Positions 1 through 64,000 of a stretch of 64,000 nt of DNA are shown in pieces (within the stretch, counting starts at the first letter, position 1; each line of letters starts with the position of its first letter). Origin of the DNA: Sphingomonas horti. GTDB taxonomy: Bacteria; Pseudomonadota; Alphaproteobacteria; Sphingomonadales; Sphingomonadaceae. The notes under the pieces were generated by a model. The model did no database searches. It was not told the origin of the DNA and saw nothing but the letters and a program-made list of their open reading frames with translations. A program made the position numbers and the translations under genes. The stretch is taken from contig NZ_WQMS01000008.1 of assembly GCF_009753715.1 (NCBI RefSeq), positions 1-64,000 on the forward strand, given 5' to 3'.

Positions 1-96
1 TCCTGCCCAGCAGTCATGCTGAATCAGAAAAACACGCCCGTGTGAATCCCCCGCGATTCAAATCACCTCGAAAACGCTCTAGCAGCCGTTCAGCCC

Positions 97-235
97 CTCT
101 CCCCGTGCGGGAGAGGGCGACTCGGCGCAGCCGAGCGGGGAGAAGGGGGCAGCGCCGCACCCCTCTCTAAGCTTCGCTAGGCAGCCAGCTGCCAACCAAA
201 GCTATTCTCTCCCGCAAAGGGAGAGAAGCTAGGAT
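97..235. repeat. Composite palindromic repeat at left window edge
   Basis: The first 316 bases hold no convincing gene. From about 97 to 235 there are nested inverted repeats: a CCCTCTCCC..GGGAGAGGG hairpin, a CTCGGC..GCCGAG hairpin, then CTTCTCTCCC-type arms in the opposite order near 210-230. The layout of short hairpins separated by C-rich and G-rich linkers resembles the elements at 22685-22771, 25157-25297 and 49642-49788. Limits are approximate. Confidence 0.55.
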
Positions 236-316
236 GGCGGGACCTCGGTTATGGAACCAGGCCGGCCGGTGGGATCGGGCATCCGCCACAGCGTGGTGCC
301 GCCCCGTCGCCTCTTC

Positions 317-655
317 CTAACTCGCCGCGTCGTACCCGAACTCCCGCAGCTCCTGCGCGCAGCGGCAGGCAGCGGCGATCTTTCGTGCCCATTCGACTGC
401 GTCCTCGCGCGTCGGCAGCTCCAGCACGGTGAACCCGCCGTTGATCCGGCTGCCCGGATGGGTCCCGGCAGAGATCGACCCATCCGCGGAGACCAGCACG
501 GGGGCGACCTGCTCGTTGATCCCGCCGCCGAACACATAGACGCCGGCGGCCTTCGCTTCCTCGATCACCCTGTGGGCGTCGGCGGAAACGGTCGGCAGAT
601 CCTCCTGTGCGACCACCATCGCTTCGCTCGGGAAGGAGATCAGATATTTTGTCAT
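317..655 (-). CDS. YCII-related (DGPF-type) domain protein
   Basis: A 112-residue cytoplasmic protein starting MTKYLISFPSE. The N-terminal beta strand and the motif GTHPGSRINGGFTVLEL followed by REDAVEWARKI are typical of the YCII/DGPF family of small dimeric ferredoxin-like proteins, whose biochemical role is mostly unknown; some members are associated with ECF sigma factors. The frame stays open upstream to 1114, but that part is antisense to the next gene, so the internal ATG was chosen. It lies 44 bases downstream of the sorbosone dehydrogenase-like gene on the same strand and may be co-transcribed with it. Function inferred from family only. Confidence 0.78.
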   Translation of the reverse strand: MTKYLISFPSEAMVVAQEDLPTVSADAHRVIEEAKAAGVYVFGGGINEQVAPVLVSADGSISAGTHPGSRINGGFTVLELPTREDAVEWARKIAAACRCAQELREFGYDAAS

Positions 656-699
656 GACGCGATGGTGCATGGCGTATGGCGCGGCGGCAAGCCAGCGCG

Positions 700-2031
700 C
701 TACTCGGCCGCGCTGACCCGCCAGATGCGGTTGCCGACGTCGTCCGCGACCAGCAGTGCCCCGGTCTTGTCGAGCGCCAGGCCGGCCGGGCGGCCGCGGG
801 TGTGCTTGTCGCCGTCGAGGAAGCCGGCGAGCACGTCGATCGGCTTCACCCCTTTGGCGGGCATGCCGTCGTCCCCGAACGGCACGTAGATCACCTTGTA
901 GCCGCTCAAGGGCTTGCGGTTCCACGATCCGTGCAGCGCGACGAAGGCTCCGTTGGCGAATTGGCGCCCAAGCTTCGCGCCCTCGGCGAACACCAGGCCC
1001 AGTGGCGCGGTGTGGGGGCCGAGCGCGTAATCGGGCCGGCGGGTATATTCGAGCAGGTCCGGCCGAGACTCGGTGCGCCGGTCCACATAGCCGCCCCAAT
1101 AGCTGTACGGCCAACCATAGAAGCCGCCGAAATCGACGAAGGTCAGGTAATCGGGCGGGCTGTCACCGCCGAGCATGTCGCGCTCGTTGACGACGGTCCA
1201 CAGCTCGTGCCGGTGCGGCTCCCACGCCAGGCCGTTCGGATTGCGCAGGCCGGCGGCGTAGATGCGGAACGTCTTGTTCTCGGGATAGACTTCCCAGATC
1301 GCGGCGCGGCGCTCTTCCTTGTCCATGCCGCGCTCACCGATGTTGCTGGCGGAGCCGACCGTCACATAGAGCAGCCGCCCGTCCGGGCTGGCGAGCAGGT
1401 TGCGCGCCCAGTGATTGCCGCCGCCGGGCAGGTTGACGATCTTCTCCGGCCTGGCCGTGATCCTGGTGTCGCCCGGCTTGTAGGGGAAGGCGAGCACGGC
1501 ATTGGTGTTCGCGACGTAGAGCGTGCCGCCGACCAGTGCCATGCCGGTCGGCGAGTTGAGGCCGGAGATCAGCACCGAACGGGTCTCAGCCACGCCATCG
1601 CCGTTGGCGTCGCGCAACAGGGTGATGCGGTTCGCGGATGGGACGCCGGCGCCGGCGCGGCCCAGCAGCCAACCCATCACGCGATCGGTCAGGCTGTTCG
1701 CCTTGCGCGGCGGCGAGTTCGCCTCCGCCACCAGCACGTCGCCATTGGGCAGCGTATAGAGCCAGCGCGGATGATCGAGGCCGTCGGCAAAGGCCTGGAC
1801 CTTCAGCCCTTTGGCCGGGGCGGGACGGGCGTTGCCCCAAGGGACCGGCGTCGCAATCGCGATCGTCGGAATCTGCTCGATATCGGGCGCGGCGATTGTC
1901 GGCCGCTGCCCCTCGACCGCTGTGACCGGCAAGGAAGCATTGCCCTGGCGCGTCACCAGCCAGATTCCGCCCAGGATCAGCAGCAGGACGACGATCAGGA
2001 AAAGCAGCGGGCGGGCAAGTCGGCCGAGCAT
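700..2031 (-). CDS. Membrane-anchored sorbosone/glucose dehydrogenase-family beta-propeller
   Basis: A 443-residue protein with an N-terminal membrane helix (about residues 8-27, RPLLFLIVVLLLILGGIWLV) and then a periplasmic domain of the glucose/sorbosone dehydrogenase (GSDH) family, a six-bladed beta-propeller that in characterised members binds PQQ and oxidises sugars. Diagnostic stretches are GLDHPRWLYTLPNGDVLVAE, GGNHWARNLLASPDG, AAGLRNPNGLAWEP and HGSWNRKPLSGYKV. The frame is open 14 codons further upstream, but MLGRLARP gives the better signal anchor. PQQ use and substrate cannot be decided from sequence. It precedes the YCII gene on the same strand. A strong terminator at 2088-2130 separates it from corC. 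Confidence 0.85.
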   Translation of the reverse strand: MLGRLARPLLFLIVVLLLILGGIWLVTRQGNASLPVTAVEGQRPTIAAPDIEQIPTIAIATPVPWGNARPAPAKGLKVQAFADGLDHPRWLYTLPNGDVLVAEANSPPRKANSLTDRVMGWLLGRAGAGVPSANRITLLRDANGDGVAETRSVLISGLNSPTGMALVGGTLYVANTNAVLAFPYKPGDTRITARPEKIVNLPGGGNHWARNLLASPDGRLLYVTVGSASNIGERGMDKEERRAAIWEVYPENKTFRIYAAGLRNPNGLAWEPHRHELWTVVNERDMLGGDSPPDYLTFVDFGGFYGWPYSYWGGYVDRRTESRPDLLEYTRRPDYALGPHTAPLGLVFAEGAKLGRQFANGAFVALHGSWNRKPLSGYKVIYVPFGDDGMPAKGVKPIDVLAGFLDGDKHTRGRPAGLALDKTGALLVADDVGNRIWRVSAAE

Positions 2032-2087
2032 CGGCACTCCAGGGCGAAAGGGTTCGCCGCCATCTAAGCGCAATTATCCGCTTCGGC

Positions 2088-2130
2088 AAAAAAAGTGCCG
2101 CCGGCCAGGGGGTGAAAGAACCGGCGGCAC
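2088..2130 (-). terminator. Rho-independent terminator downstream of corC
   Basis: Bases 2095-2104 (GTGCCGCCGG) and 2121-2130 (CCGGCGGCAC) form a perfect 10-bp stem with a 16-base loop. Read on the minus strand the stem is followed directly by seven T (2094-2088). This is the classical intrinsic terminator form and would end transcripts coming from the miaB-phoH-vapBC-ybeY-corC block. It lies about 230 bases beyond the corC stop. Bases 2131-2358 hold no recognisable gene; the frame running through them is not protein-like. Confidence 0.88.
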
Positions 2131-2358
2131 AGCGGAAGCAGGATAAGCGCTTCCTATCTAGCGACCTCAAAGGTTCGAGGGGTTGGCCCGCAAGCTCCGC
2201 CTCGAAACGTCCCCGCTTGAGACAATTCTCGTTCCTGACATGAATCAATTCCGTAGGCGGCACAATCGCCGTCAGGCGAACCGAGTCGGATTTGCGACGG
2301 ACCGAAGCCTCGCAATTCTTATCCCCAGACTTGTCCGCAGAAATGGCGGATTCCGGCG

Positions 2359-3246
2359 CTATTCCTGCTCCAGCACCGGCTCCGGCGCGTGCAGGCGCAC
2401 GCGAGTCACGTGGCGCGGGTCCGTCTCCGTCACCTCGATTTTCCAGCCGCTCGGATGGGTGACGATCTCGCCCGGCTCGGGGATCCGGCCGGCCAGGACG
2501 AACGTCAATCCGCCCAGCGTGTCGACGTCCTCCTCGATCTCCGCCAGCCGCGGGTCGAGCGTCGCGGCAACGTCCTCGAGCTCTGCGCGCGCGTCCGCGT
2601 CCCACATGCCGCCGCCCAGGTCGATCAGCGTCGCCTCGGGCTCGTCGTCATGCTCATCCTCGATGTCACCGACAATCTCCTCGACCAGATCCTCGATCGT
2701 GACCAGCCCTTCGGTGCCCGAATATTCGTCGACGACGATCGCCAGATGCGTGCGGGTCGCGCGCATCTCCGCGAGCAGGTCGAGCACGCCCATCGAGGTC
2801 GGCACATAGCGCGGCTCGCGGACCAGCCCGGCAATGCTGGCCGGCTTGTCGGCGCCGTTCGCCAGGATCTCGAACGCGTCCTTGATGTGGATCATGCCGG
2901 TGATCGCATCGAGGCTGTCGCGATAGACCGGCAGGCGGCTGTGCCCGGCCTCGGCGAACTGGGCGAGCAGCTCGTCGAAGCTGGCCGATTCCGCGATCGC
3001 GATGATATCGGCGCGCGGCACTGCGACGTCGCCGACGGTCCGCTCGCCGAAATGGAGCAGGTTGCGCACCATCTGCCGCTCGATCGGAGTCAGGTCGCCG
3101 GCCTCGGCCGGCTCGCCTTCATGCTCCTCGATCACTTCCTCGATCTGGTCGCGCAGCGTGGGCTCGCTCTCGGCTCCGAAGAGCATGTCGCGCAACCCAC
3201 GCCAAAGTCGTCCGCTTCCTTCCGAGCTACTCGAATCCTCTGGCAT
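2359..3246 (-). CDS. corC: CorC/HlyC-family CBS-domain protein
   Basis: A 295-residue cytoplasmic protein. After an acidic N-terminus it carries two CBS motifs (about residues 70-120, VAVPRADIIAIAES.. and 130-190, VPTSMGVLDLLAEMR..VDEYSGTEGLVTIEDLVEEIVGDI) and a C-terminal CorC/HlyC transporter-associated domain (about 205-290). The family is linked to magnesium/cobalt efflux and haemolysin-like transporters. The start MPEDSSSSEG overlaps the end of ybeY by 20 bases, as usual for ybeY-corC pairs. The lnt gene that often follows is absent here; a terminator and the dehydrogenase follow instead. Confidence 0.9.
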   Translation of the reverse strand: MPEDSSSSEGSGRLWRGLRDMLFGAESEPTLRDQIEEVIEEHEGEPAEAGDLTPIERQMVRNLLHFGERTVGDVAVPRADIIAIAESASFDELLAQFAEAGHSRLPVYRDSLDAITGMIHIKDAFEILANGADKPASIAGLVREPRYVPTSMGVLDLLAEMRATRTHLAIVVDEYSGTEGLVTIEDLVEEIVGDIEDEHDDEPEATLIDLGGGMWDADARAELEDVAATLDPRLAEIEEDVDTLGGLTFVLAGRIPEPGEIVTHPSGWKIEVTETDPRHVTRVRLHAPEPVLEQE

Positions 3247-3760
3247 CGAACTCCGGTTCGTCCCTGTTGTACGGGTCGTGCAGCGCCAGCCGCGCCATGA
3301 CGTCGCGTTCCAGCGACTCCATGTGCTCGGCCTCGGCCGACCCCTGATGATCATAGCCTAGCAAATGCAACAGGCCGTGGACAATCAGATGGGTGGCATG
3401 CGCCTCCAGCGCCACACCCTTCTCGTCGGCCTCGCGCGCGCAGACGCCGTGCGCCAGCACGATGTCGCCCAGCAGCAGCTCGCCGTCGTCGCCGTTCTGC
3501 GACACCGTTTCCAGCAGGTCCGGCTGGACCATTGGGAAGGACAGAACGTTGGTCGGCTTGTCCTTGCCGCGATACTGGCGGTTGAGAGCGTGCACTTCCT
3601 CGTCCGACGTGAGCCGCACCGACACCTCGACGAGCTCAGGCGTGGTGGCAAGCTCCGCATGAGGCGTCGCCGCGAGCGCAGCCTTGACCGCTTGGGTCGC
3701 CAGTGCCTCCCAATCACCTTCGCGCCACGGGGTCTCCACCTGAACGGCGACGTCGATCAT
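3227..3760 (-). CDS. ybeY: Endoribonuclease YbeY, rRNA maturation factor
   Basis: A 177-residue metalloprotein. The zinc motif H-x3-H-x5-H is seen as HGLLHLLGYDH near residues 125-140, and NVLSFP and LLGDIVLA are conserved around the active-site cleft. YbeY is a single-strand-specific endoribonuclease involved in 16S rRNA 3-prime maturation and ribosome quality control. The start ATG (3760-3758) overlaps the vapC stop TGA (3759-3757), an ATGA junction that implies translational coupling to the toxin gene. In most relatives ybeY directly follows phoH; here vapBC intervenes. Confidence 0.95.
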   Translation of the reverse strand: MIDVAVQVETPWREGDWEALATQAVKAALAATPHAELATTPELVEVSVRLTSDEEVHALNRQYRGKDKPTNVLSFPMVQPDLLETVSQNGDDGELLLGDIVLAHGVCAREADEKGVALEAHATHLIVHGLLHLLGYDHQGSAEAEHMESLERDVMARLALHDPYNRDEPEFDARGFE

Positions 3761-4152
3761 GCAAGGTCCGTCAGTGCGAAGTCGCCGCCCTTGTAAAGCA
3801 GCTTCGCGCCGTTCGCCTTGGCGCAGGCATAGGCGAAGCAATCGCCCATGTTCAGCCGCGCATCGTGATTGCCCTTGCCGTATTGCCGGTGAGCCTCGAT
3901 CGCGAGTTCAGCTTCGCGCTCTCCGATAGCGACGTTCACAACATCAAAGCGGGAAAGCAATGCTTCGAGCTGCCGCGTGGCAATGGACGGGGACATTTGG
4001 TTGATTCGGGTCATCGCCCGCACCGTCTCCCATCGCGTAAGGCCCGATGTGAACAACTGATCGGCTGCACTCGCGGCGTCGCTCAGGACTTCGAACCCCG
4101 GCTCAGTCATGAGTATCGCGACCAAGGCCGAGGCATCGATGAAGAGCTTCAA
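3757..4152 (-). CDS. vapC: VapC-type PIN-domain ribonuclease toxin
   Basis: A 131-residue PIN-domain protein. The acidic active-site residues are visible: D6 in LFIDASA, E42 in TRWETVRA, the Asp in MGDCFAYACA and the late Asp in YKGGDFALTD. Known VapC proteins cleave tRNA or rRNA and are neutralised by the VapB partner. It starts at a TTG codon overlapping the vapB stop (TTGA), which should hold toxin synthesis below antitoxin synthesis, and it ends in an ATGA overlap with ybeY. PIN-domain function is clear; the RNA target is unknown. Confidence 0.92.
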   Translation of the reverse strand: MKLFIDASALVAILMTEPGFEVLSDAASAADQLFTSGLTRWETVRAMTRINQMSPSIATRQLEALLSRFDVVNVAIGEREAELAIEAHRQYGKGNHDARLNMGDCFAYACAKANGAKLLYKGGDFALTDLA

Positions 4153-4406
4153 TCCTCATCCTCGTCGTTGAGCGAATCATAAAAAGCCTTGTCGGCCTTC
4201 AGGCCGGTCGGAGGCGGCAACGGGTGCTTCTTTCGATATTCCAGGATCCATTCCGTCATGGATTGCCGCGGCCGCGGTGGTTCCAAGCGATCAATGACCT
4301 CACGCAGTGCATCCTTCACGGCTTGGGTCTTCGTCTTTCCCTGCAAAGCGGCAACCTTGTCGGCCATCGCATTGGCTTCCGGGTCCTTGATGTAAAGAGA
4401 GGCCAT
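4149..4406 (-). CDS. vapB: VapB-type antitoxin (Rv0623-like family)
   Basis: An 85-residue protein starting MASLYIKDPEANAMADKVAALQGKTKTQAVKDALRE. This ribbon-helix-helix-like N-terminus is typical of the Rv0623/PSK transcription factor family of VapB antitoxins; the C-terminal part (WILEYRKKHPLPPPTG) would wrap around VapC. A good ribosome-binding site (GGAGAG) lies just upstream of the ATG. The longer frame upstream to 4484 runs into phoH and lacks this signal. It is expected to bind VapC and repress its own promoter, consistent with two palindromes at 4418-4446. Confidence 0.9.
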   Translation of the reverse strand: MASLYIKDPEANAMADKVAALQGKTKTQAVKDALREVIDRLEPPRPRQSMTEWILEYRKKHPLPPPTGLKADKAFYDSLNDEDED

Positions 4407-4417
4407 AGATTCTCTCC

Positions 4418-4446
4418 GGATATCCTCGACTGCTAGATGGATATCC
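4418..4446. promoter_or_regulatory. Candidate VapB(C) operator: two GGATATCC palindromes
   Basis: The 8-base perfect palindrome GGATATCC occurs at 4418-4425 and again at 4439-4446, centres 21 bases apart, about two helical turns. Both lie between the phoH stop and the vapB start, just upstream of the vapB ribosome-binding site. VapB proteins typically bind paired palindromes in this position. Binding by this VapB is inferred, not shown. Confidence 0.65.
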
Positions 4447-4458
4447 CGAAACTGGCAA

Positions 4459-5454
4459 TCAAGCGCTCTCGCCCTCATACGCATCGACGATCTTGCCGAC
4501 GAGCGGGTGGCGGACGACGTCGGCGGAGCCGAAGCGGATCATCGAGATGCCCTTGACGCGTTCCAGCCGGGCGACCGCGTCGGCGAGGCCGGACTTGCCG
4601 ATGTCCGGCAAATCGACCTGGCGCGGGTCGCCGCAGACGACCATGCGGCTGTTCTCGCCGAAGCGGGTCAGGAACATCTTCATCTGCATCGGCGTGGTGT
4701 TCTGCGCCTCGTCGAGGATGATGAAGGCATTGGCCAGCGTGCGGCCGCGCATGAAGGCGATCGGCGCGATCTCGATCTCGCCGTTCGCCATGCGACGCTC
4801 CACCTGTTCGGTCGGCAGCATGTCGTACAGCGCGTCGTAGAGCGGGCGCAGATAGGGATCGACCTTCTCGCGCATGTCGCCAGGCAGGAACCCGAGCTTC
4901 TCGCCGGCCTCGACCGCGGGACGCGACAGGATCAGCCGGTCGACCGATCCGGCGATCAGTTGCTGCACCGCTTGCGCCACCGCGACATAGGTCTTGCCGG
5001 TACCGGCCGGGCCAAGCGCGAAGATGATCTCATCGCGCGCCAGCGCCTCCATGTAACGGATCTGCGTCGCCGAGCGCGGCACGATCGTCTTCTTGCGCGT
5101 GCGGATCATCACCGGCGGCGGCTGGCTGACATCGGTGCGGATAATACCGTCGAGCGTGGGTTCGGCCGACATCGCGATCACCGCATCGACGGTGCCGGAA
5201 TCGATCTCCTGGCCTTGGACGATGCGGTTGTAGAGGCCGGTCAGCACGTCGCGAGCGCGCGCCGCCTGCTCCGCCTCGCCCTCGATCTGCAGCTTGTTGC
5301 CGCGCGCCGCGATATAGACGCCAAGCCTGTTCTCGATCGCGACCAGGTTCTGGTCGTAATGGCCGAACAGCTGGCCGAGGAGCTGGGGCCGGTCGAACAC
5401 GACTTCGAGCCGGCTGCGGTCGCCCGGCTGGGCGGGAACGGGCTTACGCGACAT
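4459..5454 (-). CDS. phoH: PhoH-like P-loop ATPase
   Basis: A 331-residue cytoplasmic ATPase. It has an N-terminal KH-like/PhoH-L region (to about residue 110) and an ATPase domain with Walker [12 protein letters not shown] (about residue 150) and Walker [11 protein letters not shown] (about residue 240). The PhoH family is linked to RNA metabolism and frequently sits next to ybeY. It lies 11 bases downstream of miaB, so the two are surely co-transcribed. The 52-base gap to vapB holds the candidate VapB operator, so downstream genes may have a second promoter. Confidence 0.93.
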
Positions 5455-5465
5455 GCACCTCCTAG

Positions 5466-6776
5466 TCAGGCGGCCTGCTTGCGAGTCAGAACGCCGGTCA
5501 GACTATTCGGTCCCGCCGCGACAATGTCCACGTCCAAAAGATCGCCCACCGCGCCTTCATCCACAACAATCGACTGCAGCCAGGGCGATTTGCCGATCAG
5601 CTGGCCGGGGTGGCGGCCGGGACGTTCGAGCAGGACCGATGTACGCGTGCCTACCGTTCGCTGATTGAACGCAAGCTGCTGCTCGACGATCAGCGCCTGG
5701 AGACGCTGAAGACGCTCGTCCATCACCTGCGGCGCGATCTGGTCCGGCATCGTCGCAGCCGGTGTGCCGGGGCGAGGCGAGTATTTGAAGCTGAACGCCA
5801 TCGAATGGCCGATGCGCCGGACGATATCGAGCGTCGCCTCGAAATCGGCGTCGCTCTCGCCGGGGAAGCCGACGATATAGTCGCCCGAAATCGCGATATC
5901 CGGCCGCGCTGCGCGGACCTTGTCGAGGATGCGCAGGTAGCTGTCGGCCGTGTGGCTGCGGTTCATGGCCTTCAGGATGCGGTCGCTGCCGGACTGGACC
6001 GGCAGGTGCAGGAACGGCATCAGCTTGTCGATGTCGCGATGCGCGGCGATCAGCCCGTCCTGCATGTCGTTCGGATGGCTGGTCGTGTAGCGGATGCGGG
6101 CCAGGGCCGGCAGCTTTGCCATCTCCTCGATCAGGTCGTGCAGCCCGCGCGTGCCGTCGCGCCACGCGTTGACGTTCTGGCCGAGCAAGGTGATCTCGCG
6201 CGCGCCGGCATCGATCAGCGCTTGCGCCTCGTCGATGATCGCTGCCCAGGGACGCGAGATCTCGGCGCCACGCGTGTAAGGCACGACGCAATAGGTGCAG
6301 AATTTGTCGCAGCCTTCCTGGACGGTCAGGAACGCGCTCGGCCGCATCTGCCGCGCCCGCTTCGGCAACGCGCCGAACTTGGAGGCGGCTGGCATGTCAG
6401 TGTCGGCCACACGCTTGCCCTGCGCGGCGTCGGCGACCAGCTCCGGCAACCGGTGATAGGCTTGCGGGCCGACGACGATGTCGACGTCCTTGGTGCGGCG
6501 ATGAATCTCCGCCCCTTCGGCCTGGGCGACGCAGCCGGCGACCGCGACCAGTGGGCGGCTGCCGTCCTCGCGGCGCAGGCGGCCGATATCGGAATAGACC
6601 TTCTCCGCCGCCTTTTCCCGGATGTGGCAGGTGTTGAGGACGACCAGGTCGGCGTCCTCGCCGTCGGCGGCGGTCAGGCCCTGGGCGTCGAGCAATTCTG
6701 CCATGCGCTCGCCGTCATAGACGTTCATCTGGCAGCCGAAGGATTTGACGCGATAGGTTTTGGGGAAGCGATTCAC
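5466..6776 (-). CDS. miaB: tRNA-2-methylthio-N6-dimethylallyladenosine synthase MiaB
   Basis: A 436-residue radical-SAM methylthiotransferase that converts i6A37 to ms2i6A37 in tRNAs reading UNN codons. The N-terminal cluster cysteines are in [25 protein letters not shown] and [10 protein letters not shown]; the radical-SAM CxxxCxxC motif is in [17 protein letters not shown] (about residues 150-165); a C-terminal TRAM domain spans about 370-430. Length and motif order match the family. It lies 8 bases downstream of plsC and 11 bases upstream of phoH. Confidence 0.96.
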
Positions 6777-6784
6777 CGGCGGGC

Positions 6785-7573
6785 CTATACCCCCGAAGCT
6801 CCCCGCGCGGAAGCGGCGAGGATGCGGCGGCGCGCTTCGGCCGCGACGGCCTTGCGGTCACCGATCTCGGCTGGAGCGAACGGGTCGAGGCATTCCAAGC
6901 GGACGATGAAGCGGCCCGGACGGGTCAGCACGCGCCAGGCATTGCGCGGCGCCGGCTCGTCGCCGACCCAGGCCAGATCGCGGGCGACGCCATAGTCGAT
7001 CCTGAGCGGCTGCACCCGGATCGCACGCGGCGTCGAGGCGAGCACTTCCAGCAGCGACGGCTTGAACGGCAGCAGCTCGAGCCCGTTGGACGTGGTGCCT
7101 TCGGGGAAGATCGCGATCGGCTGGTGCCGCGCCAGCGCCTGGCGGATGATGTCGATCTGCGCCTGCACGCCTTTGCGGTCGGTGCGGTCGACATAGACGG
7201 TGTTGTTGAGGCCCGCGAGCCAGCCGATCAACGGCCAGTCGCGCACCCCCGAGTTCGCGACGAAGGCGGTGCCGGTCGCGCCCGCGATGATCGGAATGTC
7301 CAGCCAGCTGACATGGTTGGAGACGAACAGCACGTCGTCGCGAAGCGGCCGCCCGCGCAGCTCGACCACGGCACCGCAGATGCGCGCCGCCACGGCAAGG
7401 CAGCGCCGCGGCCAGTGCGACCGCAGGCGCAGCGCCCGCGTCGCCAGATGGGCGGCGACGCAGAAAGCGCAGACCAGCGCCAGCGCCGTCAGGCGAGCGC
7501 AGCCGCGAAGGAGGTTCACGCCGTCGCCGACAAGCGCCCGGAAGTCAGTTCTTGCGATCGAGCGCGACGCCAT
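6785..7573 (-). CDS. plsC: 1-acyl-sn-glycerol-3-phosphate acyltransferase (PlsC family)
   Basis: A 262-residue inner-membrane acyltransferase that acylates lysophosphatidic acid in phospholipid synthesis. A hydrophobic segment lies near residues 20-45. The catalytic HX4D motif is NHVSWLDI and the substrate motif is FPEGTTS. The chosen ATG (7573) follows a GGAG site and overlaps the fur end by 29 bases; a GTG at 7519 just after fur is an alternative start. Confidence 0.9.
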
Positions 7574-7967
7574 AAAGCTCCATACGGTGATCGACGAGAC
7601 GGAAGCCGAGCTTCTCTGCGATCTGCCGCTGCAGCAGTTCAAGTTCCGGATCGACAAACTCGATGACCCGGCCGGTTTCCACGTCGATCAGGTGATCGTG
7701 ATGGGATTCGGGCGCCGCTTCATAGCGGGCGCGCCCGTCGCCGAAATCGTGGCGCTCAAGGATGCCCGCTTCCTCGAACAGGCGGACGGTTCGATAGACG
7801 GTCGCGATCGAAATGCCCGGATCGATCGCCGCCGCGCGCGCATGCACCTTTTCCACGTCCGGATGGTCTTCGGATTCGGAAATGACCCGCGCGATCACCT
7901 TGCGCTGGTCGGTGATGCGCAACCCCTTTTCCTGGCAAAGCGCCTCGACGTCGATCTTCCGCTGCAT
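7545..7967 (-). CDS. fur: Fur-family metal-responsive repressor
   Basis: A 140-residue DNA-binding protein. The winged helix (LRITDQRKVIARVI..SIATVYRTVRLFEEAGIL) fills about residues 1-85; the metal-binding/dimer region includes HHDHLIDVETGRVIEFVDPELE. No C-terminal CxxC zinc motif is present, as in many alphaproteobacterial Fur/Mur proteins. It is expected to repress iron (or manganese) genes when metal-loaded; the metal cannot be told from sequence. No clear Fur box was recognised nearby. The 3-prime end overlaps plsC. Confidence 0.92.
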   Translation of the reverse strand: MQRKIDVEALCQEKGLRITDQRKVIARVISESEDHPDVEKVHARAAAIDPGISIATVYRTVRLFEEAGILERHDFGDGRARYEAAPESHHDHLIDVETGRVIEFVDPELELLQRQIAEKLGFRLVDHRMELYGVALDRKN

Positions 7968-8011
7968 GCGGCCGATGTAATGGCTTTGAAGGAAAGGGGG
8001 AAGGCATTGAA

Positions 8012-8035
8012 AGCCCCTCCCCTAGGGGAGGGGCT
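8012..8035. terminator. Perfect 24-base palindrome between mucR and fur
   Basis: A perfect palindrome with two 12-base arms (AGCCCCTCCCCT and its complement) sits ten bases after the mucR stop. On the minus strand it is followed by TTTC only, so it is a moderate terminator candidate; it also resembles the CCCTCCC/GGGAGGG hairpins of the dispersed repeats in this window. Confidence 0.55.
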
Positions 8036-8044
8036 GAATGGCAC

Positions 8045-8461
8045 TTACCGCGCCCGGCGACGCTTGGTGCCGAGGCCGATCTTCTTCGCCAGCGTGCGGC
8101 GCTGCTCGGCGTAATTCGGGGCCACCATCGGATAGTCGGCGGGCAGGTTCCACTTGGCGCGGTACTGCTCCGGCGTCATGTTGTAGTGCGTCATCAAGTG
8201 ACGCTTCAGCATCTTCAGCTTTTTGCCGTCTTCTAGGCAGACGATATAGTCCGGCTTGACCGAGGCGCGGATCGAGACCTTGGGTTCCTGCTTCACTTCC
8301 GGCTGGGGCGGCGGCCCGCCCAGCGCGGTCAACGCGTTGTGCACGTTGGAAATCAGCGTCGGCAGGTCGTTTACCGCGACGCTGTTGTTGCTGACATGGG
8401 CTGCGACAATGTCCGCTGTCAGCGTGATCAGCGTTTCTTTCATTTCGGATTGTTCGGTCAT
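8045..8461 (-). CDS. mucR: MucR/Ros-family zinc-finger regulator
   Basis: A 138-residue protein of the Ros/MucR family. The single zinc finger region (IVCLEDGKKLKMLKRHLMTHYNM.., about residues 78-98) is followed by the conserved YRAKWNLPADYPMVAPNYAEQR, and the protein ends in a basic tail (GTKRRRAR). MucR proteins are alphaproteobacterial H-NS-like silencers that bind AT-rich DNA and control surface polysaccharides, motility and cell cycle. An internal Met at residue 7 is an alternative start. A dyad at 8520-8542 lies in its upstream region. Confidence 0.92.
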   Translation of the reverse strand: MTEQSEMKETLITLTADIVAAHVSNNSVAVNDLPTLISNVHNALTALGGPPPQPEVKQEPKVSIRASVKPDYIVCLEDGKKLKMLKRHLMTHYNMTPEQYRAKWNLPADYPMVAPNYAEQRRTLAKKIGLGTKRRRAR

Positions 8462-8519
8462 CGCACTCTTATCTTTCGTCTTGGAATGAGCATCGGAAGA
8501 TGATCGGCATCGCCCATGT

Positions 8520-8542
8520 CTTGAACCAGAGTAGAGTTCAAG
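8520..8542. promoter_or_regulatory. Inverted repeat upstream of mucR
   Basis: CTTGAAC (8520-8526) and GTTCAAG (8536-8542) form a 7-bp dyad with a 9-base centre, between the rimI stop and the mucR start. No T-run follows on the minus strand, so an operator or a weak processing hairpin is as likely as a terminator. Confidence 0.35.
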
Positions 8543-8562
8543 CCGAAAATGCCAATGCGACT

Positions 8563-9048
8563 TTAGTTAACGCCAAGACGCTTTTCGAGCGTTAGCGCGT
8601 CGAAGACTTTGCCGCTTCGCCCCCGGTAATAGGCACGGCGCATGCCGATCTGCACAAAGCCGAGCCCGCGATAGAGATCGACCGCCGGATTGCCGTCGCG
8701 CACTTCCAGGTGCAGCGTCGCCACGCCTTCGCCGGCCGCATCCTCGACTGCCTGGGCGAGCAATGCGCGCGCGGTGCCTTGCCGGCGATAGCGGTTACGC
8801 ACTGCGATCAGCAGCAGTTCCGCCTCGTCCGCGACGGTGCGGAGCAGCGCGAATCCGGCCGGCTCCTCGCCTGATCGCGCGACCAGCAGCCAGCTTCCGG
8901 CCATACCGAGGATGCCGGCGCACTGCGCCTCCGTCCACGCCTCGCCATATTCGGGGTCGAAGGCGTCGCCCATCGCGATCATCACGTCTGGCAAATCGGC
9001 CATGCCGCCCGGTTCGACGCGGATGGCGAGGTCGGTCGCCATGATCAT
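8563..9048 (-). CDS. rimI: Ribosomal protein bS18 N-alanine acetyltransferase RimI
   Basis: A 161-residue GNAT acetyltransferase. The acetyl-CoA loop is seen in RNRYRRQGTARALLAQA, followed by LHLEVRDGNPAVDLYRGLGFVQIGMRRAYY, which is the typical RimI ending. The start ATG overlaps the tsaB stop (ATGA). Pairing with tsaB is a widespread arrangement and supports the assignment. Confidence 0.92.
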   Translation of the reverse strand: MIMATDLAIRVEPGGMADLPDVMIAMGDAFDPEYGEAWTEAQCAGILGMAGSWLLVARSGEEPAGFALLRTVADEAELLLIAVRNRYRRQGTARALLAQAVEDAAGEGVATLHLEVRDGNPAVDLYRGLGFVQIGMRRAYYRGRSGKVFDALTLEKRLGVN

Positions 9049-9662
9049 CCCGGCAGTCGCGCGTCGGGTGCCCGTCCGTAGATCGGGCTGGGCGGCAGCA
9101 TCGCGAGCCGCGGCGGCAGCAACGCCGTGTTGCGCGCATCGGGGTGGATCGCGACCGTCCGCCCCGGGGCGCCCGCGGTCCGCATCGCTTCGGCGCCCGA
9201 TCCGGCCACCGGATCGCTCGCGCACAGCAATGCGGCCTCCTCTGGCTTCAGGGACGCAAGCGGGGCGATCGGGCGCACTCCCTGTCTGTCGAAACGCTGC
9301 ACGAAATACTCGCCATGTCCGCCGACGATTGCAACGGAAAGCGTTTCGGGGCCGTCAAGTTCCATGAAGGCGGTCGCGGCGATCAGCGCCAGCGACGAAT
9401 AGCCCGCGATCTCGGCGCCCCAGGCAAGCGCCAGCGCCCGCGCCGCGGCCAGCCCGACGCGCACCCCGGTGAAGCTGCCGGGCCCGCAATCGACCAGGAT
9501 ACGATCGGCGCGGCCGCGGCCGGGCAGCTCGCCGATCATCGGGACCAGCCGCTCGGCATGGCCGCGCCCGACCAGCTCATGGACATGGCTGACCAGCCGC
9601 CCATCCTCGAACAGCGCGACCGAACAGGCCTCGGTCGCGGTCTCGATCGCAAGCTGTCTCAA
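9045..9662 (-). CDS. tsaB: tRNA threonylcarbamoyladenosine biosynthesis protein TsaB
   Basis: A 205-residue inactive ASKHA-fold homologue of TsaD that scaffolds the TsaBDE complex making t6A37 of ANN-decoding tRNAs. The start LAIETATEACSVALFEDGR and the signature GPGSFTGVRVGLAAARALA are diagnostic. It begins with TTG, overlapping the stop of the preceding nitroreductase-family gene (TTGA), and overlaps rimI by four bases. Confidence 0.94.
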   Translation of the reverse strand: MRQLAIETATEACSVALFEDGRLVSHVHELVGRGHAERLVPMIGELPGRGRADRILVDCGPGSFTGVRVGLAAARALALAWGAEIAGYSSLALIAATAFMELDGPETLSVAIVGGHGEYFVQRFDRQGVRPIAPLASLKPEEAALLCASDPVAGSGAEAMRTAGAPGRTVAIHPDARNTALLPPRLAMLPPSPIYGRAPDARLPG

Positions 9663-10246
9663 AGGATGCGGTTGAAGCGCTCGAACGCGGGCCGCGGCGA
9701 GCGGGCGAAGATGGTCGACGGATCTCCATAGCCGAGCGTCGAGATGAAGTTGGACTTGACGCTCGTGCCGGCGAAGAAGAGCTCGTCGACCCGAGCGTTG
9801 TCGAAGCCGGACATGGGGCCCGTATCGAGGCCGAGCGCCCGCGCCGCCATAATGAAATAGCCGCCCTGCAGCGAACTGTTCCTAAGCGCGTGGACCTTGC
9901 GCACTTCCGGGTCGGGAAACCAGCTCTTCGCCGTCTGGTCGTGCGGGAAGAATTCAGGCAGCTGCTCGTGGAAATCGATGTCCATGCCGATGATCGCGGT
10001 GACCGGCGCCTTGACGATCTTGGGCCCGTTCTTGGCCGACGCGCAGGACGCGAGCCGCGCCTTGGCTTCGCCGCTGACGCACCAGACGATCCGCGCCGGC
10101 AGCATGTTGGCCGACGTCGGGCCCATCTTCATCAGGTCCCAGATCGCGCGGAGCTGGTCCTCCTCAACCGGCTTGTCGACATAGCCATTATAGGTGCGCG
10201 CGGTGCGGAACAGCTGGTCGAGCGCGCCGTCGTCGAGTGAAGGCAT
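9659..10246 (-). CDS. Nitroreductase-family malonic semialdehyde reductase (RutE/HadB-like)
   Basis: A 195-residue flavoprotein of the nitroreductase fold. The start RTARTYNGYVDKPVEEDQLRAIWDLMKMGPTSANMLPARIVW and the later GLDTGPMSGFDNARVDELFFAG are characteristic of the RutE/HadB subgroup, which reduces malonic semialdehyde or related aldehydes/nitro compounds with NAD(P)H and FMN. No rut pyrimidine genes accompany it, so a role in uracil catabolism is not supported. It shares one base with the nfuA stop and overlaps tsaB by four bases. Confidence 0.85.
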   Translation of the reverse strand: MPSLDDGALDQLFRTARTYNGYVDKPVEEDQLRAIWDLMKMGPTSANMLPARIVWCVSGEAKARLASCASAKNGPKIVKAPVTAIIGMDIDFHEQLPEFFPHDQTAKSWFPDPEVRKVHALRNSSLQGGYFIMAARALGLDTGPMSGFDNARVDELFFAGTSVKSNFISTLGYGDPSTIFARSPRPAFERFNRIL

Positions 10247-10824
10247 CAGATAGCCCGCACTTCGGTGACTTCGGGGACGTAGTATTTGAGCAATTGCTCG
10301 ATGCCCTGCTTCAGCGTCGCGGTCGAACTGGGGCAGCCGGAGCAGGCACCCTGCATCTTCAGGAACACCGTGCCTTGCTGGAACCCGCGATAGATGATGT
10401 CGCCACCATCATTGGCGACAGCGGGGCGGACGCGGGTGTCGATCAGCTCCTTGATCTGGCTGACGATGTCGGCGTCCTCGGGCGCGTCGAGCGGCGGCTC
10501 GTCGTCGATCGCGATGGCGGCGGCCGAGCCGGGACGGAACAGCGGCATGTCGCCCGAAAAATGGTCGAGCAGCACGCTCAGCACGTCGGGCTTCAGGTCC
10601 CGCCATTCGGCGCCCGGGGCGGCGGTGACGGAGACGAAATCGGAGCCGAAGAACACGCCTTCAACGTCGCCCAGATCGAACAGCGCCTCGGCAAGCGGCG
10701 AGGCCTCCGCCTCCTCGGGATTGGCGAAGTCGCGCGTGCCGCCGGTCATCACCGGACGGCCGGGCAGGAATTTCAGCGTCGACGGATTGGGCGTCGTTTC
10801 GGTCTCGATCAGCATGGGCGTCAT
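10246..10824 (-). CDS. nfuA: Nfu-type iron-sulfur cluster carrier
   Basis: A 192-residue protein with an N-terminal Nfu domain (TPNPSTLKFLPGRPV.., about residues 5-95) and a C-terminal NifU domain (about 115-190) with the cluster-binding CxxC in GACSGCPSS. Such proteins carry Fe-S clusters from the scaffold to target enzymes; MiaB, encoded in this window, belongs to a known client class. It heads a tightly overlapping run nfuA-reductase-tsaB-rimI. A Met at residue 4 is an alternative start. Confidence 0.93.
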   Translation of the reverse strand: MTPMLIETETTPNPSTLKFLPGRPVMTGGTRDFANPEEAEASPLAEALFDLGDVEGVFFGSDFVSVTAAPGAEWRDLKPDVLSVLLDHFSGDMPLFRPGSAAAIAIDDEPPLDAPEDADIVSQIKELIDTRVRPAVANDGGDIIYRGFQQGTVFLKMQGACSGCPSSTATLKQGIEQLLKYYVPEVTEVRAI

Positions 10825-10950
10825 GTGGGCCGAACGCCCATGCCGATCAAGGGCGCCGTCGCGCCCGCCGCCGCCGATCAGGGAAAGACGTCCTCGTCGA
10901 CGCGCGACTGGTGATATCGTCCTCGACCTGCTTCAGCCGATCAAGGCTCG

Positions 10951-12009
10951 TCAGAACAGTGAGCCGCTCCCCAGCAGGGACGGCATCAGCAACGACGTGA
11001 GGCCGGTGTCGCCAAAGTCGTCCGCGTAGGGTGCGTAGCTCGCCTGCTGCAGCGGCAGCACGTCCGGCGAATAAAGGCCGTTCAGACCGCCATAGCCGGT
11101 GAGCCCGCCGAGACTACCGCCGAGATCGCCGCCGAGCATGCTCTGCAGCACCATGGGCAGCAAAGCGCCGAGCAGGCCATCGCCGCCGCGCCCGAACAGC
11201 CCCGCATAGTCGCTGCCGTAATAGGGATCGACCGGGCTGTAGCCGCTCGGCCAATAGCCAGTCGGCGCATAAGCGTAGCTGGCCGGCGCGTCATAGCGGG
11301 TCGGGCCGTAATAGCGTGCCTGGTCGTAGCGCCGGACCGGGGCATAGTCGTCATAGCCGTCGCCCCAATAGGTCGGCGTCCAGACCGGCTGCTGGTAAAC
11401 CGGCGCATAGCTGCGGCTCACGTAACGGACCGGCGGCCGCTCGACATAACGGACGACGCGCGGCTGCACGTGACGCACGGCCGGTCGCTCGACGTAACGC
11501 ACGACCGGCGTCGGGGCGTAGCGGATGGTGCGCGGCGGAGCGTGATGCTCGACGCGGGCGATCCGCTCAGCCGGGCGGAAGCGCTCGCGGCGGTCCAACT
11601 GACGGACGACCTTGCGCTCGTCCTTTGCCGCGCGCTTCCACTGCTTGCGGGCCTGGCTGTCGTCGAACCGGGCGATGCGGACCTGAGCCGGGCGCGGGCG
11701 CTGACGCTCGGCCTTGAACCCAGGCCCACCGCTATCGGCGCGACTGGCCGGGCGGGCGAAGGCCATCGCCTGGTCGCCATGCCTGCCGCCGCGGGCCTGC
11801 ATCGCGTGCGGGTTGCCGCCGCCCCTATGCTGGTTGCCAGCCCGGTGCGGATTCCCGCCGCCGCCATGCGGATTGCCTTGCGGCTTTGCGCCAGCATATT
11901 TGCCGCCGCCATGCGGATTGCCATGACCGCCGCCATGGCCGCCCTTGCCTGCCAGGGCCGGCGACGCCGCGGTGGCGGCGAGCAGCAGCCCGATGAACAG
12001 CTTGCGCAT
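10951..12009 (-). CDS. Exported low-complexity Gly/His/Asn and Arg/Val/Tyr-rich protein
   Basis: A 352-residue protein with a clear signal peptide (MRKLFIGLLLAATAASPALA, cleavage about residue 20). The mature part starts with HGNPHGGG-type repeats rich in Gly, His, Asn (about 20-80), then a basic segment (about 100-165), then several VRYVERP-like repeats (about 175-220), a Tyr/Pro-rich region, and a hydrophobic Gly/Leu stretch near 295-330. No enzyme motif was found. The His-rich segment could bind metal; this is inference. The start gives the signal peptide; the frame is open further upstream. Confidence 0.75.
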   Translation of the reverse strand: MRKLFIGLLLAATAASPALAGKGGHGGGHGNPHGGGKYAGAKPQGNPHGGGGNPHRAGNQHRGGGNPHAMQARGGRHGDQAMAFARPASRADSGGPGFKAERQRPRPAQVRIARFDDSQARKQWKRAAKDERKVVRQLDRRERFRPAERIARVEHHAPPRTIRYAPTPVVRYVERPAVRHVQPRVVRYVERPPVRYVSRSYAPVYQQPVWTPTYWGDGYDDYAPVRRYDQARYYGPTRYDAPASYAYAPTGYWPSGYSPVDPYYGSDYAGLFGRGGDGLLGALLPMVLQSMLGGDLGGSLGGLTGYGGLNGLYSPDVLPLQQASYAPYADDFGDTGLTSLLMPSLLGSGSLF

Positions 12010-12162
12010 ATGACTCTCCCGTCTCGCGCCCCAAAGCTCGAACGTGCGGGTGTAGGAGAGGGTGCGTGAGTCGGCCCTGAACCGGGCGTTCAGCGCGGGT
12101 TTAGGGGCCGGTGCGTGCCGTCGGTCGGCCATGCGGCGTTCGACGGCATCGTCGCGGCCGCA

Positions 12163-12960
12163 TCATCTGGCCGGCGCGGGCTTTTCCTTCAGGTTACGCG
12201 CGAGCAGGCGGATGCGAGCGCCCTCGACGGCCCAGGCCTCCTGGCCGGGCGTCGACACATAAACCGGCAATCGCGACCAGAGCGACAGCCAGACGTGGAT
12301 CGGCGTCGGCACCGGGTCCAGCAGGTGCGTGATGAAAAGCCCCTCCGGGTGCTGTCCGTCCCTCGTGTCGAGCGCGATGCACGTGCGGGTGAACTCGCGT
12401 TTTTCGAGGACCTTGCCGTCGGCCGCGACGGTCACGCGATAATGGCCGCCGAAGGGATAGACGCCCGTTTCGACCTGCGGCGTCAGCAGGTACACGGGGA
12501 CCGGATCGGCGGCGGATCGGGGCGGGATCACGACCGGGTTGAAGGGCCGCTCCACGCAGCCGGTGGTCTGGCTTCGCAGCGCGACCTGGCGCGCGCGCAC
12601 CATCGCTTCCTCGATCGCAGTCAGGTCCGGCTTGCCGGCCGGGCCGTGGCTGACGACCTTTTGCTGCGCGTCGACATCGGCTTCGTAGATGGCGACCGGC
12701 CGCTCGCCCTCAAGGCCGTAGAAGATGACGCGCCGCCGGTCCTGGTTGCCTTCGACGATCCAGCCGCGCACGCCTTTGGCTTCGGGGTTAGGAATGTCCG
12801 CCACCAGCTGGTCCGTCGCTACCCAGGCTGCCTGATCGTACAGGTAGATCGTGGCGCCGATGTCGAGCGCCGCCTGAACCTGCGCCACCTCGGCCGCGGT
12901 CATGCGCGCCGGAGGCGCGGGCTGCGCCGCTGCCGCCAGCGCGACCGCGACGCCGATCAT
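12163..12960 (-). CDS. Exported protein of unknown function, coupled to M20 peptidase
   Basis: A 265-residue protein with a short hydrophobic N-terminus (MIGVAVALAAAAQPAPP) suggesting export. It contains two Cys (TTGCVERPF and RTCIALDTRDG) that could form a disulfide, and no motif I recognise. Its ATG overlaps the stop of the M20 peptidase gene by four bases, so the two are translationally coupled. Confidence 0.7.
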   Translation of the reverse strand: MIGVAVALAAAAQPAPPARMTAAEVAQVQAALDIGATIYLYDQAAWVATDQLVADIPNPEAKGVRGWIVEGNQDRRRVIFYGLEGERPVAIYEADVDAQQKVVSHGPAGKPDLTAIEEAMVRARQVALRSQTTGCVERPFNPVVIPPRSAADPVPVYLLTPQVETGVYPFGGHYRVTVAADGKVLEKREFTRTCIALDTRDGQHPEGLFITHLLDPVPTPIHVWLSLWSRLPVYVSTPGQEAWAVEGARIRLLARNLKEKPAPAR

Positions 12961-14270
12961 TTGCCGCGCGGTTCCCTGGCAAGCCGCGTCATCAGGATCG
13001 CGGCGCGCTTGGCCTGGCGATGGATCGAATCGAGATTCACCGTCTCGCCTGGCGCGTGGTCGCCATCGCTGTCGGTGCCGAGGCCGACCAGTCCGTCCAC
13101 GTCCTTGGCGACGAACGCGATGTCGCCGGCGCCGCGCTTCAGCGGGTCGAGCGCGGGCATCGCCTTCAGGCCGAGATCGGCATTGACCGCGTTCAGCCTG
13201 TCCAGCAGCGCGCGATTGCCTTCGGTTGGCGCCATCGCCGGATAGCCTTCGTCGAAGCTGATCTCGGCCTGCGCCCCCGGATAGGAGCGCGCGACGATTG
13301 CTTTCATCTTCGCCTGCACGCGCTCGGTCTGCTCGTCGCTGAGCGTGCGCATGTCGCCGCGCGCGATCGCGATCGCGGGAATGATGTTGGTCTTGCCCGC
13401 CGCGGTCGCGCGGATCTGGCCCGCGTCGAGCGCCGCCTGCGTGCCGCCGGCGATCAGGCCGACATTGTAGGTGAGGTTCGGCTCGCGCAGGTCGTCGCGG
13501 AAGGCGGCGATGATGCGGCTGGCCGCGTAGATCGCGCCTTCGCCCGCCGCGGGCGTGAAGATGCCGCTCGAATGGCTGCTTTTCGCGGTCACCTTCAGCG
13601 TCCAGCTGCTGGAGCTCCGCCGCGCGATCGAGCCCCAGTCCTGGCCGTCGATCACCGACAGCCCTTCGAAATCGAGCGCGGCGTCGGCGCGCTTGCCGGC
13701 GGCGATCAGGTCGCGGCGGGAGATGCTGGTCGGGTCGCCTGCATCTTCCTCGTCACCGGTCAGCACGATCTCGATGTCGGCGTCCTTCAGCGTGCCCGCG
13801 GCCTGCATTGCGCGGAGTGCCGCGACCATCACGACCATGCCGCCCTTGTCGTCGCCGGCGCCCGGGCCTTCCGCCTTGTCGCCCTTGCGCACGAATGTCT
13901 GGAACGGTGAATCCTTTTCGAACACCGTGTCGAGGTGGCCGATCAGCAGCATGCGCTTGCCCTTGCCGTTGCCCTTGTGAACGGCGACGATGTGGCCGGC
14001 GCGCTTGACCTCGGTCATCGGAATCCAGCTGACCTGGAAACCCAATGGCTCCAGCTCCGCGCGCATCATCTCGCCGACCCTGGTCACGCCCTCGATGTTC
14101 AGCGAGCCGGAGTTCTGGTTGACCAGCTTTTCCAGCAGCGCGACCGAGCGCTCGTATTCGGCATCGACGGTCTTAGTGATCTTTTGCTCGGCCGGGCTCA
14201 AGGCGGCGACGGAAGCAGTGGATGCGGTGAAGAGCAGGGCGGCCAGCACGGCCTTGGGGATCATCATCAT
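12957..14270 (-). CDS. Exported M20/M28-type zinc metallopeptidase (glutamate carboxypeptidase-like)
   Basis: A 437-residue periplasmic or secreted peptidase with a signal peptide (MMMIPKAVLAALLFTASTASVAA). The two-metal site of family M20 is complete: LLIGHLDTVF, GAGDDKGGMVVMVAAL, the Glu pair in LTGDEEDAGDP, the Asp in ARGDMRTLSDEQ and the final His in SIHRQAKRAAILM. It resembles carboxypeptidase G2-like enzymes that release C-terminal glutamate or act on dipeptides. Three successive ATG codons (14270, 14267, 14264) can start it. It is transcribed divergently from the gene at 14350. Confidence 0.9.
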   Translation of the reverse strand: MMMIPKAVLAALLFTASTASVAALSPAEQKITKTVDAEYERSVALLEKLVNQNSGSLNIEGVTRVGEMMRAELEPLGFQVSWIPMTEVKRAGHIVAVHKGNGKGKRMLLIGHLDTVFEKDSPFQTFVRKGDKAEGPGAGDDKGGMVVMVAALRAMQAAGTLKDADIEIVLTGDEEDAGDPTSISRRDLIAAGKRADAALDFEGLSVIDGQDWGSIARRSSSSWTLKVTAKSSHSSGIFTPAAGEGAIYAASRIIAAFRDDLREPNLTYNVGLIAGGTQAALDAGQIRATAAGKTNIIPAIAIARGDMRTLSDEQTERVQAKMKAIVARSYPGAQAEISFDEGYPAMAPTEGNRALLDRLNAVNADLGLKAMPALDPLKRGAGDIAFVAKDVDGLVGLGTDSDGDHAPGETVNLDSIHRQAKRAAILMTRLAREPRGK

Positions 14271-14349
14271 GCGGGCGGTTTGCAGAACGGCGCGCCTGTC
14301 GACAAGCCCCATCGCCGCTCTTACGGTCGCCGGCCGAGAGGGGTTCCTG

Positions 14350-15093
14350 ATGCGCAAGCTGATCCTTGCAGTAGCATTGGTCGCGTCGGCGGCTGTCGCG
14401 CAGTCCGTAACCGACGCGCGGCGCGCGGCCGTCATGGCCGAGCAGACCGGCAACGCGCCGGCTGCGCTGGCCGCCGCTGCGCGACTGGAGAATTCGGGCG
14501 ATTTTGCGGACCGGTCGCTGGCGCTGCAGATCCGGGCGCAATTCCTGCCCGCCACTGAGGTGCTGAAGCTGCCGGAGCCCACATCCGACCAGCTGCTGCT
14601 CCACCAGATCTGGCGGGCGCTTCGCATCGAAGCGCTGGCGCGCGGGGGCCAGCTGGACCAGGCGCGCGACGAGCTGATGCTGATGCGCAAGGAAGGACAC
14701 CGCGACAAATTCTACGGGAACGAGCCGCCGCAGCTGCGCATGGCCCAGCACATAGCGGTCGCGCGGACCAATTATGCGGCGAAGAATTATCGCGGCGCCG
14801 CGCAGCGGTTCGCGCGGGCGGCGGAGATCGAGGCCAAGGCCGACGGGCCGATCTGGCACCAGCCGATCGAGTCCGCGCTCGGCGCTGCGCTGCTGAAGGC
14901 AGGCGACGCCCGCGAGGTCCATGCCGCTTTCGGGCGCGCGCTGGCTCGCCAGCCGGACAATGTCTGGGCGCTCTGGGGCCGCGCCCAGTCCCAGGCCGCG
15001 CTTGGCGACACCGCTGCCAGCGCCTCCACGCTCGCGCAGGTCGACAGGCTCTGGAAGGGCGACAAGGCGTTGCTGACGCTCGATCGGCTCTAA
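14350..15093 (+). CDS. Exported TPR-like repeat protein
   Basis: A 247-residue protein starting MRKLILAVALVASAAVAQS, a signal peptide. The mature part is alpha-helical with Ala-rich helix pairs (QDARDELMLMRKEG.., YAAKNYRGAAQRFARAAEIEA.., DAREVHAAFGRALARQPDNVWALWGRAQSQAALGD), matching tetratricopeptide-like repeats. TPRs usually mediate protein contacts; partner unknown. The frame is open upstream, but that part is antisense to the M20 peptidase. Confidence 0.8.
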   Translation: MRKLILAVALVASAAVAQSVTDARRAAVMAEQTGNAPAALAAAARLENSGDFADRSLALQIRAQFLPATEVLKLPEPTSDQLLLHQIWRALRIEALARGGQLDQARDELMLMRKEGHRDKFYGNEPPQLRMAQHIAVARTNYAAKNYRGAAQRFARAAEIEAKADGPIWHQPIESALGAALLKAGDAREVHAAFGRALARQPDNVWALWGRAQSQAALGDTAASASTLAQVDRLWKGDKALLTLDRL

Positions 15094-15421
15094 ACCATCG
15101 AAAGTTACGGCAGTCTCATATGTGCTCCGGCGACGGCCGGAGCGTTGCGTCCAGGGCTCCGGCTTTCGCCGGAGCACGCGCCGGATCGAGATAAGGCGCC
15201 CCGGCCTTGCTTCTGCCGCAATGCGCCTCCATATGGCGGCTCGCGCACGGGGCTCGTCCCCGATGGTCCGGCAGCGTGAACAGCTCGAACAACGAGCCCG
15301 GCCGCACCGCTTAGCGCCTCCCTGCAACAGGCTTCCCTTTTCACGCGGGTTGTCAACACAACCCCGCGTTTCCGCGGCCGCTGATCCTGCGCGCCGCCGA
15401 TTCGCATATTGCGAGTTATAC
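15094..15421. other. 328-base intergenic region with palindromic repeat and hairpin
   Basis: No gene was recognised here. Bases 15122-15177 are a palindromic repeat (GTGCTCCGGC..GGCCGGAGC and inverse) of the same family as 23565-23621 and the rnr insertion at 49188-49241. Bases 15344-15368 form a hairpin CGCGGGTTGT/ACAACCCCGCG with one bulged C, about 55 bases before the helicase start; it may belong to the helicase 5-prime leader. Confidence 0.6.
15122..15177. repeat. GTGCTCCGG-type palindromic repeat (copy 1)
   Basis: Two imperfect inverted modules (GTGCTCCGGCgacGGCCGGAGC and GGCTCCGGCtttCGCCGGAGCAC, each itself a hairpin) with a short spacer. Its ends and spacing match the copies at 23565-23621 and 49188-49241. 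Confidence 0.8.
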
Positions 15422-16720
15422 ATGACCAAATTCACCGACCTCGGCCTGGCCGAGCCGATCCTGAAGGCTCTGTCGGCCAAGGGCTATGCGACGCCGACGC
15501 CGATTCAGGTCAAGGCGATCCCGCCCGTGCTGGAAGGCCGCGACCTGTGCGGCATCGCCCAGACCGGCACCGGCAAGACCGCCGCGTTCGCGCTGCCGGC
15601 GCTCGACTATTTCGCCCGCCATCCCAAGCCGACGCCGATCGGCGGCTGCCGGATGCTGGTGCTGTCGCCGACGCGCGAGCTGGCGGCGCAGATCGCGCAG
15701 TCGTTCCGCGACTATGCGCGCTTCATGCGGCTGTCCGTCGAGACTGTCTTCGGCGGCGTGCCGATCGGGCGCCAGATCAACAAGATGCGCCCCGGCGTCG
15801 ATATCGTCGTCGCGACCCCCGGCCGGCTGCTCGACCTGATCGACCAGCGCGCGCTGACGCTGCGCGACGTCGAGCTGTTCGTGCTCGACGAAGCCGACCA
15901 GATGCTGGACCTGGGCTTCATCCATTCGCTGAAGCGGATCAGTCAGATGCTGCCGAAGCAGCGCCAGACCCTGTTCTTTTCGGCGACGATGCCGAAAGCC
16001 ATCGCGGAGCTGGGCGACCGCTTCCTGACCGATCCTGTCAAGGTCGCGGTGACGCCGGTCGCCTCGACCGCGGAGCGTGTCGAGCAGTTCGTCACCTTCG
16101 TCAACCAGGCCGAGAAGCAGGCGCTGCTGACGCTGACGCTGAAGGCCGAGCCGATCGACCGGGCGCTGGTGTTCACGCGCACCAAGCATGGCGCCGACAA
16201 GGTGGTGAAGCACCTCCAGGCGGCGGGCATCGGCTGCGCGGCGATCCACGGCAACAAGTCGCAGCCGCAGCGGACCCAGGCACTGCAGGCGTTCCGCTCG
16301 GGCGAGATCAAGATCCTGGTCGCGACCGATATCGCCGCGCGCGGCATCGACGTGTCGGGCGTCAGCCACGTCTTCAACTTCGAGCTGCCGAACGTGGCCG
16401 AGCAGTACGTCCACCGCATCGGCCGCACGGCGCGCGCCGGGCGGGACGGTATCGCGATCAGCTTCGTCGATGGTGAGGAGCGTGCCTATCTGAAGCAGAT
16501 CGAGCGGTTGACGCGCGTCCAGCTTCAGCCGGTGCCGCTGCCCGAGAATTTCGAGGCGCAGCGCGCGTCGCTGCCGAAGCCGGTCCAGGCCAAGCCGACC
16601 GCGCAGCGCCGCCACGAGGAGCAGCGGGCCCGCCCCGCCGGCGACCGGCCGAAGCGGCCGTTCCGCCGCCACAGGTCGGGCGTCGGCGCACACAAGGGAG
16701 CGGTCAAGCGGGCCGGCTGA
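15422..16720 (+). CDS. DEAD-box RNA helicase (RhlE-like)
   Basis: A 432-residue ATP-dependent RNA helicase. Motifs in order: Q motif (GYATPTPIQVKAIP), I AQTGTGKT, Ia PTRELAAQ, Ib TPGRLLD, II DEAD, III SAT, IV LVFTRTKHGAD, V TDIAARGID, VI HRIGRTARAGRDG. The tail (about 385-432) is basic and Arg/Lys/Pro-rich, as in RhlE proteins that act on ribosome assembly or mRNA decay. The ATG at 15422 matches the canonical N-terminus MTKFTDLGLAEPIL; the open frame upstream crosses the repeat at 15122 and is not likely coding. Confidence 0.95.
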   Translation: MTKFTDLGLAEPILKALSAKGYATPTPIQVKAIPPVLEGRDLCGIAQTGTGKTAAFALPALDYFARHPKPTPIGGCRMLVLSPTRELAAQIAQSFRDYARFMRLSVETVFGGVPIGRQINKMRPGVDIVVATPGRLLDLIDQRALTLRDVELFVLDEADQMLDLGFIHSLKRISQMLPKQRQTLFFSATMPKAIAELGDRFLTDPVKVAVTPVASTAERVEQFVTFVNQAEKQALLTLTLKAEPIDRALVFTRTKHGADKVVKHLQAAGIGCAAIHGNKSQPQRTQALQAFRSGEIKILVATDIAARGIDVSGVSHVFNFELPNVAEQYVHRIGRTARAGRDGIAISFVDGEERAYLKQIERLTRVQLQPVPLPENFEAQRASLPKPVQAKPTAQRRHEEQRARPAGDRPKRPFRRHRSGVGAHKGAVKRAG

Positions 16721-16812
16721 TAAACGCTTGATTCGGCGCGTGAACGAAATAGAGGCGATTGCGGGCGGGTAGATTCCAGGCCGGGCCTGTCCCGGCCCGA
16801 CCAAGGACAGCC

Positions 16813-18747
16813 ATGGCCGATCACGGCGAACATCCGGATCACGCGTTTGACGACCGCTATCAGCTGCTCGTCAACTCGGTCATCGACTACGCGATCTACA
16901 TGCTCGACGCGGATGGCCGGATTACGACCTGGAATCCGGGCGCCCGCCGCTTCAAAGGGTATGAGCCCGACGAAGTCATAGGCGAGAATTACGCGCGCTT
17001 CTTTACGCCCGAGGATCGGGAGGCGGGGCTGCCACAGCGGCAGCTGGAGATCGCATCGCGCGAAGGCCGGTTCGAATCCGAGGGCTGGCGCGTACGCAAG
17101 GACGGCAGCCGCTTCTGGGCGCATGTCGTGCTCGATCCGGTGCGCAGGCCGGACGGCGAGCTGATCGGCTATGCCAAGATCACCCGCGACGTCACCGCCA
17201 AGCGCGAGGCCGAACGGGCGTTGTGGGAAAGCGAGCAGCGCTTCCGCATGCTGATCCAGGGCGTGCGCGACTATGCCATCTACATGCTGGATCGCGACGG
17301 ACGGATCACCAACTGGAATCCGGGCGCGGAAGCCATCAAGGGCTATACCGAGGACGAGATTCTGGGGGAGCATTTCTCCCGCTTCTATACCGACGAAGAT
17401 CGCGCGAACGGCGAGCCGGAAAAGGCGCTGGCGACCGCGCTCGCCAAGGGCAAATATGAGAGGCAGGCCTGGCGCGTCCGCAAGAATGGCGAGCATTTCT
17501 GGGCAAGCATCCTGATTGATCCGATCTATGACGCAAAGGGCGAGCATGTCGGCTTTGCGAAGATCACCCGGGACGTCACCGAGCAGAAGCGCGCGGAAGA
17601 GGAGCTGGAGCAGGCGCGCGCGGCTCTGGCCCAGGCGCAGAAGCTGCAGGCGCTGGGCGAGCTTACCGGCGGCATCGCGCATGATTTCAACAACCTGATC
17701 ACCGTGATCCGCGGATCGGCGGAGCTGCTGCGCCGGGCCGATCTGAACGAGGAACGGCGCCGCCGCTATCTGGACGCAATCACCGACACCGCCGACCGCG
17801 CCGCAACGCTGACCAGCCATCTGCTCGCGTTCAGCCGGCGCCAGCCGCTGAAGCCCGAAGTGCTCGACCTCAACGTTCGTCTCGACGCGTTCGCGGAGGT
17901 GTTGAGCCGGACGCTGGGCAGCACCATCGACGTGCAGCTGGAGCTGGCCCCCGGCTTGTGGCGGGTGGAGGCGGACCCGACGCATCTGGAGAATGCGCTG
18001 CTGAACGCGGCGATCAATGCGCGCGACGCCATGCCGAGGGGCGGCCGGCTGACGCTCTCCACCGCCAATGTTTCCGGCAGCGACGGTGGCGGCGACATGG
18101 TGTGTATCGCCCTGACGGATACCGGCGAGGGCATGCCGGCCGAGGTCATCGAGCGCGCGTTCGAGCCCTTCTTCACGACCAAGCCGGTCGGCAAGGGCAC
18201 GGGCCTGGGGCTGTCGCAGATCCACGGCTTTGCCGCCCAGAGCGGCGGACGGGCGGAAATCGAGTCGGTGCTGGGCGAAGGCACGACGGTGCGGCTGCTG
18301 TTGCCGCGCAGCGACGGGTCGGTTGCTTCCGCCGTGGCAGCCAAGGATTCGCCGGCACTGCCGCCGGGACTGCGCGTGCTGCTGGTCGAGGACAATGAGC
18401 AGGTGAGCGCATTCGCGCGCGACCTGCTGGAGGATCTTGGCTGCGCGGTTGTGGCGGCCCACAGCGGAGAGGAAGCGCTGGCCGAGCTCGAGACCGGCAC
18501 GTTCGACCTGATCTTCACCGACGTCGTGATGCCGGGACTGAGCGGCGTCGAGCTTGCTCGACAGGTCCGCACCCGCTTCCCCGGCCTGCCGGTGGTGCTG
18601 GCGAGCGGCTACAGCAACGAGATGCTGAAGGGCGCCGCGCTGGAGTTCGAGCTGCTGCACAAACCCTATTGCCGCGAATCGCTGGCCGAGGCGCTGGCGA
18701 AGGTGCTGGCCGCGGTCAGGCGGCCTGCAGCGCGCGGGGAAGCTTGA
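16813..18747 (+). CDS. PAS-PAS hybrid sensor histidine kinase with receiver domain
   Basis: A 644-residue cytoplasmic kinase without membrane segments. Two closely similar PAS domains (about residues 15-130 and 140-260; both contain [17 protein letters not shown]) are each followed by a PAC-like [10 protein letters not shown] or [10 protein letters not shown]. The phosphoacceptor His is in GIAHDFNN (about 290), the ATPase has [15 protein letters not shown] and [11 protein letters not shown], and a C-terminal receiver (about 520-640) carries the phosphate-accepting Asp in [10 protein letters not shown] (about 570). The signal sensed is unknown; duplicated cytoplasmic PAS domains often bind small molecules or cofactors. 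Its end overlaps convergent ispH by 32 bases. Confidence 0.93.
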
Positions 18748-19663
18748 ACACCATGTGCTCGCGCGCCGTTTCGATCTGCTCCTCGTCGATCGCATAGCGC
18801 TCGGCCAGCTTGTCGACGACTTCGCGCACCAGCAGCTCGGGCGCGGAGGCTCCCGCAGTCAAGCCCAGCGTCGCCACGCCCGCCAGCCAGTCGAAATCGA
18901 CGTCGCTGCCGCGCTGGACCAGCATGGACCGCGCGCCGGCGCGCCCGGCCGCCTCGACCAGGCGCAGCGAATTGGAGCTGTTCGGCGCGCCGATCACGAG
19001 CATCGCGTCGCACAAGGGCGCGATCGCCTTGACTGCCGCCTGCCGGTTCGAGGTGGCATAGCAGATGTCCTCGCCCCGGGGCCCCTGGATCGCGGGGAAG
19101 CGCCGCGTCAGCGCCGCGATGATCTCGGCGGTGTCGTCGACTGACAAGGTCGTCTGGGTCAGGAAAGCGAGATTGTCCGGGTCTTCGGGAGCCAGGCCGG
19201 CGACGTCGTCGACCGTCTCGATCAGCGTCATCCGGCCCTCTGGCACCTGGCCGAAGGTGCCGATCACTTCCGGGTGGCCCTTGTGCCCGACGAACAGGAT
19301 ATGGCGGCCGGCGGCGACCAGCCGCTCGGCCTGGCTGTGCACCTTCGAGACGAGCGGGCAGGTTGCATCGAGATAATCGAGCCCGCGCGCCTGCGCTGCC
19401 GCCGGCACCGACTTCGGCACGCCATGTGCGGAGAACACGACCGGCGCGCCGTCAGGCACCTCGTCCAGCTCCTCCACGAACACCGCGCCCTTGGCCTTCA
19501 GCCGGTCGACGACGAAGCGGTTGTGGACGATCTCGTGGCGCACATAGACCGGCGCGCCGAGCTGCTCGATCGCGAGCTCGACGATCCGGATGGCGCGGTC
19601 GACGCCGGCGCAGAAGCCGCGCGGCGCAGCGATCAGCAGCTTCAAGGGAGGAAGGTTCGTCAT
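18716..19663 (-). CDS. ispH: 4-hydroxy-3-methylbut-2-enyl diphosphate reductase
   Basis: A 315-residue Fe-S enzyme making IPP and DMAPP in the last step of the MEP isoprenoid pathway. The three cluster cysteines are in [24 protein letters not shown] and [20 protein letters not shown] and the HGVP and [11 protein letters not shown] stretches are also conserved. Full length. The 3-prime end overlaps that of the convergent kinase gene. Confidence 0.97.
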
Positions 19664-19750
19664 CTGCGGCCCACGTAAGCGATTGCTTGCCTGCTTTGAA
19701 GCGCCTTCCTATGCTTTTGCTGCCTTTCAGCCCTTCCCGAGGATCCGTCT

Positions 19751-20395
19751 TTGTCGCTTCGCACTGTCCTGGCCGCTGCCGCTATCGCCCTGACCCTCGG
19801 GGCCTGCTCCCGCGCGGGAGAGATGGACTATCTGGGCGGCATCCGCGTCGCGCGCTCGACCTGCCCGGCGGTCGGCGTGCCGGCCTATACCGGCGACATC
19901 ACTTTGTTCGACCCGCCGCAGAGCCGCGACGCCAGCGCGATCGACGTGACCGCGACCATCACCAACTTGCGTACAACCTGCGACGAGACCAGCGGGCCGG
20001 ACGTGATCGCGACGACGACGTTCGACGTGGTCGCCCGCCGCCGCGACGCCACCGCGCCCCGCCAGGTGGTTCTGCCCTATTTCGTCACCGTGGTGCGCGG
20101 CGGCAATGTCGTCGTCGCCAAGCGGATCAGCCGCGTCGCGCTGAACTTCGCCGCCGGCCAGGACCGGGCGCAGACGACGGGCCAGGGATCGAGCGTCATC
20201 GCCCGTTCCGCGGCGACGCTGCCGGAGGACATCCGCACGCAGATCACCCGCAAGCGCAAGCCCGGCGAGCAGGACGCGGCAATCGACCCGATGTCCGAGC
20301 CCGGCGTCCGCGCCGCGGTCGCCCGCGCCAGCTTCGAGCAGCTGATCGGCTTCCAGCTGACCCCGGATCAGCTCCAGTACAACGCGACCCGCTGA
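19751..20395 (+). CDS. Predicted lipoprotein of unknown function
   Basis: A 214-residue protein with a lipoprotein signal (ALTLGAC, lipidated Cys about residue 19). The mature domain is beta-rich with conserved-looking TCPAVGVPAYTGDITLF and QVVLPYFVTVVRGG, but I do not recognise the family by name. It begins at a TTG codon preceded by GAGGA at a proper distance. It is transcribed divergently from ispH. Confidence 0.75.
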   Translation: MSLRTVLAAAAIALTLGACSRAGEMDYLGGIRVARSTCPAVGVPAYTGDITLFDPPQSRDASAIDVTATITNLRTTCDETSGPDVIATTTFDVVARRRDATAPRQVVLPYFVTVVRGGNVVVAKRISRVALNFAAGQDRAQTTGQGSSVIARSAATLPEDIRTQITRKRKPGEQDAAIDPMSEPGVRAAVARASFEQLIGFQLTPDQLQYNATR

Positions 20396-20397
20396 CC

Positions 20398-20423
20398 GGA
20401 ACGGGGCCGTTCCTTCCGGCGTT
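20398..20423 (+). promoter_or_regulatory. Candidate EcfG (general stress) promoter
   Basis: GGAAC at 20398-20402 and CGTT at 20420-20423 are separated by 17 bases, matching the alphaproteobacterial EcfG consensus GGAAC-N16/17-CGTT. The DUF2231 membrane protein begins 25 bases downstream with a GGAGGAG ribosome-binding site between. Activity is inferred. Confidence 0.5.
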
Positions 20424-20447
20424 GCGCGCGGGGAGGAGAGCCGGCCG

Positions 20448-20915
20448 ATGGACAACCCCCGCAGCACTGCCAGGATCGCCGGTCACCCGGTGCATCCCAT
20501 GACGGTGATGTTCCCGATCGTTCTGTTCATCCTGGTCTGGGTAGCCGACCTGATGTTCTGGCACAGGCACGATCTCATCTGGGCGACGCTCGGCATGCTG
20601 GCCCTGGCGCTGGGCATCTTGCTTGCGCTGCTGGCAGCGGTGTTCGGGCTGATCGACTATTTGGGCGACGCGCGGATCAGGGCGCTCCCGGCGGCCAACC
20701 ATCACCTGGTCGCCAACCTGATCGTCCTCACGATCCAGATCGCCAACTTCATCTGGCGGATGAACGGTGGACCGGGATTTCTGATTCCGACCGGGCTAAT
20801 TCTGTCGACGCTCGCGGTGTTGCTGCTGGGCTATTCGGGATGGAAAGGCGGGACTTTGGTCTATCGGCATGGCGTGGGCGTTGACTCCGGCGCGGAGCAC
20901 AGCCAGAGGCGCTGA
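20448..20915 (+). CDS. DUF2231 four-helix membrane protein
   Basis: A 155-residue inner-membrane protein. The start GHPVHPMTVMFPIVLFILVWVADL is typical of DUF2231, and four hydrophobic segments (about 18-38, 45-68, 85-105, 112-130) are visible. The function of the family is unknown; some members are heme-associated or linked to stress. A candidate EcfG promoter immediately upstream suggests stress induction. Confidence 0.83.
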   Translation: MDNPRSTARIAGHPVHPMTVMFPIVLFILVWVADLMFWHRHDLIWATLGMLALALGILLALLAAVFGLIDYLGDARIRALPAANHHLVANLIVLTIQIANFIWRMNGGPGFLIPTGLILSTLAVLLLGYSGWKGGTLVYRHGVGVDSGAEHSQRR

Positions 20916-20943
20916 CGTCGCGGCGGGCAACCGTCGGGCGTTC

Positions 20944-21135
20944 GCGGGAGAGTGAGGCAGGGCGACCTGTTTCCGCCGAAGGAGCAACCGCCCCGGAATC
21001 TCTCAGGTCAAAGGACCGCGACCGCCTGTCCAGCGACACTCTGGAAAGTGTCCGCGCCTCGGCACGGGCCGCCGAAGGGGTAACCCCGGATCCGTCTGGG
21101 GGAAAGCTCTCAGGTTCCGTGACAGAGGGGGCAGC
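20944..21135 (+). promoter_or_regulatory. Tandem glycine riboswitch upstream of gcvT
   Basis: Two glycine aptamers in tandem precede gcvT. Aptamer 1 (about 20944-21028) shows GCGGGAGAG, GCCGAAGGAGCAA and ATCTCTCAGGTCAAAGGACCG; aptamer 2 (about 21037-21130) shows CTCTGGAAAG, GCCGAAGGGGTAA and GCTCTCAGGTTCCGTG. The GCCGAAGG(A/G)G and CTCTCAGG cores are diagnostic for the family, which senses glycine and normally switches on glycine cleavage genes. Aptamer 2 P1 can form between CTCTG 21039-21043 and CAGAG 21123-21127. Confidence 0.95.
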
Positions 21136-21178
21136 GGGTGCGTTTTCCGAAGCGGAACGCGGCTGCCTGTCACGGAGG
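21117..21178 (+). promoter_or_regulatory. Expression platform masking the gcvT ribosome-binding site
   Basis: CCGTGACAG at 21117-21125 is perfectly complementary to CTGTCACGG at 21167-21175, and GGCAGC 21130-21135 to GCTGCC 21162-21167, with an inner GCGTT/AACGC hairpin (21140-21144 with 21156-21160). The right strand runs into the GGAGG ribosome-binding site (21174-21178) of the GTG-started gcvT. The left strand shares bases 21123-21125 with aptamer 2 P1, so the two folds exclude each other. Confidence 0.75.
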
Positions 21179-21183
21179 CGAAT

Positions 21184-22308
21184 GTGAGCGAAGCGAACGA
21201 TCTTCCCCCCCAGACCCTGCCGCTGGACGGCTGGCATCGCGCGCGCGGCGCCCGCATGGTGCCGTTCGCCGGCTACCAGATGCCGATCCAGTATGAAGGC
21301 ATCATGGCCGAGCATCTGTGGACGCGCGAGAATGCCGGGCTGTTCGACGTCAGCCATATGGGCCAGCTGCTGATCAGCGGGCCGGATGTCGACGTTGAGC
21401 TCGAAGAGTTGCTTCCGGCGGACGTGAAGGGGCTCGGCATCGACAAGATGCGCTATTCGCTGCTGCTGAACGAGCAGGGCGGCATCCTCGACGACCTGAT
21501 GCTCACGCGGCAGGCCGATGGCTTCTACATGGTCGTGAACGGCGCGACCAAATATGATGATATCGGCCATATGCGTGAGCATCTGCCCGATGAGATCACG
21601 CTCAATCACCTGGAGGAAAGCGCGCTGCTGGCGCTGCAGGGCCCGAAGGCGGGTGAGGTGCTGGCGCGCATCCAGCCGGAGGTCGCGCGGCTTTATTTCA
21701 TGGAGGCTGGCGCTTTCGACCTCGACGGCGTTCCTGCCTGGGTCAGTCGTTCCGGCTATACCGGCGAGGACGGGTTCGAAATCTCGATCGCTGCGGAACA
21801 TGGCGAGCGGATCGCGAGCCTTTTGTGCGATCAGCCCGAAGTGAAGCCGATCGGCCTCGGCGCGCGCGATTCGCTGCGGCTGGAAGCGGGGCTGCCGCTC
21901 TACGGTCACGACCTGGACGAGGAGACGACGCCGATCACCGCCGATCTCGGCTTCGCGCTCAGCAAGCGGCGACGCGAAGAAGGTGGCTTCCCGGGCGCCG
22001 ATCGCATCCTGCTGGAGCGCGAGCAGGGGCCGGTGCTGAAGCGCGTCGGCCTGATCGTCGAAGGCCGCCAGCCGGTCCGCGAAGGCGCCGCGGTGGTCGA
22101 TGCGGACGGGAACGAGGTCGGCAAGGTCACCTCGGGCGGCTTCTCGCCCAGCCTCGAGCGGCCGATCGCGATGGCCTATGTGCCGGCTGGGTCCGCCGTG
22201 CCCGGCACGCGCGTCCGGCTGAACCAGCGCGCGAAGATTTTCGAGGCCGAAGTCACGGCGATGCCGTTCGTCCCCCACCGCTATCACCGCAAGGGAGCCG
22301 CCAAATGA
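21184..22308 (+). CDS. gcvT: Aminomethyltransferase, glycine cleavage T protein
   Basis: A 374-residue tetrahydrofolate-dependent enzyme releasing ammonia and methylene-THF from the aminomethyl-lipoyl H protein. Conserved stretches: [54 protein letters not shown], and the C-terminal [19 protein letters not shown]. It starts at GTG 21184 after GGAGG; an overlapping ATG at 21182 runs at once into TGA. Its stop overlaps gcvH (ATGA). Expression should follow glycine through the upstream riboswitch. Confidence 0.97.
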
Positions 22309-22676
22309 CCCGCTATTTCACCAAGGACCATGAATGGATCGACGTCGACGGCGACGCCGCGACCGTGGGCATCACCGATTATGCGCAGGGCCAGCTCGGC
22401 GACGTGGTGTTCGTCGAAGTGCCCGACGCCGGCCGCCAGCTCAGCCAGGGCGGCGACGCGGCGGTGGTCGAATCGGTCAAGGCCGCCTCGGACGTTTACG
22501 CGCCGGTTTCCGGCACCGTCACCGAAGGCAATGCGGCGCTCAGCGACACGCCGGACCTGGTCAACACATCGCCGGAGGCGGACGGCTGGTTTTTCAAGCT
22601 GACGCTGTCGAACCCGTCCGAGCTCGACGGGCTGATGGACGAGGGTGCGTACAAGGAATTCGTCGCCGGGCTGTGA
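22305..22676 (+). CDS. gcvH: Glycine cleavage H protein
   Basis: A 123-residue lipoyl carrier shuttling the aminomethyl group between P, T and L proteins. The lipoylated lysine is K59 in [20 protein letters not shown] and [19 protein letters not shown] are characteristic. It is complete and overlaps gcvT by four bases. Confidence 0.97.
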
Positions 22677-22684
22677 GCCGCGTT

Positions 22685-22771
22685 CCCCTCCCGCTTGCGG
22701 GAGGGGTTAGGGTCTGTCCCGGCTTTCCCGCGTGCCCTCCCCCGGCCCCTCCCGCAAGCGGGGAGGGGAGA
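22685..22771. repeat. CCCTCCCGC-type palindromic repeat between gcvH and methyltransferase
   Basis: Two hairpin modules (CCCCTCCCGC/GCGGGAGGGG at 22685-22706 and CCCCTCCCGC/GCGGGGAGGGG at about 22746-22768) face each other over about 40 bases. The arrangement resembles the composite elements in gcvPB and rnr but with different cores. It separates gcvH from the following gene by 109 bases in an otherwise overlapping operon. Confidence 0.7.
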
Positions 22772-22785
22772 AGCAGAGGAAGCCA

Positions 22786-23547
22786 ATGCTCAACCCCACT
22801 TCCCGCTGGTCTCCGACCGATTACGCGAAGAACGCCGCCTTCGTGCCGGAGCTCGGCCGCGCGGTGGTGGAGCTGCTTGCGCCCAGGGCCGGCGAGCGCA
22901 TCCTCGACCTCGGCTGCGGCGACGGCGTGCTGACCGAGGCGCTGGTCGCGGCCGGCGCGGAAGTGGTCGGCGTCGATGCCTCGCCCGAGATGATCGCGGC
23001 GGCGAAGGCGCGGGGGCTCGATGCGCGCGTGATGGACGGACAGGCGCTCGATTTCGACGGCGAGTTCGACGCCATCTTCTCGAACGCGGCGCTCCATTGG
23101 ATGCTTGACCCGCCCGCCGTCGCGCGTGGCGTGTTCCGCGCGCTGAAGTCCGGCGGCCGCTTCGTTGGCGAGCAGGGCGGAGCCGGAAATATCGCGCAGC
23201 TCCGCGGCGCACTTCGCGAAGTGCTGGTTGCGCGCGGCTATCCAGTCCCGGCCGAAGACCCGCAATGGTACGCCTCGCCCGAGGAGTTCACGCGTGTCTA
23301 TTCGGAAGCGGGCTTTGCCGATATCGAAGCCTGGCTGATCGACCGCCCGACGCCGCTGCCCGCCGGCGCCGCCGCCTGGTACAAGACCTTTCGCGCCGGC
23401 TTCCTCGATTCCGCGCACGTGCCGGATTCGGAGATCGACGCCGTCACCGCGGACGCCGAATCCCGCGCCGCCCCTGCGCTCAAGCAACCGGACGGCCGCT
23501 GGATCGCTGATTATGTCCGCCTCCGCTTCACGATGAAGAGACCCTGA
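22786..23547 (+). CDS. Class I SAM-dependent methyltransferase
   Basis: A 253-residue protein. SAM motif I is [15 protein letters not shown] (about residue 40), motif [20 protein letters not shown], post-motif [14 protein letters not shown]; this pattern resembles trans-aconitate methyltransferase/UbiE-like enzymes, but the substrate is unknown. The ATG at 22786 lies after a palindromic repeat. The gene sits between gcvH and gcvPA and is bracketed by two different palindromic repeats (22685-22771 and 23565-23621). Confidence 0.85.
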
Positions 23548-23564
23548 TGACCCAGGCAAGCCCT

Positions 23565-23621
23565 GTGCTCCGGCGAAGGCCGGAGCTCTGCGACACAGGG
23601 CTCCGGCCTTCGCCGGAGCAC
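23565..23621. repeat. GTGCTCCGG-type palindromic repeat (copy 2)
   Basis: A nearly perfect palindrome: arms GTGCTCCGGCGAAGGCCGG and its inverse, 57 bases in all with a short centre, sharing ends with copies at 15122-15177 and 49188-49241. It lies 29 bases upstream of gcvPA and could attenuate read-through or protect the upstream message. Confidence 0.85.
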
Positions 23622-23650
23622 AACTAAATAGCGCCTTTGGAGTTCGTGCT

Positions 23651-25009
23651 TTGAGATACCTCCCCCTCACGCCCGTCGACCGCAGTGCGATGCTGCAGGC
23701 TGTCGGCGCCAGTTCGGTCGACGATCTGTTCGTCGACGTGCCCGCCGAGGCGCGGCTGTCCGGTCCGATCGCCGGCCTGCCGAATCATGCGTCCGAGCTG
23801 TCGGTCGAGCGCCAGCTTGCCGCGCTCGCCCGGCAGAATACCGTTGCGGGCGAAGTGCCCTTCTTCCTCGGCTGCGGCGCCTATCGCCATCATGTGCCGG
23901 CCACCGTCGACCACATCATCCAGCGCGGCGAGTTCCTGACCGCCTACACGCCTTACCAGCCGGAAATCGCGCAGGGCACGCTGCAGATGCTGTTCGAGTT
24001 CCAGACTCAGGTCGCGCGGCTGCTCGGCTGCGACGTCGCGAACGCGTCGATGTACGACGGCTCGACCGCCTGCTGGGAAGCGATCACGATGGCGCGCCGG
24101 ATCACCCGCCGGGCCAAGGCGCTGATCTCCGCCGGGCTGCACCCGCACTACGTCTCTGTCGCGAAGACGATGGCGCGCTTCACCGGCGACGAGCTGCACA
24201 CCGCGCTGCCCGAGTTGGAAGCCGCGACCGACATCGACACGCTGATCGGCCAGATCGATGGCGATACCTCGTGCGTGGTCGTCCAGTATCCCGACATTCT
24301 CGGCCGTGTCGCCGACCTGTCGGAGCTGGCCGCGCGGGCGCATGAGAAAGGCGCGCTGCTGGTCGCAGTTGTCACCGAGCCGGTCGCGCTCGGGCTGCTC
24401 AAGTCGCCCGGCGAGATGGGCGCGGACATCGTCGTCGGCGAAGGCCAGTCGATCGGCGTCGGGCTCCAGTTCGGCGGACCGTATGTGGGCCTGTTCGCCT
24501 GCAAGGAGAAATTCGTCCGCCAGATGCCGGGCCGGCTCTGCGGCGAGACTGTCGATGCGGAGGGCAAGCGCGGCTTCGTGCTGACGCTCTCGACCCGCGA
24601 GCAGCATATCCGCCGCGAAAAGGCGACGTCCAACATCTGCACCAACTCCGGGCTGTGCGCGCTCGCTTTCTCGATCCACATGACCCTGCTCGGCGAAAAG
24701 GGCCTGCGCGGGCTGGCCGAGCTGAACCACGCGGGCGCCGTCGCTGCCGCCGAGCGGCTGGCCAGGGTGCCGGGCGTCGAGTTGGTCAACGGCTCCTTCT
24801 TCAACGAGTTCACGCTGAAGCTGTCGAAGGAAGCGCGGCCGCTGGTCCGCCGCCTCGCCGATCGCGGCATCCTCGCCGGCGTGTCGCTGGGCCGTCTCTA
24901 CCCCGGCGTCGACGCGCTGGAGCACGGCCTCGTCGTCGCCGTCACCGAAACCACCACGCCGGAGGATGTCGAGGCCTTGGCCGCCGCCCTCCAGGAGGAC
25001 CTCGCATGA
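23651..25009 (+). CDS. gcvPA: Glycine dehydrogenase (decarboxylating) subunit 1
   Basis: A 452-residue subunit of the two-subunit P protein that decarboxylates glycine with PLP and loads the H protein. The N-terminus [18 protein letters not shown] and the conserved [36 protein letters not shown], and [20 protein letters not shown] are family hallmarks. It starts with TTG after GGAG. The split P protein is normal for this family and is not a frameshift. It overlaps gcvPB by four bases. Confidence 0.96.
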
Positions 25010-26688
25010 GCATGAATCGCCAGGGCCGCGTCTCCCGCCCCGAAGGCGAGACCGCCGCCAACACCGAAACCTTCACCGGCAACCGCGCGCTGATGCTGGA
25101 AGAGCCGCTGATCTTCGAGATCGGCAACGAGCACACGACGGGTGTGGATCTGCCATATCCTCCCCTCGATTTCGAGGGGAAGGGGACCGCTCGCGAAGCG
25201 AGCGGTGGAGGGGCCGCCGGCGTAGCCGGCGGGCTAACGCCCGCCGCCCCTCCACCGCCTTCGGCGGTCCCCCTCCCCGAGCAAGCTCGGGGAGGATTTG
25301 AAGGCCTCCTCCGCACCCGTCCGATCGGTCTTCCCGGGCTGTCGGAGCCGGAGGCGACCCGTCATTACACGCGGCTGTCCCGCCAGAATTACGCGATCGA
25401 CCTTGGCCTGTTCCCGCTCGGCTCGTGCACGATGAAGCATAATCCGCGGCTGAACGAGAAGGTCGCGCGGCTGCCGGGTTTTGCCGACGTGCACCCGCTG
25501 CAGCCGCAGGAAACGGTGCAGGGCGCCTATGCGCTGATCTACCTCGTCGCCGACTGGCTGTGCAAGCTGACCGGCATGCCCGCGGTGGCGATGAGCCCGA
25601 AGGCGGGCGCGCACGGCGAGCTGTGTGGGCTGCTCGCGATCCGCTCTGCGCTGGAGGCGCGCGGCGACATGCGCTCGGTGGTGCTGGTGCCCGAATCGGC
25701 GCACGGCACCAACCCGGCGACCGCCGCCTTCGCCGGCTATGCGGTCGAGAACATCCCGGCCACGCCCGAGGGCCGCGTCGATTTCGAGGCGCTGAAGCGG
25801 CGGCTCGGGCCCGACGTCGCGGCGGTGATGATCACCAATCCGAACACCTGCGGATTGTTCGAGCGCGACATGAAACGCATCGCCGACGCGGTCCATGCGG
25901 CGGGCGCGTTCGTCTATTGCGACGGCGCGAACTTCAACGCGATCGTCGGCCGCGTCCGCCCCGGCGACCTGGGCGTCGACGCGATGCACATCAACCTGCA
26001 CAAGACCTTCTCGACCCCGCATGGCGGCGGCGGCCCCGGCTCCGGTCCGGTCGTCTTCTCGGCCGCGCTCGCGCCGTTCGCTCCGCTGCCGTTCGTCGAG
26101 AAACAGGGCGATCATTATCACCTGGTCGAGGAGGAAACCGCCGAGGAGCACCACGCGCACAGCTTCGGCCGGATGGTCGCGTTCCACGGCCAGATGGGCA
26201 TGTTCACCCGCGCCGCCGCGTACATGCTGAGCCACGGCGCCGACGGCCTGCGGCAGGTCAGCGAAGACGCGGTGCTGAACGCCAACTACATCCTCCGCAG
26301 CCTCGACGACCTGCTCGACGCACCGTTCGGCGACAGTGGCCCCTGCATGCACGAGGCGCTGTTCTCCGACGACGGCATGGCCGAGGGCTTCACGACACTG
26401 GACATCGCCAAGGGTCTGATCGACGAAGGCTTCCACCCGATGACGATGTACTTCCCGCTCGTCGTCCACGGCGCAATGCTGGTCGAGCCGACCGAGACGG
26501 AGTCGAAGGCGAACCTCGACCAGTTCATCGGCGCGCTGCGTTCGGTCGCCGCGCGAGCGAAGAACGGCGATCCTTCGTTGAAGGCCGCGCCGCACTTCGC
26601 GCCGCGGCGGCGCCTCGACGAGACGTTGGCAGCCCGCAAACCGGTGCTGGTCTGGAAGGACCCCGAGGTCGCACAGGCGGCGGAGTAG
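25006..26688 (+). CDS. gcvPB: Glycine dehydrogenase (decarboxylating) subunit 2, with in-frame repeat insertion
   Basis: A 560-residue PLP subunit of glycine decarboxylase. Hallmarks: [54 protein letters not shown], and the PLP lysine in [21 protein letters not shown]. Between VDLP (residue 50) and [17 protein letters not shown] lies an unusual Gly/Ala/Pro-rich segment (about residues 51-98) encoded by a 141-bp composite palindrome at 25157-25297. Because 141 is divisible by three the frame is kept, so the enzyme is probably intact with a surface-exposed extra loop. It is longer than the usual family length by about this amount. Confidence 0.95.
25157..25297 (+). repeat. Composite palindromic element inserted in frame within gcvPB
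   Basis: 141 bp bounded by ATCCTCCCC and its exact inverse GGGGAGGAT. Inside are hairpins CCCCTCG/CGAGGGG, ACCGCTCGC/GCGAGCGGT, CGCCGGC/GCCGGCG, ACCGCC/GGCGGT and CCCCGAGC/GCTCGGGG, joined by GGAGGGGC and GCCCCTCC linkers that pair with each other. It encodes GGGAA and [15 protein letters not shown]. The same element layout is inside rnr at 49642-49788. Confidence 0.85.
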
Positions 26689-26808
26689 TTCGTCGATCCG
26701 GGCACGCCGCCGGTCGGTTCATCGAACCGCACCGGCGGCCGATAGAAGACGCATTGTCCCGAAGCCCCGTCCTGCGCTCTCCAGCGGCGCGAGACGAGGG
26801 AGGATCGA

Positions 26809-27684
26809 TTGCGTCACCTGTTGTTCTGCGCGCTGGCCCTGGCCGCGCCGCTGGCGCCGGCCGCCGGAAGGCCTGCGCCCGCCGCAAACGCCCAAGCCGC
26901 CTATCAGGCATTGTTGGCGGCCGATCGCGGCTGGTCCGATCGGGCGAAGGACAAGGACCTCGCCTCCGCGATCGCGGCGATGATGGACGACAGGGCCGTG
27001 ATGGTGTCGGGCGGCGCTGCGGAACTGATTCGGGGGCCCGACGCGATTCGCGCCAGGCTCGCGGCGAAGCCCGAGAATCTCACCGCCGGTGTCGCGTGGA
27101 CGCCGGTCGGCGGCGGCATCTCGGCCGACGGCACCCATGGCTTCACCTATGGCTCGATGACCGTCCGGCCGAAGGACGGGAAGCCGCAGCCGCTCAAATA
27201 TCTCGCATACTGGGTCAAGCGGCCGGACGGCTGGCGGGTCGCCGCCTACAAGCGGCTCGGCATGCGCGATGCGGTGGCGCTGAAGCCGGCGGGTCCGATT
27301 CTCGGCTGGGGCGCGCGGCGCGGCGACGATGCGGGCGCGACCCTCAAGGCGTCCGAGGGGGCGTTTTCCGACGAAGCGCAGAAGATCGGCCTGCGCGCCG
27401 CCTTCCAGAAATGGGGGCGGCCCGATTCGGTCAACTTGAGCAGCCCCGAGGGCGTCGCGATCGGCGCGCAGGCGATCGGCGAACTGGTCGGCCCGCGCGG
27501 GCCGGTGAGCGCCGTCACCTGGGGCGCCGACGAAGTGCTGGTCTCTCCATCGGGCGACATGGGGCTGAGCTATGGCCTGCTGCACATCAACCAGCCGCAA
27601 CCCGGCGGACCGGGGGTCGTGCCGTTCTTCACGATCTGGGCGAGACCCGCGCCCGGGGATCCGTGGCGGTACGTCGCGGAGTAG
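26809..27684 (+). CDS. Exported protein with tandem SnoaL/NTF2-like domains
   Basis: A 291-residue protein with a signal peptide (MRHLLFCALALAAPLAPAAG). Residues about 25-145 (LLAADRGWSDRAKDKDLASAIAAMMDDRAVMV..GFTYGSMTVRP) match a DUF4440/SnoaL-like cone fold; a second, weaker copy spans about 165-285 (GAFSDEAQKIGLRAAFQKWGRPDSVNL..SYGLLHINQP). Substrate and role unknown. The TTG start is preceded by GAGGGAGGA. Confidence 0.78.
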   Translation: MRHLLFCALALAAPLAPAAGRPAPAANAQAAYQALLAADRGWSDRAKDKDLASAIAAMMDDRAVMVSGGAAELIRGPDAIRARLAAKPENLTAGVAWTPVGGGISADGTHGFTYGSMTVRPKDGKPQPLKYLAYWVKRPDGWRVAAYKRLGMRDAVALKPAGPILGWGARRGDDAGATLKASEGAFSDEAQKIGLRAAFQKWGRPDSVNLSSPEGVAIGAQAIGELVGPRGPVSAVTWGADEVLVSPSGDMGLSYGLLHINQPQPGGPGVVPFFTIWARPAPGDPWRYVAE

Positions 27685-27708
27685 GGCTGCGTAGACTGAG
27701 TCTCAAAC

Positions 27709-27798
27709 CCGTTCGGGCTCAGCCTGTCGAAGCGCCCTTTCCTTTTCTGAGGCGCAAGAAGAAGAAGGGAGGCCTTCGACAAGCTCAGGCCGAACGGA
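27709..27798. repeat. CGTTCGGGCTCAGCCTGTCGAAG-type palindromic repeat
   Basis: Left arm CCCGTTCGGGCTCAGCCTG.. (about 27708-27735) and right arm ..CAAGCTCAGGCCGAACGG (about 27773-27797) form an interrupted inverted repeat, further flanked by GACTGAGTCTC/GAGTCTAGAG. A repeat of this kind is common in sphingomonads and xanthomonads. Its right end provides the GGAG that precedes the GTG start of the next gene. Confidence 0.75.
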
Positions 27799-27805
27799 GT
27801 CTAGA

Positions 27806-28405
27806 GTGCAATCTGGCATTGCCCGCCACGCCCCCGCGACCGAGCGCAATCGCGAGCCGATCCTCGCCGTGCTGTGCGACGTCCTCCCCGCGTCCGGGCT
27901 CGTCCTCGAAATCGCGAGCGGGACGGGCGAGCATGTCCGCTTTTTCGCCGGGAAGTTCCCGCAGCTCGACTGGCAGCCGAGCGATCCGGATCCGGACGCG
28001 CTCGCCTCGATCGCCGCGTGGAGCGAGGGTAGCCCGAACATCCGCCCGCCGCTTGCGCTGGACGCCGGCGCACCCGACTGGCCTCTCGACCGCGCCGACG
28101 CGATGCTTTGCATCAACATGGTCCATATCAGCCCCTGGGTCTCCACCTTGGGCTTGTTCGCCGGCGCCGCTCGCCTGCTCGGCCCGGGCGCGCCCCTCTA
28201 TCTCTATGGCCCCTATCTTCGCGAAGGGGTGCCGACGGCACCGAGCAACGAAGCGTTCGATGAATCGCTGAAGGCTCGCAATCCGGAATGGGGGCTTCGC
28301 CTCCTGGAAGACGTCGTCGCGCTCGGCGCTCGCACCGGGTTTCGCTTCGAGCAAGTGACCGAGATGCCCGCCAATAACCTGTCGGTGATCTTTCGGCGCG
28401 TATGA
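27806..28405 (+). CDS. DUF938 SAM-methyltransferase-like protein
   Basis: A 199-residue protein of the DUF938/METTL26-like group: RHAPATERNREPILAVLCDVLP, LEIASGTGEHVRFFAGKFPQLDWQPSDPD, INMVHISPW and YGPYLREGVPTAPSNEAFDESLKARNPEWGLR are all typical. The fold is a SAM-dependent methyltransferase; substrate unknown. The GTG start lies 7 bases after the GGAG at the end of the preceding repeat. Confidence 0.88.
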   Translation: MQSGIARHAPATERNREPILAVLCDVLPASGLVLEIASGTGEHVRFFAGKFPQLDWQPSDPDPDALASIAAWSEGSPNIRPPLALDAGAPDWPLDRADAMLCINMVHISPWVSTLGLFAGAARLLGPGAPLYLYGPYLREGVPTAPSNEAFDESLKARNPEWGLRLLEDVVALGARTGFRFEQVTEMPANNLSVIFRRV

Positions 28406-28454
28406 CCGGTCGGCGCGGCTATCTTCGACTGCGCCGGGCTGATAGGGCTGTCGC

Positions 28455-28604
28455 ATGAAATTGGCGCTCGCAATGGTGCTTCCGGTGCTCGCCGCCGCGG
28501 TGTTCCTTTCGCTCGGCCTGCTCGAAGAGGCGGTCGGTGTCGGCCTCGGCTGCGCCGTCGTGTCGCTGCTGCTGGCCATGACCGACCGGCCGCTGCGGCC
28601 TTAG
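28455..28604 (+). CDS. Small hydrophobic membrane protein, 49 residues
   Basis: A 49-codon gene reading MKLALAMVLPVLAAAVFLSL and continuing through two hydrophobic stretches to AMTDRPLRP. It is likely an inner-membrane protein with two helices. It lies between the DUF938 gene and the convergent transporter, with 14 bases to the latter. No family recognised; the main evidence is the clean hydrophobic pattern and the filled gap. Confidence 0.55.
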   Translation: MKLALAMVLPVLAAAVFLSLGLLEEAVGVGLGCAVVSLLLAMTDRPLRP

Positions 28605-28618
28605 AGTCGGCGCTCCCC

Positions 28619-29527
28619 CTAATCCGTCGCGACCGCGCCGGTGGTCTTCTCCCGGTGCAGCTTCTGCTCGCGATAGACGATGTAGAGGCCGCTCGCGATG
28701 ATCAGCGGCGCGCCAAGCCAGAGGTGCGGGCTCGGCACCGTCGCAAACACCAGCCAGCCGATCAGTGCCGACCAGACCAGGCTCGAATAGTCCATCGGCA
28801 GCACGACCGACACGGGCGCAAGCCGCAGCGAGGCGGTGAGCGCGAGTTGGGCGAGCCCGCCAAACAGGCCCAGCGCGAGCAGCAGGCCGAAGGTAGTGGC
28901 ATCATGCGGCTTGCCGAGGAACGGCATCGCCAGGCCGAACGGCACGGCCGACAGCATCGTGAACCAGAAGACGGTCGTGCTCGCGCTTTCCGTCCGCCCG
29001 ATCTGGCGCAGCGTGATGCTGACGCCTGACACCACGACCGCGGCGAGAAGGCCGACCGCCACCCCATGTGGCACGAGGCCGCCGCCGCCGGGCCGGACCA
29101 CGATCAGCACGCCGATGAATCCCAGCATCACCGCGCTCCAGCGGTGCCAGCCGACCGGCTCCTTCAGCACCAGGGCCGACAGGATCGTCGCGAAGATCGG
29201 CACGGTGAACAGCAGCACCGTGGCCTCGGCCAGCGGCAGCAGCAGATAAGTGAGGAAGTTGAGCGCCATGCCGGTCATCCCCAACACCGTCCGCCACACA
29301 TGCGCCCATGGCCGCCGCGTCTTCACCGACCCAAGCCCGGGTCCGGCCGCGATCACGCCCAGCACGAGCGGAAGCGCGAGCGCCTGGCGATAGAACAGGC
29401 TTTCGAACAGCGTCACGCCGTGCGCGGCTGCCAGCTTCACGATCGCGAACATCGCGGTCAGCGCCACCGCCGCGAACAGGCGCAGCAGAATCGCGAACAG
29501 GCGACGTTCGGCAGGGGCGGATGTCAC
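28619..29527 (-). CDS. EamA/DMT-family drug or metabolite transporter
   Basis: A 302-residue inner-membrane protein with about ten hydrophobic helices in two EamA halves (first half ending in KEPVGWHRWSAVMLGFIGVLIVVRPGG). It starts at GTG. DMT transporters export amino acids, metabolites or drugs; no substrate can be assigned. It is convergent with the small gene at 28455 and divergent from mmsA. Confidence 0.9.
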   Translation of the reverse strand: MTSAPAERRLFAILLRLFAAVALTAMFAIVKLAAAHGVTLFESLFYRQALALPLVLGVIAAGPGLGSVKTRRPWAHVWRTVLGMTGMALNFLTYLLLPLAEATVLLFTVPIFATILSALVLKEPVGWHRWSAVMLGFIGVLIVVRPGGGGLVPHGVAVGLLAAVVVSGVSITLRQIGRTESASTTVFWFTMLSAVPFGLAMPFLGKPHDATTFGLLLALGLFGGLAQLALTASLRLAPVSVVLPMDYSSLVWSALIGWLVFATVPSPHLWLGAPLIIASGLYIVYREQKLHREKTTGAVATD

Positions 29528-29588
29528 GCCGCGTCCCTTGTCCCGAAAGTGGCGAAAGGGCTAGGGGCGATGCGAAAGGACTCAGATC

Positions 29589-31085
29589 ATGCGTGATATC
29601 GATCATCACATCGTCGGCGGCCCTGGCATTTCGGCGAGCCGGTTCGGCGAGGTGTTCAATCCCAATTCGGGCCAGGTGCAGGCGCGGGTCGCGTTCGGCG
29701 ACAAGGCCGCGCTTGATCGCGCCGTCGCCGCTTCGCAGCAGGCGCAGCCGGGCTGGGCCGCGACCAACCCGCAGCGGCGCGCGCGCGTGATGTTCAAGTT
29801 CAAGGAATTGGTCGAGGCCAATCTGGAAGAACTCGCGCACCTGCTCGCGTCGGAACACGGCAAGGTGATCGCGGACGCGCGCGGCGATGTGCAGCGCGGG
29901 CTCGACGTGATCGAGTTCGCCTGCGGCATCCCGCATGCCCTGAAGGGCGAGTACACCTATGGCGCCGGGCCCGGCATCGACGTCTATTCGATGCGCCAGC
30001 CGCTGGGCGTGGTCGCCGGCATCACCCCGTTCAACTTCCCGGCGATGATCCCGATGTGGATGTTCGGCGTCGCGATCGCGGTCGGCAACGCCTTCATCCT
30101 GAAGCCGTCGGAGCGCGATCCTTCGGTGCCGGTCCGCCTTGCCGAGCTGATGGTCGAGGCGGGGGCGCCCGAAGGCATCCTGCAGGTCGTCCACGGCGAC
30201 AAGGAAATGGTCGACGCGATCCTCGACCATCCCGCGATTTCGGCGGTGAGCTTCGTCGGCTCGTCCGACATCGCCCATTACGTCTATCGCCGCGGCGTCG
30301 AGAACGGGAAGCGCGTCCAGGCGATGGGCGGCGCTAAGAACCACGGCATCGTCATGCCCGACGCGGATCTGGACCAGGTGGTGAAGGACCTGTCCGGCGC
30401 GGCCTTCGGTTCCGCGGGCGAGCGCTGCATGGCGCTGCCGGTGGTCGTGCCCGTCGGCGAGAAGACTGCGAACGAGCTGCGCGAGGCGCTGATCCCGGCG
30501 ATGGCGGCGCTCCGCGTCGGCGTCTCCACCGATCCGGACGCGCATTACGGCCCGGTCGTCAACGCCGCGCACAAGCAGCGGGTCGAGAATTGGATCCAGA
30601 CCGGCGTCGACGAAGGCGCGGAGCTGGTGGTCGACGGCCGCGGCTTCTCGCTCCAGGGTCACGAAAATGGCTTCTTCGTCGGCCCGAGCCTGTTCGATCA
30701 CGTCAAACCGACGATGCAGAGCTACAAGGAGGAAATCTTCGGCCCGGTCCTCCAGATCGTCCGCGCGCCGGACTTCGAGACGGCGCTGCGTCTCCCGAGC
30801 GAACACCAGTACGGCAACGGCGTCGCCATATTTACCCGCAACGGCCACGCCGCGCGCGAGTTCGCGGCGCGTGTCAATGTCGGCATGGTCGGCATCAACG
30901 TGCCGATCCCGGTGCCCGTCGCCTATCATACGTTCGGCGGCTGGAAGCGATCGGCCTTCGGAGACATCAACCAGCACGGCATGGAAGGTGTCCGCTTCTG
31001 GACCAAGACCAAGACGGTCACGCAGCGCTGGCCGGACGGCTCGGTGACGGGCGAGAACGCGTTCGTCATCCCGACCATGGGCTAG
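29589..31085 (+). CDS. mmsA: CoA-acylating methylmalonate-semialdehyde dehydrogenase
   Basis: A 498-residue NAD-dependent enzyme turning methylmalonate semialdehyde into propionyl-CoA, the last step of valine catabolism. Family-specific stretches: ITPFNFPAMIPMWMFGVAIAVGNAFILKPSERDPS, AKNHGIVMPDAD and the catalytic Cys in GSAGERCMALPVVVPVG. It heads a cluster with acyl-CoA dehydrogenase, hydrolase, hydratase and mmsB, which supports the pathway call. Confidence 0.96.
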   Translation: MRDIDHHIVGGPGISASRFGEVFNPNSGQVQARVAFGDKAALDRAVAASQQAQPGWAATNPQRRARVMFKFKELVEANLEELAHLLASEHGKVIADARGDVQRGLDVIEFACGIPHALKGEYTYGAGPGIDVYSMRQPLGVVAGITPFNFPAMIPMWMFGVAIAVGNAFILKPSERDPSVPVRLAELMVEAGAPEGILQVVHGDKEMVDAILDHPAISAVSFVGSSDIAHYVYRRGVENGKRVQAMGGAKNHGIVMPDADLDQVVKDLSGAAFGSAGERCMALPVVVPVGEKTANELREALIPAMAALRVGVSTDPDAHYGPVVNAAHKQRVENWIQTGVDEGAELVVDGRGFSLQGHENGFFVGPSLFDHVKPTMQSYKEEIFGPVLQIVRAPDFETALRLPSEHQYGNGVAIFTRNGHAAREFAARVNVGMVGINVPIPVPVAYHTFGGWKRSAFGDINQHGMEGVRFWTKTKTVTQRWPDGSVTGENAFVIPTMG

Positions 31086-31090
31086 GCGCG

Positions 31091-31477
31091 GTGGAGCGCC
31101 AGCGCACCGCTTCCGCTTCGCCGTACGAGGAGACGATCGGTTTCTCGCGTGCGATACGGGTCGGCGACCGCATCCTGGTCTCCGGCACCGCGCCGGTCGA
31201 GGCGGACGGGTCGTCCACGCCGGGCGACGCCGAAGCGCAGGCGGAGCGGTGCTTCGACATCATCGTCGGCGCGATCCGGCAGCTGGGGGGCACGCGGACC
31301 GACATCGTCCGCACGCGGATGTTCATCACCGATCCGGCGGACGGGGAGGCGATCGGCCGCGCGCACGGCCGCCGCTTCGCCGATGTCCGGCCGGCGGCGA
31401 CGATGGTCGTGGTTTCGGCACTGCTCCGCCCCGAATGGCGGGTCGAAATCGAGGCGGAGGCGTTGGTGGGCGAATGA
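31091..31477 (+). CDS. RidA/YjgF/UK114-family protein
   Basis: A 128-residue protein starting at GTG (VERQRTASASPYEETIGFSRAI). RidA features are seen in RVGDRILVSGTAPV, QAERCFDIIVGAIRQLGGTRTDIVRTRMFITD and the closing AATMVVVSALLRPEWRVEIEAEAL. RidA proteins deaminate reactive enamines or imines. It starts five bases after mmsA and overlaps the lipoprotein gene by four bases, so it is part of the valine operon. Confidence 0.9.
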   Translation: MERQRTASASPYEETIGFSRAIRVGDRILVSGTAPVEADGSSTPGDAEAQAERCFDIIVGAIRQLGGTRTDIVRTRMFITDPADGEAIGRAHGRRFADVRPAATMVVVSALLRPEWRVEIEAEALVGE

Positions 31478-31959
31478 CCAGGCTGCTGATCCTTCCGCTG
31501 CTGGCGCTCGCCGCCTGCCAGGCCAACGCGCCCGACAATTCCGCGAACGACGCGGTCGCCGCCAACCAGGCGGAGGCGCCGGTGAAAGAGGTGGAGACGC
31601 TGCCGCCCGACGAGACCGTCGTCGAGCCCGAGAACGAAGCGGAAGCTCCCGCCGCCGCGATTCCCGAAAGCATGCAGGGCCGCTGGGGGCTCGTGCCGGC
31701 CGATTGCACCTCGACCCGCGGCGACGCCAAGGGGCTGCTGACCATCACCGGCGACACGCTTCAGTTCTACGAATCGCGGGCGAAGCTGGCGAAAATCGTC
31801 GGCAATTGGCCGGAGAAGCTGAAGGCGGAATTCGCCTTCACCGGCGAGGGCCAGAGCTGGACGCGCACCGAGACGCTGTCGCTGACCAACAGCAGCAACA
31901 CACTCGTTCGCGAGGACGAGGAGCTGGCGCAGCCGCTCCGCTATTCGCGCTGCAAGTGA
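31474..31959 (+). CDS. Small predicted lipoprotein
   Basis: A 161-residue protein with a lipoprotein signal (LLILPLLALAACQ, Cys about residue 15), an acidic low-complexity linker (about 20-65) and a C-terminal globular part (MQGRWGLVPADCTSTRGDAKGLLTITGDTLQFYES..) that resembles many small sphingomonad lipoproteins. Function unknown. Coupled to the RidA gene by an ATGA overlap. Confidence 0.75.
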   Translation: MTRLLILPLLALAACQANAPDNSANDAVAANQAEAPVKEVETLPPDETVVEPENEAEAPAAAIPESMQGRWGLVPADCTSTRGDAKGLLTITGDTLQFYESRAKLAKIVGNWPEKLKAEFAFTGEGQSWTRTETLSLTNSSNTLVREDEELAQPLRYSRCK

Positions 31960-32001
31960 GGCTCTGGCGGGTGCCCCCGCGCCTCTGCTAGGCGCCTTCC
32001 C

Positions 32002-33144
32002 ATGACTCAATTCGACCTGACCGACGATCAGCGCCAAATCCAGGAAATGGCGCAGAAGTTCACCGCCGACGCGATCACGCCGTTCGCGGCGGAGTGGGAC
32101 GAGAAGCACATCTTTCCCCGCGACACGATCGAGGCGGCCGCCGAGCTCGGCTTCGCGTCGATCTATGTGTCGGAGGAGATGGGCGGGATCGGCCTCGGCC
32201 GATTGGAAGCGGCACTGATCATGGAGGCGATGGCCTATGGCTGTCCCTCCACCAGCGCGTTCATCTCGATCCACAATATGGCAAGCTGGATGATCGACCG
32301 GTTCGGCTCGGACGCGGTGAAGCGGAAATACCTGCCGTCGCTGGTGACGATGGACCGGATCGCCAGCTACTGCCTGACCGAGCCATCGTCCGGCTCCGAC
32401 GCGGCGGCGTTGAAGACGAAGGCTGTGCTGGAGGGCGACCATTATGTCGTGACCGGCTCCAAGGCGTTCATCTCCGGCGGCGGCCAGAACGAAGTCTATG
32501 TGACGATGGTCCGCACCGGCGTCGAAGGGCCGAAGGGCATTACCTGCCTGGTGATCGAAAAGGACATGCCGGGCGTTTCCTTCGGCGCCAATGAGCGCAA
32601 GCTCGGCTGGCATTCGCAGCCGACCGCGCAGGTGAACTTCGACGGCGTCCGCGTGCCGGTCGAGAACCGCGTCGGCGCGGAAGGCGAGGGGTTCCGGATC
32701 GCGATGATGGGGCTGGACGGCGGCCGGCTGAACATCGGCGCCTGCTCGCTCGGCGGTGCGCAGCGCTGTCTCGACGAGGCGGTGAAGTACACCAAGGAAC
32801 GCAAGCAATTCGGCACCGCGATCGCCGATTTCCAGAACACGCAGTTCATGCTGGCCGATATGGAGACCGAGCTGCAGGCGGCGCGGATGCTGCTCTACAC
32901 CGCCGCGGCCAAGGTGACGGCGAACGCGCCGGACAAGACCAAATTCGCGGCGATGGCCAAGCGCTTTGCGACCGACACGGGGTCATCGGTCGTCGATCGC
33001 GCGCTGCAACTCCATGGCGGCTATGGCTATCTGATGGACTATCCGGTCGAACGATTCTGGCGCGACCTGCGCGTCCATTCGATCCTGGAAGGGACGAACC
33101 AGGTGATGCGCATGATCGTCGGCCGGGAGCTGACGCGGCAATGA
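32002..33144 (+). CDS. Acyl-CoA dehydrogenase (isobutyryl-CoA type)
   Basis: A 380-residue flavoenzyme. Signatures: YCLTEPSSGSDAAALKTKA, GWHSQPTAQVNFDGVRVP, ERKQFGTAIADFQNTQFMLADM, and the catalytic-Glu region DYPVERFWRDLRVHSILEGTNQVMR. The family oxidises short or branched acyl-CoA. The genomic context (mmsA, 3-HIB-CoA hydrolase, mmsB) suggests isobutyryl-CoA to methacrylyl-CoA; activity on other acyl-CoA cannot be excluded. Confidence 0.93.
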   Translation: MTQFDLTDDQRQIQEMAQKFTADAITPFAAEWDEKHIFPRDTIEAAAELGFASIYVSEEMGGIGLGRLEAALIMEAMAYGCPSTSAFISIHNMASWMIDRFGSDAVKRKYLPSLVTMDRIASYCLTEPSSGSDAAALKTKAVLEGDHYVVTGSKAFISGGGQNEVYVTMVRTGVEGPKGITCLVIEKDMPGVSFGANERKLGWHSQPTAQVNFDGVRVPVENRVGAEGEGFRIAMMGLDGGRLNIGACSLGGAQRCLDEAVKYTKERKQFGTAIADFQNTQFMLADMETELQAARMLLYTAAAKVTANAPDKTKFAAMAKRFATDTGSSVVDRALQLHGGYGYLMDYPVERFWRDLRVHSILEGTNQVMRMIVGRELTRQ

Positions 33145-33159
33145 ATGGCCACCCTCGCT

Positions 33160-33236
33160 GTGTTCCTGCCAAGGCAGGAACCCCGGACGTCTCGCTCGGC
33201 GTCCGTCGCGCAGGGCTCCTGCCTTCGCAGGACCAC
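33160..33236. repeat. GTTCCTGCC-type palindromic repeat
   Basis: Left hairpin TTCCTGCCaaGGCAGGAA (33162-33180) and right hairpin CTCCTGCCTTCGCAGGACC (about 33216-33234) with a GACG../..CGTC inner inverted repeat. The layout matches the GTGCTCCGG family but with CTG/CAG in place of CCG/CGG in the stems, so pairing is kept while sequence changes. Confidence 0.7.
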
Positions 33237-33241
33237 AGAGA

Positions 33242-34285
33242 ATGAGTGACGAAGTTTTAGCCTTCGCCGAAGGCCATGTCGGGCGGATTCGGCTGAACCG
33301 GCCCAAGGCGATCCATGCGCTGACGACCGCGATGTGCCAGGCGATCCTCGACCGGCTCGCCACATGGCGCACTAACGACGGCGTTCGCGCGGTGTTGTTC
33401 GACCATGCCGAAGGGCGCGGTTTCTGCGCCGGCGGCGATATCCGCATGCTTGCTGAGAGCGGGGCGAAGGACGGTGTGGAGGCGCGCGCGTTCTTCCACG
33501 CCGAATATCGGATGAACCACCGGCTCTTCACCTACAGTAAGCCCACGGTCGCGTTCATGGACGGCATCACGATGGGCGGCGGCGTCGGCATTTCGCTGCC
33601 GTGCAAGTTCCGCATCGCCACCGAGAATACGCGTTTCGCCATGCCCGAGACCGGGATCGGCCTGTTCCCGGACGTCGGCGGCGGCTGGTATCTGTCGCGC
33701 CTGCCGCGCCGGGCGGGTCAGTTCTTGGCGCTCACCGGCGCGCGGATCGACGGGGCCGAGTGCCTCTATCTGGGCCTCGCCACCCACTACATCCCCGCCG
33801 CGGCATTAGACGAGGTGAAGGCGAAGATCGCGGCCGATCCGTCGGCGATCGAAGCGATCCTCGACGCCTTCGCCGAAGAGCCGCCGCCCGCGCGCATCGC
33901 GGACAATATGGAGCGGATCGACCGGCTATTCGCGTCCGACCGGTTGGAGGACATCTACGCCGCGCTTGAGGCTGATGGGTCGGACTGGGCGCAGAAGGAA
34001 CTGGCGACACTCAAGACCAAGTCGCCGCAGACGATGAAGGTCGCGCTCCGCCTGCTGAAGGAAGGCGCGCAGATGCACAATTTTGCCGACGAGATGCGGC
34101 AGGAATATGCGGTCGGCGCGCACGTCGTTCAGCGGCACGATTTCCTGGAAGGCGTGCGCGCGGTGATCATCGACAAGGACAATGCGCCGAAATGGAACCC
34201 GGCCACGCCCGAGGAAGTGACTGAGCATATGCTCGACACGATCTTCGCACCGCTGTCGGATGACGAGGCGTGGACGCCCGCGTGA
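33242..34285 (+). CDS. 3-hydroxyisobutyryl-CoA hydrolase
   Basis: A 347-residue crotonase-fold enzyme. GRGFCAGGDIRMLAE, DGITMGGGVGISLPCKFRIATENTRFAMPETGIGLFPDVGGGWYLSRLP and the long C-terminal extension (to 347 residues against about 260 for simple hydratases) mark the hydrolase branch that releases 3-hydroxyisobutyrate from its CoA ester. Fits the valine cluster. The ATG lies six bases after a palindromic repeat. Confidence 0.92.
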   Translation: MSDEVLAFAEGHVGRIRLNRPKAIHALTTAMCQAILDRLATWRTNDGVRAVLFDHAEGRGFCAGGDIRMLAESGAKDGVEARAFFHAEYRMNHRLFTYSKPTVAFMDGITMGGGVGISLPCKFRIATENTRFAMPETGIGLFPDVGGGWYLSRLPRRAGQFLALTGARIDGAECLYLGLATHYIPAAALDEVKAKIAADPSAIEAILDAFAEEPPPARIADNMERIDRLFASDRLEDIYAALEADGSDWAQKELATLKTKSPQTMKVALRLLKEGAQMHNFADEMRQEYAVGAHVVQRHDFLEGVRAVIIDKDNAPKWNPATPEEVTEHMLDTIFAPLSDDEAWTPA

Positions 34286-34301
34286 CCTACGCGCACTGAA
34301 C

Positions 34302-34386
34302 CGTCACCCCGGGCTTGACCCGGGGTCCCGCTTCTTTTCTTGAGAGCAGAAGGAAAGCGGGATGCCGGATCAAGTCCGGCATGACG
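34302..34386. repeat. GTCATCCCGG-type inverted repeat (copy 1)
   Basis: Left arm CGTCACCCCGGGCTTGACCC and right arm ending GGATCAAGTCCGGCATGACG, 85 bases in all, with CCCGCTTC/GAAAGCGGG inner pairing. Same family as the arms of the GIY-YIG unit at 54244-54648 but with only a short centre. Confidence 0.85.
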
Positions 34387-34399
34387 AACGGAGATATTG

Positions 34400-35176
34400 G
34401 TGGCCAATTACGAAACCATCCTCATCGAGCGCCACGACGCGGTCACGCTCGTCCGCCTGAACCGCCCGCAGGCGCTGAACGCGCTGAACAGCCGGGTGCT
34501 GGCCGAACTGATCGACGTGATGGGCGCCTATGATGCGGACCCCGACCAGCGCTGCCTGGTGTTGACCGGCAGCGAGAAGGCATTCGCGGCGGGCGCCGAC
34601 ATCAAGGAGATGTCGAGCCAGGGATTTGCCGACATGTATGGTTCCAATTTCTTCGCCGGATGGGAGAAGGTGACGGCGACGCGCAAGCCCTGGATCGCGG
34701 CGGTCGCCGGCTATGCGCTGGGCGGCGGCTGCGAAGTGGCGATGATGGCCGACTTCATCATCGCCGCCGACACGGCCAAATTTGGCCAGCCGGAAATCAA
34801 GCTGGGCGTCTCCCCCGGCATGGGCGGATCGCAGCGCCTGACCCGCGCGATCGGCAAGGCCAAGGCGATGGAAATGTGTCTGACCGGCCGGATGATGGAC
34901 GCACAGGAAGCCGAACGCTCCGGCCTCGTCGCGCGGGTGGCCCCCGCCGCCGAGCTGATCGACGAAGCGCTGAAGACCGCGAAGACGATCGCCGACATGC
35001 CCCCGCTCGCCGCGATCGCGAACAAGGAAATGGTCAACGCCGCGTTCGAAACGGGGCTCGCCCAGGGCATCGTCTTCGAACGCCGCCTGTTCCACGGCCT
35101 GTTCGGCACCGAGGACCAGAGCGAAGGCATGGCCGCCTTCGTCGAGAAGCGGCCGGGGGCGTGGAAGGGAAAATAG
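34400..35176 (+). CDS. Enoyl-CoA hydratase
   Basis: A 258-residue crotonase-family enzyme. [67 protein letters not shown] contain both catalytic Glu regions. In the valine pathway it would hydrate methacrylyl-CoA. GTG 34400 is chosen over TTG 34397 because GGAG is six bases upstream of the GTG. Confidence 0.93.
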
Positions 35177-35180
35177 ATCT

Positions 35181-35396
35181 GTGAGGGTGTGGAGACGCAG
35201 GCATTTCGAGCGACTTGCTCGTTGGCTGCGCTTTAATGCCTTCCTCTTCCCGACAGGCCTCGCAGTCATCACCACGGCAAATGTCCAGGCAGGCATTCCG
35301 CTGGCGCCGTGGTGGTTCTATGCGGTTTTCATCGCAGCCTCTTTGCTGTGCTGGTTGGCGAGTCGACACCTCTTTGCCCTGCTTAAACGGAGTTAA
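35181..35396 (+). CDS. Small two-helix membrane protein, 71 residues
   Basis: A 71-residue GTG-started frame with a basic N-terminus (MRVWRRRHFERLARWLRFN) and two hydrophobic helices (about 19-36 and 44-62). It fills the gap between the hydratase and mmsB with 4 and 1 bases on either side, suggesting a real gene. No family recognised. Confidence 0.6.
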   Translation: MRVWRRRHFERLARWLRFNAFLFPTGLAVITTANVQAGIPLAPWWFYAVFIAASLLCWLASRHLFALLKRS

Positions 35397-35397
35397 T

Positions 35398-36282
35398 ATG
35401 GCACGGATCGGTTTCATCGGGCTCGGCAATATGGGCGGCGGCATGGCCGCGAACCTTGCCAAGGGCGGGCATGACGTGCGCGCCTTCGACCTGTCGCAGG
35501 ATGCGCTGGACAAGGCCAAGGCCGCCGGCTGCCTGCCCGTCGAAAGCGCCGCCGCCGCGGCCGAAGGCGCCGAGGCGATCGTTACCATGCTCCCGGCGGG
35601 CAAACATGTCGCCCAGGTCTATGAGGAGTCGCTGTTCGGCGCCGCCAGGCCCGGCACGCTGCTGCTCGACTGCTCGACGATCGACGTCGGCACCGCCAAG
35701 AAAGTCGCCGAGGCCGCTTCGGCCAAGGGCCTGCCGGCAGTCGATGCGCCCGTTTCCGGCGGCATCGCGGCGGCGGCGGCGGGAACGCTGACCTTCATGG
35801 TCGGCGGGCCGGCGGACGCCTTCGCGCGCGCAGAGCCGATCCTGAAGCTGATGGGCAAAGCGGTGATCCATGCCGGGGGGAGTGGCGCAGGGCAGGCGGC
35901 CAAGATCTGCAACAACATGCTGCTGGGCGCGACGATGGTCGCGACGTGCGAGGCGTTCCTGCTCGCCAAGTCCCTGGGCCTCGATCCCCAGACCTTCTTC
36001 GACATCAGCTCGGTCTCGTCGGGCCAGTGCTGGTCGATGACCAGCTATTGCCCGCTGCCGGGCGTCGGGCCGGAAACGCCCGCCGACCGCGACTATCAGG
36101 GTGGCTTCGCCGCGGGCTTGATGCTGAAGGACCTGAAGCTCGCCGTGCAGGCGGCAAGCGACGCCAACGCCTCGGTGCCGATGGGCGCGGAGGCGATGGC
36201 GCTCTATCAGGCGTTCGCGAACGGCGGCCATACGGGGCTCGATTTCTCCGGCATCATCCGGATGCTGGGGGGCGAGCAATAG
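35398..36282 (+). CDS. mmsB: 3-hydroxyisobutyrate dehydrogenase
   Basis: A 294-residue NAD-dependent enzyme oxidising 3-hydroxyisobutyrate to methylmalonate semialdehyde. Rossmann motif GFIGLGNMGGGMAANL, substrate motif DAPVSGGIAAAAAGTLTFMVGG, catalytic Lys in GAGQAAKICNNMLLG, and the C-terminal KDLKLAVQAA are diagnostic. Full length; upstream open frame overlaps the small membrane gene and is not used. Confidence 0.96.
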   Translation: MARIGFIGLGNMGGGMAANLAKGGHDVRAFDLSQDALDKAKAAGCLPVESAAAAAEGAEAIVTMLPAGKHVAQVYEESLFGAARPGTLLLDCSTIDVGTAKKVAEAASAKGLPAVDAPVSGGIAAAAAGTLTFMVGGPADAFARAEPILKLMGKAVIHAGGSGAGQAAKICNNMLLGATMVATCEAFLLAKSLGLDPQTFFDISSVSSGQCWSMTSYCPLPGVGPETPADRDYQGGFAAGLMLKDLKLAVQAASDANASVPMGAEAMALYQAFANGGHTGLDFSGIIRMLGGEQ

Positions 36283-36284
36283 CC

Positions 36285-36309
36285 GGAACAGGCGCCATGC
36301 CCGCCCGTT
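36285..36309 (+). promoter_or_regulatory. Candidate EcfG (general stress) promoter
   Basis: GGAAC at 36285-36289 and CGTT at 36306-36309 are exactly 16 bases apart, a perfect match to the alphaproteobacterial EcfG consensus. It starts three bases after the mmsB stop and precedes a small membrane protein gene by 28 bases. A TTG at 36308 lies inside the -10 and is therefore unlikely to be a start codon. Confidence 0.6.
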
Positions 36310-36337
36310 GACCGCGAAACGGTTCAGGAGCGAGACC

Positions 36338-36637
36338 ATGGCGAAGAAGAACAAACGGGCGAAACAGGGTTCCTCCAGCACGGGCACAATCGCGGCGCTG
36401 ATCGCCGGCGGCGTTGCGGTTGCGGCCGGCCTCGTCGCGCTCGCCCGCCGCAGCCGTGGATCGCGGGAAGGCGGCAGCAGCGCGGCCGACCTTGCGCTGG
36501 GCAAGCCCCACGGCCCCGGCGACCGCGCCAACCCGGATTTCCGCCCGGACCCGACTGCGCCGGTGCCCGCGGACCGCCGCGACGCGATGGCGCCGGCGAC
36601 GCTGCCCAATCCGATCAATGCCGGACCCGTGGTCTAA
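36338..36637 (+). CDS. Small single-helix membrane protein, 99 residues
   Basis: A 99-residue protein: basic N-terminus (MAKKNKRAKQG), one membrane helix (about residues 15-34, TIAALIAGGVAVAAGLVAL), a basic stop-transfer (ARRSRGSRE) and a disordered Pro/Asp-rich tail. The ATG follows AGGAGCGAG. The candidate EcfG promoter directly upstream suggests induction in the general stress response. Family not recognised. Confidence 0.7.
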   Translation: MAKKNKRAKQGSSSTGTIAALIAGGVAVAAGLVALARRSRGSREGGSSAADLALGKPHGPGDRANPDFRPDPTAPVPADRRDAMAPATLPNPINAGPVV

Positions 36638-36677
36638 CCGGATTCCCTTTGTGCCGCGCCCCCTTTAAGCAGGGGGC

Positions 36678-37274
36678 ATGACCCTTTGGCGCGACTTGCC
36701 GGACCGGCGCTACGACGTGATCCTCGCCGACCCGCCCTGGGCCTATTACGGCCAGCAGGACAAATGGGGCGCGGCGGCCAAATTCTATGCGACCGCGCCG
36801 GACGAAGCGATCGTGCGGCTGCCGGTGCCGGAGCTGCTGTCCGATCGCGGCGTGCTGTTCCTCTGGGCGACCTCGCCGCGGCTGGATGTCGCGATGGCCT
36901 GTCTGGCGGAATGGAGGCTCCATTTCCGCGGCGTCGCCTTCGTCTGGGTCAAAGCGCGCAAGGACGGCGGGCCGATCGGCGCGCAGGGCGTGCGGCCTTC
37001 GATCGTCAAGCCGACCGCCGAATATGTCCTGGCCGCCAGCCGCATCGCGAAAGGCCGGCCGATGCCGCTTGGCGACGAAGGGGTGCCGAACGTGATCCTG
37101 GCACCCAGGCGCGCCCATTCGCAGAAACCGGAGGAGGTGCGCGACTCCATCGACCGGCTGTATCCAGACGCCTCGAAGCTGGAGCTGTTCGCGCGCAGCG
37201 AACGGCCGGGCTGGGACGCGTGGGGGAACGAGGTGGGCAAGCTGGACGGGCCGAAGGCGCTGGCGGCGGAATAG
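36678..37274 (+). CDS. MT-A70-family adenine-N6 methyltransferase
   Basis: A 198-residue protein with the catalytic DPPW motif (VILADPPWAYYGQQDKWGAAAKFY) near residue 18 and the SAM-binding parts FLWATSPRLDVAMACL and KPTAEYVLAASRI; the C-terminal DSIDRLYPDASKLELFARSERPGWDAWGNE is typical of the bacterial MT-A70 group. Bacterial members methylate adenine in DNA. No restriction gene or phage gene accompanies it, so it would be an orphan methyltransferase; target unknown. Confidence 0.88.
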   Translation: MTLWRDLPDRRYDVILADPPWAYYGQQDKWGAAAKFYATAPDEAIVRLPVPELLSDRGVLFLWATSPRLDVAMACLAEWRLHFRGVAFVWVKARKDGGPIGAQGVRPSIVKPTAEYVLAASRIAKGRPMPLGDEGVPNVILAPRRAHSQKPEEVRDSIDRLYPDASKLELFARSERPGWDAWGNEVGKLDGPKALAAE

Positions 37275-37281
37275 TATTTCC

Positions 37282-37371
37282 CGTCACTGGCCTTGAGCCG
37301 GGGCTTACCTGCCTTCCTGGCGGGATCTCCGTCCCGAAGTAGGTGGGTCCCGGGTCAGGCCCGGGATGACG
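37282..37371. repeat. GTCATCCCGG-type inverted repeat (copy 2)
   Basis: Left arm CGTCACTGGCCTTGAGCCGG and right arm GGGTCCCGGGTCAGGCCCGG..GATGACG, 90 bases. Left and right arms have drifted apart but the ends and the AGGTGGGTCCCGG motif match other copies. Confidence 0.75.
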
Positions 37372-37385
37372 AAGCGGCGGCTCTC

Positions 37386-37420
37386 AAACGAAATGGGGGC
37401 CGGCGTTTCCGCCAGCCCCC
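37386..37420 (-). terminator. Intrinsic terminator on minus strand of an otherwise empty region
   Basis: Bases 37395-37420 fold on the minus strand as GGGGGCTGGCG / CGCCGGCCCCC with a GAAA loop (11 pairs, one G-T), followed by ATTTCGTTT (37394-37386). This is a good terminator for a transcript entering from higher coordinates, where no protein gene is recognised. Confidence 0.75.
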
Positions 37421-37823
37421 ACTGCGCCGAGCTTGACAGTTGGTCTCCGGCCCCGAGGGGCGGACATCTTCCCTCAAGCTCAGGCGTCGCTTCGCTGCCG
37501 CGCTCCTCCGAGGAGGAAACGTGGCGGTTCCGCGGCCCTTCTTGGGATGCCGCTGTCGCGCTCGCTTCAGACCCTTGCGGGCTTCGGCAGGCGCGCCGGC
37601 AACATCGCTTCCGGCGCCTGTGCCGGTGGGTTGGCATCAAGCCGAAGCTCTCAGACTTCCGTACCGGCCATGATCTTCCCTCCTTCGCGTCCGGTTCCGC
37701 CGGGGGCGGTTCCTTCGTGCGATCTTGTTCCGATCACGAAACAGATGGTCTCATGAGCGCCGAGTCGCACCAAGCGGAATCTGCCCCCAGCCGCCTGTGG
37801 ATAACGGGGATATCGGGTGTAAC
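37421..37823. other. Gene-free stretch, possible minus-strand non-coding transcript
   Basis: About 400 bases without a convincing protein gene on either strand. On the minus strand a strong ribosome-binding-like GAAGGAGGGAAG precedes ATG at 37671, but the frame stops after MAGTEV; further hairpins (for example around 37500-37520) and the terminator at 37386-37420 suggest a structured RNA. A single perfect DnaA-box match TGTGGATAA lies at 37796-37804. Confidence 0.4.
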
Positions 37824-37994
37824 TCAGCGCCGGCTGTCGATCAGCCAGAACAGGGTCGCCAGCACCGCCGCGAGCGCCAGTCCCGCGAGCAGTCCGATCA
37901 CCGGCTGGCCGATCAAGCCGAGCCCGATCGCCCCGACGAGCGGCAGCACCGCGAACAGGATTCCGGCGGATCGGGGGGCGGGCGAGCGGGGCAT
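37824..37994 (-). CDS. Small membrane protein, 56 residues
   Basis: A 56-residue frame (MPRSPAPRSAGILFAVLPLV, then continuing hydrophobic to ATLFWLIDSRR) with two membrane helices (about 11-30 and 31-52) and a short basic tail. It is divergent from the gene at 38120. The clean hydrophobic pattern and positive-inside ends support coding; no family recognised. Confidence 0.6.
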   Translation of the reverse strand: MPRSPAPRSAGILFAVLPLVGAIGLGLIGQPVIGLLAGLALAAVLATLFWLIDSRR

Positions 37995-38119
37995 CGCCGC
38001 GCCCTTGCCACGGCCGCCGCGCCTGCGCCAGCGAAGATGGTCAAGATGATGTTGACCCTTCTCGTCCGCCGGACCGCAAGCTTCTCCGGTCTAAGGCAGC
38101 GCCCGTGGAGAAGAGCCGC

Positions 38120-38332
38120 GTGACCCCGACACCTTATGTTGCCGACCGCGCGGTGCTCGCCGACGCGACCGACCTGATCGCGCGCTTCGGCCTGGACGCG
38201 GCGATCGAGGCGGCCTCGCGCGCCGACCGCAGCCGCGATCTGGGCAATGTCGTCCATTTCTGCCGCTGGCGGCAGGTCGAGCGGCTGGTCGTGCTGCTCA
38301 CCGCCGACGAAGTGATCGGCACCGTGCACTAA
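38120..38332 (+). CDS. Small conserved-looking cytoplasmic protein, 70 residues
   Basis: A 70-residue protein, MTPTPYVADRAVLADATDLI.., with a helical middle (LDAAIEAASRADRSRDLGNVVHFCRWRQVERLVVLL). No domain recognised. A GTG at 38105 is an in-frame alternative, but GGAGAAG precedes the GTG at 38120. It lies 39 bases upstream of tamA. Confidence 0.65.
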   Translation: MTPTPYVADRAVLADATDLIARFGLDAAIEAASRADRSRDLGNVVHFCRWRQVERLVVLLTADEVIGTVH

Positions 38333-38371
38333 CGCTGGCGGCGCGGCCGCTGACGCGATAAGCCACGCGCC

Positions 38372-40318
38372 ATGATGTGCTGCTCGTCGCGGCGCCCCGG
38401 CGCGGCGTTGGCCGTGGCCGCGTTCCTGGCTGCGGCGACCGGTCCCGTTTCTCCGCTTTTCGCGCAGGCCGAGCCCGTGCTCGACCCGAACTCGCCGCTC
38501 GACCCGTTGCCGGGGCTCGGCGTCGACTGGCCTGACCTGGCGCCGCAGCCGGGCGAGCCGCCGCCGTCCGCGCAGGCGGCGACGACCGAGGCCGGCGCGG
38601 ACCTGGACTATGACGTGCGGCTGGAAGGGCTCGATCCGGAGGAGACGGAGCTGGTCACAGCCCAATTCGACTCCCTGTCGGCGCTGAAGGCCGGCGAGAA
38701 GCAGGACGCCAACGTCGCCCAGATCGACCGCCGCGCCCGCGAGGATGCCGACCTGCTTGCCGAATTGCTGCAGGCGCGCGGCTATTATGACGCCGAGGTC
38801 GAGCCGCGCGTGACGCCGGAAGCGGGGCGCGTGGTCGTCACTCTCGCCGCCCAGCCGGGCGAGCTCTACCGCTTCGCCAGGGTCGAGGTGCGCGGGCTGG
38901 AGGGCGCGCCCGACCAGGCCGAGGCCTTGCGCCAGGCGTTCGGGATCAAGCCACAGGATCCGGTCGACGCGGCCGCGGTCAACGCCGGCACCGCGGCGCT
39001 GCGGCAGCGGATCGGGCAAGGGGGCTTTCCGTTCGCCAAGGTTCCCGACCCCGAGGTGATCGTCGATCATGAAAGCAAGCTCGCGACCCTGGTGCTGAAC
39101 GTGGAACCGGGCGGAGCGCAGCGCTATGGCAGGATCGTCGTGCCGCCGGGTTCGCTGTTCAGCGCGAAGCACGTCCAGCGGATCGCCCGGTTCAAGCCGG
39201 GCCAGCCCTACGAAGCCAGCGACATGGACGACCTCCGCCGCGCCTTGATAGCGACCGGCCTGGCGTCGGTCGTGACGGTGACGCCGCAGCCGGGGGCGAC
39301 GCCGGATACGGTTGACGTGGCAGTCAGGGTCGAGCCGGCGCCGCCGCGCACGATCGCCGGCGAGCTCGGCTACGGGACCGGCGAAGGCGCGCGGGCGGCG
39401 ATCAGCTGGCAACACCGCAACCTGTTCCCGCCCGAAGGCGCGCTGACGCTCCGCGCCGTCGCCGGCACGCGCGAACAGTCCGCCGCCGCCAGCTTCCGCC
39501 GCAGCAACTATCACAAGCGCGACCATGTGCTGACCGCCGACGTCGCGCTCAGCCATCTCGACCAGCCCGGCTATGAAGCGCGTACCTTCCTGCTCGGCGC
39601 CGGGATCGAGCGGCAGTCGAACATCATCTTCCAGAAGAAGTGGACCTGGAGCGCCGGCGTCCAGCTGCTCGCCTCGAACGAGCGCGGCGCGATCAACTCG
39701 CTGACCAGCACCGCCCGCCGAACCTACCTGATCGGGGCCTTGCCTGGCACGCTCGCCTATGACGGCAGCGACAGCCTGCTCGACCCGACCCGCGGCTTCC
39801 GGCTGTCGGGGCGTTTCAGCCCCGAGGTGTCGCTGCAGAACACCGTCTTCGGCTATGCCCGGATGCAGATCGACGGCAGCGCGTATCAGCGGGTCAGCGA
39901 CCGCGTGGTGCTGGCCGGCCGCATCCGTCTCGGCTCGATCGCCGGCGCGTCGGCCGACCGCATCGCGCCGTCGCGGCGCTTCTTCGCCGGCGGCGGCGGA
40001 TCGGTGCGCGGCTATGGCTATCAGGCGATCGGCCCGCGCGACGCAGACAACAATCCGACCGGGGGGCGCAGCCTGGCCGAGTTCGGGGCGGAGGCGCGCA
40101 TCCGTTTCGGCAATTTCGGAATCGTGCCTTTCCTTGACGGCGGCAACATCTATCGCGCCGCGCTGCCGGACTTCAGCGGCCTGCGCTATGGCGCCGGACT
40201 GGGCGTGCGCTATCATTCGAGCTTCGGCCCGATCCGGGTCGATGTCGGCACGCCGATCAACCCGCAAAAGGGCGATTCGCGCATCACCGTATTCGTCTCG
40301 CTGGGCCAGGCGTTCTGA
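38372..40318 (+). CDS. tamA: Outer-membrane translocation module TamA (BamA/Omp85 family)
   Basis: A 648-residue outer-membrane protein with a signal peptide (cleavage near residue 32), three POTRA-like domains (about 80-330; for example YYDAEVEPRVTPEAGRVVVTL and GGFPFAKVPDPEVIVDHES) and a 16-strand barrel (about 335-648) with the Omp85 motif RRFFAGGGGSVRGYGYQAIGPRD. TamA works with TamB in outer-membrane protein assembly or lipid transport. The stop TGA is followed directly by the tamB ATG. Confidence 0.93.
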   Translation: MMCCSSRRPGAALAVAAFLAAATGPVSPLFAQAEPVLDPNSPLDPLPGLGVDWPDLAPQPGEPPPSAQAATTEAGADLDYDVRLEGLDPEETELVTAQFDSLSALKAGEKQDANVAQIDRRAREDADLLAELLQARGYYDAEVEPRVTPEAGRVVVTLAAQPGELYRFARVEVRGLEGAPDQAEALRQAFGIKPQDPVDAAAVNAGTAALRQRIGQGGFPFAKVPDPEVIVDHESKLATLVLNVEPGGAQRYGRIVVPPGSLFSAKHVQRIARFKPGQPYEASDMDDLRRALIATGLASVVTVTPQPGATPDTVDVAVRVEPAPPRTIAGELGYGTGEGARAAISWQHRNLFPPEGALTLRAVAGTREQSAAASFRRSNYHKRDHVLTADVALSHLDQPGYEARTFLLGAGIERQSNIIFQKKWTWSAGVQLLASNERGAINSLTSTARRTYLIGALPGTLAYDGSDSLLDPTRGFRLSGRFSPEVSLQNTVFGYARMQIDGSAYQRVSDRVVLAGRIRLGSIAGASADRIAPSRRFFAGGGGSVRGYGYQAIGPRDADNNPTGGRSLAEFGAEARIRFGNFGIVPFLDGGNIYRAALPDFSGLRYGAGLGVRYHSSFGPIRVDVGTPINPQKGDSRITVFVSLGQAF

Positions 40319-43300
40319 ATGGACGAGGGGGCGCCCGCACCGGTGACGAAGCGGCGCCGCCGCTGGCGTCTTGCCTTGCTGCCGGTCGCGCTGCTGCTGG
40401 CCGTGCTCGCCGGGCTTTGGGGTCTCGACACCAGCGCCGGCCACCGCTTCATCATCGACCGGATCGAGCGGCTGCAGATCAAATCGGGGCTGCGCATCCG
40501 CATCGGGCGGATCGAGGGATCGATCTACGGCAGCGCGCGGCTGAAGGACGTGCGCTTCTACGATCCGCAGGGCCTGTTCCTGTCGGCGCCCGACGTGCGG
40601 CTGCGCTGGACGCCGTGGCGCTGGACGGTCAACCGGCTCGACATCGAAGCGCTGACCGCCGCGACCGCGACCCTGCACAAGGTCCCGCAGTTCCGCCGGA
40701 CCGGCAAGCCGTTCACACTGCCGAGCTTCGACATCCGGCTGGGCCGCCTCGCGATCGACCGGCTGCGGATCGTCAAGGGCGTCGCCGGGCCGGAGCGGGT
40801 CGGCGCGCTGGCTTTCGCCGTCGACGTGCGCAGCGGCCGCGCGATGGTGCGCGGCGGTGCCTGGACCAGTGCCGGCGACCGGCTGAAGCTGCTGCTCGAT
40901 GCCGAGCCGAAGCGGCGCAAGTTCGACCTTGGCGCGCAACTCGCCGCGCCCGCGGGCGGCGTGATCGGCAAGCTGATCGGCACCGGGCGGCCGCTCGCGC
41001 TCGTCATCGGCGGCAAGGGCAATTGGAGCGTTTGGAACGGCACCGCCCGCCTCGACGCCAGCGGCACGCGGATCGTCGACACGGCCTTGCAGGTCCGCGA
41101 GGGCGAATACCGGCTGAGCGGCGGGCTTTCGCTGGAGAGCGTGACCAAGGGCCGGGTGCAGCGCCTGTCCGGCAAGCGCATCGCGATCGACGGGCGCGGG
41201 GTGCTGGAACGCGGCGTGCTGACCGGCCGGCTGAAGCTCCGCTCCGATGCGCTGGCCGTGCAGGCGGATGGCGGCCTCGATCTCCGGCGCGGGCAATATG
41301 ACGCGCTGATGGTACGGGCCGCGCTGCTGCAACCGCCGGCGCTGTTCAGGAACATGCGCGGGCGCGATGTGCGGCTCCACGCGTTGTTCGACGGACCCTA
41401 TGGCCGCGCCAGGTTCCGATACGAGATCACCAGCCCGGTGGTGTTCTTCGACAACACCGGGTTCGAACAGGCGCGGATCGTCGGCGCCGGACGGCTGTCG
41501 CCGTCGCCGGTGACGGTGCCGATCCGCTTCACCGCGCGGCGCGTGACCGGTGTCGGCGATGTGGCGGGAGGCATTCTCGCCAACCTTCAGGTCGACGGGC
41601 TGCTGAAGGTGACGGGCAAGGCGATCACCGGCGACAATCTCCGCGTCCGCTCGGACAAGCTGACCAGCACCGCGTCGCTGTTCGTCGACCTGCGCACCGG
41701 CGACTATGACGTGCGGCTCGCCGGCGAGCTCAGGCGCTACTACATTCCCGGGCTGGGCATCGTCGACGTGAAGACGACGCTGTCGGTGGTGCCCGGCGCC
41801 AACCGGCTCGGCACGCATGTCACCGGACGCGCCCAGGCCTGGGTGCGCCGCTTCGACAACGGCTTTCTCGCCGGCCTGGCGGGCGGGCTGCCTTATCTCG
41901 AAGCCGGGCTGGCTCGCGACCGCGACGGCATCGTCCACTTCACCAACCTCAGGATCACCGCGCCGAGCCTGGTGCTTGCCGGCAACGGCTATCGGCGGCG
42001 CGACGGCAGCTTCCATTTCGAGGGCGGCGGGCGGCAGGCGACCTATGGCCCGCTCCGGCTGATGCTGGACGGCCGGATCGAGCGGCCTACGCTCGATATC
42101 CTGCTGCCGCGACCCCTCGATGCGCTCGGCATCGCAGACATGCGGCTGCTGCTCGACCCCAACCCGAGCGGATTCGCCTATCGCGCCGGGGGAGGCTCGG
42201 TCCTCGGCCGGTGGGCCAGCGCCGGCGCGATCCTGCTGCCGAAGGGCGAGGCCGCGCAGATCGACGTCGGCACGCTTGGCGTTGCAGGGCTGACCGCGAC
42301 CGGCGTGCTGACGTCGCACGGCCGCGGCTTCGACGGGCGCTTGCGCGTCACCGGCCCCGGCCTCACCGGCATGCTGGGCTTCGATCGCCCCGGCGACATG
42401 CAGCGCATTTCGCTGAGCTTCGACGCGACCAACGCCCGGATCGCGACCGAGCCCGATATCCGGGTGGTGCGCGGCGGCCTGGACGGCGAAGTCGTGCTTG
42501 ATCCGCGCGGGCTGGTGACGCGGGGGACGATCACCGCGCGTGGGCTGCGGCGCGGCCCGCTGGCGCTCGCCCGCCTGGCGGCAAGCATCGACCTGCGGGA
42601 TGGGCGCGGGCAGGTGAAGGCTGCGTTCGCCGGGTCGCGCGGACGCGCGTTCGACCTGCAGACCGCGATGCAGGTGGCGCCGGACCGGCTGACCGTGACC
42701 GGCGGCGGCACCATCGACCGCAAGCCGGTGCACATCGACAGCCCGGCGGTGCTGACTGCCGAAGCCGGCGGCTGGCGGCTGGCGCCGACCGCGCTCAGCT
42801 ACGGCGGCGGCCAGCTGAAGCTTGCCGGCCTGTTCGGCGATGCCGCTACCGAAGTGGACGCGTCGCTGGCGGCGGTGCCGATGACCGTCTTCGACATCGT
42901 CGCGCCCAATCTCGGCCTGGGCGGCACCGCCACCGGGCGCATCCGCTACCGTGAAGGGGCAGGCACGCTGCCGTCCGGCTCGATCGACCTGACCGTGCGG
43001 CAGCTAACCCGGTCGAGCCTGGTGCTGACCTCCAAGCCGATCGACCTCGGCCTGAAGGCGGTGCTGAGCGGCAACCAGGCGGCAGCGCGGGCGGTGGCGG
43101 CGAGCGGCGGCCAGATCATCGGACGCGCGCAGGCGCGGCTGGCGCCGCTGCCGCCCGAGGGCGATCTCGCGACGCGCCTGTCCAATGCGCCGCTGTTCGC
43201 ACAGCTTCGCTATGCCGGGCCGGCCGATACCTTGTGGCGCCTGACCGGCATCCAACAATTCGACCTCTCCGGCCCCGTCGCCATCGCTGCCGACGTCGGG

Positions 43301-44473
43301 GGCCGGCTGCCCGATCCGGTGATCCGCGGGTCGATCAAGGCGACCGGCGCTCGGCTGGAAAGCGCGACCTCCGGCACCGTGCTCACCAACCTCGATGCGA
43401 CCGGCCGGTTCGGCGGATCGCGGCTGGCGATCGACCGGATGACGGCCACGGCCGGGCAGGGCGGCTCCGTCACCGGCTCGGGCACATTCGACTTCGGCGC
43501 GGCGCGCGGCGTCGGCATGGACCTGACCGTCAACGCGCACGAGGCGGTGCTGCTGAACCGCGACGATATCGGCGCCACCGTCACCGGGCCGCTCAGGATC
43601 ACGTCCAGCGGCTATGGCGGGCTGATCGCGGGCGAGGTGACGCTGGACCGCAGCCGCTACCGGCTGGGCCGCGCGCGCGCCGAGACCACAGTGTCGCGCC
43701 TCGCCAGGCTGAGCGAGCTGAACCGGCCGGCCGACGAGGTGGAGCCGCCCGCTCCACCGGCGCCATGGCGGCTCGACCTGAAGGCGACTGCGCGCAACCG
43801 GCTGATGGTGACCGGCCTGGGCCTCGACAGCGAATGGCGCGCCGGGCTTGCGATCACCGGCACGGTCGGCGAGCCGGTGCTGGTCGGCACCGCGACGATG
43901 CTGCGCGGCGGCTATGAGTTCGCCGGCCGACGCTTCGACCTGGAGCGCGGCACGATCCGCTTCAACGGCGCCAACCCGCCCGACCCGGTGCTCGACATCG
44001 CCGCCAACGCGAACATCCAGGGCCTGTCCGCGACGATCCGCGTCACCGGGACCGGGCTGAAGCCGGATGTCGCCTTCACCAGCAACCCGGCGCTGCCCGA
44101 GGACGAGCTGTTGTCGCGGCTGCTGTTCGGCACCTCGATCACCAACCTGTCCGCGCCCGAGGCGGTGCAGCTCGCGTCCGCAGTCGCGGCGCTGCAGAGC
44201 GGCGGCGGGCTCGACCCGATCAACGCGCTGCGCAAGGCAGTCGGGCTCGACCGGCTGCGGATCATCGCCGCCGACCCGACGATCGGGCAGGGCACCGCGA
44301 TCGCGGCCGGCAAGTACATCACCCGCCGCGCGTTCGTGGAGCTGATCACCGACGGCCAGGGCTATTCGGCGACCCGCGTCGAGTTCCAGATCACGCGCTG
44401 GCTGTCGGTGCTCTCCACTATCTCCACGATCGGCCGGCAGAGCGCCAACGTGCGGGTGTCCAAGGACTATTGA
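40319..44473 (+). CDS. tamB: Translocation/assembly module subunit TamB
   Basis: A 1384-residue inner-membrane-anchored periplasmic protein. One N-terminal helix (about residues 15-35) is followed by a long repetitive beta-rich body (AsmA-like) and the C-terminal DUF490 domain (about 1050-1384; LRGGYEFAGRRFDLERGTIRFNGANPPDPVLDIAANANIQG and LPEDELLSRLLFGTSITNLSAPEAVQLASAVAAL are diagnostic). It spans the periplasm to TamA. A long frame on the other strand (37913-42733) is an artefact of the GC-rich code. Confidence 0.95.
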   Translation: MDEGAPAPVTKRRRRWRLALLPVALLLAVLAGLWGLDTSAGHRFIIDRIERLQIKSGLRIRIGRIEGSIYGSARLKDVRFYDPQGLFLSAPDVRLRWTPWRWTVNRLDIEALTAATATLHKVPQFRRTGKPFTLPSFDIRLGRLAIDRLRIVKGVAGPERVGALAFAVDVRSGRAMVRGGAWTSAGDRLKLLLDAEPKRRKFDLGAQLAAPAGGVIGKLIGTGRPLALVIGGKGNWSVWNGTARLDASGTRIVDTALQVREGEYRLSGGLSLESVTKGRVQRLSGKRIAIDGRGVLERGVLTGRLKLRSDALAVQADGGLDLRRGQYDALMVRAALLQPPALFRNMRGRDVRLHALFDGPYGRARFRYEITSPVVFFDNTGFEQARIVGAGRLSPSPVTVPIRFTARRVTGVGDVAGGILANLQVDGLLKVTGKAITGDNLRVRSDKLTSTASLFVDLRTGDYDVRLAGELRRYYIPGLGIVDVKTTLSVVPGANRLGTHVTGRAQAWVRRFDNGFLAGLAGGLPYLEAGLARDRDGIVHFTNLRITAPSLVLAGNGYRRRDGSFHFEGGGRQATYGPLRLMLDGRIERPTLDILLPRPLDALGIADMRLLLDPNPSGFAYRAGGGSVLGRWASAGAILLPKGEAAQIDVGTLGVAGLTATGVLTSHGRGFDGRLRVTGPGLTGMLGFDRPGDMQRISLSFDATNARIATEPDIRVVRGGLDGEVVLDPRGLVTRGTITARGLRRGPLALARLAASIDLRDGRGQVKAAFAGSRGRAFDLQTAMQVAPDRLTVTGGGTIDRKPVHIDSPAVLTAEAGGWRLAPTALSYGGGQLKLAGLFGDAATEVDASLAAVPMTVFDIVAPNLGLGGTATGRIRYREGAGTLPSGSIDLTVRQLTRSSLVLTSKPIDLGLKAVLSGNQAAARAVAASGGQIIGRAQARLAPLPPEGDLATRLSNAPLFAQLRYAGPADTLWRLTGIQQFDLSGPVAIAADVGGRLPDPVIRGSIKATGARLESATSGTVLTNLDATGRFGGSRLAIDRMTATAGQGGSVTGSGTFDFGAARGVGMDLTVNAHEAVLLNRDDIGATVTGPLRITSSGYGGLIAGEVTLDRSRYRLGRARAETTVSRLARLSELNRPADEVEPPAPPAPWRLDLKATARNRLMVTGLGLDSEWRAGLAITGTVGEPVLVGTATMLRGGYEFAGRRFDLERGTIRFNGANPPDPVLDIAANANIQGLSATIRVTGTGLKPDVAFTSNPALPEDELLSRLLFGTSITNLSAPEAVQLASAVAALQSGGGLDPINALRKAVGLDRLRIIAADPTIGQGTAIAAGKYITRRAFVELITDGQGYSATRVEFQITRWLSVLSTISTIGRQSANVRVSKDY

Positions 44474-44573
44474 ACCAGCCCGCCGGGTCCCTATCTCGCC
44501 CTAAGCATTTCGAGATCGTCGGCGGCCTGGTTCTGCGCGGGAGGTCCTCTCCTGCAGCGGCCGGGAGCTGACG

Positions 44574-44606
44574 GGCGGCGCGGCTCCCCTCCCTTGCCGC
44601 GCCGCC
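44574..44606. terminator. Bidirectional terminator between tamB and ATP-grasp gene
   Basis: GGCGGCGCGGC (44574-44584) and GCCGCGCCGCC (44596-44606) form a perfect 11-bp GC stem with an 11-base loop in the 137-base gap between convergent genes. No T-run follows, so termination may be inefficient or need Rho. Confidence 0.6.
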
Positions 44607-44610
44607 AAAC

Positions 44611-45435
44611 CTACAGGCTGGTGGCCATCGCCTGGGCCAGCCGGTGCAGCACCCGTTCCCCATAGGCGTAATAGAGGTCGGGCTCGATCGCCTCGAACTC
44701 GGCGACGGCGAGGCGGCCGTCGAGGCGGCGCAGCAGGTCGATGCGCGCATAGAGCGGCTCGGCCGGCGTTGCCGCCAGCGCGGCTTCGACGACGGCGCGC
44801 GCTTCCGCATCGGGCCGCCAGCGCCGGTTGGTGCCGCCGAACTGCGGCTGGACGCGGAACTCGCCCGCGGCGGCGGTCTTGCGGATCGCGTGGCTCAGGA
44901 CGCCCCCGATGTGGAAGATCGCATATTCGCCCTCGGTCTGCACTGCCGGCAGGAAGGGCTGGATCATCGGTTCGGCCAGTGGCGGCAGCGTGTCGCCGCG
45001 CTTCAGCCGCAGGATGCCGTCGCTGCTGGCCGAGACCTGCGGCTTCGCGACCAGCTCATCGACGCCGAACAGGTCGAACGCGGCTTCGATGGCGGCCGGA
45101 TCGCCGTCGAACCGCGTCGGCACCGTCGGCACGCCGGCGGCTTCCAGCTCAGCCAGATAGGTCTTGCGCGTGTTCCAGCGCATCAGCGGCGGCGGGTTGA
45201 ACAGAGGCAGGCCGGGCGGCCAGCCCTCCAGAAGCGCCAGCCAGCGCTCGACATCAAGGTGGTAGCCCCAGGCGAACAGCGCCAGCGCGGGGCTATCGCC
45301 GGCCTCGGTCCAGGCCCGCGGGCGGAGCGCCAGCCCGGCCCGCGCGAAGGCTTCGACATAGGCACCGACCTGTTCCGCCGCCAGCGCCGCATGGGCGTCG
45401 CCGGGCGACGGCATCAGCAGGTCGATCGGCCACAC
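44611..45435 (-). CDS. ATP-grasp domain protein
   Basis: A 274-residue protein starting at GTG. It has the ATP-grasp pattern: NPPPLMRWNTRKTYLAELEAAGVPTVPT (start of ATP domain, about 80), DELVAKPQVSASSDGILRL, a PFLPAVQTEGEYAIFHIGGVLSHAIRKTAAAGEFRVQPQFGGTN central part and RIDLLRRLDGRLAVAEFEAIEPDLYY metal-binding end. It resembles RimK/DcsG-like amide ligases. The substrate is unknown. It lies 10 bases downstream of an aldehyde dehydrogenase gene. Confidence 0.8.
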   Translation of the reverse strand: MWPIDLLMPSPGDAHAALAAEQVGAYVEAFARAGLALRPRAWTEAGDSPALALFAWGYHLDVERWLALLEGWPPGLPLFNPPPLMRWNTRKTYLAELEAAGVPTVPTRFDGDPAAIEAAFDLFGVDELVAKPQVSASSDGILRLKRGDTLPPLAEPMIQPFLPAVQTEGEYAIFHIGGVLSHAIRKTAAAGEFRVQPQFGGTNRRWRPDAEARAVVEAALAATPAEPLYARIDLLRRLDGRLAVAEFEAIEPDLYYAYGERVLHRLAQAMATSL

Positions 45436-45445
45436 CCCTGGCGCG

Positions 45446-46870
45446 TCAGGCGGGTTCGCCGACGACCGACTTCACTTCCATGAAGTCGGTAAGGCCCCAT
45501 TTGCCGTATTCGCGGCCGTTGCCCGACTGCTTGTAGCCGCCGAACGGCGCGCCGGGATCGGGCGACCAGCTGTTGATCGTGACCAGCCCCGCGCGCATCC
45601 GCCGCGCGACCTTGCCTGCTTTCGCCGGATCGCCGGAGATGGTCGCCGACAGGCCATAGGCGGTGTCGTTCGCGATGCGCACGGCCTCGTCCTCATTGCC
45701 GTAGCTGATGATCGTGGCGACGGGCCCGAACGTCTCTTCCTTCGCGATCCGCATCTCGGGCGTGACGTCGCGGAACAGGGTCGGGCGGATGTAATAGCCG
45801 CGATTGACGCCTTCCGGCAGGCCGGTGCCGCCGGTGACGAGCGTCGCGCCCTCGTCGATCGCGCTCTGGATCAGGCCCTGGATCTTCTCCCACTGCGCCT
45901 TGTTGACGACCGGGCCGATATGCGCCCCTTCGGTCAGCGGATCGCCGACCGGCGTCGCCTCCATCATGTTCTTGATGAAGGCGGTGGCGTCATCGACCTG
46001 GCTCTGGTGGACGAGCACGCGGGTCGGCGCGATGCAGCTCTGCCCGGTGTTGGCGAGCACGCCCATCACCGTCGGCGGCAGCACCGCGTTCAGGTCGGAC
46101 CCTTCGAGCACCAGGTTCGGCGCCTTGCCGCCCAACTCCTGATGGACGCGCTTGACGGTCGGCGCGGCGGCGGCGGCGATCGCGATGCCCGCCCGGGTCG
46201 AGCCGGTGAAGCTGACCATATCCACGTCCGGGTGCGACGACAGCGCCGCACCGACAGTCGGGCCGTCACCCTGCACCAGGTTGAACACGCCCGCGGGCAC
46301 GCCCGCCGCGTCCATCACCTCGGCGAGGATCGCGGCGCAGGCCGGCGTCTCCTCCGACGGCTTCAGCACCATCGTGTTGCCGGCGGCGAGCGCGGGCGCG
46401 ACCTTCGCGGCGATCTGGTTGACCGGCCAGTTCCACGGCGTGATCATCGCGACCACGCCGATCGGCTCATGCAGCACCTTGGTGGTGCCGACCACTTCCT
46501 CGAACCTGAACTCGCGCAGGGCACGAAGCGTGTAGGCGAAATGGCCGAGGCCGGCCGGCGCCTGCGCGCCCATCGCCAGGCCCATCGGCGCGCCCATCTC
46601 GATCGAGATGGCGCGGGCGATATCCGGGATGCGCTTCTTGTATTCGGCGATGATCCGTTCCAGCAGCGCCGCGCGTTCCTCGACGCTGGTCTGGCTGAAG
46701 CTCTCGAACGCGCGCCGCGCCGCCTTGACCGCCTTGTCCGCGTCGGCCGCCGAACCGAGCGTGATCTCGGTGCACGGCTCCTCAGTGGCGGGGTTGATGA
46801 CGAGGTGGCGCTTGCCGCCCTCGCTGTCGACCCACTGACCGTCGATATAATGCTTCAGATAGCTCATCAT
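45446..46870 (-). CDS. NAD(P)-dependent aldehyde dehydrogenase
   Basis: A 474-residue ALDH. ITPWNWPVNQIAAKVAPALAAGNTMVLKPSEETP, FTGSTRAGIAIA, the catalytic Glu in HQELGGKAPNLV and the catalytic Cys in NTGQSCIAPTRVLV are complete, as is the C-terminal GGYKQSGNGREYGKWGLTDFMEVKSV. Substrate not deducible; closest in pattern to broad-specificity ALDHs. An 18-base palindrome 34 bases upstream of the start (46905-46922) is a candidate repressor site. Confidence 0.93.
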   Translation of the reverse strand: MMSYLKHYIDGQWVDSEGGKRHLVINPATEEPCTEITLGSAADADKAVKAARRAFESFSQTSVEERAALLERIIAEYKKRIPDIARAISIEMGAPMGLAMGAQAPAGLGHFAYTLRALREFRFEEVVGTTKVLHEPIGVVAMITPWNWPVNQIAAKVAPALAAGNTMVLKPSEETPACAAILAEVMDAAGVPAGVFNLVQGDGPTVGAALSSHPDVDMVSFTGSTRAGIAIAAAAAPTVKRVHQELGGKAPNLVLEGSDLNAVLPPTVMGVLANTGQSCIAPTRVLVHQSQVDDATAFIKNMMEATPVGDPLTEGAHIGPVVNKAQWEKIQGLIQSAIDEGATLVTGGTGLPEGVNRGYYIRPTLFRDVTPEMRIAKEETFGPVATIISYGNEDEAVRIANDTAYGLSATISGDPAKAGKVARRMRAGLVTINSWSPDPGAPFGGYKQSGNGREYGKWGLTDFMEVKSVVGEPA

Positions 46871-46904
46871 GGCTGCGCTCTCCCGACTCCGGTTCGCGAC
46901 CAGA

Positions 46905-46922
46905 TTGCGTTTTCAAACGCAA
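46905..46922. promoter_or_regulatory. Candidate operator upstream of aldehyde dehydrogenase
   Basis: TTGCGTTTTCAAACGCAA is a perfect inverted repeat (8-base arms, TC centre) located 34 bases upstream of the aldehyde dehydrogenase start. The form is typical of TetR-family sites. No regulator gene is adjacent. Bases 46923-47090 hold nothing else recognisable. Confidence 0.5.
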
Positions 46923-47090
46923 CTGGCAAGCGCGGAAGGTTAGGAAGGTTCGGCATGCGGAAAAAATCCGCTCGATCTATGCGGCGCCGGTGATCGACCC
47001 GGTCGATCAAAGGCTGGGCAGCGAGGGCAAAGCGACTCGGCATGACGCGAGGCTAGGCCAGCAGGCCGCGTGTAGGACAGGAATTTCTCG

Positions 47091-48020
47091 TCAGCCCGGA
47101 CCGCCGGGACAGTAGCGCGCTTTCTCGTCCGGCGCGGCGCGGAGACGCGTGTCGATATAATAGCCGATCATACCGGGGACGCGGTCTTTGTCCGCGGCCG
47201 GGATGAATGGGGCGGCATCCTTCATCCAGCCTTCGATGCAGGCCTGGCGCCCGACGCTGCCCGCGGCGCAGTCGAGCAGCGCATCGAAGGCTTTGCGCCA
47301 GCTGTCGAAGTCGGCGCGGCTCATGACCGCGCCGTGACCGGGGACCAGCGCCTTGAACGGCGCGGCGGCGATGTGGCCGAGCGCGGTGCGCCAGCCTTCG
47401 GGGCAGGCCGTGTCCATGAACGGGGCGAGGCCGACGACCAGATCGCCCGCGATCGCGAGCCGCGCCTGCGGGTCGTACAGCCAGACATCGCCGGCGGTCG
47501 CGGCATAGCGCTCCAGATGCACGTCCAGCCGGCGGCCGGCGATCGTCATCGTGCCCGTCCGCGCGACGACGCGGCTCGGGCGAAGATCGGCGAGATCGTC
47601 CATCGCCGCCATGTCGCGGCGGATCTCGGCGACCTGCTCGGGTTTGGCCTTGCCCGACGCGATGAATTGCTCGGCGCCCGCCCGGCTGCGCGGGAAGAAG
47701 CCCGTCAGCGCCCCGTCGACGGCGTTGCTGGCGTAGATCGGGATACCGGGAAAGGCGGCGCGCAGCGCGGCATTGCCGCCGGTGTGATCGAGGTGCCAGT
47801 GGGTGTTGACGATCGCCGCGACCGGCTTGCCGCGCGCGCGGGCGGCGGCGAGGATCGCATCCTGATGCGCCTGGTGGCGGCCGGTATCGACGACGACCAG
47901 CCCGTCGGGCGCGTCGAGCAGGACCGTGTTGCCGTCGGGCCCGCGGCCGCGTTCGAAGCTGCCGGGGATCAGCTGCCAGTCCGGCGCGGCGGCGGCGAGG
48001 AGCAGGGCAAGGGCGAGCAT
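47091..48020 (-). CDS. Exported MBL-fold metallo-hydrolase
   Basis: A 309-residue protein with a short signal peptide (MLALALLLAAAAP) and the metal motif HWHLDHTGG (HxHxDH), followed by LAIAGDLVVGLAPFMD and LVPGHGAVMSRADFDSW, which supply the other ligands. It belongs to the metallo-beta-lactamase superfamily close to SoxH/quinoprotein-relay or lactonase-like hydrolases. Substrate unknown. Confidence 0.88.
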   Translation of the reverse strand: MLALALLLAAAAPDWQLIPGSFERGRGPDGNTVLLDAPDGLVVVDTGRHQAHQDAILAAARARGKPVAAIVNTHWHLDHTGGNAALRAAFPGIPIYASNAVDGALTGFFPRSRAGAEQFIASGKAKPEQVAEIRRDMAAMDDLADLRPSRVVARTGTMTIAGRRLDVHLERYAATAGDVWLYDPQARLAIAGDLVVGLAPFMDTACPEGWRTALGHIAAAPFKALVPGHGAVMSRADFDSWRKAFDALLDCAAGSVGRQACIEGWMKDAAPFIPAADKDRVPGMIGYYIDTRLRAAPDEKARYCPGGPG

Positions 48021-48109
48021 GGGTTCAGCCTAATCGCTCGACCGGCGGGGCCAAGCACATTGGTCGACACATCCAGGCGCTTGGTAGAACGGACCCTAGG
48101 TCGGGGTCG

Positions 48110-50533
48110 CTAACGCCGCCGGCCCTGGTGCCGGATATTGGCCGGCCGCCCGCGACGCTTGCCCGGGCGTTCGCGGTCGCGGCGGTTGGGTGCGGCACGC
48201 GGGCTGCCGCCTTCGGGCAGCTCGAAGCGGAGCGCGCCGGTGACCGGATTGGCTTCGGCAAGGCGCAGCTTCAGCCGCTGGCCCGGCGCGAACATTGTCT
48301 CGCTGTCCTCGCCGGTCAGCGTCTGGCTGGCCTCGTTGTAGCGGAAATATTCAGTGCCGAGCGTCGAGACCGGCACCAGCCCGTCGCCGCCCAGCCCTTC
48401 GACGGTCGCGAAGAAGCCAAACGGCTGGACGCCGGTGATCCGCGTCTCCAGCACCTCGCCCACGCGTTCGGACAGATAGGCGGCGACGTAGCGGTCGATC
48501 GTCTCGCGCTCCGCCTCCATCGCGCGGCGCTCCAGCTGGCTGATCGATTCGCCGATCAGCTCCATCGCCTCGCTTTCGGCCGCGGTCAGCGCGGTCTTGT
48601 CGACATCGGGGCCGAGGCCATAGGCGCCGACCAGCGAGCGGTGAACGATCAGGTCGGCATAGCGGCGGATCGGGCTCGTGAAATGCGCGTAGCTGCCGAG
48701 CGAGAGGCCGAAATGGCCCTTATTGTCGGGCGAATAATAGGCCTGGGTCTGGCTGCGCAGGATCTGCTCCATTACCTGCGGGCGGAAGTCCGCGTCGCCG
48801 ATCCGTTCGATGATCCGGTTGAAGGTGCCGGGCTTGATCACCTGGCCGAGCGCGAATTCGAGGTCGAAGGTCTTCAGATAATCCTTCAGCGCAACCAGCT
48901 TCTCGCGGCTGGGCGGCTCGTGATCACGGTACATGACCGGAGCCTTCCTCGCCTCCAGCGCCTTGGACGCGGCGACGTTGGCGGCGATCATGTAATCCTC
49001 GATCAGCTTGTGCGCATCGAGCCGCTCGCGCGGGGCGACGGAGAGGATGCGGCCGGTCTCGTCGAGCACCACGCGGCGCTCGGGCAGGTCGAGCTCCAGC
49101 GGCTCGCGCTGTTCGCGGGCCTTGTACAGCGCGCGCCAGCAATCCCAGAGGGGAAGGAGGGCGGTTTTTGCGAGATCATGGTCCACCGTGTTCCGGCGCA
49201 GGCCGGAGCCTTGACCAGCGCTCCGGCCTTCGCCGGAGCACAGGGAATCAATCGCTGCCTGCGCATCCTCATAGGCGATGTTTGCCGCGATCCGGACCAC
49301 CGCGCGGCTGAAGCGCCAGCTCTTCAGCTTGCCATCCTTGCCGACCTGCATGTGGCAGGCGAGGGCGGCGCGATCGACGCCTTCCTTCAGCGAGCAGATG
49401 TCGGCCGACAGCGTTTCCGGCAGCATCGGCACGACGCGGTCGGGGAAATAGACGCTGTTGCCGCGGCGTCGCGCCTCGCGGTCGAGCTGCGAGCCGGGGC
49501 GGACGTAATAGCTGACGTCGGCAATCGCGACGATCGCGTTCCAGCCGTCGTTGGTGGCCTCGGCCCAGACCGCGTCGTCATGGTCGCGCGCGTCGACCGG
49601 ATCGATCGCGACGATGGGGAGGTGGCGGAGGTCTTCCCTCACTCCTGCCCGAGCTTGCTCGGGGAGGGGGACCGCCGAAGGCGGTGGAGGGGCCTGGAGC
49701 GGAGCGGAGGGTTGCCGTCCTCGCTTCGCTGCGGCCCCTCCACCATGCTTCGCATGGTCCCCCTCCCCAAGCGGAGCTTGGGGAGGATTGATCGGCCCCA
49801 GCTCCAGCTTCGCGACGCGCTCGGCCTCGGCCAGCACTTCTTCCTTGAAGACGTGCGGGATGCCGTGGCGGTGGATCGCGATCAGCGAGAAGCTGCGCGG
49901 CTCGAACGGGTCGCCGAGCCGTTCGACCACGCGGGCGGAGAGGCGGGGCGGCCGGCCGGTCTTTTCGGCGAGCACCAGGTCGCCGGCCTCGGCCTCGCCG
50001 CGGTCCGAAACCGGGAAGTCGCGGCGCTCGCGCTTTTCCACGCCCTGCAGGAACCAGCGCTCCCCTTCCTGGTGGAGCACGCCCAGCATCAGCTCCTCGC
50101 CGCGGGCGAGCTTCTTCATCGGGTGGGCGATCCAGCCTTTGCCGGCCTCCTCGGTACGGGCGAGGATGCGGTCGCCGGGGCCGAGCGCCGATTGTTTCTT
50201 GCGCTCGCGAATGCGGAGCTTCGGCGCGGCGGTGTCAGCTTCCCAGCGCTCCGGCACGGCCCAGGCCTGGCCGTCCTCGTCGACGTCGACGACGCGCAGC
50301 ACGGTGACCTTGGGGATGCCGCCCATCTTGTGGAAGGCGCGGCCGGGGGCGCTGTCGATCAGCCCTTCGTCGGCCATGTCCTTCAACAGCGCCTTCAGCG
50401 CGATCTTGTCGGCGCCGTGCAGGCCGAAGGCACGCGCGATCTCGCGCTTGCCGGCGGGGGTGTCGGACGTGGTGATGAAGTCCAGGATCTGCTCGCGGGT
50501 GGGAAGGCCTGCGGGTCGTTTCGGCTTGGGCAT
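48110..50533 (-). CDS. rnr: Ribonuclease R with two in-frame repeat insertions
   Basis: An 807-residue 3-to-5-prime exoribonuclease. N-terminal winged helix (about 1-70), OB-fold domains, RNB catalytic domain with the metal-binding Asp cluster in VAIDPVDARDHDDAVWAE (about 305-325) and TSPIRRYADLIVHRSL, a C-terminal S1 domain (about 690-770) and a basic tail. Two segments unlike the family are present: about residues 249-298 (between the OB domain and RNB) and about 431-449 (within RNB). They are encoded by palindromes of 147 and 54 bp, both multiples of three, so the frame is intact. Confidence 0.95.
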   Translation of the reverse strand: MPKPKRPAGLPTREQILDFITTSDTPAGKREIARAFGLHGADKIALKALLKDMADEGLIDSAPGRAFHKMGGIPKVTVLRVVDVDEDGQAWAVPERWEADTAAPKLRIRERKKQSALGPGDRILARTEEAGKGWIAHPMKKLARGEELMLGVLHQEGERWFLQGVEKRERRDFPVSDRGEAEAGDLVLAEKTGRPPRLSARVVERLGDPFEPRSFSLIAIHRHGIPHVFKEEVLAEAERVAKLELGPINPPQAPLGEGDHAKHGGGAAAKRGRQPSAPLQAPPPPSAVPLPEQARAGVREDLRHLPIVAIDPVDARDHDDAVWAEATNDGWNAIVAIADVSYYVRPGSQLDREARRRGNSVYFPDRVVPMLPETLSADICSLKEGVDRAALACHMQVGKDGKLKSWRFSRAVVRIAANIAYEDAQAAIDSLCSGEGRSAGQGSGLRRNTVDHDLAKTALLPLWDCWRALYKAREQREPLELDLPERRVVLDETGRILSVAPRERLDAHKLIEDYMIAANVAASKALEARKAPVMYRDHEPPSREKLVALKDYLKTFDLEFALGQVIKPGTFNRIIERIGDADFRPQVMEQILRSQTQAYYSPDNKGHFGLSLGSYAHFTSPIRRYADLIVHRSLVGAYGLGPDVDKTALTAAESEAMELIGESISQLERRAMEAERETIDRYVAAYLSERVGEVLETRITGVQPFGFFATVEGLGGDGLVPVSTLGTEYFRYNEASQTLTGEDSETMFAPGQRLKLRLAEANPVTGALRFELPEGGSPRAAPNRRDRERPGKRRGRPANIRHQGRRR
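49188..49241. repeat. GTGCTCCGG-type palindromic repeat inserted in frame in rnr
   Basis: 54 bp (18 codons) bounded by GTGTTCCGGC and GCCGGAGCAC, matching copies at 15122-15177 and 23565-23621. On the rnr strand it encodes about CSGEGRSAGQGSGLRRNT between AAIDSL and VDHDLAKTALLPLWDCW of the RNB domain. Confidence 0.85.
49642..49788 (-). repeat. Composite palindromic element inserted in frame in rnr
   Basis: 147 bp (49 codons). Ends CTCCTGCCC and GGGGAGGAT are near-inverse; inside are hairpins CCCGAGC/GCTCGGG, ACCGCC/GGCGGT, CCATGC/GCATGG and CCCCAAGC/GCTTGGGG with GGAGGGGC/GCCCCTCC linkers, the same order as at 25157-25297. On the coding strand it gives [15 protein letters not shown], identical to the peptide in gcvPB. 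Confidence 0.88.
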
Positions 50534-50555
50534 GGTTGCGCTCTGGCCTTCTCTC

Positions 50556-50613
50556 CCGTTCGTGTCGAGCGAAGTCGAGACACGCGTTTCTCGACTTCGC
50601 TCGAAACGAACGG
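50556..50613. repeat. CGTTCGTGTCGAGCGAAGTCGAG-type palindromic repeat
   Basis: Left arm CCGTTCGTGTCGAGCGAAGT.. and right arm ..CTTCGCTCGAAACGAACGG, 58 bases with a CACGCGTT centre. It fills the gap between the divergent rnr and glpD starts and ends three bases before the glpD ATG, so both genes must use promoter elements within or beyond it. Confidence 0.85.
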
Positions 50614-50615
50614 CT

Positions 50616-52058
50616 ATGGGGCGAAACGTGTCCAGCTACGACCTCCTGATCATCGGCGGCGGCATCAACGGGGCGGCGATCGCGCGCGAGGCGGCGCTGA
50701 ACGGGCTGAAGGTGTTGCTGGTCGAGAAGGACGACCTGGCCTCGGCGACGTCGTCGGCTTCCACCAAGCTGATCCATGGCGGGCTGCGCTACCTCGAATA
50801 TAACGAGTTCAAGCTGGTTCGCGAGGCGCTGATCGAGCGCGAGCGGCTGCTGAAGGCGGCGCCGCACCTGATCTATCCGCTGGAGTTCGTGCTGCCCCAC
50901 GAACATGCGGTGCGGCCCAAATGGATGATCTGGGCGGGGCTGTTCCTGTACGACCATCTGGGCGGGCGGATGTCGCTGCCGAAGTCGCGCGGGATCAAGG
51001 GCGGGCCGTATCTGGCGCCGCTGAAGACCGCGACGAGCGGCTTCGTCTATTCGGACGCCTGGGTCGACGATGCGCGGCTGGTGGTGCTGAACGCGCGCGA
51101 CGCCGCCGACAATGGCGCGGCGATCCGGACGCGGACGGAGCTGTTGTCCGCCCGGCGCGAGGGCGATGTGTGGCGCGCAGTGCTGAGCGACGGAGAGGTC
51201 ACGGCGCGCGCGTTGGTCAACGCGGCCGGACCATGGGTGTCCGATGTCGCGGCGCGGCTGGGCGTTCACAGCAAGGCCGGCGCGCGGCTGATCCGGGGCA
51301 GCCACCTGATCGTGCCGAAACTGTTCGAAGGGGAGCACGCCTATATCCTGCAGCAACCGGACCGGCGGATCGTGTTCGCGATTCCCTATCATGGGCATAC
51401 TTTGGTCGGGACGACCGACGTGCCGGTGGAAGGGCCCGGCGAGGCGCGGATCAGCGAGGCCGAGACCGATTATCTGCTGGCGGCGGTCAACCGCTATTTC
51501 ATGACGCAGACCGAGCGGGGCGACATCATCGCCACTTATGCCGGCATCCGGTCGCTCTACGACGACGGCGCCAGCGAGGCGCGGCAGGTGACGCGCGATT
51601 ACGTGCTGGAACTGGACGCGGAGGGACCGCCCTTGCTGTCGGTCTTCGGCGGCAAGATCACGACCGCGCGGCACTTGGGGCAGGTCGCGGTCGGGAAGCT
51701 CGCCGGGGCGATGGGGTTCGAAGCCACGCCGGTGACGGCGGCGCGCATCTTTCCCGGCGGCGAGATCGACCGGTTCGACGATTTCCTGGGCCGAGTCCGC
51801 GCGCGCTGGCCGTTTCTGGGCGACGCGCGGAGCTTGCGCATGGCCCGCGCCTATGGATCAATGCTGGAAGCGATGATCGGCGACCGCACGGAGCTGGGCG
51901 AGGAATTCGGCGCCGGCTTGTCCGCCTGCGAGGTTGATTGGCTGATCGAGCGGGAATGGGCGCGGACGGTGGAGGACCTAGTCTGGCGGCGCACCAAGCT
52001 GGGGCTGACCGGCAAAGTCGACGAGTCCCGGTTGCAAGCCTATCTCGACCGCCGCTAG
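50616..52058 (+). CDS. glpD: Aerobic glycerol-3-phosphate dehydrogenase
   Basis: A 480-residue membrane-associated FAD enzyme oxidising glycerol-3-phosphate to DHAP and passing electrons to quinone. FAD motif DLLIIGGGINGAAIAREAALNGLKVLLVEKDDLASATSSASTKLIHGGLRYLE, RIVFAIPYHGHTLVGTTDVP and the C-terminal VDWLIEREWARTVEDLVWRRTKLGL are diagnostic. The ATG at 50616 has no clear ribosome-binding site because a repeat ends just before it; a GTG at 50628 is an alternative. No glpK or glpF is in the window. Confidence 0.94.
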   Translation: MGRNVSSYDLLIIGGGINGAAIAREAALNGLKVLLVEKDDLASATSSASTKLIHGGLRYLEYNEFKLVREALIERERLLKAAPHLIYPLEFVLPHEHAVRPKWMIWAGLFLYDHLGGRMSLPKSRGIKGGPYLAPLKTATSGFVYSDAWVDDARLVVLNARDAADNGAAIRTRTELLSARREGDVWRAVLSDGEVTARALVNAAGPWVSDVAARLGVHSKAGARLIRGSHLIVPKLFEGEHAYILQQPDRRIVFAIPYHGHTLVGTTDVPVEGPGEARISEAETDYLLAAVNRYFMTQTERGDIIATYAGIRSLYDDGASEARQVTRDYVLELDAEGPPLLSVFGGKITTARHLGQVAVGKLAGAMGFEATPVTAARIFPGGEIDRFDDFLGRVRARWPFLGDARSLRMARAYGSMLEAMIGDRTELGEEFGAGLSACEVDWLIEREWARTVEDLVWRRTKLGLTGKVDESRLQAYLDRR

Positions 52059-52068
52059 GGGCGGGGGC

Positions 52069-53607
52069 ATGACCGCAAACAAGCACGCCCTTTCCGTCAC
52101 GCGCACCGAGGACTTCGCCGCCTGGTACCAGGCCGTCATCGCCGAAGCCGACATGGCCGAGGAGTCGGGCGTGCGCGGGTGCATGGTGATCCGGCCGTGG
52201 GGATACGGCATCTGGGAGCGGATGCAGCGGCTGCTCGATGACGCGATCAAGGCGACGGGCCACGAGAATTGCTATTTCCCGCTGTTCATCCCCCTCTCGT
52301 ACTTCGAGAAGGAAGCCGAGCATGTGGAGGGCTTCGCCAAGGAGATGGCGGTCGTCACCCATCACCGGCTGAAGTCCGAGGGCGGCAAGCTGGTCGTCGA
52401 CCCGGAGGCGAAGCTGGAAGAGCCGCTGGTGGTGCGCCCGACCTCCGAGACGGTGATCGGCGCCGCTTTCTCCCGCTGGGTGCAGAGCTGGCGCGACCTG
52501 CCGGTGCTGATCAACCAATGGGCGAACGTGGTGCGCTGGGAAATGCGCACCCGCATGTTCCTGCGCACCGCCGAGTTCCTGTGGCAGGAAGGCCATACTG
52601 CCCACGCGAGCGAAGCGGAGGCGCGCGAGCACACGCTGCGCATGCTCGAAGTCTATCGCCGCTTCGCCGAGGACTGCGTCGCGATGCCGGTGATCGCGGG
52701 CGAGAAGCCGGAGAATGAACGCTTCCCGGGCGCCGTCGCCACCTACTCGATCGAGGCGATGATGCAGGACGGCAAAGCCTTGCAGGCCGGCACCTCGCAT
52801 TTCCTGGGCACGACCTTTGCCGAAGCGCAGAATATCCGCTTCCAGAACAAGGAAGGCGAGCTGGAGCTGGCGCAGACGACCAGCTGGGGCGTCTCAACCC
52901 GGATGATCGGCGGGCTGATCATGACGCACGGCGACGATGACGGGCTGCGCGTGCCGCCGCGCGTCGCGCCCTGGCAGGTGGTGATCGTGCCGATGTTGCG
53001 CGACACCGACGAGGACGCCGCGGTGCTCGACTATTGCCGCGCGCTGGCCGCCGAGCTGCAGGGCCAGAGCGCGCTGGGCGAACCGGTGCGGGCGCTGCTC
53101 GACGCGCGGCCGGCCAAGGCGGCGAACAAGCGCTGGGCCTGGGTGAAGAAAGGCGCGCCGATCATCGTCGAGGTCGGCCCGCGCGACATGGCCGGGGGCA
53201 ATGTCAGCGTGATCCGCCGCGACCGGCTGTACCAGGACAATGGCAAGCTCGCCTCCACGATCCAGCCGCGGGCGGAGTTCGTTGCAGCCGTGGGCACGCT
53301 GCTGGCCGAGATCCAGTCCGGCCTGTTCACCGAGGCAAAGGCGCGGCTGGACGCGAACATCAGGCGCGGCGTCACCGAGTTTGCGGAGCTGGAGCGCTTC
53401 TTCGAGACCGGCGGGCAATTCCCCGGCTGGGTCGAGGTCGAATGGTCGCGGCCGACCGGCGCTGAGCTGGAAGCGGTCGACCAGCGGCTGAAGGCACTGA
53501 AGCTGACGCTCCGCAACGTGCCGCAGGATGCGGCGCCGGCGACCGGCACCTGCGTCTTCATCGGCAGGCCGGCGGTCGAGCGGGTGCTGGTCGGCCGGAG
53601 CTATTAG
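52069..53607 (+). CDS. proS: Prolyl-tRNA synthetase (short, archaeal/eukaryotic-like form)
   Basis: A 512-residue class II synthetase. The catalytic motifs are in GCMVIRPWGYGIWERMQ, VVRPTSETVIGAAFSRWVQSWRDLPVLINQWANVVRWEMRTRMFLRTAEFLWQEGHTAH, and SHFLGTTFAEAQNIRFQN. The bacterial INS editing insertion is absent and the anticodon domain has the archaeal/eukaryotic-type layout (to GTCVFIGRPAVERVLVGRSY). This is the ProS form common in sphingomonads. It follows glpD by 10 bases. Confidence 0.95.
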   Translation: MTANKHALSVTRTEDFAAWYQAVIAEADMAEESGVRGCMVIRPWGYGIWERMQRLLDDAIKATGHENCYFPLFIPLSYFEKEAEHVEGFAKEMAVVTHHRLKSEGGKLVVDPEAKLEEPLVVRPTSETVIGAAFSRWVQSWRDLPVLINQWANVVRWEMRTRMFLRTAEFLWQEGHTAHASEAEAREHTLRMLEVYRRFAEDCVAMPVIAGEKPENERFPGAVATYSIEAMMQDGKALQAGTSHFLGTTFAEAQNIRFQNKEGELELAQTTSWGVSTRMIGGLIMTHGDDDGLRVPPRVAPWQVVIVPMLRDTDEDAAVLDYCRALAAELQGQSALGEPVRALLDARPAKAANKRWAWVKKGAPIIVEVGPRDMAGGNVSVIRRDRLYQDNGKLASTIQPRAEFVAAVGTLLAEIQSGLFTEAKARLDANIRRGVTEFAELERFFETGGQFPGWVEVEWSRPTGAELEAVDQRLKALKLTLRNVPQDAAPATGTCVFIGRPAVERVLVGRSY

Positions 53608-53613
53608 GGTGAC

Positions 53614-54189
53614 GTGAGCAGCGGCGATCCTCCTCCCGAACAGGCGCAGTGGCCGGACGGCGCGATCTTCACGGTCGGCCACTCGACCTTGCCGATCGCC
53701 GACTTCGCCGCGCTGCTGAAGACCTATGGCATCGCGCGGCTGGCCGACATCCGCACCGTGCCGCGATCGCGCCACAACCCGCAGTTCAACGCTGATGCCT
53801 TGTCGGACAGCCTTGCCGGGGAAGGCATCGTCTATGTCGCGATGCCGGCGCTGGGCGGGCTCAGGCACCCGCACCGGGATTCGCCCAACGCGGGTTGGCG
53901 GAACAAGAGCTTCCGCGGCTATGCCGATTACATGCAGACCGACGCGTTCCGCGACGCGGTCGACGCGCTGATCCGGATGGGGCGGGAGAAGCGCACCGCG
54001 ATCATGTGCGCCGAGGCAGTGCCGTGGCGCTGCCACCGCTCGCTGGTCGCCGACGCGCTGGACGTGCGCGGCGTGCCGGTGGTCGAGATCCTGTCCCCCA
54101 CCAGCTGGCGCATGCACGGCCTGACGCGGTTCGCGCATGTCGAGGGGGTGGAGATCACCTATCCGCCGGAGCAGCCGCGGTTGCTGTAG
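53614..54189 (+). CDS. DUF488 family protein
   Basis: A 191-residue cytoplasmic protein starting at GTG, six bases after proS. IFTVGHSTLPIADFAALLKTYGIARLADIRTVPRSRHNPQFN, LGGLRHPHRDSPN and CAEAVPWRCHRSLVADAL are typical of DUF488, which has a conserved Cys and His/Arg cluster but no established function. Confidence 0.88.
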   Translation: MSSGDPPPEQAQWPDGAIFTVGHSTLPIADFAALLKTYGIARLADIRTVPRSRHNPQFNADALSDSLAGEGIVYVAMPALGGLRHPHRDSPNAGWRNKSFRGYADYMQTDAFRDAVDALIRMGREKRTAIMCAEAVPWRCHRSLVADALDVRGVPVVEILSPTSWRMHGLTRFAHVEGVEITYPPEQPRLL

Positions 54190-54196
54190 AAGGAGG

Positions 54197-54224
54197 GGAG
54201 GTCCCGGCTCGAGGCCGGGTGACG
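54197..54224. repeat. Solitary right arm of a GTCATCCCGG-type repeat
   Basis: GGAGGTCCCGGCTCGAGGCC.. ending GGGTGACGG, just after the DUF488 stop, is a single diverged right arm of the same family as the arms of the GIY-YIG unit. It has no matching left arm and may be a remnant of an earlier element. Confidence 0.55.
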
Positions 54225-54243
54225 GTGGTGTGCGACACCCAAG

Positions 54244-54648
54244 TCGTCATCCCGGGCTTGACCCGGGACCTACCTTCTTCTTCCTTGCGGATGTGGAACG
54301 AACGCCGGCAGTCTACATCGTGACGAACACGTTGCACGGGACGCTGTATACCGGCGTCACCTCAAATTTGCCGGGTCGCATCTATCAGCATCGGAACGGA
54401 AGCTTTCGCGGCTTTACGGCCGAGCATGGCTGCAAGCGCCTCGTGTGGTTCGAGGTTCACCATTCGATGGAAGAAGCCATCGTTCGCGAAAAGCGCATCA
54501 AGCGGTGGTTACGCGATTGGAAGTACGCGCTGATCGAGGCGGAGAACCCAAGTTGGCGCGACCTGGCGGAAGATTTCGGGTTCGAACCTTTGCTGCGAAC
54601 GCCTGGCGCAGAAAAAAGGTAGGTCCCGGGTCAAGCCCGGGATGACGA
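54244..54648 (+). mobile_element. Putative mobile unit: GIY-YIG nuclease gene in 33-base perfect terminal inverted repeats
   Basis: Bases 54244-54276 and 54616-54648 are perfect inverse complements over 33 bases (outer sequence TCGTCATCCCGGGCTTGACC). They enclose one gene, a 109-residue GIY-YIG nuclease whose TAG stop lies inside the right arm. The arms match the dispersed inverted repeats at 34302, 37282, 59325, 61202 and 62497, which have only a short centre. No target-site duplication was recognised. The reading as an autonomous element with short non-autonomous relatives is inference. Confidence 0.65.
54293..54622 (+). CDS. GIY-YIG endonuclease-domain protein
   Basis: A 109-residue single-domain nuclease of the GIY-YIG (YhbQ/UPF0213-like) group. 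The GIY and YIG signatures appear as VYIVTN and LYTGVTSNL, the conserved Arg in GRIYQHRNG, then CKRLVWFEVHHSMEEAIVREKRIKRWLRDWK with the catalytic Glu, and AENPSWRDL. It starts at GTG 54293; the frame is open further into the left arm (reading RHPGLDPGPTFFFLAD), so part of the arm could be translated. The stop TAG (54620-54622) lies in the right arm. Confidence 0.85.
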   Translation: MERTPAVYIVTNTLHGTLYTGVTSNLPGRIYQHRNGSFRGFTAEHGCKRLVWFEVHHSMEEAIVREKRIKRWLRDWKYALIEAENPSWRDLAEDFGFEPLLRTPGAEKR

Positions 54649-54673
54649 GTGAGATGCGCGCAAAGATTCCGTT

Positions 54674-56116
54674 CTACTGGCCAAGCGGCAGCGGGCCGTT
54701 TGGGGTGGCGTCCAGCTGGGAGTCGCCGCCCAATGTGCGGTAGAGCTGGACCAGGTTCTGGAGCTTGACGAGGCGCGTCGAGGCGAGGGTGCGTTCGGCG
54801 CTGTAATAGCTGCGCTGGGCGATCAGCGTGTCGAGGAACGGATCGATGCCGCCGCGGAAGCGGGCTTCGCTCAAGCGGTAATTGTCCTCTGCGGCGGCGA
54901 AGAAGGCGGTCTGCGCGCGCAGCTGCTCGTCGATCGTGCCGCGGCGGGCGAGCGCGTCGGCGACTTCGCGGAAGGCGGTCTGGATCGCGCTTTCATATTG
55001 CGCGACCGCGGCGTCGCGTTGCGCCTGGGTCAGGCGCACATTGGCCCGGGCCGCGCCGCCCTGGAAGATCGAATAGCTCGCCTGCGGGCTGACCGACCAG
55101 TTGAAATTGCCTCCCGAGAACAGGCTCGACAGCGCGGTGCTGGCGAAGCCGAGCACGGCGGTGAGGCTGATGCGCGGGAACAGCTCGGCGCGGGCGGCGC
55201 CGATCTCGGCATTGGCGGCGCGCAGCTGGTATTCGGCCTGCACCACGTCCGGGCGGCGAAGCAACACGGTCGAATCTAGGCCGGCGGGAAGCTCGGCGAC
55301 GCTGCCGGTGACTTCGGCAAGCGAGGCGGGGAGCAGGGCGGGATCGACCGGCGCGCCGACCAGCAGCTGCAGCAGGTTCACGTCCTGGGCGAGGTCGGTG
55401 CGCGCCTGCGCGACATCGGCGCGCGCCTGTTCCAGCGTCTGCTCGGCCTGGCGCAGGTCGGTGCGCGGGGCGATGCCGCCGTTCAGGCGGGCGCGGGTCA
55501 GTTCGACCGAGCGCTGCGCCGAGGCGACGGTGCGCTCGCCGATCGCGAGCAGGTCCTTGTCGGCGGCATAGGTGAACCAGGCATTGGCGATGTCGCCGAC
55601 CAGCGTCAGCCGCGTCGCGCGTGCGCCCGCCTCGGTCGCGAAATAGCGGTTCTGCGCGGCTTCGGAGAGCCCGCGGATGCGGCCGAACAGGTCGAGCTCG
55701 AACGCAGTGATGCCGCCCTGGACGCTGAACGTGGTGCGGCGGCCGGAGGCGGCGTTGCCGATCCCGCTGCCGGCGCCGCTGCCGCGATCGGCCTCGGTAT
55801 AGGTGGCGTTGGCGCCGACCTCCGGCAGGATGTTCGCGCGCTGGATGCGGTATTGCTCACGCGCGGCGGCGATGTTGGCGGCGGCGAGGCGGAGGTCGCG
55901 GTTGTTGGCGAGCGCGTCTTCGATGATCCGCTGCAGCCGCGCATCGCGGAAAATGTCGCGATAGGTGACGGCGGGCAGCCCCGCCTCGGACTGGCGCAGA
56001 TAGGCGTCGCCGACCGGCCAGGATTGCGGCACCGGCGGCGCCGGGCGCTGGTAAGGCGGCACCATCGAGCAGGCCGACAGGCTCGCCATGAGCGCCAGGG
56101 TGAGCGTGCGCTTCAT
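54674..56116 (-). CDS. RND efflux outer-membrane factor (OprM/NodT family lipoprotein)
   Basis: A 480-residue outer-membrane channel. Lipoprotein signal LTLALMASLSACS (Cys about residue 16), then two repeats of the outer-membrane efflux (OEP) domain (about 60-250 and 270-470), with FELDLFGRIRGLSEAAQNRYFAT and VQAEYQLRAANAEIGAARAELFPRISLT typical of NodT. It is the exit duct for the pump. The ATG overlaps the stop of the RND gene (ATGA). Confidence 0.94.
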   Translation of the reverse strand: MKRTLTLALMASLSACSMVPPYQRPAPPVPQSWPVGDAYLRQSEAGLPAVTYRDIFRDARLQRIIEDALANNRDLRLAAANIAAAREQYRIQRANILPEVGANATYTEADRGSGAGSGIGNAASGRRTTFSVQGGITAFELDLFGRIRGLSEAAQNRYFATEAGARATRLTLVGDIANAWFTYAADKDLLAIGERTVASAQRSVELTRARLNGGIAPRTDLRQAEQTLEQARADVAQARTDLAQDVNLLQLLVGAPVDPALLPASLAEVTGSVAELPAGLDSTVLLRRPDVVQAEYQLRAANAEIGAARAELFPRISLTAVLGFASTALSSLFSGGNFNWSVSPQASYSIFQGGAARANVRLTQAQRDAAVAQYESAIQTAFREVADALARRGTIDEQLRAQTAFFAAAEDNYRLSEARFRGGIDPFLDTLIAQRSYYSAERTLASTRLVKLQNLVQLYRTLGGDSQLDATPNGPLPLGQ

Positions 56117-59100
56117 TCCGCCGCCTCCGGAGCGGGATGCCGGCGTTCGCGCCACCAGCCGAGCGCGTCGCGGGTGCCGCGGCGGACCAGCACGAAGAAC
56201 AGCGGGATATAGAAGAGCGCGAGGATCGTCGCGGTCAGCATGCCCCCGATCACCGAAGTGCCGATCGCGACCCGGCTCTTGGCGCCGGCGCCGGTCGAGA
56301 TGGCGAGCGGCAGCACGCCGAAGATGAAGGCGAGGCTGGTCATCAGGATCGGGCGAAGCCGGATGCGCGCCGCCTCCAGCGCGGAGTCGATGACGCGCTT
56401 GCCGGCCTTTTCGGCGGCCTCTGCGAACTCGATCATCAGGATCGCGTTCTTGGACGCGAGCCCCATCGTAGTCAGCAGCCCGATCTGGAGATAGACGTCG
56501 TTCTCAAGGCCGCGCAGCGTGACCGCGAACACGGCACCGACCAGGCCCAGCGGCACGATCAGCAGCACCGCGATCGGGATCGACCAGCTTTCGTACAGCG
56601 CGGCGAGGCAGAGGAACACGACCAGCAGCGACAGGCCGTAGAGCAGCGGCGCCTGGCCGGTCGACAGCCGCTCCTGGTAGGACAGGCCGGACCAGGCAAC
56701 CGACACGCCGGGCAGCTGCGCCGCGAGTTCGGCAATCCGATCCATCGCTTCGCCCGAGCTCGTGCCCGGGCCCGCCTGGCCCTGGATCTCATAGGCCGGC
56801 ACGCCGCCGAAGCGGGCGAGCGAAACCGGGCCGGTCTGCCACGAGGTCGAGGCGAAGGAGGAGAAAGGCGCCATCTCGCCCGTCTTGCCGCGCACGAACC
56901 ATTGGTTGAGGTCGTCCGGCGCCGAGCGGAACGGCGCGTCGCCCTGCACATAGACGCGCTTGACGCGGCCGCGATCGACGAAATCGTTGACGTAGCGGCC
57001 GCCCCAGGCGGTCGACAGCGTGGAGTTCACGTCGGTCTGGCTGAGGCCCAGCACGGCAAGCTTCTGCTGGTCGATATCGACATGCAGGTTGGGCGTGTCG
57101 GGAAGCTCGCTGGGGCGGACCCCGATCAGCCTGGGATCGTTCTCAGCCATCTGCAGCAGGCGGTCGCGTGTCGCCTGGAACTCCTCGCGGCTGAGGCCGC
57201 CGGTGTTCTGCAACTGCAGCGTGAAGCCGTTCGACTGGCCGAGACCGCGGATCGCGCCGGGCACCAGCGCGAACACCTGCGCGTCGCGCAGGCCGCCGAA
57301 CGCCCGGCTCATCCGCTCGGTGATCGCGTCGGCGCTGTTTTCCCTGCCGGGCCGCTGGTCCCAGTCTTTCAGGTTCAGGAAAGCGTTGCCCGCATTCTGA
57401 CCCGACGGGCCGCCGCCACCGCCGCCCGCGACCGTGAACAACACGTTGATATTCCTCGATTCCGGCCCGCGCAGCAGATAATCCTCGACCCGCTTCTGCA
57501 CTTCCTGGGTGCGCGACAGCGTCGCGCCCGGCGGCAGGCGGATCTGGGCGCTGGCGAAGCCCTGGTCCTCGGTCGGCAGGAAGCTGGTCGGCAGCCGGAA
57601 GAACAGCAGGACGAGCAGCGCGACCGTGACCGCGTAGATGGCGAGGAAGATCAGCTTGCGGTCGATCACGTGCTGGACGGCGATGGTGTAGCGATCGACG
57701 GTGCGGGCAAAGCCGGTGTTGAAGCGTTCGCGCGCACGCTCGGTAGCCGCCGCCAGGCGTGGGAAGCGGGTCGAGCGGACCTCGCCGTCATGCTTGCGGC
57801 GCTTCAGCAGCGTCGCGGTCAGCGCCGGGCTCAGCACCAGAGCGACGACCACCGACAGCACCATCGCCGAGACAATCGTCAGAGAGAATTGCCGGTAGAT
57901 GACGCCGGTCGAGCCGCCGAAGAACGCCATCGGCAGGAACACGGCGGACAGCACCATCGCGATCGCGACCAGCGCCGTCGAAATCTCGCTCATCGACTGG
58001 ATGGTCGCTTCGCGCGGCGTCATCTCGGGATTCTCGTCGAGCAGGCGTTCGACATTCTCGACCACGACGATCGCGTCGTCGACCAGCAGGCCGATCGAGA
58101 GCACCAGGCCGAACAGCGTCAGCGTGTTGATCGAAAAGCCCGCGATCGCGAACACGCCGAACGTGCCGAGCAGCACCACCGGCACCGCGATCGCCGGGAT
58201 CAGCGTCGCCCGCCAGCTCTGCAGGAACACGAACATGACGATGACGACCAGCAGGATCGCCTCGAACAGCGTCTTCACGACCTCGTCGATCGACAGCTTG
58301 ATGAAGGCGGTCGAATCGTTCGGATAGGCATAGGCGAAGCCGGGCGGGAAATTCTTCGACTGCTTCGCGACTTCTGCCTTCACCAGCTCCGCAGTGGTCA
58401 GCGCGTCGGCGCCGGGCGCGAGCGACACCGCGAAACCGGCGCCGGGGTGCCCGTTGACGCGGATGATCGCGTTGTAGTTTTCGGAGCCGAGCTCGACCCG
58501 GGCGACGTCGCCCAGGTGGACGGTGGCGCCGTCGGGCTGCGTCTTCAGGATGATGTTGCGGAACTGCTCCGGCGTCTGGAGGCGCGACTGCGACGTCACG
58601 GTCGCGTTCAGCATCTGCGTGGGCGGCATCGGCTGGCCGCCGATCTCGCCGGCCGTGATCTCGGTGTTCTGCGCCTGGACGGCGGCGACCACGTCGCTGG
58701 GCATCAGCTGGAAGGCGGCGAGCTTGGCCGGGTTTAGCCAGATGCGCATCGCATATTGCGACCCGAACACGTTGGTGTCGCCGACGCCCGGCAGCCGGCT
58801 GACCGGGTCCTGCAGGTTGGACGACAGCCAGTCCGACACGTCGCGGTTGGTCTGGCGGTCGGTGGTGTCGTACACCGCCACGATCATCAGGAAATCGGGG
58901 TTCGACTTGCTGACCCGCAACCCCTGCTGCTGCACCTGCTGCGGCAGGCGTGGCAGCGCTTCCTGCACCCGGTTCTGGACCTGGACCTGCGCGGTGTCGG
59001 GATCGGTCCCCTTCTCGAAGGTCAGGCTGATGCCGACCGAGCCACGCGACGACGAGGTCGAGGTGAAATAGAGCAGGCCGTCGATGCCGGAGAGCTGCTG

Positions 59101-59301
59101 CTCGATGATCTGGGTGACGCTGTTCTCGACCGTCTGGGCGTTGGCGCCGGGATAATTCGCGCGGATGTTCACCTGCGGCGGGGCGATGTCCGGATATTGC
59201 TCGATCGGCAGCGAGAACAGGCTGCCCAGCCCGACCAGCATGATCAGGATGGCGATCACCCAGGCGAAGATCGGGCGGTCGATGAAGATGCGGGAGATCA
59301 T
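56113..59301 (-). CDS. RND multidrug efflux permease (HAE1/AcrB type)
   Basis: A 1062-residue inner-membrane antiporter with 12 helices and two large periplasmic loops. MISRIFIDRPIFAWVIAILIMLVGLGSLFSLPIEQYPDIAPPQV, LLVDDAIVVVENVERLL (with the proton-relay Asp pair), and GLASKNAILMIEFAEAAEKAGKRVIDSALEAARIRLRPILMTSLAF are hallmarks of AcrB-like HAE1 pumps. It would export hydrophobic drugs or solvents through the OMF encoded next. Confidence 0.96.
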   Translation of the reverse strand: MISRIFIDRPIFAWVIAILIMLVGLGSLFSLPIEQYPDIAPPQVNIRANYPGANAQTVENSVTQIIEQQLSGIDGLLYFTSTSSSRGSVGISLTFEKGTDPDTAQVQVQNRVQEALPRLPQQVQQQGLRVSKSNPDFLMIVAVYDTTDRQTNRDVSDWLSSNLQDPVSRLPGVGDTNVFGSQYAMRIWLNPAKLAAFQLMPSDVVAAVQAQNTEITAGEIGGQPMPPTQMLNATVTSQSRLQTPEQFRNIILKTQPDGATVHLGDVARVELGSENYNAIIRVNGHPGAGFAVSLAPGADALTTAELVKAEVAKQSKNFPPGFAYAYPNDSTAFIKLSIDEVVKTLFEAILLVVIVMFVFLQSWRATLIPAIAVPVVLLGTFGVFAIAGFSINTLTLFGLVLSIGLLVDDAIVVVENVERLLDENPEMTPREATIQSMSEISTALVAIAMVLSAVFLPMAFFGGSTGVIYRQFSLTIVSAMVLSVVVALVLSPALTATLLKRRKHDGEVRSTRFPRLAAATERARERFNTGFARTVDRYTIAVQHVIDRKLIFLAIYAVTVALLVLLFFRLPTSFLPTEDQGFASAQIRLPPGATLSRTQEVQKRVEDYLLRGPESRNINVLFTVAGGGGGGPSGQNAGNAFLNLKDWDQRPGRENSADAITERMSRAFGGLRDAQVFALVPGAIRGLGQSNGFTLQLQNTGGLSREEFQATRDRLLQMAENDPRLIGVRPSELPDTPNLHVDIDQQKLAVLGLSQTDVNSTLSTAWGGRYVNDFVDRGRVKRVYVQGDAPFRSAPDDLNQWFVRGKTGEMAPFSSFASTSWQTGPVSLARFGGVPAYEIQGQAGPGTSSGEAMDRIAELAAQLPGVSVAWSGLSYQERLSTGQAPLLYGLSLLVVFLCLAALYESWSIPIAVLLIVPLGLVGAVFAVTLRGLENDVYLQIGLLTTMGLASKNAILMIEFAEAAEKAGKRVIDSALEAARIRLRPILMTSLAFIFGVLPLAISTGAGAKSRVAIGTSVIGGMLTATILALFYIPLFFVLVRRGTRDALGWWRERRHPAPEAAE

Positions 59302-59324
59302 GCGCGGGGCTCGCGCACGCGCGC

Positions 59325-59408
59325 CGTCACCCCGGACTTGATCCGGGGCCTGCCTGCCTTCGAAAACCGAAGGAAGAAGGTGGGTCCCGGCTCAAGGCCG
59401 GGATGACG
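59325..59408. repeat. GTCATCCCGG-type inverted repeat (copy 4)
   Basis: Left arm CGTCACCCCGGACTTGATCC and right arm GGGTCCCGGCTCAAGGCC..GATGACG, 84 bases, with CTTCG/CGAAG centre. It lies between the MFP and RND genes of the efflux operon and could set their relative expression. Confidence 0.85.
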
Positions 59409-59429
59409 AAGGGGAGCGGCGGGCAAGGC

Positions 59430-60629
59430 TCAGCCCCGCCGTCCGCGGCCGCCGCCCTGCATCGGCCGGTTTGGGTCGATCTTCTGCGGCGTGGTTGCCG
59501 GGACGGCGCGGACGGGCTGGTTCGCGCGCACCTTGTTCAAGCCCTGGGTGATGATCTTGTCGCCCGGCCGCAGCCCTTCGGTCACGACCCAGTAGGGGCC
59601 TTGAGTCCGATCGGCCTTGACCGTCTTCGCGACGGCGTGGCTGTTCGGGCCCACCACCATCACCGTCGCATTGCCCTGAGGATCGCGGCTGACCGCCTGC
59701 TGCGGCACCAGGAAAGCTCCGGTCTGGATCGCCTGGGCGAACACCGCGCGCACGAACATGCCGGGCAGCAGCACACCCTTTGGATTGGGGAAGCTTGCGC
59801 GCAGCGTCACCGTGCCGGTGTTCGGATCGACGACGACTTCGGCGAACTCGATCGTGCCGGCCAGCTCATAGTCGCTGCCGTCCTCCAGCTTCAGATGGAC
59901 CGCGGCCTTGGCCGGCAGCACGTCGCCCTGGGCCAGCGAGCGGCGCAGCGCGAGCAGCTGCGACGTCGATTGCTGGATGTCGACATAGATCGGGTCGAGC
60001 TGCTGGATCGTCGCCAGCGGATCGGCCTGGTTCGCCGTCACCAGCGCGCCGACCGTGACCGCGGACCGCCCGATGCGGCCGCTGATCGGCGCCGGCACGC
60101 GGGTGAAATTCAGGTTGATCTTCGCGGTCTGGAGCGCCGCCTGCTGCTGCTCGACGGCGGCCGCGGTCTGCCGGGCCTGGGCGGCGGCGTTGGTATATTC
60201 CTGCTGGCTGACCGCCTGCATCTGCGCGAGCGGCTTGTAGCGGTTGGCGAGCGTGCGCGCGGCCTCGGCATTGGCTTTGGCGGCGGCGACGTTCGCCTCG
60301 GCCTGGGCGGCGCTGGCGCGGTAGAGGCTGGGATCGATCTGGTAGAGCGTCTGCCCGGCGCGGACGTAGCTGCCTTCGGTGAACAGGCGCTTCTGGATCA
60401 CGCCGGAGACCTGCGGCCGCACTTCGGAAACCGCGTGCGGCACGGTGCGGCCGGCAAGCTCGCTGGTCAGCGCGACCTGGGTCGGCTGCACGACGACATA
60501 GCCGACTTCGGGCGTTCCGCCTTCGCCGCGACCGCCGCGGCCTCCCTTCGTGTCCGAGGAATTGCCGCCGCAGCCCGCGAGCAGCGCGACGGCGATGAGA
60601 AGGGAGAGCGGCGCTGCGCCTTTGTTCAT
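59430..60629 (-). CDS. RND efflux periplasmic adaptor (MFP, AcrA/MexA type)
   Basis: A 399-residue lipoprotein (signal LLIAVALLAGCGG, Cys about residue 20). It has a Gly/Arg-rich linker, a lipoyl/barrel-sandwich pair with GRTVPHAVSEVRPQVSGVIQKRLFTEGSYVRAGQTLYQIDP and FTRVPAPISGRIGRSAVTVGALVTANQADPLATIQQLDPIYVDIQQS, and a membrane-proximal domain near the C-terminus. It links the RND pump to the OMF. The ATG at 60629 replaces a longer open frame. Confidence 0.94.
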   Translation of the reverse strand: MNKGAAPLSLLIAVALLAGCGGNSSDTKGGRGGRGEGGTPEVGYVVVQPTQVALTSELAGRTVPHAVSEVRPQVSGVIQKRLFTEGSYVRAGQTLYQIDPSLYRASAAQAEANVAAAKANAEAARTLANRYKPLAQMQAVSQQEYTNAAAQARQTAAAVEQQQAALQTAKINLNFTRVPAPISGRIGRSAVTVGALVTANQADPLATIQQLDPIYVDIQQSTSQLLALRRSLAQGDVLPAKAAVHLKLEDGSDYELAGTIEFAEVVVDPNTGTVTLRASFPNPKGVLLPGMFVRAVFAQAIQTGAFLVPQQAVSRDPQGNATVMVVGPNSHAVAKTVKADRTQGPYWVVTEGLRPGDKIITQGLNKVRANQPVRAVPATTPQKIDPNRPMQGGGRGRRG

Positions 60630-60692
60630 TTGTTCTGCAGTCCGCAACGAGTCGACACGGGCGACCCGGTTAACGAATCCGCGCGATAAGTC

Positions 60693-60708
60693 GATACCGG
60701 TGGGTATC
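60693..60708. promoter_or_regulatory. Candidate operator upstream of efflux operon
   Basis: GATACC-ggtg-GGTATC is a perfect 6-base inverted repeat 64 bases upstream of the adaptor start, in the 111-base gap to the MaoC gene. It could bind a TetR/AcrR-type repressor; none is encoded in the window. Confidence 0.35.
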
Positions 60709-60740
60709 ACCGGCTGACATTCGTCGATCCCTGCTGACGT

Positions 60741-61187
60741 TCAGCCCGGCCGGCGGCGGATCAGCCCGATCGAGGTCAGCGTCATCACCGGCTCGTCATG
60801 CTGGTTGAAGACAGTGGTGCGGCCCCGGTACGATCCCATGTCGGGCCGGCTTTTCGACGGCGTCTTGTCCAGGACCTCGCTTTCGGCGCGCAGCGTGTCG
60901 CCCGGATAGACGGGCCTCAGCCAGCGCAGCTCGTCGATGCCGGGCGAGCCGAGCCCCGCCTGCTGCTCGGTCCGCATATGCTCGACCAGCATCCGCATCA
61001 GCATCGCGCAGGTGTGCCAGCCGGAGGCGGAGAGGCGGCCGAAATAAGTCTGGGCCGCCGCCTCGTCGGAGAGGTGGAACGGCTGCGGGTCGTATTTCGA
61101 GGCGAACTCGATCACTTCCTCGCGCGTGACCTCGTAGCGGCCGAAGCTGGACCGCGCGCCGACCTCGATGTCTTCCCAGTAACGCAT
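60741..61187 (-). CDS. MaoC-like dehydratase
   Basis: A 148-residue hot-dog-fold protein. RYWEDIEVGARSSFGRYEVTREEVIEFASKYDPQPFHLSDEAAAQTYFGRLSASGWHTCAMLMRM contains the R-hydratase catalytic Asp/His region (DPQPFH); VYPGDTLRAESEVLDKTPSKSRPDMG follows. MaoC-like proteins hydrate enoyl-CoA esters; the substrate is unknown. The ATG at 61187 is preferred over an upstream open frame. Confidence 0.9.
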   Translation of the reverse strand: MRYWEDIEVGARSSFGRYEVTREEVIEFASKYDPQPFHLSDEAAAQTYFGRLSASGWHTCAMLMRMLVEHMRTEQQAGLGSPGIDELRWLRPVYPGDTLRAESEVLDKTPSKSRPDMGSYRGRTTVFNQHDEPVMTLTSIGLIRRRPG

Positions 61188-61201
61188 CAGCGACCCCTTA
61201 T

Positions 61202-61256
61202 CGTCACCCCGCGCGGTGTGGGAAGAAGGCCGGTCCCGGGTCAAGCCCGGATGACG
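61202..61256. repeat. GTCATCCCGG-type inverted repeat (copy 5, short)
   Basis: A shortened copy: CGTCACCCCGCGC left end, right arm GGTCCCGGGTCAAGCCCGG ATGACG. It fills the gap between the phosphodiesterase stop and the MaoC start. Confidence 0.7.
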
Positions 61257-61257
61257 A

Positions 61258-62595
61258 TCAGGGGCGTTTCAGCGTCCGCGAGAAGGTGGCGATCGTCCCG
61301 TCGCCGGGATTGGCCTTCACGCCGGCGATCCGCGCGATCAGCGGATAGACGTCGACATTGTCGAAGGCCGCCACGCGCTGGCCGGCGCGGAAGGCCGGGC
61401 CGCTGGCGATGAACAGCGCGGCCATTTCGCGCGCGCGCGGATCATAGCCATGGGCGCCGCCGGTGCGCGGGCGCTCGGCGGTCGTCTTGCGGATCGTCCA
61501 GCCGCTATCGGCCAGGCACTGGTAGGGCGGGACGCGCGGATTGGCGCCGTAATGCAGCGCCGCCGGGAGGTCCGCCTTCTTCATGCAGCGGACATGATCG
61601 TGCGGCTTGAAAAGGGCGGCCTCGAGCGCGGCCTCGCGCCCCGGCACCGCGAACAGCGATGCGTAGGGGCCGGTCTCCAGCACCCGGTAGTCGGCCGGAT
61701 TCGCGAGCTGGTCCATCGGGATCGAGCGGTCGGCGCTGATCGGCGCCATGCCGTGGTCGGCGACGATCACCAGATTCGCGGGCTGGCCGAGCGCGGCGAG
61801 CCCGGCGCGCAGCCTGCCGATCGCCGCATCGACGTCGCGCACCGCCTCGGTCGTGCGCGGATCGTCCGGGCCATATTCATGGCCGGCGGCGTCGACCTCG
61901 TCGAAATACAGCGTGACCAGCTTCGGCCGGATCGCGGCCGGGCGGCGCAGCCAGTCGAGCACCGCGTTCACCCGCTGCTCGTCGGTCACATAGCCGCTGA
62001 ACTGCTGCCAGTCGGCGGGGCGCACGCCGCCTTCGAACGGCGTATGAAAGCGATTGGCCTTGTGCCCGCCCCAGGTGACGTTGGAGCCGGGCCAGAACAT
62101 CGTGGCGGTGCGGATGCCCTGCTTCTCGGCGCTCACCCAGATCGGCTCCGCCTCGTTCCACCAGAACGGGTCCTCGCTCGCCATGGTGAAGATCTCGCCG
62201 GGCCGGCGCGGGTCTTCCATCATGTTGCCGACGATGCCGTTGCGGTCGGGGCGCCTGCCGGTGACGAGCGTCCAGTGGTTCGGAAAGGTCAGCGAAGGGT
62301 AGGACGGCCGCATCGGCCCGGTGACGCCGGCCTTCGCCAGCGCCGACAGCGTGGGGCTGGCGCCGCGATCCAGATAATCGGCGCGGAACCCGTCGATCGA
62401 GATCAGGATCGTGACGGGCGGCCGCACCGGCGCGCGCTTCGCCTTCGCCGGCGCGGCGGACGGGAGGAGCAAGGCGAGGAGGGCCGCGACCAATATCGTC
62501 ACCCCGGCCTTGAGCCGGGGCCTGCCTTCTTGTCGGTTGCGTGGAAGGGAGAAGGTGGGTCCCGGATCAAGTCCGGGATGACGATCGCTTTGCAT
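61258..62595 (-). CDS. Exported type I phosphodiesterase/nucleotide pyrophosphatase
   Basis: An alkaline-phosphatase-superfamily enzyme of the NPP group. The metal and nucleophile motifs are LISIDGFRADYLDRGASPTLSALAKAGV and SYPSLTFPNHWTLVTGRRPDRNGIVGNMM (nucleophile Thr in TFPNHW), with LYFDEVDAAGHEYGPDD and VIVADHGMAPI completing the site. Signal peptide VTILVAALLALLLPSAAPAKA. The start is uncertain: ATG 62595 gives a 31-residue leader encoded by a repeat (reading RHPGLDPGPTF) that supplies the positive N-region; GTG 62502, within the repeat, gives a bare signal. Confidence 0.85.
   Translation of the reverse strand: MQSDRHPGLDPGPTFSLPRNRQEGRPRLKAGVTILVAALLALLLPSAAPAKAKRAPVRPPVTILISIDGFRADYLDRGASPTLSALAKAGVTGPMRPSYPSLTFPNHWTLVTGRRPDRNGIVGNMMEDPRRPGEIFTMASEDPFWWNEAEPIWVSAEKQGIRTATMFWPGSNVTWGGHKANRFHTPFEGGVRPADWQQFSGYVTDEQRVNAVLDWLRRPAAIRPKLVTLYFDEVDAAGHEYGPDDPRTTEAVRDVDAAIGRLRAGLAALGQPANLVIVADHGMAPISADRSIPMDQLANPADYRVLETGPYASLFAVPGREAALEAALFKPHDHVRCMKKADLPAALHYGANPRVPPYQCLADSGWTIRKTTAERPRTGGAHGYDPRAREMAALFIASGPAFRAGQRVAAFDNVDVYPLIARIAGVKANPGDGTIATFSRTLKRP
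62497..62583. repeat. GTCATCCCGG-type inverted repeat (copy 6)
   Basis: Left arm CGTCACCCCGGCCTTGAGCC and right arm GGGTCCCGGATCAAGTCC..GATGACG, 87 bases (29 codons). It overlaps the 5-prime end of the phosphodiesterase gene, providing either its start codon or an N-terminal leader. Confidence 0.85.
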
Positions 62596-62602
62596 GCGGC
62601 CG

Positions 62603-63703
62603 CTACACATTGAACCGGAACAGCATGACGTCGCCGTCCTGAACCACATAGTCCTTGCCTTCCTGACGGAGTTTGCCGGCCTCGCGGGCGCCCGCCTCGC
62701 CGCCGTACTTCACATAATCATCGAACGCGATGGTCTCGGCGCGGATGAAGCCGCGTTCGAAATCGGTGTGGATCTCTCCGGCGGCCTGCGGCGCCTTGGC
62801 GCCCTTGTGCACGGTCCAGGCGCGCGCTTCCTTGGGGCCGGCGGTGAAGAAAGTGATCAGGTGCAGCAGCGCGTAGCCGGCGCGGATCACGCGGGCGAGG
62901 CCGGTTTCGGCAAGGCCCAGATCGGCAAGGAACGCCTGCCGCTCCTCGGGATCGAGCGTCGCGATCTCCGCCTCGATCGCGGCGGAGACGACGACCGCCT
63001 CCGCCCCTTCGGCCTTGGCCTTCTCGAACACGCGGGCGGACAATGCGTTGCCCTCGGCTGCGTCGCCTTCGTCGACGTTGCAGACATACAGAACGGGCTT
63101 CGAGGTCAGCAATTGCGCCTGCTCGAAATGGCGGCGTTCCTCGTCATCCTTGGGCTGGGTGAGGCGGGCGGGCTTGCCTTCCCGCAGCAGCTCCAGTGCC
63201 TGGCCGAGCACGGAAGCGGCGATCTTCGATTCCTTGTCGCCGGTCTGACCGCGCTTGACGAGGTTCGGGACGCGCTTCTCAAGGCTCTCCAGGTCGGCGA
63301 GCATCAACTCGGTCTCGACTGTTTCGGCATCCGCGATCGGATCGACCTTGCCCTCGACATGGGTCACGTCGCCGCCTTCGAAGCAGCGCAGCACGTGCAC
63401 GATCGCGTCCACCTCGCGGATGTTGGCGAGGAACTGGTTGCCGAGGCCCTCGCCCTTCGACGCGCCGCGCACCAGCCCGGCGATGTCGACGAACGCCAGC
63501 TGCGTCTCGATCTTCTTCGCGGAGCCGGCGACCTGCTGCAGCTTGTCGAGCCGCGGATCGGGGACGGCGACCTGGCCGACATTCGGCTCGATCGTGCAGA
63601 ACGGATAATTAGCCGCCTGCGCCGCCGCCGTCTCGGTCAGCGCATTGAAAAGAGTGGACTTGCCGACATTCGGCAAGCCGACGATACCGCAACGAAAGCC
63701 CAA
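62603..63703 (-). CDS. ychF: Redox-regulated ribosome-associated ATPase YchF
   Basis: A 366-residue Obg-like P-loop protein. G1 [15 protein letters not shown]3 [42 protein letters not shown] in place of NKxD, and the C-terminal TGS-like [53 protein letters not shown] are diagnostic. It starts at TTG. YchF prefers ATP over GTP and negatively affects oxidative stress responses. It stops seven bases before the phosphodiesterase ATG. Confidence 0.95.
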
Positions 63704-63718
63704 CGTGATACTCCGAAA

Positions 63719-64000
63719 TTACAGGCAAGGGTTCAGAACGGGTGGACGCGGAACAGCAAGCATCTTCGCCGTGCGCTCGCGGATTTCCCGTGCGCCTTCT
63801 CGATGCAACAGCTGATACATGTTTTCGCCGTCCCCGACGCAGATGGCTTCTCGCTTTGCCATCTCGATCCTCTGCCGGGCCGCTGCCTCGATCTCCGCTT
63901 GTGATGTCGAACTGTTTGCGGCGATGAATGCATGGATATCGCGAAGAGCGTCGCCAAGTGCCGCGTCGATATCCTTGTCATCCGGATGACACTTTTCGCC
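63719..64000 (-). CDS. Partial gene, C-terminal 93 residues, unknown function
   Basis: An open frame enters from the right edge and ends with TAA at 63719. The visible end reads GEKCHPDDKDIDAALGDALR, then a helical, charged segment (AEIEAAARQRIEMAKREAICVGDGENMYQLLHREGAREIRERTAKML) and a proline-rich end. I do not recognise a family. It lies 15 bases upstream of ychF on the same strand. Confidence 0.5.
   Translation of the reverse strand, partial: GEKCHPDDKDIDAALGDALRDIHAFIAANSSTSQAEIEAAARQRIEMAKREAICVGDGENMYQLLHREGAREIRERTAKMLAVPRPPVLNPCL

Follow-up and report, generated by a model that had tools for sequence, protein, structure and literature searches.

The window, by which we mean the whole analysed stretch of 64,000 nucleotides, belongs to a 3.35-Mb genome assembled in 25 contigs and holds a small nuclease gene enclosed by two copies of a repeat. 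A preliminary description of this DNA had placed a 109-residue GIY-YIG gene within perfect 33-base inverted arms, with its stop codon in the right arm, and both statements proved correct. Namely, the left arm, at 54244-54276 (+ strand), and the right arm, at 54616-54648 (- strand), match as inverted copies over 33 bp with 0 mismatches (arm sequence, TCGTCATCCCGGGCTTGACCCGGGACCTACCTT), and the 109-aa frame, at 54293-54622 (+ strand), runs from a GTG start at 54293 to a TAG at 54620-54622, so that the gene ends inside the right arm. The assignment of this gene draws on the open reading frame, the Pfam match, the alignment and the AlphaFold2 model; the GIY-YIG profile PF01541 was the sole Pfam match, and it matches the longer ORF that contains the 109-aa frame (E 2.3e-15).

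As judged from the perfect match and from the fold, the left arm is made of a CGTC-tagged REP plus 8 inner bases, and the right arm is the identical REP; in each of them the CGTC tag is unpaired and lies on the outer side. A single arm folds into a 7-bp stem with a 5-nt loop (z -3.5). Five matches to the arm with at most 3 mismatches were found in the window, against a mean of 0.00 in 100 dinucleotide shuffles, and the 405-bp unit, when used as query, gave 87 matches in the whole genome, mostly of about 30 to 45 bases, that is, arms. What had been described as a lone arm at 54197 is present, and on reading the sequence we correct it to a lone REP at 54197-54224 (- strand), which adjoins the left arm.

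As a separate observation, proS, a DUF488 gene and an efflux gene, which are adjacent in the window (52069-54700), lie apart in genome G001 (loci L126, L128, L133 and L134). Therefore, a rearrangement breakpoint adjoins the element, and the lone REP also sits at this breakpoint, beside the element.

Dispersed REP pairs in the window

The dispersed palindromes of the window consist of two facing REPs with their CGTC tags outward and a spacer that is partly self-pairing, a head-to-head arrangement as in the CGTC REP superfamily. Gene-less REP pairs occur at 34302-34387, where both REPs fit the pattern with 0 mismatches and the fold has a z of -6.9, and at 59325-59409 and 62497-62584, both recognized by fold, arm comparison and pattern match; the three pairs that were folded (34302, 59325 and 62497) reach z -6.5 to -6.9, spacer included. 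An 8-bp stem was read by eye in the sibling REP at 34361-34385. At 37282-37372 the left REP is degenerate, and the right REP has 3/33 mismatches to the nuclease arm, while a short degenerate REP pair at 61202-61256 was recognized by reading the sequence. The same arms as those of the nuclease had been reported at these five places; the palindromes are indeed there, but their arms are similar rather than identical to the nuclease arm, the closest having 3 mismatches of 33, and at 37282 and 61202 one arm is degenerate in each. To judge by their sequences, the dispersed REP pairs look like the nuclease unit minus its gene. G000 and G001 both have the pair at 59325, and the corresponding positions of G004 and G005 showed none.

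The enzyme

The 109-aa protein has the GIY-YIG core with its catalytic residues. Across 32 aligned sequences Y8, Y19, R29, H33, E66 and N85 are invariant; AlphaFold2 run on these sequences reached a pLDDT of 90.8, and a profile of the same 32 finds the UPF0213 proteins 1zg2 (E 3.5e-9) and 1ywl. The nearest structures are 1zg2, SLX1 proteins, UvrC and I-TevI, all of them GIY-YIG, with Z from 6.8 to about 5; this fold search is weak when taken alone, its best Foldseek E being 3.2e-3 and its best Z 6.8. N85, which may correspond to the Asn of UvrC and I-TevI, is invariant in the nucleases of clade A, defined below, and does not figure among the invariant residues listed for clade B. According to the titles of their structure entries, SLX1 enzymes process branched DNA, and a hairpin or cruciform target therefore fits; we infer that such an activity may extend to REPs.

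Inverted arms around GIY-YIG genes of other genomes

Loci elsewhere were given an arm score, namely, that of the best ungapped inverted repeat between upstream and downstream DNA (match +1, mismatch -2), with sites of equal geometry at shifted positions of the same loci as control. This sequence-neutral score was preferred over a strict hairpin pattern, which failed on most arms, those of the window among them. Seventy family loci, the first 30 and the next 40 listed, were chosen blind to outcome: 54/70 score at least 18, against 4/550 shifted sites, and 61/70 score at least 14, against 6/550. Thus, the association between GIY-YIG genes and arms, which the preliminary description had proposed to look for beyond this locus, is present in the family and, as shown below, across phyla; as to its question whether such genes are always flanked, inverted repeats flank these 54 loci, but 9/70 score below 14.

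Within the genus, sampled by six genomes, 12/12 further nuclease loci, counting that of the window, have scores of 20 to 47 and two weak matches have 18 and 10, while 6/6 UvrC loci score 8 to 10, with 0/6 reaching 18. Other ORFs of the fetched loci reach 18 in 2/186 and 4/322 cases, and those with gaps of at least 60 bases on both sides do so in 0/68 and 4/124. One locus (L108, G004:C27:169658-169774) is a decayed nuclease remnant that has kept matching arms, with a score of 18.

A scan of named loci took one genome per species; 577 loci were confirmed, of which the scan covered 80, and 79 of these were scored, the remaining one having too short a flank. The loci listed include Sphingomonas, Caulobacter, Rhizobium, Dyella, Lysobacter, Neisseria, Nitrospinae, Chloroflexi and others, and Sphingomonads lead among the named protein relatives listed. 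Across several phyla, 44/79 of these loci score at least 18, against 0/715 shifted sites, and 54/79 at least 14, against 6/715; the other 25/79 score below 14, and the Rhizobium tumorigenes copy, with a score of 7, has no arms. On pNL2 of Novosphingobium aromaticivorans DSM 12444, by contrast, the copy (L223) has arms that match over 29 bp. The tag of the upstream arm points outward in 74 of the 98 loci scoring at least 18 and inward in 9, and was not assigned in 15. Our statistical tests take genomes and loci as independent.

Nuclease groups and their arms

Two groups of nucleases were defined by sequence motifs, A by VYILAS..GTLYIGVTSNL and B by FWTYILRCADGSYYVGHTDNL, and their arms are of two kinds: CGTC-type arms accompany A genes and arms with a GAGC..TCGA core accompany B genes. 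Arms were typed with a regular expression that was composed with the arms already in view; by this measure, the first arm is of the kind that goes with the nuclease group in 73/73 armed loci and both arms are in 70/73, the second arm being otherwise typed or untyped in 3.

Protein identity and arm similarity were compared for the loci with an arm score of at least 14 (73/88), which left out 9 loci of nucleases and 6 of UvrC; L045, a B gene interrupted by a stop, stood in A for the within-group correlations and was moved by hand to B for arm typing. Between genomes the correlation is 0.51 (73 loci, 2577 pairs); when arms are shuffled among paralogs of one genome it averages 0.13 and peaks at 0.32, 0/1000 shuffles reaching 0.51. 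The same holds within A (0.33 vs 0.19 in shuffles; 0/1000) and within B (0.38 vs 0.17; 3/1000). Since the correlation exceeds the within-genome shuffles, the arms track the nuclease and not merely the host genome. Single genomes can hold several nucleases with different arms.

REP number and GIY-YIG gene number

The 119 family genomes, in which we counted REPs of three patterns, hold 0 to about 300 of these and 1 to 10 PF01541 genes. PF01541 is present in 119/119, and in 29 of them as one copy, presumably UvrC. These single-copy genomes have a median of 2 REPs and a maximum of 18, against a median of 40.5 in the other 90, and of the genomes with at least 40 REPs, 46/46 carry two or more PF01541 genes. 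REP number and PF01541 copies are correlated over the 119 genomes, taken as independent (Spearman 0.73; Mann-Whitney p 7e-12). Fifteen of the 90 genomes with extra PF01541 genes have at most 5 REPs of the counted patterns.

In a phylum sample of 397 genomes, where REP-rich means at least 10 copies of one CGTC pattern, a clade A nuclease (E 1e-15) was found in 21/28 REP-rich genomes vs 93/369 others (Fisher 1.8e-7). The remaining 7/28 are without such a nuclease at E 1e-15: four have only one PF01541 match, in a long, UvrC-like frame of about 600 to 710 aa, and three have an additional short gene that lacks REP arms (scores 7 to 9), one of these with only 162 bases upstream. REPs can thus exist without a recognisable partner.

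Gain, loss, inversion and age at shared sites

Megaplasmids of Sphingobium sp. Tom have a common site between fnrL and a response-regulator gene. The full element occupies this site in MM7A, MM15, TYG46 and TYG73, which were aligned, with the nuclease gene of TYG73 frameshifted; TYG42, TYG43 and TYG71 match MM7A at 100 percent across the whole query. In TYG64 the site holds a single palindrome in which the outer left half-arm is joined to the outer right half-arm, a structure that TYG74 has in altered form; TYG65 has a different palindrome, and no REP was seen in TYG72. The site therefore provides the comparison with and without the unit that had been called for, in full, fused and empty states, and the earlier notion of internally deleted relatives gains support from a place that holds either the full element or only the fused palindrome.

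Genome G001 carries the whole element, at 82 percent DNA identity, beside the same efflux gene as in the window, inverted and with other neighbours on the far side. At the efflux-gene site of G005 there is a REP pair of another sequence, and no REP was seen in the bases adjoining the efflux gene of G004, whose flank beyond this gene is not syntenic with the others; the states of G001 and G005 were read directly from the sequences, the G001/G005 alignment being poor. In both Sphingobium and the genus, what differs has been gained or lost at fixed places. The compared sites of both have flanks too diverged for a target duplication to be read, and none was seen; a search there for precise insertion junctions gave no clean one. 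In 49-kb Sphingobium stretches from five plasmid pairs, one REP pair of the second kind is present in MM7A and absent from MM15, again with no clean junction. A Sinorhizobium trio (L222, L231 and L232) offered no empty site, all three carrying the gene; the nuclease is flanked there by mosaic repeat units of another sequence, the number of which varies between strains, and the length difference consists of extra repeat units.

At two sites the orientation of the nuclease cassette to its neighbours is reversed from one genome to another, namely, in L094 when compared with the window (54243-54649), and in L071, a clade A locus, when compared with L062, L064, L083, L085 and L086. Both look as if the cassette had flipped between its inverted arms.

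For the nuclease gene of G000 and G001 we obtained a dN/dS of 0.036, with dS, at 1.9, near saturation. A homologous neighbour within 1.5 kb was found in 129/851 between-genome pairs of clade B, 26/766 of clade A and 15/15 of UvrC; since part of the loci lie at sites common to genera, the gene itself, if it moves, does so slowly. Matches to the gene occur in 31/72,556 plasmid records, several of them chromosome-sized, and in 0/50,697 phage records. Purifying selection, shared sites, few plasmid matches and no phage matches together point to the element being a slow resident. RAYTs, too, are held to be slow and resident.

Clade B nucleases often lie upstream of a gene that is trmJ-like by its motifs (L022, L024, L031, L046, L034 and others); 7/36 armed and 4/6 armless clade B loci are at this site. 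Arm similarity at the trmJ-like site is 0.70 within loci and 0.56 between them (10/14 loci, p 0.0015), as measured with a noisy arm finder, and we place no reliance on this difference. In some clade B genes of this site the upstream arm is lost, and the frame runs through a translated REP.

Interpretation

We read the unit of the window as an intact member of a widespread class of REP systems, in which an SLX1-like GIY-YIG nuclease lies between inverted REPs of its own kind and the dispersed pairs are its gene-less relatives (probability about 0.65). The partnership between GIY-YIG nucleases and REPs is well supported. It is likely, at slightly better than even odds, that the enzyme moves the REPs, and we infer that the nuclease may drive their spread. 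In its broadest form, which we consider about an even bet, the proposal is that a new class of enzymes, stand-alone SLX1-like GIY-YIG nucleases that co-evolve with their hairpins, mobilises the CGTC REPs (Neisseria dRS3 included) and the second REP kind of Sphingomonads, both of which would be mobile DNA.

In the mechanism that we propose, the nuclease would recognise the REP hairpin or cruciform in single-stranded or torsionally stressed DNA and nick it at a fixed place, after which host replication or repair would copy or lose the REP-bounded stretch. No GIY-YIG enzyme is known to rejoin DNA; therefore, host enzymes would have to seal the product. The outcomes would be that short REP pairs spread, that full units collapse to bare palindromes and that the cassette inverts between its arms. 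Such an element would be slow and mostly inherited vertically, like RAYTs, and no fast transposon.

The nuclease gene might instead be a homing parasite: something else would spread the REPs, and the gene would multiply by cutting REP pairs that have no gene and being copied between their two REPs. It is for homing that GIY-YIG nucleases are best known (Dunin-Horkawicz et al. 2006, PMC1564403); moreover, the gene occupies the spacer of a REP pair, the fused palindrome of TYG64 could be an uninvaded site and some REP-rich genomes are without the gene. We nevertheless regard this as unlikely: that 0/46 family genomes with at least 40 REPs have a single PF01541 copy is unexpected for a mere passenger, and efficient homing should fill more pairs than 1 to 10 PF01541 genes would suggest against up to at least 290 REPs.

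Alternatively, the nuclease could serve the host in maintaining its genome by processing REP hairpins or cruciforms, stay near its substrate through selection or feedback and spread nothing; this would agree with the SLX1-like fold, the strong purifying selection, the sites conserved between genera (for instance, the trmJ-like site of clade B) and the scarcity of the gene in plasmid and phage records. It leaves unexplained, however, why the gene lies between inverted copies of its own repeat kind, why one site differs in state among close plasmids and why a genome has several nucleases with different arms, and we consider it just as improbable as homing. Mere coincidence, by which abundant intergenic REPs would often flank any small gene, could appeal to the 0 to about 300 REPs per family genome; it is very improbable, given how rarely other ORFs of the same loci, gapped ones included, reach the threshold, and given that the match between arm and nuclease survives shuffling inside genomes.

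Relation to known systems

The GIY-YIG domain is used by mobile DNA, namely, by homing endonucleases such as I-TevI and by Penelope elements; unlike these, the 109-aa protein comes without intron, further domain or reverse transcriptase, and its unit has REP ends. Inverted ends are common to the unit and to classical IS elements and MITEs; no target duplication was seen with them at the sites compared, but the flanks there have diverged.

REPtrons, as set out by Di Nocera et al. 2013 (PMC3733652), combine a RAYT gene, which encodes an HUH/IS200-like transposase and has GTAG REPs on its flanks, with dispersed REPs and REPINs. They share with our unit a small enzyme gene between inverted REPs, the same REP in dispersed pairs, enzyme-specific REP kinds and stable residence. 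The unit has a GIY-YIG nuclease, however, and no HUH/Y1 transposase, and its repeats are of CGTC or GAGC..TCGA kind, whereas REPtron REPs are GTAG-tagged. It thus works like a REPtron by its logic and is not a RAYT system by its enzyme and tag, and the likeness to RAYT/REP logic with a different enzyme, drawn at the outset, fits.

The CGTC REP family of the same survey includes Neisseria dRS3 and Rickettsia RPE-4 and RPE-6, and has in common with our repeats the CGTC tag, the hairpin, the tags-outward pairs and an alphaproteobacterial bias; its stems are of 8 or 9 bp with loops of 4 or 5 nt, against 7 bp and 5 nt in the window arm. According to PMC3733652, these REPs "apparently lack a dedicated transposase", RAYTs in species with CGTC REPs are not flanked by CGTC repeats and the CGTC enzyme may have been lost early or replaced; no enzyme gene is linked to the repeats there, whereas a nuclease is linked to them here. 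GIY-YIG is not mentioned in the text of PMC3733652, nor in the available part of RepRanger 2025 (PMC12306157), and no report linking GIY-YIG nucleases to REPs was found in the open-licence literature, preprints lying outside its scope. As far as could be found, a class of GIY-YIG REP systems is so far unreported.

Minimal bacterial GIY-YIG proteins are placed together with Slx1 by Dunin-Horkawicz et al. 2006 (PMC1564403), in a group that is predicted to act in DNA repair and is described without the C-terminal Asn. Of such proteins, they report one as a recent insertion into an HsdR gene and one as fused to a SPOUT methyltransferase, which the trmJ-like site of clade B resembles, and it is asked there if further members are molecular parasites. 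The UPF0213 group (1zg2, 1ywl) is alike in being a single GIY-YIG domain of about 100 residues and gives the best profile and fold matches; it has no linked repeat in that paper and is described as lacking the C-terminal Asn, whereas clade A has the invariant N85, a possible equivalent of that Asn.

Among bacterial repeats REPs are common; their CGTC half was left without an enzyme in the 2013 survey (PMC3733652), and a small, specific and testable candidate makes the question of their mobiliser answerable. If our reading is true, many proteins annotated only as GIY-YIG nucleases would be given a function, and evolution would have reached the REP way of life with two enzymes that are unrelated, HUH and GIY-YIG.

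Finally, a 2.17 Mb record of Neisseria gonorrhoeae that is filed as a plasmid (L221) carries a nuclease 68 percent identical to that of L067, and this nuclease lies within CGTC-type repeats that are dRS3-like by their motif.
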